Shown: piece after piece, positions 1 through 64,000 of the stretch | Numbering within the stretch: the first letter of the stretch is position 1 | Layout: each line of letters opens with the position of its first letter | NCBI GenBank assembly: GCA_018466975.1 | Contig: CM031562.1 | Coordinates: forward strand, 930,001-994,000 | From: Sparassis latifolia | Lineage: Eukaryota > Basidiomycota > Agaricomycetes > Polyporales > Sparassidaceae | Direction of reading: 5' to 3' | Length of the DNA: 64,000 nucleotides | Program-made: the position numbers and the translations under genes | Notes under the pieces: model-generated | Seen by the model: only the letters and a program-made list of their open reading frames with translations | What the model was told of the DNA's origin: nothing | The model's database searches: none

Positions 1-499
1 GGCTGGTGAGATTGGTGCCATTCAACACAGGACAAAATTCGCGCATGCTGACATCAATGATATTCAGGATTCTATGCCTCCAGTCCTCGAATTGAATATA
101 ATCTGCATCCGAGTGGGTGTAGACTCCAGGATGGTGCACCGTCCATTGACTCCAGGACACACAACCACTCAGCGTCCACCCTTGCGTCTTGCATCGTCCA
201 TTCCCTCGCTGAGGTACATCGCTCTCGATCACGATATTGTGAGTAGCGGCACCACAGCACTCCCTATGGTGGAGAATGCGTCTTGGTATCGCGCCTGGGG
301 ACCCGCGGAAGAGCGTCAGGTGCATACAATTCCGTCCCATGTGGGTGTGCGCGTCCATGGGTACTTGCATGCCGACGATATGGAGTCACTCGAGAAGCTC
401 GAAGGTGAGCGTTTCTTATTCTAACACACTGTTGGAGCAAGTGCACTGAATCTTTTTGAAGAACTGTTCTCGCCGTCAGAAGTAGCCAGGAAGGACTGA
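1..499 (+). pseudogene. 3' part of an LRR-like F-box family gene, cut by the window edge
   Basis: The gene enters from the left edge; only its C-terminal part is present. Residues read from 74 onward match the end of the family member at 46235-47749: an IICIRV segment, a SLRYIA segment and an HVGVRVH-YLHA--DM-SL motif. A GT-AG intron (405-479) sits at the same codon as in that copy, and a short last exon (480-499) ends in TGA. The first ~70 bases carry the WLVRL segment in a different frame from the rest, so at least one small indel has broken this copy. Function is not known; the complete relative looks like an F-box/leucine-rich protein, a class that selects targets for SCF ubiquitin ligases. 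Family relationship is seen directly; the pseudogene call is inference from the frame change. Confidence 0.6.
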
Positions 500-1111
500 A
501 GTAAATGTAACTAAATCGTACCCAAGTGTATGCTATATTTTGACGCGTGGAGTCTACGCCTTATGTCTCACACTTCGTCGTGCCGATATCGTTCTATTAG
601 ACCACAAATATAACAATTGAACACGTTTTCAAGCGAAGATTTATCTCTAAGTTGCGGCAAGATCTCCCGGAAAGAATGCAGGAAAGACGTATTACAACAT
701 GCATGAGGATGGCATACCTCAGGGTGACCGGTCCTTAAGTGTCTAAGTGTGAGCTAAATCATGGAGAAAGGATGCCTGATACGGAAAATTCGAAAGTGAC
801 GGTATACGTGTCGAAAGACTGTCAAGACCGCAGAGTTTCACCAGTGAGACCCAAAACTAAAACTGAGGGAGAACGTGATATCGTTAAACGCATAGGGTAA
901 TGTATGCTGAAATCACCGCGTGGATGTTAGTAAAACCCAGACAATTAAAAAAGTGCATGGCAAGTGCTCTAAAATGACATGAAAATTTATTGAGCTGCCC
1001 GGTTTGGCATTTTTGGGGAGGGAGAATCGAATATGGAGAAATTGAGCAGAGGGCGTGCTGTAGCTAAACATGTGTATGAGAAGACGCGTGGTTGGGCGGA
1101 AGCAACATGAT
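500..1111. other. intergenic
   Basis: I see no convincing coding exon, RNA gene or repeat here. It lies between the 3' ends of two converging genes. Confidence 0.5.
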
Positions 1112-2741
1112 TCAGACACTCGATGTACAAGGCGTGGGCGGCCGCTCGAAAATGACATAAACCTTGAGGTCTTTGTTCGATATAACGCGTGGCAAATAAG
1201 TCTGTGTAAGAGCTCGAGCCGCCAAAGGGGCCGCGGGACAAACAGGCGAAGGCACCATGAGTTGTAATTCGAAGACTGCGCCGCAGACCCCCTTCGGAAT
1301 GCTGACAGATGCAAGGACGGAGTCAAGCGTGGGCCAGTCCATGAAAATCCAGTTCTCCGGGAAGGGAAGCATGATGCGGATCACGAAGAGGGTCGTACGT
1401 GGGGAAATTAATTGCGTGAGCAGCTTGACTGCGAGGGGTGCCATTGGGGACCAATGAATAGAAGCGGCGACTCGTTCCAGGGCACTATCACGGATGGGAT
1501 CTGTTTCCAGAGCGAGGATGCCTGCTCTGTTCGCCGTGTCTTCGTCTATGATCGTCTTGAACTCGGCGTCGAATTCCGAGGTAGAATTTTCCTCGACTTC
1601 ATCGTCGTCGAGGTCTATCGAATAGTCTTCCATGCCATCCAGGTCAAGACCGCCATCGATGTTAGAATGATCATCATCGCCGGTTATGGCGTCGTCATCG
1701 TTGCCTGCAGCCTGAGCGTCGTAGTACTGCTGGGGCATGTCTCCGTCCTGGAATCGATTGTCGGGAGGCGTCGCATCGTCCTCGAAATCCACTATATTGA
1801 CCAGATGCTCAGCGAATTATAGAACACCACAGATATAGCACGTACTCCGAGAGACTCGCGAACATTGCTCGTAGGATAGATTTCTCAAAGTCGGAGCAAT
1901 CTTCCGAATTAAGGCGAAGAGGCTATCCACGTCCGTGTCATCCCAGTGAATGAACGCATTATCGACCGTGACACTCGCCCGACTCCCCACTAGCCACTGA
2001 AATAGTGGGCCGTAACGTGCACAGTCTGGCTTTCGTAGCTCGAGCGTGCGCAGGCTGAGAGGGGACGGGCTGGAAATTTGACGGCGAGTATGACTTGCCT
2101 TGTGAAACGAGAGTCGCTCCGTTTTCAGGGATGATAAGTGGGGGAATGCCTGCAGTGTGCGCAGAAGCTGGTTGGAGTTCCAGAAGTCGACGATGTCGAT
2201 GTGAAGGCGAGAGACAGATGTGAAGTGTGTGAGGAGGAGGGCTCTTGCTTCTTGCGGAACGTCACCCCAGCTGAGGTCAATTAACCGCAGTGTTTGGATA
2301 CCCTGGAACCTCGTCAAGAATGGCAGCACGTTGCTGATCCACGCGTGATCAGGCTCGTACGTGCCAGCCCGCAGTCCTGAGCATTCGTCTTGGTCCCACA
2401 AGCCCACCATGAGGCACCCGCAGATCTCTATTTCGCGGACATACGAGAGTAGTCCAGAAGATGTGTAAATCGCTTCAAATTGCCGTATATTTGTCCGCGG
2501 CTTCAGCCTTAGCGTTGAGAAGAGATAAGTGCGGGTTCGGGACACGAATGCACGGCAGGTGAGCATACATGCGTGCAAATCCTCCCGCGCAGTGTTTCCT
2601 GCTGCAACATTGTCCGCGATCATGTCATATAATTCTTGGCATAGCCTTGGGCTTTGAGCAGGAGATACTCTGCAAGAGTGTTGGTCAGCCCATGAACACA
2701 TAGAAGTGCAACAGAGAAAGGACACACTGTAGAGTCGTCAT
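1112..2741 (-). CDS. F-box protein with LRR-like C-terminal region
   Basis: Three exons: 2741-2728, 2669-1846 and 1791-1112, with introns of 58 and 54 bases. Splicing joins a short start exon (MTTLQ) to an F-box core (RLCQELYDMIADNV, then a CMLTCRAFVSRTRTYLF stretch), which is the usual place for an F-box near the N-terminus. Leucine-rich segments follow, then an acidic linker (runs of Asp/Glu around 1560-1790) and a C-terminal block. The second splice makes a Met codon across the junction and removes an in-frame stop. F-box proteins of this kind bind Skp1 and present targets to an SCF ubiquitin ligase; the target cannot be told. It is one of about eight F-box-like loci in the window. The exact 3' end after about residue 440 is less certain, because the last stretch is less typical. 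Confidence 0.75.
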
Positions 2742-3823
2742 AGCCTGAGGACTAACGGTATACAGCGAGAGCGGGGACGGTGGGATACTGTACACGAAAG
2801 CATCGTTGGTTTACTTATATATGAAAAATGCAGGCTTCTATCTATCACGAGGCAGTGGGATGGGGGAATGATGAGCCTTCTATTATCGTTAGCGACAGGG
2901 AAAGCGACCGCACTTTTTGCAACGGACAATCAATCGAAAAAATCTGTGCTAGTAATTCCGCCCTGAGACGACCACAAAGCGCCTAGTATCGCTTCGAGCG
3001 TGCACCCAGTATATGATAGCACTACCGTTGGAAGGATGGTTCGCAACCTCAAATTCCCATCAATTTTGCCACCTGCCATGGCAGTGTGTGGTGCATACCA
3101 ATGAATGGCAGGAATGGTGGATATGATCTGTGATCGAGAGGTGGGAGTGTACCGCTAGTCTCCCAAAGGCAGACTGACACTCTGCTTCAACCGTTGTTCC
3201 TCAGAATGTCTAGTCTCATACCAAGAACCGTCCGCGTTCCGCGACGTCTTGTATCAAAGTCCGGTTGTTACAAGGGGTTGATTCGTTACAAATTCGTTAC
3301 CATGAGTTACAAGTGGATTTCTTATCCATTAGTATCCGGTCGTAACACCGGCCTCAAACCGGTAACAATCAGCCGCGCCACCCTGCAGACCCCTTCAATA
3401 CCTTTGTTACAAACCCCTCTGACGTTATCAGAGGGTTTGCGTCGAACCTACCGCTCGGTTCAGCGGATTCGCGCGGCACGCAGTTGCTAAACCTTTAGAA
3501 ACCGTCTTGCATGGGGCGATCATCATCGGCCGCTGAGTTCATGGTGGGAAATGTGGTCGACGGGCAGAGATCCGCCACTATCTGGCCACCGAGGTGGCGA
3601 AATGGGTGCGTGGTGGAACAGCGCACGCGCCCGTAGCCACCATGATCCGCGAAGATCTAGACCCATTCAATGCACCCAATTCATGTATTGCTATCATGAC
3701 CAGAGAGGTATGTTTATATTCGCTACAACAAAAGCACAGAGTTCTCTCGAAACCAGATGGTAAATAAGTTAGCCAAGGACAATAAACACCCGGATCGGCA
3801 TCTGTCATACAATACACTGATGC
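2742..3823. other. intergenic, with a dispersed repeat
   Basis: No gene is supported. The stretch 3154-3204 resembles 32373-32425 (shared TAGTCTCnCAAAGGC and CTCTGCTTCAAC blocks). Both lie several hundred bases upstream of minus-strand F-box-like genes. Around 3340-3360 there is a short ACCGG/CCGGT hairpin. I looked for a tRNA near the TCGAACC at about 3440 and could not form one. Confidence 0.4.
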
Positions 3824-6800
3824 TTAGCCACCATTCTCCATACTTCGCGATGACACAGTCGTGACTGCGCCATCAGTTGCCGCCTCCACCTTAAGGGGTG
3901 TTTCTGGTTGTGGTAGTGGCTTTCGCGATGGCTCCACGCCGATGGACACCGCAGTGTCTGTGTCCACCATACTCGGTCCGTCGATAAGCCCGATGGTTCG
4001 CTGCACATCGCCAGGTACCTCGATGCGTCTCCGCTTCAACTCATTGTTCGAAGATGGTGGTTCATTTTCAGGACCAGATGGCGCAGACGGTGTCTTGACT
4101 GAGGAACGTTCGAAGCTCAGTCTGCGACAGTTACGTCAAAAACCCACCGGAGACACACCAATATTTGTAACACGTACATGAGCTTATTCCATTCTAATCC
4201 AGCGCCGAAGGGCAGGCGACGTGAAGTCATGAGCGACCTATCAGGATCCTCTGCTGGACCCACTGCAAGGGCGGCACGTCGCCGTTTCCGTCGCCTAACA
4301 GCCAAGTTCCGCTCCGCGTACTCCAAAAGACGCTGTGGCCGATTGCGCAACCCATAGGAGTGAGCGGAGCCGGGCTAGAAGTACACGAGGGTATCAGCGG
4401 ACCTGGTACACGAGGATTCAACTGACACTCACCTCGACAAACTCTGCAACCATGATCTCGATCCCAGCACCATCATGGCTATTGCCCCACCCCGAGCTAC
4501 GTAGCGTGCTGCCATCATCGTCATTCTCACTGTCCTCGAGCATACTCTCGATTGTTCGTTTCCGTTTACGGTAGGCAGCACCATATCCGCCAACGAACCT
4601 CGCCTCCTTCGTGAGTTTGAGATCCAGCCGTAAGTCCCGGCGTTCACTTCGCGCGCGCTGTGCGCCACTCCATGTGATGAACCCTGCATGGAGTGCACAT
4701 AAAAATAGGTCCGAGTCGTCCGTGTACACTCTCCGCACGCCACGGTCCTCGAACCGCCGGTGGTGGAACGGAAACGCGTGTGCAAGCTGGGACGCCGGGG
4801 GTGAGATCGGGTATAGAGAGCGTACCTCTGCACCTCCCCATATACGTGGATGTGCTGGGCGCTGGGTAGGGATAAATCCGTATGGGATAAGAATAGTGGT
4901 GTGGATCTCGCGTGGTTCGCGTTCAAGCGGCATCCCATGTAAATTCGGCTCATACGAGAGATTGGGGAAGTCGATGTAGGGGAATGGTATTCGCGGATAG
5001 ACGTACATTCCGATATGCAGTGGAGGTTCCGACGGTGCTCGAGGGATAACAGGAGTCGGTGAGCGCGCATGTGCATACAGCGAAGAACCAGGAGGTGCAC
5101 TGGTTGAAACTGGGAGATGGCTGAAAGGCGGCGGCGGAGGAGTGCGACGATGCGGGAAACCCAGAGCAGCAATGTTCGGGTGTGAATGTTGGTGAGACAG
5201 GGGATGAGGCGGATGGATGAGCAGAGGTTGATGCGATGGCGTTGCAACCAAAGATGGTGGATGGGAAGGGCCATTCGTCAACCTTGAAGCACCCTGCCTG
5301 AACAGCCCGGGCTGCTGGCGATCCTGTATGACTGATCCAAAGGGCGGAATGTCAGGCGGAATGATACTAGGACCTACGCTCGGCGGTGCCCCAGGCAGGA
5401 CTCCTGTAGCACTCCCCGCCTTGGATGACTTGGAGCTTGGCACATTACCCTGTGCGGAACTACCAGAGAGCGACGAAGCACGATGTTGGTGAAGGTGGTG
5501 GTGGTGATGCGGAATCTGTGTCTGGTTCTGCCGTGAAGAACGCACCGCGTCGCTCTCCCGTTGCTCTCTCTCCCGCTCCTTCTCAAAGTCTATCTCCATC
5601 CACTGGCCGCTTCGTTGGCGGGTAAGGCGCTCTCTCTCCTCCGCCAACTCCTCCGCTGCACCGCCAGACCTGCAAATTCTTCGGTCCTCTCTCACCCTCT
5701 CTTTCTCCTTCGCCGTGGTCCTTCCCCTTTGCGGAGCCCGCGGGAGCCTTTCAGTCTTCTCCGTGTCGGCCTCGACCTCTCTCGCCTCGCGCATCCTTGC
5801 ATCTTCAAAGTCGATATAGCGACCACGCTCTCGTCCCCGCCCTCTTTCCCTCTCCATCTCCAGCATCATAGCACGCTCGCGCTCCCTCTCCCGCTCGCGT
5901 TCGTCTTCCCCGGGCACTGGGCGTGGCTGCGCAAAGCGCGACCACTGGCTCGCTTGGTTCTGCTGCGACTGCCTTAGCCACTCACGCTCTGTGTCCGCAT
6001 CCGAGACGATCATGCCATCCATATGCCCGTGAGTAAGCCTGAACTCCAACTCGCGCGCCCGGTCGCGATCGCGCTCCCACTCCCGCTGCTCGCGCTCGCG
6101 CTCCCAATCGCGTCGTCCACCAGGCGGCTCACCGACGACGCCCACATTCCCCGCCCTCGCCTCCCGTTCCAACCTCTCCCTCTCTCGCTGGCCTTCCCGC
6201 TCCTTCACGCCTATCAGGTTCATGCCGACCGCGCCCGGGCCCGTGAGCATCTGCGTCTGCGGCCCTGCGCGCGCCCCAGAACTCGCAGGGTGACCCATGT
6301 TCATGCTGGTGATGGTCGATGAGAGCGCAGACCCCGCAGGCGCGCCCAACGCGGAAGGCGGTGCCCGGGGGACGCGCATGTCACGGTCACGATCACGATC
6401 ACGCTCATCGAACCGTGCACTCGGCGGGCGCTGCAGGCTCCCCATCGCGGGCGACCCCGGGCGCTGCCCGATGTACTCGAAGCTTCCTCGCGGGCGATGG
6501 GCCTGCATCTGTCCCATGCCCTGAGCCGACATCTGGCCGGGCGCGTTCGCATGCGGGTGTGCGCCGTACATTGGTGAAGGGTCCATGAAGCTCGGAGGAG
6601 AGAGATGGCGCGGCGGAATGCTCGGCCCTGCATTGGGTGGGGGACCCATACCCGGCCCGACGGGCGTTGGGAAAAGTGGGATGGCGCCGTGGCTATGCCC
6701 TGGCATCATACCCGGTCCAGGGGGCGAAGATCCAGGCGCGGGTGCGAGCATGGGTGGGCCGGCCGACGCTGCGTGCATCGGTCCTGGTCGACTTGGCGGC

Positions 6801-7503
6801 GGCATGTAATGGGATGAAGGGGTGGTGGGCAGCGTGTGGGCATGGTGCAGATGCTGGTGTTGGTGCTGGTGCTGCTGATGCTGCTGGTGCTGGTGCGATT
6901 GCTGTACAGGGCCTGCGCGGGGCGGAGGGGGAAGCGAATTTGATGCGCGATGCTCGAGGATGTATGGCTGAGCCTGTGTGCCTGTGTATATACGGTGTAT
7001 CAGTAGTGTTTTCTACACAGATCATCCCCAGACTTCTTCTCCGCATCCCGAAGCAAATGACGACACGTACCTGGGGGGCCTAGGCTACCGGGCGGGCCGT
7101 GATGAGGGTGTAACACCAACTCATGAGGATGGGGCAAAGGTTCGATGTTCGGACGTCGGTGTTGTTGCTCGTACGCATCGTGGAGGAGTGAAGAAGGAGG
7201 TGGCAGCTGAGCCAGACGCTGGGGATGGGGGTAGTCCGGCGGTGGATAAGGATGATGTGGAGGCGACTGGGGGCGAATAAGCCTGTGAAAGGGTGGTGAG
7301 GTGTGCAGCGACGGCTGAGACGGCTGTGGACGAGGAGAGATGTGCTGGAGAGGTCGGTCTCTGTCGCGGGGTGGAGAGCGATGAGGCTGAGGCGGCTGAG
7401 GCGGCTGCTGCTGCTGCTGCTGTTGCTGCTCGCGCTCACGCTGTTGCTGCTGCCTGCGACGATCGTCCGATGGAGAATCCTGGAGGAGAGCGGCGACGTT
7501 CAT
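3824..7503 (-). CDS. RXT3: Rxt3-domain protein, probable Rpd3L histone deacetylase complex subunit
   Basis: Four exons (7503-7071, 6981-4433, 4374-4178, 4121-3824; introns 89, 58, 56) give about 1158 residues with the frame kept at every junction. The protein opens with MNVAALLQDSPSDD, then Gln-, Pro- and His-rich low complexity, followed by long Arg/Glu-rich runs that may form a helix. The Rxt3 domain is at about residues 800-945: YPRIPFPYIDFPNL, LIPYGFIP, RIWGG, YTDDSDLFLCALHAGFI. In yeast, Rxt3 belongs to the large Rpd3 deacetylase complex and acts in the nucleus in transcriptional repression; the same role is inferred here. It is far longer than yeast Rxt3, mostly because of low-complexity extensions, which is common in basidiomycetes. 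Start chosen as the first Met of the only open first exon. The C-terminal exons carry a basic patch (KRRR) that could be a nuclear signal. Confidence 0.85.
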
Positions 7504-8261
7504 GGTGGTGCGCCGACGACGAGGACAACGACGAGGAGGACAGCGAAGGCGGCGACGACGATGGTAGGAAGAAAGCAGCGATGAGAAATGTTTGGACGTT
7601 CGCCAAAATGCGGTCGCTGATCACAGGGGCAATCGAGATCTTTATCTACTATTACGACATGCCATCTTCCGCGTTTTTGTCGTGCATGGTATTTCGCTTG
7701 CCACTTCACGCAAATTCGGCTCTCTTCCGCAAAATGCCAAAATCCTGGCCGGAATATCTTACTCTGACTATTAAACGCACCTTATAGCAAGGACGTTGTG
7801 GCAGGCAGTGTCCTCGAGGATTGGCAGATGGGCCGGGGTGGCGGCGCCACGCGATATTTGAGAATTGTTCGATCGCCAAATTAGATCTGAGATGCACTCA
7901 TTCCGGCAACTTCCGATAAGTAGCCTCCGGCAATAAACTATAGGCGCCCGTCATTTCTGCTCGCTATGTTCTTTCTTCCTTGCAAACTCAGCTCAACCGA
8001 GAAAATGTATTCATCACATAGCAAGTCAAGACATGAGTGTCAACGAATGTTGCAATTCTGTCTTGGTCGTTATTGCATCCCTATTCCTCAACTCTGAGCA
8101 AGTGGGTTCCAGACGGTTGCTCTCGATCTGGCAGCCTTTGAAGCAGATATCTAAAACAGTGCCATTCGAGCAATACAATACTAAATGTTACGATAGCAGG
8201 ACAGGAATGAGCTCAGAGTCAATAGATCACACATGCAGCAGTCCGAATGCCCCCGAGTCAT
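7504..8261. other. intergenic between two minus-strand genes
   Basis: This holds the upstream region of the RXT3 homologue and the 3' side of the RanBP3 homologue. No exon, RNA gene or repeat is recognised. Confidence 0.5.
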
Positions 8262-10817
8262 CTACTCGCTAGGAATGTGCGAGTTGATCTCCTCCAGTAG
8301 CTCAGCTGCGATCTTCGTATTTGCCACCTGTAAAGATTTCAACGCCTGAAGGGACCGGAGGCAGGAGACACACATACTCGGAGACTGAAATGCGTCGTGC
8401 TGCCATGCTCGAAGATGCTAAATCGCAAGTATCGTGGATCTTGCGCTAGGGAACATCGCATACCCCTGAACAGCGGCGCATTCAGCACTACCGTGTACAC
8501 CGCCTCCTTCCGCATCACTGATCGCATTTTAGCACAGTTCGCGATTCGCGTATAATATTCGATACGTACCCAGCCTCGCGCCAGTACCATCGTCTCTCCG
8601 CACGTTCAGCCTCAGGGTACCCGTTCCCCGCTCCTTCCAGTGGGTGTCCTCGCTCAAGGCATACAGCTTTCCTCGCACTTGGTACACCGTCTCTTCGTCC
8701 TCTTCTCCAGTAAGCACTGGAAGGATACATCAGCAAATTTACACCGCACACTCGAATGAGATACTCACTCTCTTGCTCCGTCAACGCAGGCCGCCCGAGG
8801 TCGTCCGAGATCTTCTCTTCATCCTTCTGTGCCCTCAATCGTTCGCCAAAAGTCTGGCCACTATCGCTCTGCGTTTCGTCGTGCTCTTCATCGTCTTCAT
8901 CCTTGCCTCCAGCAAAGATGCCCAAACCCACGGGCTTGGAGTCACTGCTGCTGGCTCTGACGCTAGTGCTCGAGTTGGCGCCATCTCCGAGAGCGGGCGA
9001 ATTGGTACCTGAGGAACGCGTCGAGGTTTGGGCGGAGAAAGAATGAGCGCCACCTGTCGCGTATGCCGAGAAAGCGTTCACAACACGCGCTTGACTATGG
9101 CGCGATGGAGAATGACTGCGGTTGAGGGAACCCAGCCCTCCGAGAGGTGGGGGAGGGGACTTCGGACGCTTCGCTGCGGATGCAAACGGCGAAGTGCTGG
9201 AAGCAAAGGCTTCGAAACCCGTCCGCTTGTGGACTTCGTTCTGCGATTCTTTGCTAGAGGACGACTCCTTGAACGGAGAGGACGAGGCGGTACCGACGCT
9301 CATGGGCGAAAATGTGGATGCAGTGAGGCTAGGACTGGTGTGCCCGCTAGAGGTGGCGCCCAGGCTCGCCCAGGGTGACGATGGAGGCTTTCTGCCAAAT
9401 ATGCTTGGCCCTGAGGCGGCCGAAAAGGGTGAACTTCCCGAGGCGTACGCCATGAAGCCGCCCTGCAAAACAATGTCAGCCAGACCTTTAAAAGCAAACG
9501 AACGTAGGTACGCACAAACTTCGGCGTCACGGTCGGTGTCGATAGTGTGGGAGATGATGTTTTTGAGCTCGACGCCTTGGGCTCCTCTTCGTCGGGAGGA
9601 GGAGTCGGGCGTTTCGTCAACCGAGGGTTGGCGTCTTCGTCAGGGTCGTCCCTCTGGCGCTTCATCGTACCGGACTCGGGAGCGACACCGTTCACCTCCG
9701 GTGCGGTCTGACCAGGCACCAGGCGGTCGCTCACCGCGCGGTCGGCCAATTTCCTCTTCAACCCCTTCTCCTGGTCTACGTCCGATTCGGAATCTCGGCG
9801 GGAGTGGGGGAGCGGGATGGACGCGGGCTCGGGAATTGTGACAGATTCCGCGGACGGTGTTACCGCGTTGGGTATGGCCTCGTCAGGTATGGGTTCGTCA
9901 GGTTTGGCCTCGTCGGTTGTAGCCTCGTCAGGTGTAGCCTCGTCGGTTGTAGCCTCATCAAGTGTGGCCTCGTCGGTTGTGGCCTCGTTGGGTTTGGCCT
10001 CATCGGATGTCGCCTCGTCGTTATTCTCTCGCAGGGTATCTGTAGGCTTCTCAGACATATCCGCGTCGTCACTTTGCTCGTCCTCCTCGATCGCAACATC
10101 GACCGCGGGAGGGTCTGGCCGGCAACCGCCGGCGACCGAACCTGTTCCTCCTCTCGTCCTAGCTCCGCCGTTGCCGGCTCCTGTCCTCGGATGCTCGGGG
10201 CAGCTGTGTCCTCCATCTCGTGATCTTCCTCTTTGTCCTCGGTCTCCTCTTTGACCTGGTCGCTGTCCGCAACCTTCTGTGCGTTCTGCCAGGTGATCTC
10301 CTCAACGCCTTGGCTGATCTGCCGAATCTTGCTCTCGTGTGGCGGCGAGCAGCTAAGAACGGGATCTTCGTCTTCTTCCTGCGCTGCAACAAGCGCTGCG
10401 CTTACGCGGTTCTTCTTTTTTGGGGTGCGGGGCTCCTTGATATCGGTGTGCTCTGTATCCACATCCTGTGGCAATCGCAGCAAAAGGCGCACAGATGAGA
10501 ACGGGATTGTACTCGGAGACAAAGTTGGTGTGAATGTATGAATAGTGGACGTACAACTGAAGTGGGCTGGGGTGTGGCCGGTTCGAGCGACACCTCTCTC
10601 TCTCGCTTCCGAGATGCCTTAAGTTCTGCAGAAACTATAAAGATCTTTCTCTGCACGATGAACAGTGCGGATCCTGCTTACCGTCGTTACATTCGAGTAG
10701 ATCTGGGGGGGTTCGTGGCAGCGACGCCATGCCCTGAGAATCAACCTGCTCCTCGGTATGAGTTTCCTCTGGCATTGTCTTCCCCGGGCTGAGTTCAGAG
10801 TCGTCCTGTGCTTCCAT
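8262..10817 (-). CDS. YRB2: RanBP3/Yrb2-like Ran-binding nuclear export cofactor
   Basis: Eight exons (10817-10682, 10625-10555, 10465-10142, 10085-9516, 9462-8769, 8716-8570, 8517-8378, 8327-8262) give 715 residues; all phases agree. The C-terminal RanBP1 domain spans about residues 598-712: TGEEDEETVYQVRGKLYAL, GTGTLRLNVRRDDGTGARLV, then FSIFEHGSTTHFSLR. Upstream are SRKREREVSLEPA and a KKKNR basic patch near the N-terminus and FG-like GGFMAYASGSSPF segments, which fits the RanBP3/Yrb2 family. These proteins bind Ran-GTP and Crm1 and assist nuclear protein export. A run of DEAT-type acidic pentapeptides is encoded by a 15-bp minisatellite (about 9885-10025). The third intron (10141-10086) has a weak GTTCGG donor but is needed to keep the frame; that junction is the least certain. 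Confidence 0.85.
9885..10025. repeat. 15-bp minisatellite inside the RanBP3-like gene
   Basis: About nine imperfect copies of a 15-base unit (plus strand GCCTCGTCGGTTGTA and variants) run in tandem. On the coding minus strand each unit encodes an acidic pentapeptide of the D-E-A-T-x type. Unit length is a multiple of three, so copy-number change would keep the frame. The tract sits in the disordered N-terminal half, away from the RanBP1 domain. Confidence 0.8.
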
Positions 10818-13018
10818 TGGTAACGTTTGTTGGGTGGATGTACGCAGGCAATGTGGAGGTTCAAAGGAAGTGCTTGACGGTGGCTGGAGTAGGAAATGGA
10901 GATAAGGAACGCGTTGTTAGTCTCTATTTGGATGCTTTCGGAGTTTGAATGCTTCTTTTGCCCATTGTGTACTCTCTCGTCGCCGTGACATGCGGCAATG
11001 CGGCTCTCACAGGCCTGAACTGTCTGGTTTCTTCTTGTTCTCTGCTGGGACTGCGACGGCATTAGTGTGTACGCAGTCCATGCAATGCACCAGCATCCGT
11101 GTCCATGTAGATTGACTTCATTGGGATCCTAAGTATAGTAAGTATTATACTCTGTACGTTCAAGTTGTGAATCGAACCAATCCACGGTGCGACTGGTCAG
11201 GCCTGAGTATGTTGCCGTAGTCCAGATCAAATGTGATAACACGCATATAAAGACTTGCCGCTCATCGCGATGCTGTGATCCAGTGAAGCCATATGGGTAT
11301 TGACAACGAAATACCTCGTCATTTCTGCCTGCCTACTAACCTCAGATGTACTTGAATCGCGGCGTCCGCTTTCAGAGATGACCGAACGGAATAAAACAAT
11401 CAACGGGGATTTTCCACAGGTGTGTACTCTGATCGTTACATGTCCGATGTTCAGTAGCTCATTCTGTAGCGTTAAATATACCAGGGTTTCTGTGCGTTGG
11501 GTGCGAATGCTTCAGCAATTTCGCGGTAAAACGGTACCAATCTGATGAACCATTCATAGTGATCGCTCTGATGCGCATCTGCTGCACATAGGCCTACCAG
11601 ATGCGCTTATTGTGGTGAAGCTTCATCCCTGCTACGGCCTCCACTGTTTCCGGGACATGCCAACCATCATTGCCTATGAGTTCCCAGGAAAGAGCGCTCC
11701 AAGAGTGACATTCGTGGTCATTTGTAGCTCTTGGAAGTATCGACATTTTAATTTCCTGCGGAACTTGAATAAAAACCGCGGTCTCTTATAGTATCGTTTT
11801 CTCCGTGAGATTACATGGATTCTGACGTACAGGACCTCTGGTCATCGACAACAAATCATGGTACCGATCTTGCGCGTATGAATCACCGTCGCAAGTCAAT
11901 GGATGACTGATCGTTCGATGAGCGTAAATGCGCCTTTTCAGAGTGAAGAGCATACAAGCGTCCTGTGAGCGGAAGGTGAGTCGCATCAAGAGTCCGTGAA
12001 CTTGTTATTAACACCCCATTGCATACAGTGTGAAAACCCAGCAATTCAGGACAGGCAAGAGCTCTACTCAGATATCCCAGGCCAACTACCCGCTCTCATC
12101 AAGTGTCATCATTTTTTCGCTGAGAATATCCGACATCAGTGGCCGTGGCGTGCTACGCCTTGTCCGTCTTGTAGACGAGCCTGTAATCCCTGGCTGCTAG
12201 AGATGTCTTACCAGACTATTTCCCACTCGGCCGGCAACGCCAACTCGTGCTTTTTGGTACTTTGCTCACGGGTGGAGGGCCCGCATTATGACTCGCGTAA
12301 CGATAACCCACTATTCAATAGAAGCTCGCAAGGAAGAACGAACGTGAAATAAAGAGCTCAATATACATTCTCACGCCTGATTATAAATTCCTATTACCAA
12401 CGCGGTACTTCATCCCCCCTCATGGCGAACACGTCCGGCTGTCGCAGTGCCGACAGTAGAAATATTGCACCAGCGCTTTCCGCAACCTTGCCCGTCGAGA
12501 TCTCATCAAGACATACGGCCCAACGGGCATGGACTCCACTGCCACGGACCGGGACGACATCATCGTCCTTTCACCGCCACTGCCACCATACTACACGACA
12601 TACTTGTAATGAAGGCTTACGAAGTCAGTGCAGTAATTGTAGAACTTGATTCAGAGATCTTGTACGTTGCTCGCTGCGTTATGTTGTACGTAAGTAGTAG
12701 ATACCTGGCCGTGACACAAGTTAACCCTCGCTTTCACTGATTTTCAATGCCGTTGTACTTACGCAGTGCGTCAGAAGCCACTGCCTTCTAGTGCATCCAT
12801 AGTGGCTGAGGACGGGTGATGGAACATTTTGACAGCGCCTGCGCAATGCGCGCTGCGCTGCACAGCGAGCTAGCTTCGAATCTGGCGCCTCCTGTCTGCT
12901 ATTTAACAGAGAGTGAGAGTCATTCCCCTCCAACCAGATCCTCCATCTTTCGCTGCGACCTAGCTAAGGGCATATTCACTTTTGAACGTCATTATATATA
13001 CCGACCCTTAGCATCATA
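10818..13018. other. 2.2-kb intergenic region between divergent genes
   Basis: Upstream regions of the RanBP3-like gene (-) and the DUF7330-like gene (+). Several open frames of 60-118 codons exist but show no recognisable domain or convincing splice structure. The plus-frame stretch about 12500-12608 reads like ordinary protein sequence (ending PPLPPYYTTYL) and could be a decayed C-terminal exon, but I cannot support it. A TATATATA stands at 12993-13000, unusually close to the next start codon. Confidence 0.4.
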
Positions 13019-14343
13019 ATGATCATTCCTAACGAGAAGCTGGCGCCTTATCCTTCAGAGGACAAGAAGGCTTCCGAAATCACAGATGCTCATATGAAGC
13101 AGGTATGTATGTTGCTTCTTAGATCTCTCGCTACGTGCTTGTTTACCTTGCACGATCTCTCTTGGCAGAACGATGGCGCAGGCCAACCCCCGCCCTACGA
13201 AATACACCGCGATAATCAAGTCGCACGGGCCATAGCGCCGCAGCCCACAATGTCCACTCTTCATGCATTTGGAGGACCAGTGCCTGCTCAGGCTCTTACT
13301 CCGCATGCAACGGGAGCTACAGGCACTCCCTCTTCACCGACGCCCACGGTCGTCGTTCCTGCCTTGACTCCAGCTTTATCACCCGACGAGTGCACAGCGC
13401 GTAAACCACTTCTCTGTGTTCTCGCGACACAACTCCGTCTCAGGTACGCCTCAACGTCCTCACTTTGGTCGCGATGTAGTAATGGCGTTGATACACAGGT
13501 ACTTACCTAGTGGATCCATCTCTCCCCGCTTCGCCACAAACCACGACCTTATCCGGCTTGAGCATGTGCAGGATCGAGCGACGCGACCGTTCTGCTGACC
13601 GTGAGCATGCTAAGAATACACGCCGTGCTTTCGGGTCCGATTCGGAGTCGGACTGCAGCAGCAGCCGTGGTCGGAAGGCTCGTACACCCGAGGTAAATGC
13701 CGCGTTCAGGACTCGTCACGGACAAATTTCCGTCGATGTGGCGGTGGTGGGTCCGAACTTGTACTCCGCTACGGATGCGTTGGGAATGGTGAAGAACCAG
13801 CGAGCCCGAGTGATGTTCTCGAGTCGTCATGGAAATATCAGTGTGAATCTGGTGGGTACATAATGCCTAGTTATTGCGAGTTGTAACCGATAGTTTCTTC
13901 TGCAGCGTGAGGTTCAACCCGGCCACTGTGTGGATCTTGACGTCTCCACCCGTCATGGTAAGCTGTACATAGTATTGTGAGCGTGTTCGGTTCATTAAAT
14001 GCTCTTCTCAGGAAACATGGTGATTTTACTCCCACCTACGTTCGACGGTGCTATCGTGGTGCACACCCGAGGTGACCGCGATCAAGTTCGATTTCTGCAG
14101 GCCTTCGCCGAATGCGCCCGCACTGTGCGTGCTCACGACCGCTCAACGCAGATCGTTTTGTCGCCCAACGCCAACACCACTGGGCGGGAGGGTGATGACC
14201 GATGCCTTGTGAGCACTCGCCACGGTAAGATCACTTTCGGATTGAGCGGATATGATAAAGCGGATGGCGTGCTACTTGGAGGCGGATTATTCAAGATGCT
14301 CGGCGACCTGATGCAGATGGGAAAAAGCTGGAGGTCGGTTTGA
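13019..14343 (+). CDS. DUF7330-like protein
   Basis: Six exons (13019-13102, 13169-13348, 13398-13443, 13499-13851, 13906-13957, 14012-14343) give 348 residues. The N-terminus is short and proline-rich. A conserved-looking core follows: NHFSVFSRHNSVSGTYLVDP, FRTRHGQISVDV, FSSRHGNISVNL, STRHGNMVILLPPTFDGAIVV and STRHGKITFGLSGYDKADG. Repeated SRHG/TRHG strands followed by a hydrophobic beta segment are the mark I associate with DUF7330 proteins, a large basidiomycete family of unknown function. The intron at 13349 has a weak GTCGTC donor, but it alone joins the NHFSVF segment in frame. No signal peptide or membrane segment is seen. The domain name comes from memory of the motif, so a profile search should confirm it. 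Confidence 0.75.
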
Positions 14344-14886
14344 CTGGGAACGCTTAATGAGAGGATGCTTCGATGGCGCACCGTGGTTTGTCTCTGAAAG
14401 TCATTTGTGCTAGGGTGCTTTCCTATTCATCCCTTGATACTTGGAGTCCGAACCCTCGTATCCGTGAATCTGCTGTCAATGTATGTATGTATGTATGCAT
14501 GTAATGTTTCGAATTGCGATTTATCTTCGGATTAAGACTGCAAGTTCAATCCGCGTGCTCGTGACCCCACCGGGTGTTGGTGAGTTGCATACCATTAGTA
14601 ATGGTAGATCTGTGGCCCATTCGTGGCCGACGGTGTCCGACGGCTGCGACATGGAGGTTGCCAAGTACGGGACATCGGTGACTATGGCTTACCAAATCGA
14701 GACAATTGCCCGCGGAAGTTGCCAGTACTAGTGGGCGGCTACCATCGTACACGCACCGCCCGCGGCACTCAACCTTCCTCGCAGTTTGCCATGATCATTG
14801 CGGCAGCGACACGCAGTCGACAAGTCGGATTGTCGAGTGTGCTTTGGAAGTGCAACCCAAAAAATGGAGACAAGCAGGTCAGATGG
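14344..14886. other. intergenic
   Basis: A short CATGTATGTATGTATG-type microsatellite lies at about 14480-14500. The frame of the next gene is open through much of this stretch, so a more upstream start or first exon for that gene cannot be excluded. Confidence 0.4.
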
Positions 14887-16271
14887 ATGGCATGTTGTCT
14901 ACCTCATGAGTCAGAGCTGAGGATTAATGCCCCTAGGTTATACTCGATAGCACATGATGCTTTCCGAACGATAGTTCCTGCGCTACAAGACCGCGAATCG
15001 CTGACGTTGCGTACACTTCCAAATGCCCATCTCTACTGGATTCCCTACCTTTTCCTGGCGTACCTCGTGCGACGGGAGAATACCCACCTACTCCGGATCT
15101 TACTTTTCCCGATAGTGGTTTTGACGACAATTGCATGCACATATCACTACCGATGTGACAGTGACGCGTTTCTGATATGGGAATTCCAGAGAGGTATGTG
15201 TCCTGCTGTATGCAGGATATGTCCAGCTCAGAGCCACCGCAGGGCTCTGTCCATTCATAGTCCTGGCTTTGTCTATCGACTTTGCGTGTGTGAGGGAAGG
15301 GAGATTCCGTATAGGAGAGAAGAAGTTGAGGCCTATGTTTGGACATCAAGAAGAGGATAATAGAGATCATCTCCTTCCTCTGTGGCTTCATGACGCACTG
15401 GACGTTGGTCTTGCCTTCAGAGGGATAGGTTGGGATTTTGGAGATGGTTACTTGGTCCCAAGCCGCCGCCCTACAGAGCGTGGCGCTTTTCTCTGGACTA
15501 CTTTTCTGGAAATTCTCAAGAAGGTGCTCATCGTAGATTTCATCGACTCGTTCGTGAAGCTGGTCCCGAACCTCGGTACTCCCTCAGGCGGCTCCATATT
15601 CTTCCCAGGGCTACCCCCAATTCAGCGATACACATTCTCAACCATCCTTAATGTCGCCATAGAACTCCTTATGAACCTTGGCTTCGATGTCTCATTCAAC
15701 TGTGTCACATTTATCGGAGTAGCCCTGCACGTTCGCGACCCGTCATACTGGCGCGAGTTTCAGGACAAGCCGTGGTTAGCTTCTTCGCTCCACGAGCTTT
15801 GGTCTAAGCGCTGGCATCAAGTCTGGCGCCATCCGTTCATGATAGTTGGTGGGTATCCTGGAGGATGGATCGCAGGCAGAGTCGGAGCGTTGATGGGCAC
15901 GTTTCTCGCCTCGGGTCTATACCACGAGTGTGGCATCTTTTTGCTCGGGAAAGGGGTAGACCATCGTGTCACCCTCTTTTTCTTGTTGCACGGCGTCGGC
16001 GTCCTGTTGGAGGGTGTGTGGAGAAAGCTTACGGGAAAGAAAGTTGGTGGTATCATGGGACGCGTACTTGTGGCGCTCTCCCTGCTCGGTCTGGGTCAGA
16101 TACTCTGTGCGTCGCCCTCTTTTATGTCTTACTTTCCTTGCTGACATTATCCCTGCAGCGGACTCGTTCGGACTTGCGGGTATAGCTGGGGCAACCATCA
16201 TTCCGTGGCAGTTGAGCCCCACAAGGCTACTTTTGTTCCCTTTGATACGATACTTTATCCCGTCATTCTGA
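14887..16271 (+). CDS. wax-synthase-like membrane acyltransferase (MBOAT type)
   Basis: Three exons (14887-15193, 15243-16106, 16159-16271; introns 49 and 52) give about 427 residues. Multiple hydrophobic segments are present (HLYWIPYLFLAYLV; LLFPIVVLTTIACTY; GRVGALMGTFLASG; LFFLLHGVGVLLEG). The wax synthase domain shows as LHELWSKRWHQVWR at about residue 287 and SGLYHECG at about residue 327, whose His is the expected catalytic one. Members transfer acyl groups to alcohols in the endoplasmic reticulum; in basidiomycetes some acetylate terpenoids. Substrate is unknown here and no terpene synthase is next to it. The start is doubtful. The expected start, by analogy with relatives at about 14952 (ATGATGCTTTCC), is one base out of frame, so I placed the start at the nearest upstream in-frame ATG. 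Confidence 0.7.
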
Positions 16272-17261
16272 CGCAAAGCTGATGCTTCGGTTTGAAGCAG
16301 GATGCGGATGAGTCTGATCTAGCATTGATTGATATACCTGCTATCGTCCTTAGCTTTGCCCTCAAATACCTGGTTTCGTACGATACTAAATTTACGTTGG
16401 ATAAATACCCACACCTGTCCAGTGCGACCGGACGTCAGTTGAGCACAGGCAAGGTATCATCGTCGCGTACGGTGCCGTTAACGACAGTCTGACTGACTAC
16501 ATTGATTCGAGAATACGATGAGATATCGCGATTGCGAGACAAAAAAATCTCGTTCGCCAACCAATGGAGACGTGAGAAGTCGATTGGTTGACAGATTTTG
16601 GAACGATGAGCGAAGAGTTAAGGATAGCGAGTCAAATATAAGAAAGCTACAGCATTCTGGATAGGATGAAGATCTTTTTCTCTTCTCCTATTTTAATGGT
16701 TGAGCGTACAAAGGGGATATGTTTGTTTTGTGGGCCAGGTGTTCAAGCGCCGGACAACTACAGTTACCTAAATGGGGTGCAGTGGCGGTGATCCGGGAAT
16801 TCAGTTACCGTTACCCGACCACCGACACTCCACCGACTGAACGCCCGTTCCAGTGTTCTCTACATCTCTCAGCGCTTGATCAGTCCCTGCTGCCTCTACG
16901 CTACCTTGTTCACTGTTTTTTCGCCTATTTTCGAGGCAACAAAAGGTATTATGACCCAAGATGTCAAGATACCAATATTGGCTTTGGTGTCTACGGCCAA
17001 ATTTTTGACCCAAGATCGACTGCACGCGGAGTCACTTCTCTAACATTGCGAGGCCAAGCACGATTGTCTTTCAAGTCCGGCTTCTGTCTTGCTCCCTCCC
17101 CGGTGGATCGTCCAAATTTGTAACTTTCTCTGGCCTATATAACATCGAAACCATGAGCACTGTACGCCTCATCCTACCGCCTCAGCGGACGACGCGTTCT
17201 CTTTGTCTTTATTCTCTTTTCCTCTCATTATATTCTTCTCTTGGATTTCTCTGGACTAGTT
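16272..17261. other. intergenic
   Basis: No coding exon is supported. The right part is the promoter region of the MFS gene. AT-rich bases and a short CCAA/TTGG inverted motif lie near 16555-16590. Confidence 0.5.
17136..17142 (+). promoter_or_regulatory. TATA box of the MFS transporter gene
   Basis: TATATAA stands 120 bases before the start codon at 17262, followed by a C/T-rich leader (17186-17245). Spacing fits a TATA-driven fungal promoter. Confidence 0.5.
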
Positions 17262-19508
17262 ATGATTGCGTCGAACTCCCCTAGCGAGACGGCGACCGTT
17301 ACAGAGTCGTTGGACCAGCGCTCTCCTGCCCCGTATCCTGTCAATGATAGCAAAGAAACCTTGGGACTTCCTCTTCCGACAGCCTCGCACGACCCGAACC
17401 GTGCAGATCTGAGTTTCCCGTATGAGACTACGGACATTACCAGGGGTGGTTTCACCGATGAATACCGTACCGCTACTCGGACGGGTTTTATGCCCGCTGA
17501 TCTTGCTCTCCGCCCTATTCCGACCCACCTCTCGCTGAAGCCCACTATCTTGCAAGACCCCGAAAAGGCACGAGCTCTCCATGATGTGAAGTTGGTCACT
17601 TGGAAGGAAAATGATCCTGAAGATCCTCGAAACTGGCCTAATTGGTATCGCTGGTGTACGTCCATTCTTTGTAGGTTGTCTGGTTGATATTGACCGCTGC
17701 CTGATTTTCAAGACATAACCATTGTTTGCGCCATCTCCGTTGTCGCCGTCGCCTTTGCGAGCGCCGTCGTGACGGGTGATTTTGGGGAATGATGGAGGAA
17801 TTCCACGTGTCAGAGGTGACTATCGCGCTCACCGTCTCTCTGATGGTCTGTGGGTTTGGAGTCGGTCCCTTGGTATGGGCGCCCCTTGTAGGTGTTCGTT
17901 CGTATCTTTTTGTCCAACTTATACATGGTTTCTCAGAGCGAATTGTTTGGACGGCGACTGATCTGGTTTGTTCCAACATTCGTCTACGTCAGTGAGTAAT
18001 GGAATTTGTCTCTAGCTGTCGTCGATAGTACTGACGAACTTCGTCCTGTCAGTATTTAACATCCCCTGTGCACTTGCAAAAAACATTGGAACCCTCCTCG
18101 TTAGCCGATTCCTGTGCGGTTTCTTCGCTTCGACACCCTTCGCCTTGGCTGGCGGCACCATCGCCGATGTCTGGGACAACAATGAACGTGGTTTTGCCAT
18201 CGCCCTTTTTGCTGCCGCACCGTATGGTGGACCTGTCCTTGGGCCTATCATCGGTGGTTTCGTGGGGGAGACCATCGGATGGCGGTGGATATACTGGGTG
18301 CGTCTGCCTGTGTGCGTGTCGCTTCTTATTGTTTATTTATGTAATCCTCCAGATTAACATGATCTTTGCTGGGGTTGCCTACGCCTTCATCTTGACGCTA
18401 CCGGAGACGTACGCTCCTACGTTGCTCCGCAAGCGCGCAGAGCGCCTTCGCAAGGAGACAGGCGATTCTAATATCACCACGGAACAAGAGATGTTCAAAT
18501 TACCACTTTCTCAACTGCTCTTCGAAGCACTTTGTCGACCTTTCCGTGCGTCCATACATGTTTACTTGACGTCACTCCGTTTTGATTTGCACCCACAGAG
18601 ATGCTTGCGACTGAGCCTATTTTATTGCTCATGTCGTTGTATATATCCCTAATCTACGGTCTGCTCGTGAGTACTATTGTCTCGTGTCGCAGAAGCGTAC
18701 AACTCAGCCGCCTCCAGTACGCCTATTTCTTCAGTTTCCCAGTCGTGTTCAGCGAAGGCTACAAGTTCAGTAACGGTATAGCTGGACTGACTTTCATCTC
18801 AGTCATTGTGGGACTTGGTCTCGCACTCTTCTTTACACCACGCCTAGAAGCGATCTACCTTCGCACGGCGAAGGAAAAGGGTGGTCTCGCTGATCCGGAA
18901 GATCGTCTGCTTGGCATGATGATCGGTTGTTGGTTTATTCCTGTTTGTAAGTCCATGCTCAAGCATAGTTAACCATGTGCGGGACTCAGGTTCGCTCTAG
19001 CATTGTTTATCTTCGGCTGGACCGCTCCTCCGACTGTCTCAGCCACTGGCGGACACTGGATCGGCCCTTGTATATCGGGTATACCGTTCGGCTTTGGCAG
19101 TAAGTATCAAGCGTTCAATCCATTTCGCGAACATCATCCACTGAATCCCAATTTATCATCAGTGGTTATCCTATATTTCTCCGCAAACGCGTACCTCATC
19201 GACTCGTTCCCCGGATATGTCGCGTCCGCGCTCGCAGCTAAAACTGTTGTTCGCTCTGGCTCCGGTGCCGCCATGCCCCTCTTCATCACAGCCATGTACC
19301 ATAACCTCGGAAATGGTTGGGCTGCTTCGACATGGGCGTTCATTTCTCTTGCTATGGTGCGTCTCCTGCGCGGGGATTGTGTCTTTCTCTATACCTGCTC
19401 GAGCATCAGTTTACTCATCTTCATCCGTCGTGTCAGGTTCCTATCCCATTTTTATTCCACAAATACGGCAAAGTTATCCGCGCCAAGTCAAAGCGCGCTG
19501 CCGCCTAG
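17262..19508 (+). CDS. MFS transporter, DHA1-type (drug/polyamine), with one frame slip
   Basis: Ten exons (17262-17655, 17713-17887, 17937-17991, 18053-18297, 18353-18545, 18599-18666, 18718-18946, 19001-19099, 19163-19356, 19437-19508). The soluble N-terminus ends in DPEDPRNWPNWYRW, typical of fungal 12-TM proton antiporters. Motifs follow: SLMVCGFGVGPLVWAPLSELFGRR, SRFLCGFFASTPFALAGG, a PYGGPVLGPIIGGF antiporter-like motif, a WRWIYW loop, and the SGSGAAMPLF segment. The family exports drugs, polyamines or metabolites across the plasma membrane. In exon 2, near 17784-17789, the frame changes by one base just before MMEEFHVSEV, after a GGGG run; summed exon length is one base short of a multiple of three. 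All other splices are clean. Either the base is missing from the assembly or the gene is newly inactive. No secondary-metabolite enzyme is adjacent, so substrate is open. Confidence 0.8.
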
Positions 19509-20283
19509 ATGAGCTTTGGAAAGGTACCGGTCAGATCTCGTCGTCTGTTTTCACTCCCAATCGTTTTGCTCTGCAATTCTTCTCATGTGTCAACTTCCAA
19601 GCATGTCAGTTGTTCTCGGCATAGCAAACGGCCAGTCTCATAGAAACTACGCTTCCGTTACTAATTGCAATTAGAGTGTTCGTTCCCTGCACCTAGAGTA
19701 TATTATTCTCTCTCGTGTCTTCCCCTTATCTTCAATGGTTATGTTCGTGTTTCCTTCGTCGTTGCTCCATTCTTTTATTATCTCACATAGATTCAAGAAC
19801 ACAATTACAGTTCTATTACCAGGTTCGAATATTGGCACACAGCTACCATTGAGATTTCCTCCGAGTTAGATGCCTTATCTTCCCTGTGGAAGACCGGGTG
19901 ACGCCCGTCCACGCTACGGTGATTCAGTACAGTCAGGATTGGGCATGTTACGCGCAAAACATTTGAGGCGTGTTGTATGTTGAATAGGGCCGTCTGCCAG
20001 TTGCGGATCTCAGAGTTTGCTATCATTGGTCAGTCCACGCAAGTGCGTCTGACTCTGAGGATATTTCTGCTCGCTCTACACAACTTCCAGTACTGCCAGT
20101 GATTGTTCAGCACGGATTCCTAGGCTGGTGGATAATGCAGACTCATCGCAGACCTTTGCGAAGATTAAGTTTAAGCAGTGACGGCACGCTCTGTCACGCT
20201 GCATGTGATCGTGTGGCGCACCATGACCTGTCACGCTCAAGTGTTGTCTTCACCCTCACCCGCAGCAATTCTACCACCGCAGC
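19509..20283. other. intergenic
   Basis: No gene seen. The bases around 20190-20240 (TGTCACGCTGCATGTGATC and onward) resemble, in reverse complement, the 5' flanks of the minus-strand relatives near 41350-41400 and 47860-47900. The duplicated unit therefore extended upstream of the coding part. Confidence 0.45.
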
Positions 20284-21485
20284 ATGCCTTCAGGACTTCT
20301 CAGTCTTAATGACGATATTCTCTTCATGATGATCTACTGTCCTCCGAAGTTGCTCGCCCTCTATCCTGCACAGGCCGGAAGGTCCATCTAATGGCGATTC
20401 TGGGCGAAACCGCATGCACTATCTTCAGTCGAGCTGCTGAATTCTACACAGCTTGAAAGATTTTTTCTGTATATACTCAGGGACGTGTCAGGCCGCCTGA
20501 CTTGGTTGCGGAGCCTTGAAGTGATCTTTCACGTGTTCGGGGCGAATGTCATCTCCACGACTACCCGCTGTCTGACGGATCTTCTCTATCAGGCATCTTC
20601 GCTCAAATCCCTCACTATCCATGATGCTGACCGCTTTCTAGGAGAAGAAACCTCCCTCGGGGATGCCGTGGCTGTGATTTTCGACCTCGAAGAACTACAG
20701 CTGCAGGTGGTAGGTGTTCGTGCTCTCGACGTGGTAAGCAGGCTGCGAAGCAGACTCCGAGCCTTTGCTGTCCACTACTTCAGGTTTCAACACTCCATGC
20801 CGCTTGTACTCCCATCTTTTTTCCCTTCAAAAACCTGCAAGTCTCGCGACTATCAGAGATCGCCTGGCCTATGCAGGATCAAACTTCGTGGAATGATCAA
20901 TGGCAATGGCCGTCTGTCCATGAACTGGAGATTCGAGATACCGCCATGCTAATGGTGAACCTCGTACGCGCATTTCGTAATGTCAGGAAGCTCAGCCTCT
21001 GGAGCGTATATATGGCACTCATGGGTGATCCCCAGGAGACGCTTCTGTGGCCTAGCTTGGATTCGGTCATAATCATAAATAGTTGTGCCGAGCCCTGGAA
21101 AATAGACTGCCTTATGCAGTGGTTTGACTGTCAGTTTTATGCAATTGGCGACGGACATATAACTGCTATGATGGCTAGGCTGGAGGATATAGCTCCCGTT
21201 GTACTCTCTGCTGTAAGATTTTTGAATTTATGTTTGTCCCCCTGCGGTGTGCCCCAAGGTCGTTATGTGGAATGGCTGGTGCGAGTCAGTTCATCTATAC
21301 CAGGGAGAGAAGGTGCACGGTCTAACGATGTTGTTTCTTTAGGAAGAAGTACCATCAAAGTTGAAGCATTGGAGCGTCGTCTGCCTCCGCGTGAACATCT
21401 GTTTTACTTCGTTTAACCAAGAATACGAGCATGACGACATCTTGTGCAGCCAGTTCCGTTGTATGTGGGTGTGCGCGTCCACACG
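20284..21485 (+). pseudogene. degenerate LRR-like F-box family copy
   Basis: Starts with an F-box-like LSLNDDILFMMI at 20302-20337, the counterpart of LDIDILFMII in the 46235-47749 member. The F-box is then damaged by indels and stops (TAA at about 20390). Later blocks align clearly: WLRSLEV, LGDAVAVIFDLEELQL, then NDQWQWPSVHELEI and VRAFRNVRKLSLWSV. Near 20815-20822 (a T6 run followed by C3) the frame changes by one base between the two halves. The tail at about 21454-21485 still matches the VGVRVH segment. With several independent lesions, this is a real pseudogene rather than one sequencing error. Confidence 0.7.
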
Positions 21486-23118
21486 TGAGGAAGGAACAGT
21501 CGCAACCAGTACCTGATCACGACCTGCTCGCTGGATTTTCCAACAGGGCGGTAGGAAGGAGATCGGTTCACGGCGAAGGCGAGACTTCGATGGCGCCGGA
21601 CCGTGCAAGTGCTGGAGTTCGTCGCGGTCAATGTGAGAGAACCCAGCCGTGTGTAGTCTGACCGCGCACAGGTGTCCCGATAGCTGGTGCACCAACCAAG
21701 CTAGGCTTTCACTCAATTGCTCCCATTCGTACAGAAGTACACGCGCGCTTCTGTCGACCGATGAATTGCCCCCCTTGCCTTTCACCGTGACCGACAGAGC
21801 CAGAGCCCATCTACACCCAATGCCGCCTGTTGATGACCTGCCTGCCAAGGCACGATACGAGCCGAGAGTCTTCAGTGGCAGAGGCAGCTGTGGAACAACG
21901 GGTTTCCCCAGTCCTGTAGTGACTGCAATGCTTGGGCCGTGTCCACCAGTGTCTGCTTACCCAGGGCAAGCTTTCTACCTCTAAGTGGATCCCCACCGAC
22001 CGTTACTTGATTTCCCGCCTCACGTCTCCGCTCGTGAGGTAGGAGTGAGTCACTTAAAATTGAATCCAAGCAGCACAGTCGAACAGACATCAGGAAAGGA
22101 AATATTGAGTGAAATTTGATGGCGGTCATGCGCAAATCGAGCTATAGACATGGAATCAACCCGGTTGCATTGCAGCGGGGATTGCTAGATGAAGTATCAG
22201 CATCCAACCCGCAAAGATTATGCACGAATGACGAGCGAGCGACTTGATAGCAATTGTATCCTCGCGATGACTCCGAGGTCGAGAATGTCTCCGCCCCCAT
22301 AATCAAGTTCGACTTTTCACAAAGTGGATTCACTACAGACCATTGACGTCACAAATATTTTGGCGACAATAGGCTGATGGAGAAGAACTATTACTGCATC
22401 GATCCCAGAGAAAAGGCTACGTACGATAGTGATTAGGAGCCAGTGAGAGGGGGAAGAAGAGAAAGATAGAGAAGGGACGAGGAGCAAGTGGGATAGACAG
22501 GCCGTCAAACGTGAATTGTTGCAAAGGGTCCGTAGCAGCAAAAGTGATGCTGGAGATCAGAGGGTGACTATGAGCAGGCATAAAGTCAAAGATCATTTAT
22601 GAGCCTTGCCCGAGGAGTCATGTCGTGCAAAGCCTGTCTCCATTGAACGCTGCTTCAGTGAATCCAGGACTCGGAGACCCGAACCAGATCTTTAGATTTT
22701 AACCCGCCTCCGTTTTGCCAATGATGCTTCACGTGACAGTTTGTAAGAATTCAATGATGATAAATTGAGGTTCTGATCGTACAGCAGACTTGACCATCTA
22801 TTTACCTTAATTGGGATATCCATCCAAGAGAAATAAACGCCGAAGCAAGAGAAACGGGGGTATCAAGGCAACAGAGGAAGGGTGTAGGCCATCAAACGTA
22901 TGTTGGAGAGTGTCGAATGTGACACTAAAAGCTGATGGGGGTTGAGAAATGGGGACAAACGCAGGCCTAATATGTCGAGGTTCATTTCCTCGACCTGCCA
23001 ATCTTGGGGCGGTGTCGCGTAACGTCATGGTTTCGCTGAACGAGGCCGCAAACACCGGGGATTGCTTTTGGGGGCTCTCTGAAGATCTAGTGAGAGACGC
23101 ACACCGGATTCCAATGCC
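21486..23118. other. intergenic
   Basis: Only short overlapping open frames are present, none with a recognisable motif or splice structure. No RNA gene or inverted repeat was recognised. Confidence 0.45.
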
Positions 23119-23167
23119 TCAATCCGACTCCGCTCCGGATTCCAATGCCTTAATCCGACTCCGCTTC
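23105..23167. repeat. 31-bp tandem duplication at the end of the FunK1 gene
   Basis: A 31-base unit beginning CGGATTCCAATGCC occurs twice, at 23105 and 23136, with about two differences. It spans the stop codon of the kinase gene on the minus strand. Because 31 is not a multiple of three, the duplication sets the frame in which the C-terminal residues and stop are read. Confidence 0.8.
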
Positions 23168-25713
23168 ACCATCGAGCGCGTGGTAGGACCTGTATAGTCT
23201 GGGCGAGGCAGTGAGGATGCTGAAACGACTATAATGCCCTCCGCATCTGTGCGAACGAGCTCGTCTTTTGCTCTCCTCTTCCGCGGAAGTAGCGTGGAGG
23301 GCGCGGGAGTTGCGGACAATAATACTGACGAGCTCGAGTCGATGAAAACTTCAGGGGGTGGCCCTAACTGTCGCGGGACTCTGTCGCAATTAGATATCGC
23401 ATGATTGCTGAGAAAGTTTGTCCAGAAGGCATTGAACTCCGCGGGGTTCTCCCAGACCTTTGCAAGAGTGGTATCCCGTGGGTACTGAATCATGTAGGCC
23501 GAATCAAAATCCATAACTGCGTCCAGCCACTCTTGAACAGCTGCGTTCGAGAAGCGGACTTCTGAAGTGTAAATCCGATAATATTGATTTGAAAGTCTGC
23601 TCCCGCTACTTCGGAATTCTTCAGCGTGATCGAAGGTTCTGTATCTGCCGAAGATGGCGCCCACTAGACTTGTCAGGTTCAGCAGAGATTGATTGTGATC
23701 CAGCCATAGTAAGCTGCAGTACAGCACGACATAGAGGAGAGATTCCATGTCGTCCTGGATCGCATGAGCAGCAGGAGTCTGCCTTAACAAGCGCTGTGAC
23801 ATAAATTGGAAGGTACCCTATAGATGTTCGTCAACAAATATAGACTGTGGGTGGATATGACCCTCACCGGTGCGCAATCGCGAGCCGTGCCCTCGCTTGT
23901 CACTAAGGAGGAAATTTCCCAATCGATTAGATACCCGGACCGTACAACGCCTGTTGAATCGGGATCCCTCGATAAGATGATGTTGCCAAGACTAATGTCG
24001 CAGTGCAATCTACGCTTTGCGGGGTCTTCGATGCTGGAAACACCTATCATAGCTATAGATTTGCAGACAATAAGGAGCAATGCGCAACAGATGACCACTG
24101 TGCATACCTCGATACACATCGTATGTGGCGTGAAGAAGTTCCTGTGCTCCTCTAAACCGCTCCAGCCCATATCCAACAGTCCCCAAAACTAATCGATAGT
24201 GCACGCGAGGGTGAAATGAAGCCAGGTTTTCGCCTACCCAGCGGGCCTGGCAGAATCGATCCGTTTGCGTACGCTGAAGGGCTGACATAAGTTGTCAATA
24301 CGCGACGCAACAAACGAGAGACTCCGTGGAAACATACTTTGACCGGCTTCGAAATTGGAATTCTCCGGCCCCTCTACTTGATCTATCTCATGGGTGCGAG
24401 TTCGTGCCTCTTTGACGTCTCCATGACAGATCAACCGCGGGATGTTGTGTACCCCAGCGGCATGTAGGTCTGCCAGAATCTCGCCCTCCATCTGACGTTT
24501 GCCATTCCAGCGCCATGTGTCCTTGAGGAATACTACTTGCCCGCTGTCTGCATTCACAGCCCAGTACCCCCTTGTTCCTTGACCCGTCATTGACACAGGC
24601 GAGTTGACTGGTCGAGATACCAGTAGTCGATGCTCCACAGAGCTATCGTCAACCACGGTGACTGCAGCCACAATTCCCTGCTGGTAGTGCTCCTTCACTG
24701 CTGCAGCCAGTGATGTCCGGCTGCTAAGGTTCAGCTGGAACCTGACCATGCGTGTGATCGACTCTTTGAAGAGCTTTTCCTCCACCTTGGTCGCAGGCTG
24801 GACTGTGGTATCATATCCACGCTGCGACTGCGAGGCGTGGGCATATCGCCATAGGAACTCGCAGATAGGCTCCGCGTCACAGTGCAGGTCAATTGATTCT
24901 GAGATGATCGCTCCAGCACGGTCCCAACGAATAAGTCTGGCGCGCGATCCGGACAATGCGAGCGAAAAGTAGAAGCTGCGATGCTGACGAGCGCACACCT
25001 CAGTCGCGCACGCAATGTTCCTTCCCAGAGACCGCTCGGCCCGTTGTCGCGTTCGTTTCTCGTCAATGTTCAGAAAGAAACTATGGGAGGAGCGGTCCGC
25101 GTCGCGAGCTGGATCTGTGAAGGCGTCAAGTTCGGATTGTGGTTGGACTTCAATGTAGAGGTCGGCGTAACTGGCCACCGCGAATCTCTGCTGCACCAAG
25201 CCAACGACTTGTTCGGAAAGACACGAAATATGGGGAACCATTGATCCTATCTCCCCGCGATTCTTGCCAAAAGTGGACGTGTCCTTGAATATAAATCCCG
25301 GACACCTCTCAGACCGAGCGGGGCCCATTCCGGCACCGTTGAGAGCAGCAGTCTAGAACCCTTTCATATGTTGACTACGTAGGCAAGGATATGTGACTCA
25401 CCAGTGGTTCAATAATCTGATGCCTATATTCAGTGCCATCCGGCACGTTACTGAAAGCTTGTGCGGGAGGCGGCATCATAGACATATCCGTCTCGGGAAG
25501 GAAGTTTAAGAATGCATCAACAGGCATTGGGCCAATCATAATGCGTTTCGCAGACTGGGCATATTGGCGATAGCGCCTGTCAATGTCCGTGTCAGTATCC
25601 GCTTCTTGCCACTGAGTTTTCGCCTTCGCCAACGGGGTGGCCACTGCGGAATAAGAAGTAGTAGAGCCCGATATTCTGGACTGTGTATGGCGCACTGGTG
25701 CTCGGCGAGGCAT
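23119..25713 (-). CDS. FunK1-type protein kinase
   Basis: Five exons (25713-25402, 25352-24338, 24281-24108, 24043-23868, 23817-23119; introns 49-64) give 791 residues with consistent phases. The long N-terminal half is of the fungal FunK1 type. The catalytic core reads HCDISLGNI at about residue 514-522 (Asp 516 as catalytic base, Asn 521), LIDWE at 539-543 in place of DFG, and GTFQFMS at 560-566, the usual FunK1 version of the activation segment. FunK1 kinases are greatly expanded in mushrooms and linked mainly to multicellular development; targets are unknown. The C-terminal tail is basic and ends in a 31-bp tandem duplication. The start Met at 25713 begins a basic MPRRAPVRH segment; in-frame codons extend further upstream but lack a better start. 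Confidence 0.85.
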
Positions 25714-26317
25714 GTCGACTGCCAAGGGATTTGGTGTACAAGTAGATGGAAGAAGTGCAAGCGGGTGGAAGAAGTGCGAGGGAAGTGTGGAGAAGCTGAG
25801 AAGCTGGCCATATGCTCCAATATGTCCGATCCGGATGTGGGTAGAAGTGGCCCTCAAATCAACGTCCGAGACTTGTAATGCATGCCGTGCTCATGGACCA
25901 TACAGAGATGAAACTACGTAATCGTTGGTGAGGGCGCGTTAACACTTGAAGCAGGCATTACCGAGCGCAGAGAGGTTTCTCCACCCCTGAAATTCCGCAG
26001 CAGCATGCAACAGTAACCCCCGTACTGTAAGTGTTGCCAGCATTTCTGCAGTCACTGTTCTCTGTAAATTGCCGAAAAGATTAAATGACGAGCTCACACT
26101 CATCGCGTAACCATATATTTATATGTCCCGCATTCACTCACGCGAGGTCAGTGCGTGCTGCCATGCACGCGCTTCGAGTTTATAAGTTGTTCGGTTTGTA
26201 AGCGGGGAGCTTCAACTTCTGTGCCCATTCCGTTATCCCGGGTTCGGAGTCACACGCGCAATCATACATGGAGCGTAGTGGAGAACACAGTGGTACGTCT
26301 ACATGCCTCCGCCCTGA
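25714..26317. other. intergenic
   Basis: Upstream side of the FunK1 gene. No coding exon or RNA gene is recognised before the inverted-repeat element. Confidence 0.5.
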
Positions 26318-26615
26318 CAGCTTAGTTCAGAACGTTAGACGTTTCTCGTTGAAACTCACACTCACCTCCCGATTCTTGTTCGTGGCGCGACGTTTTACAG
26401 TGCGGGACAAATAAACCCAACCCAAATGTAGATGCCCGAGCGCTCGCTGGAGATATCCAGCGACACCGGCTACTTACTTTCTCTCAGAGCCTCAGGTCAA
26501 GTCAGTACAGACAGCTTGCCATATTCGGCCTAGGACTGTTTGTTCGCACTCAAACACGAACAGAAATCGGGAGGTGAGTTTCAACGAGAAACGTCTAACG
26601 TTCAGAATTTAGCTG
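26318..26615. mobile_element. inverted-repeat (MITE-like) element
   Basis: The arms 26318-26383 and 26553-26615 are reverse complements over about 60 bases: left CAGCTTAGTTCAGAACGTTA through CTCACCTCCCGATTCTTGTTCGTG. The left arm carries about six extra bases (CACTCA region). The ~170-base centre has no coding capacity. I could not define a target-site duplication. It sits about 220 bases upstream of the P450 start codon, so it may lie in that promoter. It may also be a simple inverted duplication rather than a transposon. Confidence 0.65.
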
Positions 26616-26835
26616 GAATTGCACTTGGCCAGTATATGAGAGACTCCGGCCTCGTACGTACGCGTGACGCATCATTCCAGCGTCCACGTCCGATCCCGCC
26701 GTTTCTCACACCTGTCAAGAAGCAATATACTTTCACTCGAAAAATCTCCTTGCCATGCGCCACATAACATAATGCCTATCGCCGCATTCTTCATAAAAGC
26801 TGAATTGGAGAGTCTCTTTTATTGTCGTTCTCTCT

Positions 26836-29024
26836 ATGGCGTCCCCCGTCACATATCTGTTGTGCGCCTGCGGCATCGTTGCGCTCGTATTGCTTCGGCA
26901 AAGAAACAAGTCCTCTTTACCTCTTCCGCCTGGGCCCCCTGCAGATCCAATTATTGGCCATCTGCGCATATTTTCTCCTGCACGTCAGCACGAGCTCTTT
27001 CCCAAATGGGCGGCTGAGTACGGTGAGCTTTGAACCAAACGACGCGTCGCCATATCCGCAGCTTTACTGATCATTGCCACCACTGCTTCAGGGGACATTT
27101 TCCATCTGGGTATACTGGGACAAAACCTCATAGTGATGAACTCTTTGCAAGTCGCCACTGACCTTCTAGAGAAACGGAGCTCAAAGCACAGTGACAGGCC
27201 GGCATGCACCACATTGGAACTGTAAGACTGACCCTGCTTTCAAACATATTGTCATGTTTGACAATGTGCACAGGATGGGCTGGGAGGCCAGCCTTCCTTT
27301 ATTATTGTATGGCCCGCGGTGGAAGAAGCACAGGAAGATGTTCCAGCAATACTTTAATTATCACGAATGTCTCGCGTATTACCCTAGTCAACTCAGAGAA
27401 GCACGGGTACTGGCGAAGAGTCTGATGATAACACCCAAAGACTTCCTAGCACATACTCAAAGGTACCGCTCAGATCCTGTGGCACTGTCTCTGTATGCAC
27501 CTCTGAGACTGGGGCATTTACTTCTACAGATTTGCACTGTCGAGCCTTATTCGGATCACGTATGGACACCAAGCACACTCCGATGACGACATATACGTCA
27601 ATATTATTGGGGAAGTTTTACGCTCTGTCGAGGCAGCAACCGCTGGAGTCGCGCTGATAGATCTCTTCCCCTCATGTATGTCTCGCGTCTGCTATATATT
27701 CACGTGCAACTGACCGCGATAAAAGTACGATACGTACCGCATTGGCTGCCTGGAATGTCATCATTAACCGCCATGTCTCGACGCTGGCATCCCACTATCC
27801 GACACTTCCACAACTGGACGTTCGACGACGTGCTGAGGCAGATGGTTGTTTCTACGTGCTGTCTCGTCGATACTAAGTTCTAATTTAGTGTGTAGGACGC
27901 AGGAATCGCCCAACCATCATTTCTGGCTTCTCATCTGGAGCGCCTTGATTTGGCAGGTACTAGTAGCGAGGACCTTGAAGACATTAAGGGCTCTGCTGCC
28001 AGCATTCTCATAGGTATGTTGTCATCACTGGTCTCTGCAGTGGTGTGCTGAGGAGCAGTGCAGCTGGTTCAGAGACGGTTAGCTTTAGTACCTACTCTTG
28101 ATGGCAGATTGCATCTGTTGATCTGCGTCTAGACATGGTCACTCATTCAAACACTCTTTTTCGCTATGCTTGTGTTCCCTGGAGCACAACATAAGGCACA
28201 AGAAGAAATTGATAAAGTGATAGGTTGTGAGCGACTGCCAGATTTCAGCGATCGCGACTCCTTGCCCTTTGTGGAATGCGTGCTACAGGAGATAATAAGG
28301 TGCGTCTCTTGTCATCTGCCAGTATTCACACAGGAATGAAACACTTCGTAGGTGGCACCCCGTTCTTCCTTGGGGTATGTCGTCTCGTTATTCGACGAAT
28401 TTCAGGCATAACTTATGTTGAACATTCAGGTGTCCCACATAGGAGCCTTGATGATGATGTCTACAATGGGATGTTCATACCGAAAGGATCAGTGATGATA
28501 CCGAATGTCCTGTGAGTCTTATTGCAGTCCCATCAGCAATCTCGTCGAGTAATTCTTGTTCACAGGGCAATGAGCCATGACCAGCAAATTTACAAAAACC
28601 CTGAAATATTCTGTCCGGAGCGTTTCCTTCCCGTACCTGCAGGACACGGCGAACCACATCTAGATGTCGCTTTTGGCTTCGGTCGGCGGTATGTGTATTT
28701 CTCCTAGTGTAATGTAGCCGAAATCGACGCAGCAGCAGAATTTGTCCTGGCCGTTACTTCGCGGACAACAGCACATGGCTTGTGCTGGTCACTGTCCTTG
28801 CGACGTTAAATATCAGCAAGGTTGTTGGACAGGATGGGAGAGTGGTCGAGCCTAAGGTGGAGTTTACTACAGAAAGTCAAGTGAGGTATGTTTCCTTATA
28901 ATGGACCTGAATTGCTGCGCCGCTGTCTGACATTGCTGGTTGCAGCCGTCCGAGACCGTTCGACTGTGTCTTCCAACCGCGGTCGGAGGCTGCGAAGGCG
29001 CTGATTCTGCAGCAATCGGAGTGA
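26836..29024 (+). CDS. cytochrome P450 monooxygenase (twin of the 48133-50309 gene)
   Basis: Thirteen exons: 26836-27022, 27092-27221, 27274-27462, 27530-27675, 27726-27844, 27896-28013, 28064-28077, 28133-28299, 28352-28374, 28430-28511, 28566-28688, 28739-28885, 28946-29024. Total 507 residues. An N-terminal membrane anchor (VTYLLCACGIVALVLL) leads to a Pro-rich hinge (LPPGPPADPIIGHL). The I-helix is AGSETT at about 297-302, split by a 14-nt exon. The ExxR motif is at 354-357, PERF at 409-412, and the heme loop FGFGRRICPG carries Cys 435. All P450 signature residues are intact. This is an ER-bound monooxygenase needing a reductase; its substrate is unknown. Exon lengths are identical, one for one, to the second P450 20 kb away. 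An inverted-repeat element lies just upstream. Confidence 0.9.
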
Positions 29025-29379
29025 TCGATTATAGCAGGATCCGAGTCGCGCAGAGCATCGTGGATGAGACTGTGATTGTACGAGCGGTATGCTGCGGTAT
29101 GGAATGTGGAACGATCAGTGACTACAGATCGTACGTTGGGGGAGCCGTCCTATGTCCAACCGTGACACGTTGAGCCGGTGGAAGTGCGAGTTTGCGGAAT
29201 AGATGAATGGGGAGAGCAACGAGAAATGTATGCATTTATTCCCATTGGTCTTATACCGTTCTACGGCAGGACACTATCCAAAGTAGCATAACGAGATATG
29301 TAGGCGCCATGGCGCCAATGCACACGTGTGGGCGCAACTCGTGCAAATCAAAAGTATGTCAGAGACGTTCAATGAAGTA
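29025..29379. other. intergenic
   Basis: 3' flank of the P450 and of the neighbouring F-box-like relic. No feature recognised. Confidence 0.5.
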
Positions 29380-30360
29380 CTACTGCATTGCGTCATTGTC
29401 GCCAGCTAACTCTGCCATATTCCACAACCTACACTTCCACCATAACGTCTCCCTGTAGACGTCCTTCCACGGAAACTCTCCACCGCTCCGGTGGACAGTT
29501 GTGGTGATCTCGAAGCGGTCGGTGGTCCGCTTGCTGCAGTAGAGAGGATTTTCATGCTCAGTGCCAGTGGAGAGGTCACCCGACCAGTAGACGAGAACCT
29601 CCTCGAAAGCGACTCGCCTATGCATCAACGGGTCATATGAAGTCCCATGTGTGAGGGTTCATCCAGCGGGAACGAATGTACGCACGCTTAGCGACGTTGC
29701 CTAATAGGACCCATGTAGTAATAATAGTCCTATTGGGTGTGTCCTCTTCGCGATGTTCACCATCGTCGGAGTCGTCGTATACGCAGTCAGATCGTCGAAA
29801 AACGTTGCCTCGCTCGAGGTCCGCATAGGCGGAAACTCGACGCTGGTGGTTCACGGACTACATCGAAAGCCGAGAGCGATAAAGTGTCTGATAGTAAAGT
29901 AGCAGAAGCTCAAGGTGCGCGCTCCTCGAGATGGTCGTGGTCCCCGCACAGCTTGGCGAGTTCGCGCACTCGTTCCCCGACCCCTTGACAACCGGTATAT
30001 CGCGTTCCTCTTCGGTCGTTCTCAACATACCGTCAAGGCAAACGAGGCGGGTGCCGCCCCATTTCGCCGTGGTGGTAGCATACAGCTTGTAGACACGCTT
30101 GAGACTGAGGGTGAAGGCTGTCCTAGTGAGAGCAAAACAAACCGCTTCGTGAAGGTTCCCTATCTTGTCAATCGATTTGAGCAGGGATTCGTGCCAGACG
30201 TCCAAGGACCGTAGACCGTAGTGAATATGAATCCTAACGGGGTGTCAGAACGAATGGGGTTAAGGGTGGTACGAGGTGGTGCACATACATTGGTCTTGAT
30301 AGGGCGAAGAGTGGGTACAGCGAGGAGCTCGACAAGGCGTTTGGGGTAGGCTCATGGATC
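29380..30360 (-). pseudogene. decayed F-box-like gene, tandem relative of 30700-31830
   Basis: Blocks match the downstream-intact neighbour in order: YPKRLVELLAVP (about 30345-30300) against IPKRLVNLLAVP; ESLLKSIDKIGNLHEAV against AEVLLHIFEKIDNLHDAL; VLLGNVAKRAYIRSR against VLCNITKRQYVRA; and DRFEITTTVHRSG with WKDVY against DRIEITTVGRLRAG with WKDVS. The 5' part before YPKRL is missing, and a stop stands directly upstream. Near 29630 the frame changes by one base (WDF / SYDPLMHRRVAFEEVLV). Loss of the first exon plus the frameshift support a pseudogene. The pair probably arose by tandem duplication. Confidence 0.65.
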
Positions 30361-30699
30361 AGCCTCTAGACAAGGAAGACAATCGTTCCTTGTTATACGT
30401 CCGGGGGTGCAATCGCCCAACTTTGCTCCGCACATTCTCAAATATGTGTCGGGATTGAGTCTAGAAAAATCCCGTCAGGTACTCACCGATAACAGGATTT
30501 CAGTAGTATATACATCATCCAGAACTGATCCACTGCTTGCTTTCGACGGCCAAGACAACGAAAACAGGAAGAAAGATAGGCGCCACGCGCGATCACGTGT
30601 ACCAAAAGTTGGACACTGTATACGGTAGCTACCGAAGGTCTTAGGTGCGCCGACAAAAATATTGCTACATAAGTACCAAGTATATGTCGTATACACTGT
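30361..30699. other. intergenic
   Basis: Spacer between the two related F-box-like loci; no feature seen. Confidence 0.5.
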
Positions 30700-31830
30700 T
30701 CACATCGAATCAACAACTCTAGGCCGCCAACTGCCTCCGTAGTGCTCCGCATCCCATATTTCTGCGACGACATTCAGAACTTCCTTGCTGACATCTTTCC
30801 ACAGCCGTTTCCCAGCACGCAATCGGCCTACTGTGGTTATCTCGATACGGTCGCCCGCCCACTTGCCTCTATGCAAGGAGCCAGAGTTCGGGATAGAGGT
30901 GGAAGGGTTCCCCGAGCAGCAGATGAGCGTCGCGAGAACTTCGCCGAGGCCCACTTTTTCATCTATAAACGGGCCAGCAGCAGTCTTGCGCGACAGGGCA
31001 ACCGTTGCATTGGCACGAACATATTGCCGCTTCGTTATATTGCACAAGACCCAAGAAGAGTCGGAGCGGTTGCCAGCGACATACCTGGGTAGAGTCAACG
31101 CGTCAGAAAGCGTTCTCTCCATCGGGCGGAGTCTATATTGATGCGCCCCAAGAATGCTGGGAAAACGGCCCGGAACGAGTTTGTGGAAGTGCTCTCCAAC
31201 GTAAGTGTGAAGAGTACCGCACGCCTTGGGCGGGCTATCATGCTCGCGCTTGGCGATTCCGTGAGCATCTGTCTCTGATGCTTGAGCAGTGAAAATATCG
31301 CTCTCTTCAGCCGGAGTGAGCATGCCTAGTGGAAGGTCTTCGCGTTTTGTGTCCGAGCCAATGCAAATGATCCGCCCACCCGCCCAGCTCGCGTGGGCAG
31401 CAGACGCGAGAGTATGGATGGGCTTGCGACCGACTGCTAAGATGGTTGTATTGGTGAGTCCAAGGGATAATGCATCGTGCAGGTTATCTATCTTCTCGAA
31501 GATATGGAGAAGGACCTCTGCCGAGGCAGGAAGCCGCCCTAGCGCTACAGTCGGGATGTGTGGCTATGTGAATGATCGGACTAAATCAGCGTCATGCGCA
31601 GCGTAGCGAATTTGCGAGCATACCTTGCGCCGACAAGACAGTGGAAGAGGTACCGCCAAAAGGTTGACGAGTCGTTTGGGAATATGATCATTAAAAAGCC
31701 AGTCCCCGAGTTCATAACCAGCCATAGCCTCTTGTGCATCCAGGTTCAGTCTGTAGACAGAACGCGTTGGACTGACATCCTTGAGCAAGATGCAACTCTT
31801 TGTGCGACGTACATCGTCCAACGTTGACAT
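30700..31830 (-). CDS. F-box-like protein of an agaricomycete-specific type
   Basis: Two exons (31830-31624, 31563-30700; 60-base intron) give 356 residues. The first exon contains a GYELGDWLFNDHIPKRLVNL segment. The second opens with an F-box-like LPASAEVLLHIFEKIDNLHDALSLGL, then WAGGRIICIGSDTKREDLP, VLCNITKRQYVR, WAGDRIEITTV and a WKDVSKEVL ending. This combination (an F-box followed by WAGDRxxI repeats and a ydV-type C-terminus) recurs in mushroom genomes; its role beyond likely SCF adaptor function is unknown. The frame is intact, unlike the neighbouring relative. Family assignment rests on motif recognition. Confidence 0.7.
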
Positions 31831-32704
31831 TGGCCCATGTCTTCGTGGTGTTGTTCCGTGTAGTGAGTAGGGCTGCAACTGTGAGAGGAGGAGACAGAGA
31901 CAAAGAACGGAAATGAAGAGAACAACAGACTCGGAGGCCCACTTGCGACGAACGATGCCACACAATCACGTGCCCTGGTGGAGGATTAAATTGTCGCTCT
32001 TTGTCGCCAGCTTCTTCTGCGGTCCAATATTCATATTCAGGCGACGGTCGATGCAGTAGTATTACTGCCAGAGATGCATGCAATGATTGCAAGGCAATCG
32101 TCTTTAGAAAAACTTGCTGCTCGTCAGAGGGTGGCCTTCGCGAGAGATGTCAGGCAGCCAATGACTTGACGCACTAGTGGAGCAGCTTCGGGAGAAACGA
32201 AGCTGTGAAGGAACGCGGCACTCTTCTAGATGGCTGTAGCTCTGTCGCGGTTGCGCGCCAGCTGTCGAAGGAAGAACATAAGATGGCAGGAGACGTGTGT
32301 CATACAGCCAAACCCTGGCGAGATATCCATGATAATGAATTCGAATTAACGTTATCATGGTAGTGCCATACTGTTAGTCTCTCAAAGGCGGTTGTAGATG
32401 CTCTGCTTCAACATTCGTGCTTCAGGATATACATGCTGTTACCTGCGCTTGCCGCTGCTTCAACATTGAGCTAGGATACTGGCTATCCAAGATCACTGAG
32501 AGTCGGCTCGCTGCTGCGGCAAGATCAACCTGTGGATTGAGTAAGGACTGGTCTCGCAGGCAAACCTGACTTGACAGACATACCAAGTACTACCGTGCAT
32601 AGGTGCCCCGGCACGAAAGGATCCGGCGGCATATGAGAAGTCTTACAGTCCGACCCACCGACAGTGCATGTTTCAAGAAACATATTCGAATTTAATATAC
32701 GGCT
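31831..32704. other. intergenic
   Basis: Upstream region of the F-box-like gene. 32373-32425 is the partner of the dispersed repeat at 3154-3204. No coding exon recognised. Confidence 0.45.
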
Positions 32705-32710
32705 AACTAG

Positions 32711-32932
32711 TATGGAGGCCGTTTGGTTACGGTTCGTTTAAGGACGGATGCCGTGATGCCGACGCGTGGCTCTCACGTGGATTGTCCAGGAGACCTCAGT
32801 CACCCTCTATGTGCGCTTGTAATTTTTCCTTAGCACCTGCAATTCGTGCCGCACGTCGTGCTCGCCGTGCGTCGGCTCAAGCTATCGTCGCCGACGACGA
32901 GCTCCGCTACATAATATATGCCAAAATTCTTG
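32711..32932 (+). repeat. left terminal inverted repeat of the Pack-type element
   Basis: Reverse complement of 34588-34806, from TATGGAGG at the outer end to CCAAAATTCTTG at the inner end. Differences are mostly transitions plus a few short indels (near 32821-32845 and 32881-32920). Confidence 0.9.
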
Positions 32933-33160
32933 CTGCTCCCCGACATATGACTACAACAACTTTTCTGCAATTTGCTAGTCTCTGTCCTGGCGCACGTCTG
33001 CGCCCGATCCCGCGTCCAGCCTGAGTGCACGAGCTCGGCACTGGCCCTTTGACAAGTACTCCGGGCTGTTTCGCGGCTGTACTCAGGCCCGTGTTGGACA
33101 GGCTGCATAGGATGTTGCCTCTCTCGGCCTCACGAGGGTGGAGCATCCTATTTTGTTTTC

Positions 33161-34014
33161 CAACCTGAAGGGCAAGCTGCCGTCCTAATCACCGGCTGCA
33201 CATAAGTACATCACATACCACATCATATCTCGCCCACTCACCACATCTGGCACAGCGGAGGCATCGGCCAGGCGACTGCACGCACCTTTGCCCGCTCCGG
33301 CTGCTCAGTAGCAGTGCACTACCAGGCGGCATCCTCGCACGCCAAGGCAGACACGCTCATCTCCGACCTCAAGGCCATTGCCAGCTCCGACGCGCGGTTC
33401 GCCATCTTCCAGACAGACCTGTCGAACTACGACGAGGTGCGCCGCCTCCATGCTGAGGTTGTGCAGCAGATCGGGCATCCGGACATCCTCTTCGCAAACC
33501 ACGGCATCGCGGGGCATAAGATTGGCCCACTGCTGGGCAATATCAACGACGTGCCCATGGAGGTGTTCGAAGAGATGTGGTGGACGAACACCGGCACGAG
33601 CTACATGTTTGCGCAGCTCTGTGTGCTGCACATGGAAGCGCAGAAATACGAACATGTCATTTTCACGTCGAGGTGCGCTCTGCGTGCCCCTTTGCCCGAA
33701 ATCCATGGTAACTCATGTCTATCATAATCAGTATCGCTGCAGGTGATTCTCTGCATCGGGCACTCGTCCGACACCGCTGATCTTTCCACCATCTACCAGG
33801 TAACAGCGGAGTCATCGAACCCCACTACACATCATTCAAAGCCGCCCTGCATGGCCTGGTCCACTGGCTCTCCCTGTGGTACGCCAAGGACGGAATCAAA
33901 TCCAGTGCAATTGCACCCGCACTCATCGAGGATACCGCCACGATGGCGAACCTGATGCCTGAGATGCGGAGCAAGACCCCCATCGGGCAACTTGGGAAGC
34001 CCGACAAGATGGCC
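33161..34014 (+). pseudogene. captured short-chain dehydrogenase/reductase fragment
   Basis: Exonic blocks are 33161-33201, 33256-33672, 33732-33742 and 33800-34014. The first intron now has AT in place of its GT donor; the other two have normal GT-AG ends. The translation carries the Rossmann nucleotide site (VLITGCTGGIGQATARTFAR), a FANHG segment, the catalytic Ser in FTSSIAAG, and Y-T-S-F-K in EPHYTSFKAALHG, i.e. the YxxxK motif. It breaks off after the GQLGKPDK segment, where a complete enzyme would go on for about 40 residues to its C-terminus, and no start Met is evident. So most of an SDR was taken up at DNA level with introns, and its first splice site has since been lost. An 11-nt microexon (33732-33742) is kept. 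Confidence 0.75.
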
Positions 34015-34059
34015 TGTGGGGGTCTTGCTGCAGTCACCCTCTTCCCCACTCGTACTCGC

Positions 34060-34557
34060 GCCGACGCCCACGCACATGAAGAGCAGCAGTCAGAAGCTGG
34101 GGCAGGACTCGCGTGGCGGGTCACGCAAACATATCAGCATGCCGTCCCTGGTGTCCACGAGCCGGCGGGCAAGCCAGCAGCAGGTGCGGGAGCGCGAGAG
34201 GGAGCGGGAACGCGAGGGAGAATGCGATGCGGGGCTTAGCCTGCACCCATATGCGATGGCGCCGAGCCCGGGTGGGTACCGCGCAATGGCGTAAGGGTGT
34301 TCGTCACCGGTGCCGCCGAACACTGGTGCGCCGCTGGTGAACGGGAAGGGCACGGGGGCACCGAACACAAATACGTCCGAGCCCTTTGAGTATGCGCAGA
34401 CACCGCGGGCAAGGGCACGGACTCGCGCGAGGACACAATATTGGCGGGGGCAAACCGCATGGAGCCGAACGGCTTTGGTGTGGGGGAGCGCGGGATGAAC
34501 ATGTACGACCGCGAGCAGATGATGAGGGGAGCAGGAGACAAATACTTCTTGCGATGT
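34060..34557 (+). pseudogene. second captured coding fragment, low-complexity Arg/Glu-rich protein
   Basis: Plus-strand reading from about 34060 gives SSSQKLGQDSRGGSRKHISM, STSRRASQQQVRERERE and LHPYAMAPSPGGYRAMA, then a stop at about 34291. Protein-like sequence resumes in the same frame (GAPLVNGKGTGAP) and, after a frame change, as NRMEPNGFGVGERGMNMYDREQMMRG up to about 34530. Composition and flow are those of a regulatory-type protein with low-complexity runs, quite unlike the SDR before it. I do not recognise the donor gene. It lies wholly between the inverted repeats. Confidence 0.5.
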
Positions 34558-34587
34558 ATATGGTAGTAGTGGAAATGAAAATATTTG

Positions 34588-34806
34588 CAAGAATTTTGGC
34601 ATATATACTATGTAGTGGAGCTCGTCGTCAGCGATGATGAGCTCGAGCCGACGCACGGCGAGCATGACGTGCGGCAAGAATTGCTAAGGAAAAAATACTA
34701 GCGCACGTAGGGGGTGACTGAGGTCTCCTGGGTAATCCACGTGAGGGCCACGCGTCGGCATCACGGCATCTGTCCTTAAACGAACCGTAACCAAACGACC
34801 TCCATA
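34588..34806 (-). repeat. right terminal inverted repeat of the Pack-type element
   Basis: Partner of 32711-32932; outer end CCTCCATA, followed directly by AACTAG. Confidence 0.9.
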
Positions 34807-35083
34807 AACTAGGACAGCTCAGTCGCAGCCATAAATACGTTGTAAGACTCGGTACTTGCCTGTTCTAGATAGGAGATCAGATTCGCGATCGGCCGAAACA
34901 CGTGGCCGCCGGCATTAGGTACGCGGTCGCGCGAGCTCCTCGATATTGCCGTTCAAGCTCGCTGCATCCTCCAGTCGTCTGCTCAACTGTGTCCAACCTC
35001 ACGCTCCTCCACCATCCGTTGCATTTCTCTCTTGCGTTGAGCAACTCAATATTGTAACTGTTGTCTGACTTTCTATCACCCCT

Positions 35084-36038
35084 ATGGACGACCCGTTCCC
35101 CCCTCGCCGTCGACTTGGCAAGCCGGCCACAGCTGGCGCAGACAGCCGTGGTAGTGCTGTTTACTCCCAAGTACCTTGAATGTTACTGACGAGGTCACCC
35201 GCAGATCACCGTTTTTTCGGCTTGAGCGTTGATAGCCCTGGTGCTAGCGGATCCAGTGCGCGGAACACGGCATCCAGGATTGTGAACAGCGTGAAGAGGT
35301 CGTTCAGTGTGCAGAGGAGACGTGATATGAGTCCAGTGGTGAGTGTACTTCTACTGGTCACTGCCTTTGAGCTGCGTATGTGAACCATCGAACCTACAGG
35401 ACAGGGGAATGTACTCAACTCCCGAGGAGAGTATTCCACACACCCCCTCGCGATACAATTTCTCCGACGCGCCAGATACGCGTCCGACGATAGAGCAGAT
35501 CGCTATGGGTCTGCACATCTCGCGCACACCGCACCTGCGCCCCGTGCACATCACCAGCCAGCTATCGCACCTCCATAGTCGGCATCATGACGGCTCCGAT
35601 GACTCCCATGTGTCGTACGGCTACTCGCCTGCCCCTCGCCCGAACGGCCACCATCGTCGGAACTCAGCGTCCGTCCTGCTCACTCCTGCTCGGTCTTCGC
35701 TCAAAAAGCGACCGTCGGCGCTACTGGTGCACAGCGCGCCGGCGTCTGCACCCCTGACGCCGACGACATCCGACTTGTCCCTATCAACGCTCACCTCAAA
35801 TGGGCCGTCGACACCGCGATCGAGCCGGAGTCCGTCGGTGCATATCATACCATCTCGGTTGCAGCTGAGCATGTCCAGGCTGCTGCCGGGCAAGAAAAGC
35901 TCGGTCTCGCGTGCGTCCAGTCCAGCGGTGACGACGAACTCGTCAGACGATGACGCGGGATCTGCGGAGCTGGTGAGCCGCAAGGTCGTGCGTTTCTCGC
36001 CAGGGGTCCATAAGGACCACGACGTACAATCCTCTTAA
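35084..36038 (+). CDS. Ser-rich protein of unknown function
   Basis: Three exons (35084-35150, 35205-35338, 35400-36038) give 279 residues. The first intron is 54 bases with a GTAGTG donor and a TACTGAC branch-like motif; an alternative 37-base intron breaks the frame, so I reject it. The protein begins MDDPFPPRRRLGKPA, then FFGLSVDSPG, a basic segment (IVNSVKRSFSVQRRRD) and long Ser/Thr/Pro-rich stretches with many SP and TP sites (TPARSSLKKRPSALL, TPTTSDLSLS). It ends VSRKVVRFSPGVHKD. It looks disordered and phosphorylatable, without a fold I can name. Real coding is supported by the clean splicing and codon-like composition. Confidence 0.65.
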
Positions 36039-36393
36039 CCCGTGCGAGAAGAACCAGTGTTTGTCACATCTTTCTATCTGCGTTGCCAACAGTCTTTATC
36101 CTACTATGTATCATATCCCGGCCGAGTCGCATCCTATCTATTGGAGTGTTTGTCGGAGCATTTCTTGGAACCATAGTAAAACACACCAGTGTCTGCATTT
36201 ATTTTGTAAAAGGTGTTATACGATCAGCAGTATGTATAGGGTTGTTAACCTTTCATCTGAGAGACTGCGCCACACTGCACCGGCAGAGGACGCGCAGTGA
36301 GTTGCGTTGTGTAACCATGTTCGCGTAATACCAGATGTGACCGTGACTCCATTTAATTTAGTCTTTCGCTACTTTTGGGGATGCAACAAACAT
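36039..36393. other. intergenic
   Basis: AT-richer 3' flank of the Ser-rich gene. No feature recognised. Confidence 0.5.
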
Positions 36394-36876
36394 ATACTAT
36401 CATTGACCCGGTAGTGCAAGGTGTCTTGCACTTCTGTCACCATGCATTCAGACCGAGCCCGGGATTTTTCCTACATAATGTCTAACATATAAAGTATGTC
36501 TTCAGTACCTCTTGTATTTTTTTTTCTTGATGTTGTGTCATCTTGAGAGTAAGCGCGACGAAGAGAGTCATTTGCAAGGAAGAGCGCCCAATCGGTCACA
36601 GATCGTCACAAGTGCCGATATACCGTTGCCTTGTCTGTCCTCTGGTCGGAGCTCAAACTCCAGCGCTTCGTTGTCACGTCTAAAGCACGTCTGTCTTGCA
36701 AGTCGCAGAGCACATACTATTCTTCAAGGCGGTTTGCACTCAAATTGTATGTCTAAAATTCTAGGGACAATTGTAGCTACTCCGTATTTTTTTCGTGAAT
36801 TTTGGTGGAGTAGAATTCCCGGGAGACGGCATCTTGCACTACCAGGCCACTTTGCACTTCAGGGTCAATGATAGTA
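36394..36876. mobile_element. MITE-like element with ATACTATCATTGACCC termini
   Basis: Termini 36394-36409 and 36861-36876 are perfect 16-base inverted repeats (ATACTATCATTGACCC). Inside them, diverged arm sequence continues: AGTGCAA motifs on both sides and a CCCGGGA(A)TTTT block. If the element proper starts at CTATC, a TA dinucleotide flanks both ends, as in Tc1/mariner-type insertions. About 480 bases, no coding capacity. AT-richer than its surroundings, with a T9 run. Confidence 0.6.
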
Positions 36877-37086
36877 TGGAGAAGCCAATTTCCGGATTTT
36901 ATGTTTTTCCCTATAATTAAACTAGCGCCCAGGGGTGGTGTGACATCGAATACATGGAGCTGCTGATATTTCGCTGGACCTGAACACTTTCCTCAAAACC
37001 ACCTCTGGTATTGTTATCTGCATCGTGTACACTGTCCCAGCACACAGCCTGTATTGAACAGAAGTTATCCTAAACATTCTCTATTC

Positions 37087-39433
37087 ATGGCACCCGTCGA
37101 AACGGAGTACTATGACCTGGTGCGCAGCATAGTTTCGAGGCAGGAGCGACTCACGTTCATTTCTTTACGTATGTAACACTCGATTGCACCTCCTGTGCGG
37201 CGGCCTCTATGCAGCTCTGTGTGCCGACGGATGTCAATGATACCGATCTAAAGAAGGCTTACCGAAAGCAGGCCATCAAGGTGCGTGCTTGACCATGCAT
37301 CTCGCGATGTGTGTGCAGTATCACTGATGCAGAGCACCGCCTGAACCACACAATGACTGCAGTATCACCCGGACAAAAACCGATCACCAGATGCTGAGGA
37401 GAAGTTCAAGGATATCAGGTCCGCGTTTTCGTTGATGGGGCGCTCCATTGCTCACATACCCCTAGCAAGGCATATCAGGTGCTCTCTGATCCCGTAAGTA
37501 GGCAGGATTCGCCTCTCGCGAATGATCCTCTAACGTGCGCTCTTTTCCCAGAACTTGCGTACCGTCTACGACAAGAACGGCGCGAAGATGGTGCGTGTCC
37601 CCTGTACATTCCCCTTACGCGTCTCTGACAAGCTGGGTGGATAGCTCGACAAGGAGGGCGGGGTAGGCATGGAGGACGCGGCAGGCTTCTTCGCGAACGT
37701 ATTCGGTGGAGAGCGTTTCAACGACTACGTGAGCACCCCCTGCATCCGCGCTGCGCCACGAGCACCGATCCCCGTTCCAGATCGGCGAGATCTCGCTCAT
37801 GAAGGAGATGACGTCCGTCGCGACGACGATGATGACGGAAGAGGAGAAGGCAGAGATGGAGAAGGATATGAACGAGGCTGCCGGCAACCCAGCATCCGTT
37901 CAAGCGACGCCTGCCTCCTCCGGTGCTGCCACCCCCGCTGTCCCACAACCGCAAGGCGGCGCAATGCCGACGAATGGGCATAGTGCGACCGTGTCGCCCG
38001 CTCCCGGCTCCACCACGGAGCCCGAAGCGTCGAAGAGCCCTACATCGTCCCAGCTGAACCTGAAAGACCAGCGCGACAGGGACACACACAACAAGAAGAG
38101 GTCGAAGCTCACGCCAGAGCAGAAGAAGAAGCTGCAGGAGATTGACGACGAGCGCAGGAAAAATATGCAGGAGCGAGTGTCCACGTTGAGCACGAAACTG
38201 ATCGAGCGGCTGCGTCCGTTCGTGGATGCCAAACGACCCGGTGACAAGGACGATCCTGAGACGCAAGCCTTTGAGGACAAGATGCGGAGAGAAGCCGAAG
38301 ATATGAAGCTTGAGAGCTTTGGGGTTGAGGTAACGTTCAGAGCGGTGTTATAACTGGTTCTAATCCACTCAAATATCTTGGCCAGCTTCTGCATACAATC
38401 GGCAACGTGTATATAATGAAAGCAACCTCGTTCCTCAAGTCTCGGAAATTTCTTGGAATGTGAGTGTCGGTCCTGGTCGTCGCCGCTCCTGTTGACCGGT
38501 CCGCTTGCAGTCCAGGATTTTTCTCTCGGCTCAAGGAGAAGGGTGCGGTTGCTAAAGATGCCTGGGGTGTCATTGGCAGCGCGTGAGTTTCCGTTTGTGG
38601 TTTCATGATTGCTCATGTAACCGATTTCGTTAGCATCGGTGTTCAGCAGGTGATGCAGGTCAATATGATTTTAAGCTCGTGAAAGTATGGAAAATTAATG
38701 CTGCAGCTTTTTTCTGCAGGAGATGGAGAAACTTCAAGCGAGAGGCGAATTGCGCGAGGAGGAGCTCCGTGCGCTCGAGGAGGATGTCACAGGGAAGGTA
38801 TATCTCCTTATTACCCAAGATCCTAATTCATGTGAATTCACTTTTTCGGCTTGATAAAAATACAGATCATGCTAGCGTCGTGGCGGGGCACGCGCTTTGA
38901 GGTCACTCAGGTGCTACGAGAGGTCAGTCAGGATGTAATTGTGTTCCTCTGCTGTATAACCTTAGTAATACATTCGTGCAGGTTGTAGACAATGTGTTGA
39001 AAGACCCTAAAGCGTCTGACGTTGTGCTGTACAATAGAGCAAAGGTCCGTTTCTCATGCGATACCGCGCCTGGGGCTACGGCCGTATGACGTTCCTAATC
39101 TTGCGATATCACAGGGGTTACTCCTAGCAGGAGCTATCTTCAAGTCAACAGTACCGGACGAGTCCGATGAGGACCGCAGGGAACTCGAACGGTTCGTGCG
39201 CAACAACTTTGCGTGATCCCCAGTTTCTCATCCAATGCTTCTACGTTTGCAGTATGGTTGCAGAGGCAGCTGCGGGTAAATCGAAACACCAACAGCTGCA
39301 GGCACAGGCGCGCGCCGCCGCAAGGGCCAAACGGCATGCAGAGGCAGCCGCACAGGGAGCATCGACTCCGAAGGAGAGGGAGAACATCGGGTTGAACGAG
39401 AAGGCGGATGCTGCGCAGGAGGCTGCAAGTTAG
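37087..39433 (+). CDS. DnaJ (Hsp40) co-chaperone with X domain, CAJ1/DJP1-like
   Basis: Fifteen exons (37087-37119, 37215-37280, 37363-37418, 37466-37493, 37552-37590, 37645-37728, 37781-38329, 38386-38459, 38511-38582, 38634-38658, 38720-38797, 38866-38922, 38982-39044, 39115-39191, 39253-39433) give 493 residues. The J domain spans residues 1-70: LKKAYRKQAIKYHPDKN with the HPD triad that stimulates Hsp70 ATPase, then AYQVLSDPNLRTVYDKNG. A linker rich in Ala/Pro/Ser and a basic coil (KLTPEQKKKLQEID) follow. The DnaJ-X region runs from about residue 230 on (LLHTIGNVYIMKA, SRLKEKGAVAKDAWGVIG, WRGTRFEVTQVLREVVDNVL). Yeast Caj1 and Djp1 share this layout; Djp1 acts in peroxisomal import. The C-terminus is an Ala/Gln-rich coil. 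A decayed copy of its 3' third lies at 42222-42750. Confidence 0.85.
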
Positions 39434-40048
39434 GCCTAATCCAGATGAGTCTGTTGATCTGGTCGAATGATCATGTAGCTGCAGTTGGGGCATCTAATGG
39501 GTGCAGTGGTATGGGCTTCGCTTTGCTGTTCAGTGGTGCTGATATTTACACGATGTTACACTAGTCGATCTTACATATATCTGCGCTTTGGTTACGTGTG
39601 TCTAATTGCAGACTGTGGTGTCTCTGTCCGTGCACGTAATCACCATGGGACCGGATATCTCCCGCGGCTCTGCCAACACCACCATGACTCTTCGGTGCCC
39701 ACTCGCTCTTACGAGGCCGTCTCTGCGACCAAGCTTGATCTCCACCTTGAATCTGCGAGGTCTGTCGTCCATGGCGTCTCCCAAGGGGTTTTATTTTGAA
39801 GAACTATTTCTGAGCTCTTCGACATCACCAGGATATGCGTATCCACAATGTATGAATCTACAAGTGCCCGTGCTGATTTATTATCGCTTTTACATCAGTG
39901 TCGAGGTTAATGTCCGCTGCCTTCTCCCACTCTCGACGCTGCACCGCCCGTTTAACCTATACAGAAGTATAGGCAGGTAACTGTGGTCTCTGGAAGAATA
40001 GAGGAACAAGAGCTGACATGATACGTCTCTGCCTTTCCCACATGCACT
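39434..40048. other. intergenic
   Basis: 3' flank of the DnaJ gene and of the converging F-box relic. No exon supported. Confidence 0.45.
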
Positions 40049-41312
40049 TCAGCCATCGTCGATGAGTGTATTCCCGGACGGCGAGAATAGAGTTACTACC
40101 AAAAAAATCCGGCAAATGTCAATGCGTCCTTCTTTGTATGAGCATAGAGTGAACGTGCGCGCCATCGAGCTTATCCAGCTGCAGGAACGTGTGGACGCGC
40201 ACATCCATGTGCGTTGGGACTGGCTGGATATGATGTCCTCCCGCAGGCCCGCCACCAAGATGAATCCTCCCCCATGCAAGGCACATCGCCGATCCTGCGG
40301 GCAATAGCGATGCAGCACGGGGAGAGGTATGTTTTCCTGGATCAGCGCTGGTGTCAAAACATGTGGATGTACACCGCAGTGATGGAGTCTCACCAGCCAT
40401 TGTCCGAGATGCCTTCCACGAGTTGGCGTCCAGCCAAGGTCGAGATGTCCCAGTCTTACGGTGCTAGCTGCCACTAAGGGATTCCAAAACTCCCAGTCTA
40501 AAGACGACCCGACTGTCATCGACAACACACAGGGTATTGTCTCTCGAACGATGTTAACCATATAAATCTGTTCTTCGGAGTCGACTTCGTAGCAATTACC
40601 AAATTCAAGTTCCAAAGAGTGAACAGGACAGGTTATTATCCAGATACCATCCTAAACATAACTAGCCCCAGTGTGGAAATAATTCAAGCTCTTCCATTAG
40701 GGAAGGCGCGAGCGAAACCAGCCACCGATGAATCGCTATGTTCGACCTGTAAACCACGGACGCTTAGCCACTGTCATTGCTCATCCCTGGGTGTCCCCTC
40801 CTTATAAAGTAGATGGGCGTAGGTAAATCGCAGAACCTGCTGGTTCTGAAGAGATAATATGAACGGAAAGATTCGAGATGATGAGGGATATCTGCCTGAT
40901 GCAGCACCAGCACCTCCAGGTTGGGAGGCGCAGCGATGGGATCTCCAATGAAGAATTCGTATAGTATAAGTTCTTCGATGCAGTGGATGGAGAGATATCG
41001 AAGACGAGATGCACGTTCGAGCTGTACAAGAACACCAGAAAATTTTGCCGCCCGCGGGAGGTCCACCATGTATACATGGTTTATACCGTATGCAAAAATG
41101 GTCACGTCAAGCCTGGAACGTTGCAAAAGTGTCGCCAAGCATATGTTCGCAGAACTTGCGAAGTTGCTTCGGAGACGTCAGCCTGGCCCATGAGAGTGCG
41201 TGCTGCTTCGCCATCGAATGGGTTTTCTGAGGAAAAATTCAAGGGAATCTTCTGTCAGAAGCAAGCATGAACTCATGGAGAGGATATCGAGGTTTAAGTT
41301 GAGAAAGTTCAT
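40049..41312 (-). pseudogene. degenerate LRR-like F-box family copy
   Basis: Begins at ATG 41312 with NLNLDILSM, matching the F-box start of the family, then loses frame. Recognisable later blocks on the minus strand include a SIHCIEEL-type leucine-rich stretch (about 41000-40960), GDPIAAPPNLEVLVLHQAD, and VRETIPCVLSMTVGSSLDWEFWNPL. The terminal intron's donor site reads GC where relatives have GT, and its acceptor reads CG instead of AG. Several stops and shifts interrupt the rest. Together with the copies at 1-499, 20284-21485 and 46235-47749 this is a dispersed family. Confidence 0.7.
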
Positions 41313-41838
41313 GTTAGTCCAGGTAATACTTTATGGTAGAGTGTGTGTTTGCGAGCCACCGCTGTGACTGGTCACATGCAATGTGACAAGACGCGGAGTG
41401 TCACGCTGGTGCAGTGAGCGCTCATCCTCATCTTTTGTTCGCACCGAGTTCACACGAAACGCGGGTATCTATCAGTGGCGGGCGTCAGGACAGACACAGT
41501 CTCCTTGGTCAGTTACTGGGAGAAACGACAATTAAATCTATATTCTTCGCGGTTGAAACAAGGACAGTACTGCTGGCAGCTTTGGCATGTCTCTTTACCA
41601 TGGAAAACAATGAATCCTTATTCCAACACAAGCGCAAACCACCAAACTTGGTACTAGTCCCTGCTATCTCTGTTGCACCGCCGTCTATCCATTCTCACCA
41701 ACCCGCAATACTCACAGCTAAATATCGGGCCGATCTTCACAGGAACGCACGAAAGTTTGAACCTTAAAGCGTCTTCCATGCAGTCGTATATTGGTTTCCT
41801 CATATACGAAACAGGGGCTATCTCTCAATCGTTTCATT
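41313..41838. other. intergenic between relics
   Basis: The portion at about 41340-41410 resembles the 5' flank of the family copy near 47860-47900 (GCTGTGAC, TTACATGCAA-type blocks), showing that the duplication included upstream DNA. Nothing else recognised. Confidence 0.4.
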
Positions 41839-42025
41839 ATGAGTTCTCTCATCCTGTATCTCTCGCTGGCAATTGCTGTCTTCTGGGCTTTTTCTACTCA
41901 CAAGCGGCGACCTGTCCTTCCTCATCCCCCGGGTCAGCTTGTAGTCCCAACCATAGGACCTCTTAGTGTGCCCCCAGTTGCTCACCAGGCTAACACAATG
42001 CAGAAGCGAGCTGATGAATGTGGCC
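41839..42025 (+). pseudogene. P450 first-exon relic
   Basis: Reads as a P450 N-terminus: hydrophobic anchor (MSSLILYLSLAIAVFWAF), a basic stop (THKRRP), a Pro-rich hinge (LPHPPGQ), then a HQANTMQKRADECG segment. Its length is about the same as exon 1 of the two intact P450s, but the sequence belongs to a different P450 group. The following donor site is absent and no later P450 exons occur. Confidence 0.65.
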
Positions 42026-42221
42026 GGCAGTAGAGGTCACAAACGTTGACTGCGTGCTCGAGAGTCGCCGTATCCGTTCTCGAAGGTCGTATATTCCATT
42101 TGCACGCCCTCTGCCAGCTAACCTTTGCATCAGACACCTCTTCCGGCGCACAATTTACCTCTTATAGAAAGAGATTTTGGTCTATGGTAGCGGGGCCGAT
42201 GGTATGTAATCGCGTCCACGC

Positions 42222-42750
42222 CGTTAGCGTCGTAATGCAACAAGTGATGCAGGTCAATATGAGTTCAATCTCTCCGTGAGCTCGTAGACAATGTGTTGAA
42301 GGAGCCTGCAGTGTCTAACGTTACGCCGTACAACAGGGCAGAGGTCAGCCGCTCACGGAAAGCCAGTTTGCATACTCAGGACCGAGTGCTAACTCGTTAC
42401 TCTTGCAATACCTCAGGGTTTATTCTTAGCTGGCGCGACTTTGAAGTCGACCGTACTAATATTTGACGAGTGAGACGAAGCGCAGGGAACTCTAATGGTT
42501 CGTGTCCAGTGTCCAGACAGCTTTCCCAGCTATCCCCGTTTCTCATTCAGCGTTCTACACTTGCAGCGAGGCCTCAGAGGCGGCTGCGGGTAAACTGACA
42601 CCAACTGCAGTCACAAGCGCACGCCCCAGCACAGGCAGCCAGAGGTGGCATCGCACGGGACATCGACGCCGCACTGGAAGAACAGTTTGCACGAGAAGCC
42701 AGCTCAGGCCGCTCAGGCGGCTGCAAGTTAAGCCCAATTCAGCTGGGTTC
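42222..42750 (+). pseudogene. relic of the 3' third of the DnaJ-X gene
   Basis: Aligns with 38630-39440 of the intact DnaJ gene: CAACAAGTGATGCAGGTCAATATGA (exon 10 and its donor), then GTAGACAATGTGTTGAA (exon 13), GGTTTATTCTTAGCTGG (exon 14) and the final Ala-rich coil to GCTGCAAGTTAAG. Exons 11 and 12 are missing, and substitutions create stops. Introns are retained, so copying was at DNA level. It lies about 3 kb downstream of its source in the same orientation. Confidence 0.75.
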
Positions 42751-42927
42751 GATAATATGCTAGTATAGCATGTCACGGTACACATATATCAGCATAATCA
42801 GGGACAGATTTCTACTCAAAGAGAATCGAGGGAAAAGAGGAACACATCGTACCACTAGAACATAAGATAAGGTGTTGTGCGTACTAGAAAGACTGAGAAT
42901 CACTGGGCTTGAGATGTCAGTGACCAC

Positions 42928-44249
42928 CTACAAAGGGACCCAATGATCTGTCGCAACGACAGGAGAACTGTACTGGAAGTTCAGTACTCCCCTCTGCACC
43001 CGCCCGGGGAGCAGTCGTTTCAGCAGTTGCCAACATTCCACCATCTCGTTCTGAGGCGGGATCCGATTGTCCTGAACGCACAAGCCGACCATCTCCAGCT
43101 TTCGGAACCTGCTTAGCACCATCTCCATTCGTTTCCAATCCACCGCCTTCAGATCAGAGAGGCTGTTATTGACACGGAAGCGGAAGGTGAGCAGCGAAAG
43201 CGAGCTGGGGTTCACGGTGCAGAGTAAATTGAGGTATGAAGTTGATGTATTGTGAAAAAATTTCGGTCCAACGTACATCCCGTGAATGGCTTCGAGAGAT
43301 GGGCAATCTGTGAGATTCAGTTTCTTCCAATCAAACACATCAGCTGCAAAAAGAATAGTCGGCATTCCTGACAAAAACAGAGCTAAACCCAATCTCCAAT
43401 GAACTCACCTGACCAATTAAGGGAGGATATGTCAAGACACAAAGTGCGGAAATTCGCGCCGGTCGCTTTGATCAATGCTCCGAGTGCGGTGATGTCTCCC
43501 AAGCACTCAATGCGCAGATCCAGCCTTTGTAGCGTCTGGACGGAAGGTGTCTTGCGCATGATATCGCATAAGAGCAAGCAGCCCAAAGTGCAGTTCCGCA
43601 CAACCAACGTCTGGACTCGCAGATGGGGTGGGAGGACCTGAGAGACCTTGTTGAGCGTTTCTTCTACACGCGTTTCGCTCTCCTCCAAGTACCAGTATGA
43701 GGACTTTATGGTCTTCACTTCCAGATGTTGGATGTCAGAAAAAGGGCGTAGTATGCTGAGAAGGTCGTCCACCAGATTGTTCCTGCAGCAAATTCTGTCT
43801 AAGCGCAGTGTGTCCAAGCTGATAGGAGTTACTGATTTCCCCCGATTGCAGTATCTGCCATCCAATACCACTCCACAAATCTCCACTGTCTGGAGGCGAG
43901 GCAATTGCGAGATGAGTCGAACTACGTCCTGCGTGGAGACCTTGGGGGAATAAATGGGGGGCCTGAGCTCCGTTCTGGCCGCGCTATCCGACGCCAAAAT
44001 GCGCAATTCATGGATATTTGGCAGAATACCCTTCGCGTGACGCTTGCTAAATATGCGCGACAAGTTAGAGGCTCCGCGACCCTCGATGCTTTCTCTCGTG
44101 CGAACTGTGTGGAATAAATGATAGCGGGTTGATTGGAGCCATGCACGGCAGACGAGAGAGCATGCTTCGAGGGCGGGTTCGTTATCATACAAGTAATCAA
44201 TCACCATGTCACATAGCTCCGGAGGAAATGTCGGGGCGTGGGGTATCAT
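42928..44249 (-). CDS. F-box protein with leucine-rich region
   Basis: Two exons (44249-43409, 43343-42928; 65-base intron with GTGAGT donor and TTTTTGCAG acceptor) give 418 residues. The N-terminal F-box reads FPPELCDMVIDYLYDN, EACSLVCRAWLQSTRYHLFHTV. Leucine-rich segments follow (ISQLPRLQTVEICGVVLDG, LDTLRLDRICCRN, QTLQRLDLRIECLGD), as in agaricomycete F-box/LRR proteins that act as SCF ubiquitin-ligase adaptors. It is not close to the dispersed family around it. Intact. Confidence 0.8.
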
Positions 44250-46234
44250 CGTCGAGAGTGACTATCGGGCAGTGTCAGTATTACGAGGGATAGAAAGCCG
44301 CTGAACGAATCACCGTATATTCATAATCTCTATCGATTTGAAGCAAGTAAACAAGCTCCAGACACTTTTGGACACACCACGGTGCCAAGTCTACGACGCG
44401 ACGTAGGCCTCGAAAGATGGCACACATCTCAAATCCTATCCAATTTCGATTCACCAGATGTGTGCCTTTTTCATGTATCCTTCAGCTTCGCCTGGCTTCA
44501 CTTTGCATGCAAAAGAGTTACTCACAGGATACTTATGAGAATCTGTCTTCAAATTCGGCGCGGTATCAGAGAGCTTGAGGTTGGTTTTGCAGCAGCCGAA
44601 AAGCAGAATTACGTCGCAGAATGTTGTACGCAGTGGTGGACTACAGGTGAAACGGGTGCTTGAAGGTCGACTTTCGGCGCAACAACTTACTTTTATGTGA
44701 TTCGGTTGAAAAAAAGGACAACAAGGGCCAGGGAACTGACAACACTGTCTCCACCGAGGCCTTCCGCGGAATGGAAAAACAAAAGGACAGGATTATTTGA
44801 GAGCACTGATAGGGTACGTTTGTCAACCCGCTTAATTGTTACAGTGGTATTTGGTCGCGATGGGACTTGTGGGTCCAGCCACATGAGCACGCACCTCGAG
44901 AACCACATAGTTTCAAAAGTTCCGTAGCGACAGCCAAAACCGTAGAAGAGATGAAAAAGATGAGGTGGGGGCGCTGTGCAAGTCATAAGTATCGCCGCCA
45001 TTCCTGATTTCCAGCTTTCACTGGGTTTCTTTGCGCACCAACGCAGACTGGATAGACTAGGACGGTACATCAAGAGACTTTTTCGCAGGCGGGGTTCTGA
45101 CCTGCAGTGGAGCTGAGACATGACCGGTAATTTCGTGATTTTATTGTGTCTTCTCCGCTCATAGAAATCGAGATTGCATCGAATGTCCTCTGCGGAGCCG
45201 CGATGACAGACTTTGTGTGGACACACACGCCCGGATGTCTCTCGCGGGCTGTCCGAATATCGAATTTCGGCCGCAGATAGCAGACGGACAGAGAGGATAC
45301 GAAAGCGGAGGCACACGTGCGTTATCGACAGCGTGAGGCCGGTCACCGGATGCCTGAATATCAAGTTTTGTCGGCGGGGACATCAAGGGCGTAGGCCTTG
45401 TCGCTGGACGCGCGGGAGGAGAGACGGCAGCAAAGGCAGGTGCCATGGCGGTGTGCGGCAGGCCGTTCTCGGGTCGAAATCCCAATTTTCGACCGCAGGC
45501 GGAGCCACGCGACGAGGCCTTGGTGCCGCACATCGGGTTCCATTCAGATGGGACGGTTGTTTTCTGAGTGAGCACGAGGAACGAGCGCGAACACAGAATT
45601 TCGTCTATGTTCGGATTAGGCAGTTGTGGCGCGGCATCTTTTCTTGCCTTCCGCCACGACTGGCGTTCTCGCTGCTCGATATCGAAGCAGTTTAAGCTTT
45701 CATTTTCACCCACCCACCACTCCCTCTGTCAGCCTGTGCTCTCCTCACGCAATTTCCATTGGGCAAGTATATTTTATTCCGTGACTCGACGCAGCTTGTT
45801 CGCGACCAGAGTCGGGCTCCAAGCCTGAGCTGTATAGGGCCCACCCACCCTATCACAGCTCATCTCGGACTTCCTCTGTCTAGGTCCGGACAGTTGTTTC
45901 CGGTCGAAAAACCCTGCGGGTTTTTTCCCACTCTCTGTGCCCCACGTGCGCGTGCAGTCGTTGTAGCTTAGCACATGCCGCATCTTATAATGACATCCTC
46001 AGACACACTGACATGACTCACATAGAGTGGAGACACAGCTGCCATCCAGGTAAGTCAGTCCGGATGCGTGACACCATGAACCGACATTACCTAATGCAGC
46101 CCACGGCGTCTACCTCCATCTGTGTAGGCAACACTCAAAGGAGCCAGCGAACTGGGCTAATTACCGACTCGATATGACTGCATCGAGCCGGCGTCGACAC
46201 GTTGCCGCCTGTGTCAAATGTGTCAATTTACATT
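44250..46234. other. 2-kb gene-poor stretch
   Basis: Open frames of up to 223 codons exist on the minus strand, but they have no motif, no splice support, and composition like random sequence. At 45235-45520 a short motif recurs loosely (CCGAATATCGAATTTCGG, CCTGAATATCAAGTTTTG, GGTCGAAATCCCAATTTTCG), the last forming a hairpin; this could be an old repeat. No gene is called. Confidence 0.4.
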
Positions 46235-47749
46235 TCACTCCTCGTTTACGCATACTGTCTCCGAGGGTAAGGGAAGTGTTTCTGCAATAGGAATAACGAA
46301 CGTGAGTGTGCTGGTATCAACGGACAAACCACACCACGTACCATCGAGCCTATCAAGCGAGTCCATGTCACCGGCGTGTAAGTACGCATGGACGCGCACG
46401 CCCACATGCGTTGGGAGTGCCTGGAGACGACGCTCCTGCGCGGGCCCTGAGATACGCGACCACGACGATTCCTCCGCCATGCATGGCAGATCACCGATCT
46501 TGCGGGCGATAGCGATGTAGCGCAGGGAGTGGATACAAGTAGCAAGGCGCAAGGGCCAACGAACAGTGATGGCAGCTCTGGAGAGGACTGGCTTGTTGTT
46601 CCGGGAAGCGATGCACACTCGAATACAAATTATGGCGAGCTTGTTCAGTATCGGAGGTATCTTTTCCTGTTTCAGTGTTGGTGTCAAAACTTGTAGATGT
46701 TCTCCAGAGTGAGAGAATCTCACCAGCCACTGTGCGAGATGCGTTCCACGCTTTCGACGCGTCAAGTCGAGAGTGAGATCGAGATATCTGAGTCTTGCGG
46801 CACCAGCTGTCATCAATGAATTCCAAAACTCAGAGTCCAAGGACCATCTGATTGTCACTGACAATATGCAGGGTGTGGTATCTCGCACGGTGCTGACCAT
46901 GCGAATCTGCTTCAGGGAGTATCTTTCGAATTCCAACGAATGAACAGGACAGGATATCCTCCACTCATTGCTCTGCAAACCACATCCGATGTAGACGTAA
47001 TCCAAGCTGTCCCAGCACTGCGTCTCCGGCTCCTCGTTGTAACCTACTCCCCAGAGGCTGAGTTTCCGGACACAGGGGAAAGCACGTACGAATTGGGCCA
47101 TCGACAGTTGACTCTGGATCAACTGAAGATCGCGGACGGCTGGCCATTGCCATTGCTCATCCCATGGAATGTCAAACTCTTCAAATCGGCAAGATTCGGA
47201 TAATCGCAGGACTTGCAGGTTTCGAAAAGGGAGGATGAACGGAAGGATTTGAGGCGGAGTGAATTGATCATATTCACTGTGGTATAGGACGAGTTTACGG
47301 AGCCCGCTTTGCAGCATTCTCACCATATCCAGGGCTTGAGAATCTGCCTGATGCAGCTCCAACTCCTCGAGGTTGGGAAGCGAAGCAATAGCGTCTCCAA
47401 TGGGGGATCCATGCAGTAGCAGCCATTCAACACAGTGGATAGAAAAGAACTCAAGGTGGGATGCATGCATGATTAACTCCGCGAGACGAGGAACATCCGA
47501 AAAGAGGCCACGGGTGGCAATTCTGATTTCGTCGTTCACGCCAAATGCTGACATGGCAACATCAAGCTTCCGCAACCAATTCCAGCAACTTGGAGCCCCA
47601 CCGAGCATCAAGTCGCAGAACTTGCTAAGTTGCTTTGGAGACGTCAACTTGACTGACGAGAGTGCGTGCTGTTTCGCAAACAAATGAACTTCTCGACTTG
47701 TGAGGGAAAGAGCAAGGGCATCTTTTGTCGAAAGCAGAGAGATGATCAT
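46235..47749 (-). CDS. LRR-like F-box family protein, most complete copy
   Basis: A long frame of 504 codons. It starts within an F-box core (MIISLLSTKDALALSLTSRE), whose upstream residues (LDIDILF) are also present but have no in-frame ATG; the ATG at 47783, where relatives start, is one base out of phase. Leucine-rich segments follow (PNLEELELHQAD, FRNLQVLRLSES, DEQWQWPAVRDLQL, VRKLSLWGV), then the HVGVRVHAYLHAGDMDSL tail. A 60-base GT-AG intron (46341-46282, GTACGT donor, TTGCAG acceptor) lies in frame without a stop. The same intron position in the 1-499 copy, where readthrough would stop, argues that it is spliced, giving about 484 residues. Likely an SCF adaptor; target unknown. It may itself be newly damaged at its 5' end. 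Confidence 0.65.
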   Translation of the reverse strand: MIISLLSTKDALALSLTSREVHLFAKQHALSSVKLTSPKQLSKFCDLMLGGAPSCWNWLRKLDVAMSAFGVNDEIRIATRGLFSDVPRLAELIMHASHLEFFSIHCVEWLLLHGSPIGDAIASLPNLEELELHQADSQALDMVRMLQSGLRKLVLYHSEYDQFTPPQILPFILPFRNLQVLRLSESCRFEEFDIPWDEQWQWPAVRDLQLIQSQLSMAQFVRAFPCVRKLSLWGVGYNEEPETQCWDSLDYVYIGCGLQSNEWRISCPVHSLEFERYSLKQIRMVSTVRDTTPCILSVTIRWSLDSEFWNSLMTAGAARLRYLDLTLDLTRRKRGTHLAQWLVRFSHSGEHLQVLTPTLKQEKIPPILNKLAIICIRVCIASRNNKPVLSRAAITVRWPLRLATCIHSLRYIAIARKIGDLPCMAEESSWSRISGPAQERRLQALPTHVGVRVHAYLHAGDMDSLDRLDGTWCGLSVDTSTLTFVIPIAETLPLPSETVCVNEE

Positions 47750-48132
47750 GAAGAGAATGTCGATGTCCAGACTGGTGATTCATGCTGGTCAACATTCCGA
47801 TTTCACTAAATCGGGTTTGAACTGGTGATGGTGAGCTTTTGCATTATATAGTGATGGTGACAGAGGGACCACTGTGACTACCGGTTACATGCAAAACGAC
47901 ACTGACATAGTTCTAACCCGATCTTGTAAAATGCCAGCGCGTCACATCACAAATATCGCTAAAAGGCGACAGAAGTTCTATATGCCGCGTCAGTGATTCT
48001 TGTGCTACGTATACAATACAAACAAACTGCCCCCCACCGTTGGGGCTTGGTAGTCAACGGAAGCATGCACTCGAAAGGTTGAACCGCTCAAATACTGCAC
48101 AGGCCTTTTGCTTATCTTCGTCATGCTCCAAG
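47750..48132. other. intergenic
   Basis: 5' flank of the F-box copy and 3' flank of the P450. No further feature. Confidence 0.5.
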
Positions 48133-50309
48133 TCAATCAGACAACTGCATGATCACCTCCACCATCTTATCTGACCGCGACCGAACGACGCATTCAAAAG
48201 GCTTCGGAGGGCTGAAGCAGACGATCAGATTCGAGTGGCACCGACGCAGCTACACCGCGACACACCTTGTCTGTCCTCCCGTCAGGAACTCTATCTTCTG
48301 TTCGATCACCTGGCCGTCTTTCCCGATTGGTTTGTTGATAGTGAAGGCGGCGAGCACTGTCGCTGCTACGATCCATGTGCTGTTGCCGGCAAGGTGTCTG
48401 CCAGGGCAGATCCTACAGACAGGTATCAAGCGTGCTATTCCACTGAGGCACGAAGAGTGTTAGCAACCCACCGCCTGCCAAACCCAAAGGCGGCGCTCAG
48501 GTGTGGCTCGCCGTAGCCGGCGGGCGCAGGAAGGAATCGCTCCGGATAGAAGTCATCGGCGTTCTTGTATACCTTCGCATCCCGACTCATTGCACTAGGA
48601 TGTCATCAGAAGAGAACGGAAAGAAGACTCTAAGCATAGACACTCACGTAACGTGGGGAATGATGAACGAACCCTTTGGGATGAACATCCCGTTGTAGAC
48701 GTCGTCGTGGAGACTTCGATGAGGTATACCTAGCAATAACATCTTTAGAAGCTGAGAGTGTTAGAGCTCGGATCTAGCTAACCCAAAGGTACGGCTGGAT
48801 GCCATCTGAGGAGCCCATCGTCTCAACACAAGTCCGACACAGGAATTCAGGTATAACACACCTGCTCGTCTCCTGCAGTACACACTCCAGATAGGGCAAC
48901 GCTTCACGGTCACTGAAGTCCGGGAGTCGATTGACACCAACAACTCTGGCGATCTCTTCTTGAGCCTTACGTTGCGCCTCTGGGAATAACATCATCGCAA
49001 GGAAGAAAAGTTGCAAAGATGACCATGTCTGGAGAGTAATCAGTCTCGTAACGATGCGCAAACCCTCAAGTCTAACCGTCTCAGTCCCGGCTACATCAAT
49101 TCGTTATAGTATTAACAATTACCACGAGAAAAAATGCGAGAACTTGCCTGAATGGACAGTTGAAGCAGCACCTTCAATATCTTTGAGGTCTTCCACGCCG
49201 ACATTGTTGACATCGAGACGTTCCAAGAGGGAAGCCGCGAACGATGGCGGCGCAACCCCAGCAGCCTGTAAAACCATATGAGTATGAGCATGTCCATCCA
49301 GAGGACAGCGGAAGCTGACCATTTGTCTCCGCACGTTATTGAACGGCACTTCGATCATCCTTCGAGTCGCTGGACGCCAGTAACGAGGTACGGTGGTTAA
49401 AAATGAGCATCCCGGCAACCAATGCGGCACATCTTTCACTTGCATAAAGGTCAGATTTGTTTCATTAATAGGCATATGTAGGACATACGGAAGGGAAACA
49501 TGTCTATCAGCGAGACTCCTGCCGTAGCTTCTTCCACACCGCCAATGGCAGCCTCAGCGAGCTCGATGTTGACGTCATCATCAGATAATATGCGAATTCC
49601 ATAAGCAACCTCCAAGGCGGTGGCTAAGGCAAACCTACAGTTGAAATGTTCATTTGCTGGAAAATGCAGCCGCAGGGACGTGACTAACCTGTGAGTTGCG
49701 GAACGAATCTCGGTGGGTGCCACCAGCAACTTCTTGAGCACGACGTGCGCTTCTCTGAGTTGAGTTGCTTGATACACAGGAGACATTCTACTGTTCAGGT
49801 ACTCTTGGAACATCCTCCTGAGCTTCCTCCATTTCGGGCCGTATCGCAGTAGCACGAGGTTCATTTCGTAACCCATCCTTACACACACTTTGAATACCAT
49901 AACTATGTATAGGCCGAACACACTCACATTTCAATGGTTGTGCAATCAGGCCGATCACTGTAGTTGGAGCTTCGCTTCTCCATGAGTTCAGTAGCAACAT
50001 TCAAGGAATTCACGATAATCATGGTTTGTCCCAGAATCCGGAGATGAAATAGATCTCCTACAGCGAGATTGAATTTAGTATCACCTACACATGGCAACGC
50101 GCATATAGATGACGCAGCTCACCGTAGTCATTCGCCCATCTCCGGAATAACTCATACTGGTGGGCGGGATCAAACTTGAGAAGATGTCCTATAATGGGAT
50201 GCGCTGCAGGGCCAGGTGGGAGAGGCGAAGCTCGTCTCCGCCCGCCCTTTAAAAAAATCAGCGCTACTACTGCACAAGCACAGACCGCATAGATCATGGC
50301 AGAGACCAT
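48133..50309 (-). CDS. cytochrome P450 monooxygenase (twin of the 26836-29024 gene)
   Basis: Thirteen exons: 50309-50123, 50057-49928, 49877-49689, 49634-49489, 49438-49320, 49265-49148, 49090-49077, 49028-48862, 48805-48783, 48729-48648, 48594-48472, 48412-48266, 48211-48133. Total 507 residues. The N-terminal anchor is [16 protein letters not shown], the hinge [14 protein letters not shown], the I-helix AGTETT, ExxR is ETSR, and the heme loop FGFGRRICPGRH carries Cys 435. Every exon has the same length as in the other P450, including exons of 14 and 23 bases. The intron after exon 6 has a GC donor (GCAAGT) in place of GT. An intact ER monooxygenase of unknown substrate; probably a recent duplicate that has since diverged. 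Confidence 0.9.
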
Positions 50310-51379
50310 GGCTCGATATGAGGGGAAAGTCGTTTCAGTCGGCCTTATGTAGTCCTGTGCATCGATAAGCGCGAATCAATCACCTAAAGTTCACAATTGA
50401 GATGGTGAAAAGGACGCGGTGATGCTACGTTGCCTTGGATAGCGCAGCCCGCGATACCGTAAGTACTTTGAAATGCTAGAGAAAGGGCGCTGGGCTAGCG
50501 TTTGCTTCTCTGTATATTACCTGGAAGCCGGGTAATTTACAGTATTTCTCCGTAGCCCTCAGCTGCAGCCACCTTATCCCGTGTCGCCAAAGTAGACTTC
50601 AGCAATGCATATCAACCGTAGTCGTACGGTGGCTGGGGAGCAGACAACACTAAAGGTTCCCTTATGGATATAGAGCCACCAACTGTGGCGTCATGGTTTG
50701 TGATGGGCTTGGAACGGAGGATGCGATTCAGGCCATTATCGAGCCCAAAATGACAGCTATGGGAAATGGGCGATAAGCGGCACTTGGTCGCAGGACAGAT
50801 CAGACGGATATGCTAACTTACAACAGAGTGACTTATGAGAGGTACATATGTTCGGAAATAAATGTGGACATACCTGCAGACTAGCCATACAGTGTGACAC
50901 AATACCCAGGCGGCAATCTGGGGCGAACCTGGTTGTTGCCATGCCATGCTACAGGTATGGACTTATCTCCAGGGATGGAGGGCAGTTAATTGATGGATAT
51001 AGCGTGTAAACTCGAGTGACCGTCACCGTGAATCAGGCTGCACAAAGATCATAGCTATCATTACGGCAAGACTCAAAGCTGACGGTCACTTGGCTTGGAT
51101 TCGAAGGAAAGTGTGGAACCGCGTTCAGGCCTCGCGCTCCAAATGGCACGTTACATACTGTAGTGTCGTGGGCGAAACTCCAGCGCTAAGCGCTAGCGCG
51201 GCGAAATTGCAGTCGCAGAATGAATGCTGTGAAACTGGCGCAGCTAAAGTCTCTCTGTTTAACAGTAGAGGACAAGGTTTTTGCCCACCCTGCTGCCAAA
51301 GACCGGGGTAGCTCAATCTCAGCTATACGTACGCGGATGAGGCTGTGGCGCGGGGAGAGTCCGCGAGCTTCGACTGATA
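50310..51379. other. intergenic
   Basis: Upstream region of the P450. No coding exon, RNA gene or repeat recognised. Confidence 0.45.
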
Positions 51380-51546
51380 TCCCATCAGGAAAATCCCAAT
51401 TTGATTTTGCCCCTTTTTACCACTTATTCCGGCTTGATTGCTCCTTTTGGAGCTTGTACCTCGGTACTTATCGGGTTTGTTTCCTTGGATAAGTCCAAAA
51501 AGGGAACAAAGCGAGCCAAAGTAAAAATGGGATTTTCCTGATGGGG
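51380..51546. mobile_element. small MITE-like hairpin element
   Basis: Outer ends are perfect 18-base inverted repeats: CCCATCAGGAAAATCCCA at 51381-51398 and its complement at 51528-51545. The pairing continues inward with mismatches (CCCTTTTT, ACTTAT and CC-GG blocks on both arms), so nearly all 167 bases fold back. No coding capacity; no clear target duplication. It lies about 290 bases beyond the 3' end of the transposase-like gene. Confidence 0.6.
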
Positions 51547-51833
51547 AAGGCTCGGAAGCTCAGCGTAGATCACAGCAAGAGGCGTGCGATGTCGAAACTG
51601 ACGACATCAACTGCGGTTTCCGCTGGACCCCGAGTACCGGGGGGTGGGGGGGTGATGTGACCTCTGGTCACGATGCCGGGTTTCGGCTCATCCAAATATG
51701 GAAACTATGGTACTGTACCACCTGTACGACCTACAGAACCGCTGTCGACGCTGCGAGCTCTCCAGCAATGGTAATTTATATTGGAGAGTGTATCTACAGT
51801 TGTGAGACAGTGACCGGCAATGTACTCACATAT

Positions 51834-54800
51834 TCAAGTTTTGGCTCCTGAGCCAGTCGGGGGCGCACAATTTTCCTGGTCTGCCACACCTCTTCTCGTT
51901 CTCTTTCGCGCGCAGTTCGGCACGATGTCTGTCGCAGGACGCTTTGATCCAACACCAACGTTGTTTTCATCAATCTTGAAGTTGCGGAATGGTGGTGGAA
52001 TCACCGGGTCTGGAATTTGGAGTGCCTTCTCTTCCTGCATTGAGATCGCCATATCGTGCCACAATTTCACCGGTATTGGGAGCCCTACGGGATCGCTTGG
52101 TGATGCGTACTCGGGATGTTGTAGCCGCAGGTGTGTATCCATGTTGTAATGCCATATGGCCGGTGGTGGAACCGTCTTGTTTGAAGGTTTGGGGCACAGT
52201 GAACAGATGATTGGAACATTGCGACACGGGGTTTTCTCTGATCCCTTCTCCGCGAAACCATATCGGAATGGCAGGAAGAATGGGCACTTACATTCAACCT
52301 TGAAGGTACGGCTTGAAATTTTCAGAGTAACAGCGCAGTTACTATTCCCCGAACGCCCGCAAAAACCACAAGGCATCATAGAGCCGACCTGCCGGACATA
52401 ATGATCATCGTGTGGTGAACAGCGTGGTGCAAGACTCACCTGTTCTCTGAGTGCAGGAACCTCCCGAACCCTGCGCATTGCACGTAAGATGTGCATTCCG
52501 ATGTGTGCTCTCCAGTTATCGGGAGTGTGCCCGCAGAAATGACACTCTCTTGAAACTTTGTCACTGTGCTCGGTGGCGAGCTGCTGTGAACCTTTGATGC
52601 AAAGCAAGCCTTCACTCCCTGTTGTTGAGTGCATAAGCTGCTCAGAGGATACTGTTGAGTGACGTACCATCACGACGTGCATACGGGAATGACTTCAACT
52701 TGAAAGATGCCACCGATGTGATAGAGGTAAGTGGTAACTTCACTTCTACAACTCTATCCCACAGAGTTTGGCAAGCAATCAAAAGCATCTCTTCATCGAG
52801 CTCCCAAGTCTTACCTGATGAGTTAACTTCACCTTGTTCTGAATTATATAGCACTGTTGCGGCCTCAACGACATGAGGGTTGACGAGTTCTGTAAGATAG
52901 CCGGGACAAGTGATAACCACAGGCTTCTCGGTCAATTCAGTTGTCCCACGCATTGACGAATCAACCTTGCTGTATCCTCCTGTCCAGATCCACCGTGCCG
53001 GTTCAGGTGTTGGTTGTCCTACAGAGCTAGTTGGTGCAGAAGGCACCGGTTCAACACAAGTGGAAGCTGAGACACGAGACAAGCCTGAGTAGTTACATTG
53101 TACCAATGTAACAATCTGGCCGGTAATCTTGACATTGGCTTTGTGAGATGCAAGTGTAGCCATCTTGATTGAAGAGCGCTGTATGCCACCTTCAGTTACG
53201 AGGGTAGACCTGAGCAATGCGAGCGATAGTGTCTTATCAGTGCGTAGAATGGTAAGAAGAGGGTCGCCTGTAAAGAATGATTCGGGATCCAGGAGATTGT
53301 CAGCATTTAGGTCACGCTTGGCGTTAACTTTAGTGAATCCACGAACACGTTCAAGACGGTTGAACGACTTGTGAACATAGTCAGTATTGATCACTAAACG
53401 GCAGACAGACTGCTTGTGGATCCACTTTCCGTTGTGTTGCAAGTAGTCACTAGAATCAATGCCAGGTCCAGAGGGTAACTCTGTAGTATCAGGAACGTCG
53501 CCGAGAGCTTCCTCGAGTGTGAGCGCAACCACTCCATCAACGTCTGCAGTGTCATTATGCTGACTAGTCGCTTCAGTGTGTGAAACTGTTGCCACCAGAT
53601 CCACCGAGCGATCCTCATCACCTTCGATGCCTGGATACTTGTTTTGTCCAAAAGGTCGAAGGAAATCCACACCACAATCTGGAAAATGGCAGTATAGTCA
53701 TAGGCTTCAGGTGGTAGCTGCGAGGATTTGAGAACATGTATTGCCGCCTCACGGCCTGCTTTCCATGCTGACTGCAAGTTGCAGTGTCCCGAGATGAGAT
53801 CACCATGCCATGACTCGGCATTCAAGTGGTCGACACCTTCTGTCCTAGTCATCTTGATACGACGATGTCCAGGATCCAGCTGTGGGTTCCGCGCAAAGCA
53901 CCCATCAATGTCCGTCGCATGTCCTAATCGATCAACACCCTGTCGATAGTTCATCCCTGCATCATGTGCTCCCAACATTCTTAAACGACCGAAGAGCCTC
54001 TCAAGACGATCAGTGCCAGCCTCGAATATGTAGAAAGCTAATGCACCATATTCCAGTTGATGCTTCGCAGTACAGAATAGGATATTCTTGATCATAGTCA
54101 TCGCATCGCCGAATAGTTGATTGGACAAGAAGGTGAGGCGATGTACACGGAAGAAGCTGAAGCACAAGTGGAGAAACTTGACAAGAGAGCAAACTTGATC
54201 TGAAAGAGAGAAGTCAGTGTTTATAAATGGCTCAAGGAGAGATTCAAGCAGCTGTGCCAGGAGTCGGATGGCATCAATATCACCGATTATATCCAGGTTA
54301 GAATTGGCGGGAATATCCATCTTGCTTAAATCTATGATAGCGTGCATGAGTTCCACCGCACGCGGCACATCTTGAGGGTCATCTGGATACAGGAGTTTTT
54401 GTACACTGGTGTCGTCATGACCAGGCAACCAGCGCAGGTAACGAGGAGCATGGTGGAGTTGATAATCCGTCCATTATTCAGAACTATACCTGACGGTGAT
54501 CGTATCAAAGTGCAAAAACCTACGGTTGAAGCGTGAGTAGTCCTGAAGGTCACTGGAAAATAATGTAGCACCTACGTTTGAATATATGCTTGTAGTCAAA
54601 ATCTAAAGTTATGTCATTGTCGCCGACACGCAGGTTGAGCCCAGGCATATTGGAAAGTATCCCATATAGCTTAGATTTTGGATCCAGATCATTTTTGAGA
54701 AAGACCTTGTAACCTGCAGCACGTCGAGTAGCATCACCGTCAGTGGCAAAAGACCAGATCCGACCAACTGCAGCGGCCCCCTCATTGTCCCATGCCTCAA

Positions 54801-56574
54801 TTATCGAGTTGAATATGAATTCCATGTCAGAAGCAGTCTCCTGTTTGCAAGTCGGAGCTGCTAAAATCGGATAGATTCCTGGTTCTCCAAAGCATGCAAT
54901 GGCGGCGACAGACATCTCCTTGCCCATATGAACACGACCTTCAACCAGCGCCTCGGCTAAATTGAGAGCTGAATTGTAGTCTCGCAAGACCAGGTCAACA
55001 TTTGATGCGTGCTTCCAACAAAGCCCACCAACACTGTTTGCATGTTTGAAGTGGATAGCCATCTCTTCCAAAGCGACTTCATCCATGAGCACGCTAACAC
55101 CGTGGAAGCTGGTCATGTTCGCGCGCGCGCGTGTGCGAAGAACCACTTCCTTGATGTTATCTTCGATCTGGTATGTAGTGATAGTGCCAACAGTCGGAGT
55201 GATCCTCGTGAAAGTCAAGCTGTTGCGTAGTGCTCGCAAAGAAGGGAGCCCAAGGCTATGAGACAGTGCATATAGCAGAGAACGACCTCCAATGCGATAT
55301 ACAAGTGTCGCCAAGTCGAAATCGAAGTCTGTGTAGCTGCGGGCATGATATGAGCCTTCAAGAGCATTGCCTAGTTTCCCGATGATTGTTTGAATGCTTG
55401 CGCCTGAATCAAGCGCCACTTGCAGCAGTTTCTGAACACGAGGAATATTGCCCTCCGAGAGCGTCATGAGCAAACGTTGATGGTCTGTCACTCGCACAAG
55501 CATATTATTACTCTTCCGTGAAGAATTCAACATCTGCCAGTATCTGTTAGTATCGTCGCTGCCTTCAAAGCACAGAAAACTCACCTGCAATCGTAGTGCA
55601 CGAACTTCATCATCTCGCTCACGAACGAGCTCCCGCAGTTGGACAGCATTCAAGAACTCATAGCGTGTGTGCCGCTTGACCTCGCGAGCCAGAGATGCAA
55701 GCTCGGTGATTCGTTTTGGTATAGCGGCACACTCACTGCAATGGGTTGCATCCCCTGGAAGAACTCCAAGGCACGCCTTTGACTGTCCACAGATCTCCCG
55801 ACATTGACTGTGAACTTCAAGGTAGAATGGCAGTGTTCCTGGTCCATCGCCAATGCGAGACCATGGGAATGTTTCGTTGAAGTGTCCCAAATCAGTGGGC
55901 CACTCGACAGGAATGCCAGTACACCGCAGAATGGTAGGAGTTGATTTCATGTCAGATGGAACTTGCGGTCCGGCTTGCATTGCTGTCGCTGATGAACGCC
56001 TGGACGCGATTGTTGTACTTGAACGAAAGACTGTGCTGAGTGTTTGGTTGGCCAAATTGACCTCACTTCGCGCAATAGCCTTGCGGCATCGGAGACTCCC
56101 TTGGTGATTCTGTAACGTGTTGAAATGACTGTTACTGGTGAGTCCTTGAGTATCGCGGAAGCTGGTTTTAACCCAGACTAAGCACGCCGGGCACTGCAGC
56201 TCCCAGGAGTGGGCGGCATTGCTCCGGGCATGAATCTTCCCTTGGCGGTACAGAGCAAGAAGAGACAGGTCATCCGAAATTCCCTGTGAAGTTGCTGGTT
56301 GCGAGGCTGGTGTAGGAGTGCTGTCAGCTTGGGTCCATTGTTCCGGCAGACTGGATGGAGTGAGTGACAGGGATGTATTGGAATCAATGGTGGATAGAGT
56401 AGTATAGCTCTGGTATGTAGGAGGGCCACCATTGCTGGTGTTCATAATCGAAGAGAACGGATCATGGGAGTGGAGTGAGTCGGGAGTATCACTGATTTCG
56501 GCAGGTTGAGAAATTGGAGACCAGTCTCCTGGCGAAGAACTTGGAACAACTGAGGTAGAAGTAGATGATGGCAT
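51834..56574 (-). pseudogene. large transposase-like gene with C-terminal zinc-binding region, frame-broken
   Basis: Reading starts at ATG 56574 (MPSSTSTSVVP) and runs to 51834. Introns: 55584-55534 and 52439-52389 (both 51 bases, in frame, with GTGAGT donors), plus one of about 60-80 bases near 54560 joining KHIFK to RFCTLIRSP. Features in order: Ser/Thr-rich N-terminus; CPAC and a Cys cluster (CREICGQSKACLG, HCSEC); an acidic-motif series like an RNase-H-fold transposase (LMDEVALEE at about 480, FATDGDATRR at about 594, DFDYKHIFKR, then TDRLERLFGRLR and DHLNAESWHGD); and a C-terminal region with CHFCGHTPDNWRAHIGMH, CGFCGR, CSLCP and WHYNMDTHLRLQHPEY, probably zinc binding. The frame slips near 54445, 53680 and 52660. 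I know such proteins as a recurrent uncharacterised Agaricomycete family but cannot name it. Transposase function is inference. Confidence 0.65.
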
Positions 56575-56976
56575 AGTTCAGCAGTGAGGAAACACATTAC
56601 AGCAGTATAGGGTAGAGGCTTTATATGTAGAGACAGGGAGACGGCCACAGCGTTATTTTGTCGCACATGCTCCTGCATCGGTTCAATAATGTCACGTGCA
56701 CAACCACCGAGGAATGACCAAAGTCTCATTTAAACACTCTCCAGCTCATTGGACTCACAAAAAGCTGCTTAATTGATTGTTTGATACATATATTAGGGGG
56801 TCTCGCGCAATTTTGAAGGAGATCAGTGAAGAACTGTGTGCACTATGCAGAAACTGGAGAGACGAAGTGTCGAAACCTCCGAGTAGGCCAAAAGGACCCC
56901 GGAACCCTAAAGGGGGGGGCTATGTTGATGTCGCGGATTCCGATTCCGCACGCCTCTTGGATCACAGGAAGCATTA

Positions 56977-57310
56977 CCACTTTTATCCATTGGAAATAAC
57001 CTGGCAAAAAGCATGGAAATCAATAATATATTTTCAGAGGAAAAACCTCAAGAAAAAAGTGAGAAAAGAACAAAACATTCTCACGGTTTTTCCCTTGGAA
57101 ATAAGTTGCCTACCATATCAGGCAACTGGACATGGCAGGACATGCCAAAACCTGGACAAAATTACCATATTTGGCGACCAACTTATTTCCAGTGGAAAAA
57201 CTACGGAAATGCTTTGTTCTTTTACACATTTTTTCCTCATGTTTTTCCCGCAGTATAACTTTATTGATTTCCACACATTTTTCCAAGTTATTTCCTCGGG
57301 AAAAAAGGGG
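56977..57310. mobile_element. fold-back MITE with TTA target duplication
   Basis: A near-complete palindrome of 334 bases. Arms of about 125 bases (56991-57118 and 57167-57300) match closely: GGAAATAAC, TGGAAATCAATAA, GAAAAAC, AAAAGAACAAA and GGAAATAAGTTG occur in order on both. Outer ends CCACTTTTATCC and its diverged partner GGAAAAAAGGGG; TTA flanks both sides (56974-56976 and 57311-57313). A TTA/TAA duplication is usual for PIF/Harbinger insertions, so this may be a non-autonomous member. Very AT-rich relative to neighbours. No coding. Confidence 0.8.
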
Positions 57311-58020
57311 TTATGCGTCCTGTGCGATGCGGCCATGATATGCGTGCCCTCATATGGACGAAACTGTCTGGGTACGAGACCAGGACGAAATGTGGCTCCA
57401 GAGGCACCTCGATAATCGCCACAATTTCCATAGTCACCGGAAGTTACAGGCTTTTCGTAATGTTCGTAGTCGGTGACCGTTCTGAAAAGTCGCCAACCGG
57501 CACAACACTGCCTAGTAAATATGCAGCGCTCGCAAGCAAAACTTTTACGATACTTCTTTCACTGTCAACGAGGAGAGCCGTTACCGCCTCATCAGCCTAA
57601 AGTTGTGACACGCCTGTCGGGCACTTGATGGGAAATGATGTCATGAACACAGATTCGCGGCAATCGCCGGCATTTATATTTGTGCTGCTCGGCCGCAGGA
57701 AAGGATTCCTTGAACATATGTTCTCAGGATAATTGCTCGAAGATGCTAGGACAAAGGAAAGGAGAGAGTGGGCAGTGCCTGGAAAATAAAAGACGGAAAA
57801 TCTGCTCCTGAAAAAGTCAAATAGGAGTCCATCTTTGAGAGCGTACAGGGCCTGTTCGGGTCTGGGCTGAGCAGACTCCTGGGATGATGCGGGGCTCGTG
57901 CCTTGCAGAAATCCACAGCCAAGTTCACACCAATTCTCTGTCCGTCGTTGGTTTCAACGTCCTCGACACCGTCGCCAACGGCGACCAGCTCCTCGAGCTC
58001 GCTGTCTGACCCACGCTGCC
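57311..58020. other. intergenic, upstream of the histidine kinase
   Basis: The frame of the kinase gene is open from about 57898, but its codons there lack a fitting start context. The pyrimidine-rich, CGAC-rich leader at 57900-58020 is probably 5' UTR. No other feature. Confidence 0.45.
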
Positions 58021-61000
58021 ATGCCCTACTTCTCCCTCAAGCACAACGGCGACACCTTCGGCCCGCCATTACCGTCCTCGAGCAGCGCGGAGAAGACGAT
58101 CGTGTCCACCACTCCTGTCAACGTCTCTCATCCCACAGACCTCCCGCCCCCGGTCCTCCAGGGCCCCCCTTCACCTGGACGCAGAGGCAGGTCAAAAAAG
58201 AAAGCGCGCATCGACCACGGTATCAAGGCTCACTGGGATCGCTTCCGGCGCAGGCTCGGCACCGGCACCGCGCCGTCTACCTCTACCGCCCTCGAGCCGG
58301 ACGAGAGCGGCGATGGGAGCAGCTATCCTCCCTTCCGCCCCGACCCCTTGGCTGAGCCTGAGGCGGAAGATGAAGACGAGGTTGTGGACGAGGTCGTCGT
58401 CGACCGCGAATGGTCCGACGAGATTAAGAGCTCCTCCGTCACTCACTCAGAGCACGGCGGCATCCCAGACAAGTCCGGCGGGAGCAATCTTCTCGGTACG
58501 TGCACCGACAGGGAGAGCTTTGCGGTACACCCGACGGGTTTCTGGGCGCTCTGTAGCCCGCTCGTCCTCCTCCGATGGCGCGCCTGGCCTATTCTCATGT
58601 CGTTCTTCTGCACGCGCTTCCTTGATGAGAAGTCTGAGATGCACTACAAGAAGGAAAATTGGTTTCTCCGCAAGGTCTGTTGACGTCCACTGCAGGCCGC
58701 ATGGGCGCTTGACCGTTGATTTGCAGAACCTGGCACTATGGTCGTCTGCCTTCCTCATCGTCAATTGGGCCCTTGGTATAGGGTTTATCGCTAAACCGAT
58801 CGTACTTGCGGACCAGATCTTTTATTATGGGGTATGTGTCTGCGCTCTCGAGCTGCGAGTGCCTTTTCTGCCGATGGAAGACGCGTGGGTGCTATCGGAG
58901 GTAGCATCTCCTGCTACTGTTTTTCCTCGTCACATCAACTTAAGAGGTGGATGCTGAAACTGGGTTTCATAATCTGAGCACGTTTGGCTGCAAATACCCA
59001 CTCTTTGCGGGTACCTCTGCTCAGCGAAGGGGGGGAACGTTGCCGGTTCTCTACTTTCCCATGCATTAAAATTCGCATCAGTGTCTCAGCATCCGGGTTC
59101 GGTTCGAAATCGTCTGTCATGGCTTGGTGCGCGTTGTGAGCTTGCATAATTGGTACTGATGTCATAGTCAAGGTCGCCCCAGCTCTCACCTTCCCCATCT
59201 TACCGATGGTCATGTATGACCTTCCCCGCGACAATACCATCTTCTACCAGATTTTCCTTGTCTTCTCGACATGGTCGTGGGCACTATATTCGCTGCTGTT
59301 CATGTACGTCGCATCGCTGTGTCTTGACAGCTACCTGCTGACTGCTGTGCCGTAGGTATCTGTGTGGTAACTATAAACAGTCGCTCTCCATCTTCACCTG
59401 CGGAAACAAGGACTTCTTGACGATGTATTAGTGAGTGTGCATACAGCTGTACGTGTTTAAGCGGGTACTGATGACGGTGCAGCTATGCATCGGCATTGCA
59501 GACTGTCGGCCTATTTGGTTTGAAGCTACATCGCCTTCCGGCGATGCTCGGCGCACTGACATTCTTCATTTTGTATGTTACGCCAACCTCACCGTCTGAT
59601 ATCCGCTCACGTGTTTTCATGCAGGAGTTGTGTCCTTATCGTGCCTATTCACTACACTTTCGTGAGGAGTACGACGCATCTCTCGTCACTTGTGCCGTCC
59701 CTCACGCTAACCACACAGACGTGATCAACTTTGTCGCTTTTCAAGCGTTTCTGCTTTATATCCACTTCATGCGAGAAAGCGTGAGCTGTTTGGTTTTGAT
59801 TAAGTATACTGATTGGTGACGTCGTTCACACTGGTGCAGGCAGAGCGCCGGCTGTACACGCTGCGCGACCAGCTCAAGATCCAATTCCGTGCGACGCAAA
59901 AAGCGCAGGTCAACGAGCGGAAGGCGTCGGACTCTAAGCGACGTCTGACATCGTGGGTATCTTGATATCTCTCTGAATTAGTTTCATTGACGTTGCAAAC
60001 CGCAGATACGTTTTTCACGAGGTCCGCGTGCCGCTGAACACTGCGCGTACGTTACGTGAACATTTTCGCGCGGTGATTGTATTGATTGTTGGGATAGTGC
60101 TTGCTGTGCAGAATATGGAGGCGTCCATGTCGGTCGCGCAGGCACAGGAGATCGAGTTCAAGGCGCTCGAGGGTAGTTTGAGCATGATGTCAAAAGTGCT
60201 CAACGACGTGCTGGATTTGTGAGCCTCTCCTCCTGCGTGTTCTCCACTGACCCGCTCACCTACTCACATTGCACAGCAACCGGATGGACAGCGGACGGTT
60301 TGAGTCCGTGCTGAAGCCCTATGCGTTCCACCAGGTCCTGCGCTCGATGTTCGTCCCCTACGGCTCGCTACGGACGCGCGCATGCTTGAGTTTGTCACTG
60401 ACCTAGACGGGAACATCGACGCGGCCGCGCGGAATTCGCTGCAGGAAGCGGTCGGCGAGAACGACGCGGTGCTCCGCGCACGCCTCGCGTCTCTGGAGGA
60501 GGATGGGATCGTAGTCGGCGACGAGAACCGCCTAAGGCAGATTATCACGAATTTGGCTAGGTGTGTGCTTGATGTGCTCCATATGCGCTTCAATGTGCTT
60601 GATCCGTGTGCACCTACACCTGCAGTAATGCGTGCAAGTTCACACCGAGTGGCGGGAAACTGACGATCAGGACGAAGCTCATACTCCCGGGCTATCCTTT
60701 TGGTGAGGACACTGTGCAGACGAGTGAGACCTCGGTGGAGAAGGGCCTGCAGGATACGAAGGACCCAAGGTCCAGCGACGATTCTGGGGACTTGACGCAT
60801 ACGCTTGATGGTGCGTGCGCTAACTCCTCCGCGTACACATATTGATGATTTACCGTTCTCCCGTTATGTAGCTAAGGAGAGCGCTTTGCATGGTGGGTCC
60901 GACCTCTTGTCGGCGAAACGTCTTGTGCAGCACAATATGTTCAATTCGAAGCCCGCTTCACCACTGGAGTGGATCGTCGTGCGCATAGAGGTGTCAGATA

Positions 61001-62535
61001 CGGGCTATGGGATCAGGCCGAAGGATATGGTGGAGAGCAAGCTGTTCAGTGAGTCGCGCATATATTTCGTGCGTGCAGGTGTGATGATTATTTTACACAG
61101 GCGCGTTCAACCAGACCGAGCAGGGGCGGCTGCAAGGTGTGTCGCTTGCATTTACGTAGTAGACGCGGTGTATGATTTTTTTAACAGGCGGAAAGGGCAC
61201 AGGCCTAGGCCTTGCACTCGTGCGACAGATCGTCAAGCTGAGTGGTGGCCGGTTGGGTCTTCGCTCGAAAGTGGGGGAGGGTTCGACATTCTGGGTGGAG
61301 CTACGTACGTGTTTTCGTTGCTGGTGAATTTTACCTTACTGATGTGCTTGCAGCGCTGGGTGTGGGATACAAGGCAATTCCTGCGCTTATAATGTCCCCC
61401 GGGGAGAGAGACCGTGGGCTGGGCTTCGACAATAACCGGACGGACTCCGGGAAGACGATAACGATGTCGGACTTTCCAGCCCACAATGCAACAGCGGGCT
61501 CTCCCGCGTCACGTTCCTCGTCGGCCTTCCGGACCATTATGGATCAAGGTGTGTAGCGTGCTTCAATAGGGGCATAATAAGATGTGTAACACTCGTTACT
61601 ACTCAGGTGGACTCGTGGAGATGTCTACGCGGCGAGGAGAGTCACCGGTGCTCACAAGAACAATAGGAGATCCGTCAACAGGCACACACGCGGACGACTT
61701 CACCTTGGGCTCGCCAATAGAGCCTCCAGAGCTTCCTTCTCCTCCCGCAGAGGGCTCGTCTAAATCTGTCCGGCTATTTCTTCCTCAGCTCCCGAAACCA
61801 CACCAATTCAAATCCGACGAGGCGTCTACGTCGCCCGCGACTTCAGCAGGCTCCTCCGTGCCGCACCCAGCATTAAACGCGGCGTCCCCAAGCGGCGCGC
61901 GCGAGGGCCGGATGCGCGTGCTGGTGGTGGACGACGACCCATTGACGCGCAAGCTGATGTCGCGCATGCTAACGCGGATCGGGTGCAGGGTCGTGACTGC
62001 GGACAACGGCGAGATGGCGCTCGAGATGATATTGGGCAGCGCGCCGCGCGCAACGCCGTCCTCGGAGGAGACCGGGAGTGCGGCGCTCTCAGTCGAGGGC
62101 TCGGCGGTCGGCGAGGACGCCCAGTTCGCTGTCATCTTCCTCGACAACCAGATGCCGGTGCTTTCGGGGCTCAATGCGGTCGCGAAGCTACGAGAAATGG
62201 GCAGGCATGATTTTGTCGTCGGCGTCACAGGTGAGCGATATTGGCGGAAATAATTGTGGGGAACGTGACCAATCCGGTGGCGTGTGCAGGTAATGCTCTT
62301 TTGACAGATCAGCGGGAATACTTGGAAGCCGGCGCTGATCAGTAGGTTCTGTCAATCTTCATTTCGTACCACATTGCTGACGTTTTGCGCGGCTTGCAGC
62401 GTCCTCACAAAGCCCGTGCTCGAGAAGAGTCTGAAGAGTATGCTCGTCATCGCCGACGAGCGACGGAAGCGCAGGTCTTACAGCGCGGAAGAGCAGCCCG
62501 ACCCTCTAACTCCAGACGTGTCCCGGTCCTCGTAG
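58021..62535 (+). CDS. membrane-bound hybrid histidine kinase, with one frame slip
   Basis: Nineteen exons: 58021-58674, 58727-58831, 59173-59303, 59356-59430, 59483-59572, 59625-59668, 59719-59780, 59840-59952, 60006-60046, 60098-60218, 60277-60560, 60626-60810, 60872-61048, 61101-61136, 61188-61304, 61354-61548, 61607-62230, 62290-62341, 62400-62535. About 1080 residues if read through. A disordered N-terminus is followed by several membrane segments (about 172-380), a coil (LYTLRDQLKIQFRATQKAQ), the H-box VFHEVRVPLNTALLA with phospho-His at about 429, N-box NLASNACKF at about 571, G-boxes VSDTGYGI (676-683) and GKGTGLGL, and a receiver (VLVVDDDPL, phospho-Asp about 990 in FLDNQMP, Lys 1040 in LTKP). 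All phosphorelay residues are present. It would sense a signal at a membrane and pass phosphate to an Hpt protein. At about 60353-60357 the frame is one base short in a CCCC run (MFVP / LRLATDARMLEF). Confidence 0.85.
58832..59172 (+). other. unusually long intron in the histidine kinase gene
   Basis: 341 bases against about 50-65 for the other introns of this gene. Donor GTATGT and acceptor TCAAG join FYYG to VAPALTFP in frame. No inverted repeat is obvious inside; the extra ~290 bases may be an old insertion. Confidence 0.6.
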
Positions 62536-63987
62536 TACCAGTATGTTCTCGACACCCGGCGGCTCTGGTGTTGTATTTTTTATCTGTCTCCTTGTTTTGG
62601 CTCCTCTTGGATTCTCGAGGGCATCGCTGTCGAACGGACTCGCATCGCCACAACATACAGTATCTATAATTGCATCTTGTATCTGCTTACACACGCGACA
62701 CACACTGGCCCGTCACATATCATAATTGTCCTGCATCTCTTTCCCTTTTTCTTCGCAAATTTTCCATCTGGTAGAGTTGTTTGTTTTGATACTGCTTTCG
62801 GGCGTTATTTGTATGGAGGGTCGTGGCGAGGAATATTGACATTTTTACTAGGAGGGAAACGTACAGTCTTTAGGCCATCAGATCTCAGAGTGTATTTGGA
62901 ACGGTTTTCTGGGCTTCAGGAAAGAAAAAATTTGGCTAACTTTGCCTTCTGATTGGTCCAGGAGTTCAGTTGCAAATACACTCCAATATCTATTGGATCG
63001 TAGCTTCCGGTGTGCTAATTGAGATGACTGGGACCGGGACTGGTCCAAGCCTGGGTGGCTGAATATCGTCGAAATCGGAAGGGTGGTGACCTTTACAGGA
63101 AGGTAACCTATGAGTTGTAGATCGGCCATCTCCGTAATTGGTCCGGTACCTTGCGGTCAGCGTGGTATGAACGGCAGCGAATTAATTGGTCGAGGGAGAA
63201 GAAGGCTGTCAACCTTGCGAAAGTTGTCAACACTGCAAGTGTTCGATATCTCGATATTTGATAGCAGCATCGACTATGCTACCACACTCATTCTTCCCTC
63301 ATACAGTCCAGAGGAGTATCGAGAAGATCCGTATGCTTCGCCCCGACACCGCCTCAGCCCTCAACTCGACTCCGTCGGCTGTGATATTGTAAACCGCAGA
63401 GATTCGTTGGAAAAATCGGAACTTCCGGGTTTTTGAGTTCATGACACAATGGCCATCTTGACTGATTTTGAGAAGTATATGATGGCAAAAGGACAGAGGA
63501 CTTCACACCGGTGCACGTTGAGTGACAGACCGCGGCGACGGGCGTCCAAACATGGAGATGCTTCCAGATTACAGCCTGTCTGTCGCTCGAGCCTCCTGAG
63601 GCGCATAAGCGAGAGTCTGTTCCTGCCAGAATTTTGCAGCAAGAGGGCTAGACTCTTGAAGGCAGGAAATGGAGCCACTAGAATACGAGTCTTCGGGAGT
63701 GTTGATGCCAGAATAAAAGCGGCGCTGACAATGGTTCCGCGCGAGTGAGCGTCGGAGTTCGATCTTCCGTGGTTCACTGAGCAGATCTGGCGAATTCTGG
63801 CCACCGACACCTTTCAGTGCAACGCCACTTCTCTTCCGACCCCCACCACCATTCTTCCTCCCTCCTCTAGAAATTTCCCCCCCTCTCTGAATTCCACCTC
63901 GGAATCCCGAGGTCCCGCACTGCCTTTTTCTTTCTCACAAAGGCGCGGTTTCGGCTTGATTACCTGAGTTTCAACTCAGCGCCAAGC
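62536..63987. other. intergenic
   Basis: 3' flank of the histidine kinase. A weak inverted pair (GAGTGTATTTG at about 62888 and CAAATACACTC at about 62971) could be a small hairpin. The last 150 bases (63835-63950) are rich in C/T, as in fungal promoters. Confidence 0.4.
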
Positions 63988-64000
63988 ATGCCTCCATCTG
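63988..64000 (+). CDS. possible start of a gene cut by the right edge
   Basis: ATGCCTCCATCTG follows a pyrimidine-rich leader and a CAAGC context. Only four codons (MPPS) are inside the window, so this is a guess from promoter-like composition. Confidence 0.2.

Follow-up and report, generated by a model that had tools for sequence, protein, structure and literature searches.

How does DNA from two unrelated host genes come to lie between a pair of inverted repeats in a mushroom genome, and what could have moved it there? The question is raised by positions 32711-34806 of the window, the 64,000-nucleotide stretch of Sparassis latifolia DNA that was analyzed here and that sits on contig C11 of the genome searched (41.4 Mb in 22 contigs). 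Very probably the segment is a DNA transposon of the Pack type, non-autonomous and gene-capturing, whose ends are IS3EU-like. It combines the features by which Pack-TYPE elements are recognized: terminal inverted repeats (TIRs) with target site duplications (TSDs) of superfamily length, the lack of a transposase gene, host DNA that came from elsewhere, and dispersed copies with varied cargo. A Pack-type element holding two host gene pieces was also what the original prediction had proposed, and the parents of both pieces have now been located, on contigs C4 and C20 for the first and C7 for the second.

Aligned end to end, the left arm of 223 bp (32711-32933, forward strand, starting TATGGAGG) and the right arm of 220 bp (34587-34806, reverse strand, terminating CCTCCATA) are 89.4% identical over 226 columns, close to the predicted length of about 220 bp. 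The two arms share complementary blocks of 125, 45, 36 and 20 nt at 89-100%. The flanking AACTAG repeat, noted from the start as perfect, occupies 32705-32710 and 34807-34812 with 0 mismatches between its copies. A six-frame Pfam scan of the entire element returned SDR domains only, in keeping with the expectation that no transposase lies inside. Matches from a bacterial-type promoter and terminator scan were at shuffle level and are left out of the argument.

The first cargo had been described as an intron-bearing SDR fragment. The parental introns are indeed kept, and the description needs correcting in that the cargo consists of three forward-strand pieces colinear with one 2.4-kb locus on C4 (L041), with 221 and 1110 bp absent between the pieces. 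Two of the three derive from upstream of the parent gene, namely 32942-33114 (L041:2849-3020, 86.7%) and 33119-33158 (L041:3242-3280, 90%). The third, at 33166-34013 (L041:4391-5233, 88.4%), is the SDR gene fragment itself and runs from within the first coding exon to about 28 residues short of the parental C-terminus, with the start missing. Its introns at 33202-33255, 33673-33731 and 33743-33799 (forward strand) are those of the parent, an 11-nt microexon included; since they are retained, the capture was from DNA, as had been proposed. The intron from 33202 has AT in place of its GT donor in the window copy, and the GT is present in the four sibling copies examined and in both copies of the parent.

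The SDR parent is an intact gene of the 3-oxoacyl-reductase type, found twice in the genome, on C4 (L041) and on C20 (L042), at 99.8% identity; the window copy is 86-90% identical to it. The parent covers the 260-aa proteins P0035 (S. crispa) and P0036 (S. latifolia) at residues 1-159 and 161-260, its reading lies 1-2 residues off the records of the two species where compared, and many related proteins from Polyporales and other mushrooms appear among the matches listed. It is a stand-alone conserved gene elsewhere in the genome. A native gene at its own locus, the reading of the cargo that would have undone the original prediction, is ruled out because the SDR parent is intact and lies elsewhere. 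The block that holds this parent, about 9 kb long, is itself duplicated at 99.8% between L041, near a contig end of C4, and L042 on C20, either as a subtelomeric duplication or as an uncollapsed haplotype.

The second cargo was predicted to be an unrelated Arg/Glu-rich coding fragment. This open reading frame (33992-34294), in the same orientation as the SDR fragment, matches the tail region of a casein-kinase-1-like gene, the 3' part of which was captured at 34031-34528 (forward strand; C7, L043:3256-3744, 88.2%). Over 191 columns the protein P0030, annotated as 'casein kinase 1', matches the C7 parent at 58%; its match to the window element, in the frame of the Arg/Glu-rich ORF, spans 127 columns at 39%. 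At the C7 parent Pfam gave a kinase match at sub-threshold level only, and upstream lies what we take, by eye, to be the CK1 core motif. The C7 parent matches P0030 in two successive frames at L043:3450-3490, where an intron, an indel from assembly or damage to the gene could explain the change of frame. Both parental genes thus lie on other contigs than the element, and neither has a TIR match within the roughly 2.8-3.8 kb read on each side.

A genome search with the left TIR, suggested earlier as a way to find siblings with other cargo, gave 24 BLAST places; they comprise 11 elements with both arms, plus one solitary end each on C12 and C1. With 24 places in the genome, a unique local inverted duplication, the other reading that the original prediction had set against its own, is ruled out. 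The match count is not a product of chance, since the 22-base TIR end has 20 genome matches at three or fewer mismatches and its reversed control has 0. TSDs were compared in 10 members, with L018 and the two single ends set aside. Seven of the 10, the window copy (L009) included, have a perfect 6-bp TSD, each a distinct 6-mer. The 27-kb member has a TSD with one mismatch (5 of 6 bases), and L013 and L011, with 5 and 4 matching bases, have no clean 6-bp TSD. As a control, one mismatch or fewer was seen in 2 of 90 cross-paired flanks and in 1003 of 200,000 random 6-mer pairs.

Cargo differs among these members in a manner that allows the order of capture to be considered. Both the SDR and the kinase pieces are present in five members (L009, L010, L011, L012 and L017). 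The kinase piece occurs without SDR in L013, L014 and L023, with small bits of it in L015, and is longest in L013 and L014. Since the kinase piece is found in more members than the SDR piece, the kinase was probably captured first and the SDR next, followed by lineage-specific deletions; alternatively, the SDR piece was lost from L013 and L014. In L010-L014 and L017 the kinase piece ends on its 3' side at one shared parental base (L043:3757), and the window copy stops 13 bases short of it; the SDR-kinase junctions differ between L017 and the close group. Because the same SDR and kinase cargo recurs in five members at separate sites, the composite must have moved after capture.

Other members hold DNA of other origin. 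Six-frame Pfam found an MgtE piece (E 1.2e-7) in L016; the stretch that contains it is closest to C11:2999159-3000329, at 88% identity, followed by C4 at 77%. The 27-kb member, in which a pair of ends from this TIR family spans 27.2 kb at C10:2875398-2902558 (L019-L022), contains a copper amine oxidase piece (Pfam 1.3e-9) in a stretch 86% identical to a C3 locus, the adjoining part of which is held by L018 at 85% identity. It also contains a GH47 piece (Pfam 2.6e-6), in a stretch 90% identical to C10:4819348-4819493, and a methyltransferase match just below the cut-off. These source loci on C11, C3 and C10, placed by match coordinates, are not among the 24 TIR places. Counting the SDR and casein-kinase-1-like genes together with MgtE, amine oxidase and GH47, the family draws on no fewer than five source loci. 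The six-frame Pfam scans covered L009, L014, L015, L016 and L018 whole and the 27-kb member in part, setting aside L010-L013, L017, L023 and L024, and gave no match in L014, L015 or L018. Intron positions, where checkable, show that cargo was taken from DNA. It is possible that the host-type pieces of the 27-kb member were brought by a nested element; this origin is less favored because short stretches are shared with L016 and L018. Separately, 183 bp of L014 (2132-2314) are 83% like C11:795048-795230 and are a candidate for a sixth capture.

As to how host DNA entered, a related element would provide, in trans, a transposase of integrase type (IS3-like DDD/E) that cuts at TATGG/CCATA and inserts with a 6-bp stagger. 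Host DNA would most likely have entered during faulty gap repair following excision, when the repair strand could switch to unrelated templates. Template switching is favored because the pieces almost adjoin the TIRs, because several sources lie side by side, and because there are internal deletions relative to the parent and no TIR relic by the two parents read. The composite of SDR and kinase DNA then moved to new sites, and its copies later decayed, mostly by C-to-T and G-to-A changes at CpG. Capture could instead have followed a Pack-CACTA-type route, in which neighboring insertions trap the DNA between them and move as one unit; tandem insertion and re-mobilization of this kind are proposed, in the accessible text of PMC8903248, for plant Pack-TYPE elements of several superfamilies. 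We regard this route as a serious though rather unlikely candidate, since the surroundings of the two parents (about 2.8-3.8 kb on each side) are without a TIR match and the window cargo starts about 10 bases or less from the left TIR.

The ends, the TIR length and the TSD length together suggest that the family belongs to IS3EU. In the available parts of two papers (PMC12730594, PMC10045372), fungal IS3EU elements are described as having TA..TA termini (TAYGG..CCRTA in rust fungi), TIRs longer than 30 bp and 6-bp TSDs. The window element ends in TATGG..CCATA (TATGGAGG..CCTCCATA) and so has the TA..TA termini, its TIRs of 220-223 bp are well over 30 bp, and the 6-bp TSD is perfect in seven of the 10 members. 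No IS3-like transposase with the window's TIR was found in L009, L014, L015, L016 and L018, scanned whole, or in the scanned part of the 27-kb member, and the autonomous copy that the original prediction had envisaged did not turn up there.

A search of the genome for integrase-type genes gave 21 rva_4 (PF24764) matches at about 10 loci. Four rva_4 genes lie within paired TATGGCGGCC ends 17.5-20.2 kb apart and flanked by 6-bp TSDs, at C5:1364100-1382659 (one TSD mismatch), C7:1657221-1677409, C2:1422028-1439487 and C10:1491781-1509263. Over seven such end pairs, including those on C8, C11 and C12, five TSDs are perfect, that on C5 has one mismatch and C8 has none. For these giant elements the far ends were found by pattern and short end stretches were read, with the loci on C9, C11 (two), C6 (two) and C13 set aside. 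Two end pairs, separated by 1.68 and 1.29 kb, leave no room for an rva_4 gene, which suggests movement in trans. The ends of the window's family agree with C5/C7-type rva_4 ends at 11 of the first 13 bases, with no likeness beyond about 13. Judging from ends and TSDs, rva_4 may be the IS3EU transposase, and IS3EU-type transposases probably exist in this genome. Alpha-kinase was considered as a marker of IS3EU and rejected, since its two loci are weak and neither comes within 200 kb of an rva_4 locus.

The TIR family could instead derive from a different superfamily whose TSDs are also 6 bp long, for instance a hAT6-like or Polinton-like lineage. The TSD of Polintons is 6 bp long. According to the available text of PMC12730594, hAT families with 6-bp TSDs exist as well. 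The scanned members of the window's family yielded no matching transposase. Such a placement is nonetheless improbable, because TATGG..CCATA with a 6-bp TSD is what the accessible descriptions of fungal IS3EU give (PMC12730594, PMC10045372) and because ends and TSDs resembling these also occur on rva_4 integrase elements in this genome. The long TIRs and near-6-bp TSD of the 27-kb member prompted a Polinton-like reading, which was rejected because the scanned parts of this member contain a KDZ exon and host-type pieces.

The cargo may also be read as a gene. P0029, a 354-aa protein of S. crispa annotated as '3-oxoacyl-reductase', has 353 of its 354 residues reproduced by six window exons on the forward strand (32712-32731, 32790-32866, 33102-33201, 33256-33672, 33732-33742 and 33800-34239), placed by hand and confirmed by translation. 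The reading, which spans 32712-34239, begins at an ATG one base inside the TIR and passes through two TIR exons, then SDR and then kinase DNA, the last in another frame than the kinase's. One of its five introns (33202-33255) begins with AT, not GT, in the window copy. Other models cross or resemble the family in a similar way: P0034 (S. crispa, 266 aa, closest to L010) reads from SDR about 20 residues into kinase-derived DNA, P0034 and the S. crispa models P0002 and P0003 resemble sibling copies, and the S. latifolia model P0001 is identical to L017 over 149 residues. As the accessible text reports, annotation of S. crispa used RNA-seq hints, StringTie, CodingQuarry and EVidenceModeler (PMC6207663), and transcription of P0029 is therefore plausible. 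Since the TIR is able to supply a start codon and exons, chimeric transcripts from the element are possible, and a chimera born of a transposon seems to lie behind at least one public 'enzyme' entry. A broader proposal, which we hold only tentatively and consider doubtful, is that this IS3EU-like TIR family constitutes a general gene-shuffling system of Sparassis that has drawn on at least five unrelated host loci, with its ends supplying start codon, first exons and splice sites for expressed chimeric genes, of which P0029 would be one.

The element might instead have become a host-adopted, functional chimeric gene, with transposon ends that are incidental. Relative to the parent, and taking the parents as little altered, the SDR part of the window copy shows 93 substitutions, of which 52 are C>T or G>A (38 of the 52 at parental CpG) against 24 that are T>C or A>G; in the kinase part C>T and G>A account for 34 of 49, 24 of them at CpG, against 7 in reverse. 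Adoption would be consistent with an annotated 354-aa chimera from a near-identical copy in S. crispa, with the second S. crispa model that crosses from SDR into kinase DNA, with the RNA-seq hints behind that annotation (PMC6207663, available text), and with a dN/dS of 0.28-0.38 for the main SDR exon between the parent and five copies. Low parent-copy values can, on the other hand, come from constraint on the parent. The same exon gives 0.52-0.60 for L017 against the other four copies and 0.36-1.19 for the six pairs among four close copies, each on few changes, and dN/dS of this exon gave no clear sign that the copies are maintained as proteins. Further against adoption, an intron donor is lost in the window copy, the SDR exon of L012 has a 4-base gap at the place where the L011 match also stops, the kinase DNA in P0029 is out of frame and the SDR C-terminus is absent. 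A search with P0029 gave full coverage for P0029 alone among the 120 of 226 matches listed, the next best reaching 74%. Host adoption is therefore very unlikely.

A KDZ transposase as the driver of the family, suggested by a KDZ domain between the two TIRs of the 27-kb member, is likewise very unlikely, given that KDZ lineages have 7- or 8-bp TSDs in the available text of PMC12730594 and the family here has 6-bp TSDs, that the KDZ exon looks nested, lying between repeat arrays of opposite orientation as a nested element might, and that the left part of this member, where searched, is mostly multi-copy repeat.

The non-autonomous, gene-capturing transposon has relatives in print, each of which shares part of its character. 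Pack-TYPE elements are described from plants, among MULE, CACTA, hAT, PIF and Mariner elements, as non-autonomous TIR elements with TSDs that carry and spread coding-gene DNA (PMC8903248, in the part available). The Sparassis family is like them in this respect and differs in its basidiomycete host and IS3EU-like ends. With IS3EU/GingerRoot elements it shares TA..TA termini, TIRs longer than 30 bp and 6-bp TSDs, as given in the accessible text of PMC12730594 and PMC10045372; unlike them, it is non-autonomous as far as scanned, and the scans of its members yielded no IS3-like transposase. Styx of Zymoseptoria is likewise a fungal element from an IS3EU ancestor and gained two further coding sequences, but it has four coding sequences including a DDD/E transposase, and the available part of its description makes no mention of intron-bearing host gene fragments (PMC10853768).

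Multiplication of a gene between TIRs is also documented in fungi, in the hAT transduplication of histone H3 in Pyrenophora and Pseudocercospora (PMC3538342, PMC6710886). According to the accessible text, these cases are from ascomycetes and concern one gene, captured in P. fijiensis as an intronless transcript, and one of the same papers has a Tc1/Mariner case; the window's family captured several unrelated genes at the DNA level. Carriage of TET/JBP by fungal DNA transposons offers an example of IS3EU elements acquiring genes, there as an accessory gene in transposase-encoding transposons as far as the available text goes (PMC12730594). The window's family carries fragments of assorted host genes instead. 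Helitrons are not known to have such TIRs and TSDs. Those of Pleurotus ostreatus, which are rolling-circle elements unlike the window's, carry host gene fragments on a basidiomycete DNA transposon (PMC4289320, accessible part). The opinion that Pack-type capture is little documented in fungi was thus partly right, with the published hAT histone H3 cases (PMC3538342, PMC6710886) and Pleurotus Helitrons (PMC4289320) as exceptions.

No paper on Pack-type capture by IS3EU was found in the open-licence PMC literature searched, and none on DNA-level, IS3EU-like capture of several unrelated genes in a basidiomycete in the literature searched, which lay mostly outside subscription journals. Plant Pack-TYPE elements, fungal hAT transduplication and fungal IS3EU are already known separately; as far as the accessible texts extend, their combination in a basidiomycete appears new. 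Gene capture by cut-and-paste elements is a recognized source of new genes in plants, and the fungal TIR precedents in the texts available are the ascomycete hAT with one histone gene, the Tc1/Mariner case and accessory-gene carriage. In the mushroom genome examined here, a single small family has captured DNA from at least five unrelated loci, and the parents remain for comparison, so that setting copies against parents gives direct access to the order of capture, the loss of cargo and the decay.

Some minor features of individual members may also be recorded. The left side of L018 is truncated, and its right TIR is apparently interrupted by an insert of about 480 bp (L018:4172-4654) with apparently about 9 repeated bases on either side. 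L018:1807-2020 is a 214-bp repeat, likely a miniature element, with at least 37 other copies at 93-99% identity (40 of 197 candidates scored). The left and right flanks of L016 are inverted copies of one stretch, and L011 contains a nested ORF of 1355 aa, which from its look we take to be Copia-like. Beside the window element itself, a gene-like reading frame, seen by eye, apparently starts about 270 bp downstream, from window position 35083 onward, and the insertion may lie in the promoter region of this frame.
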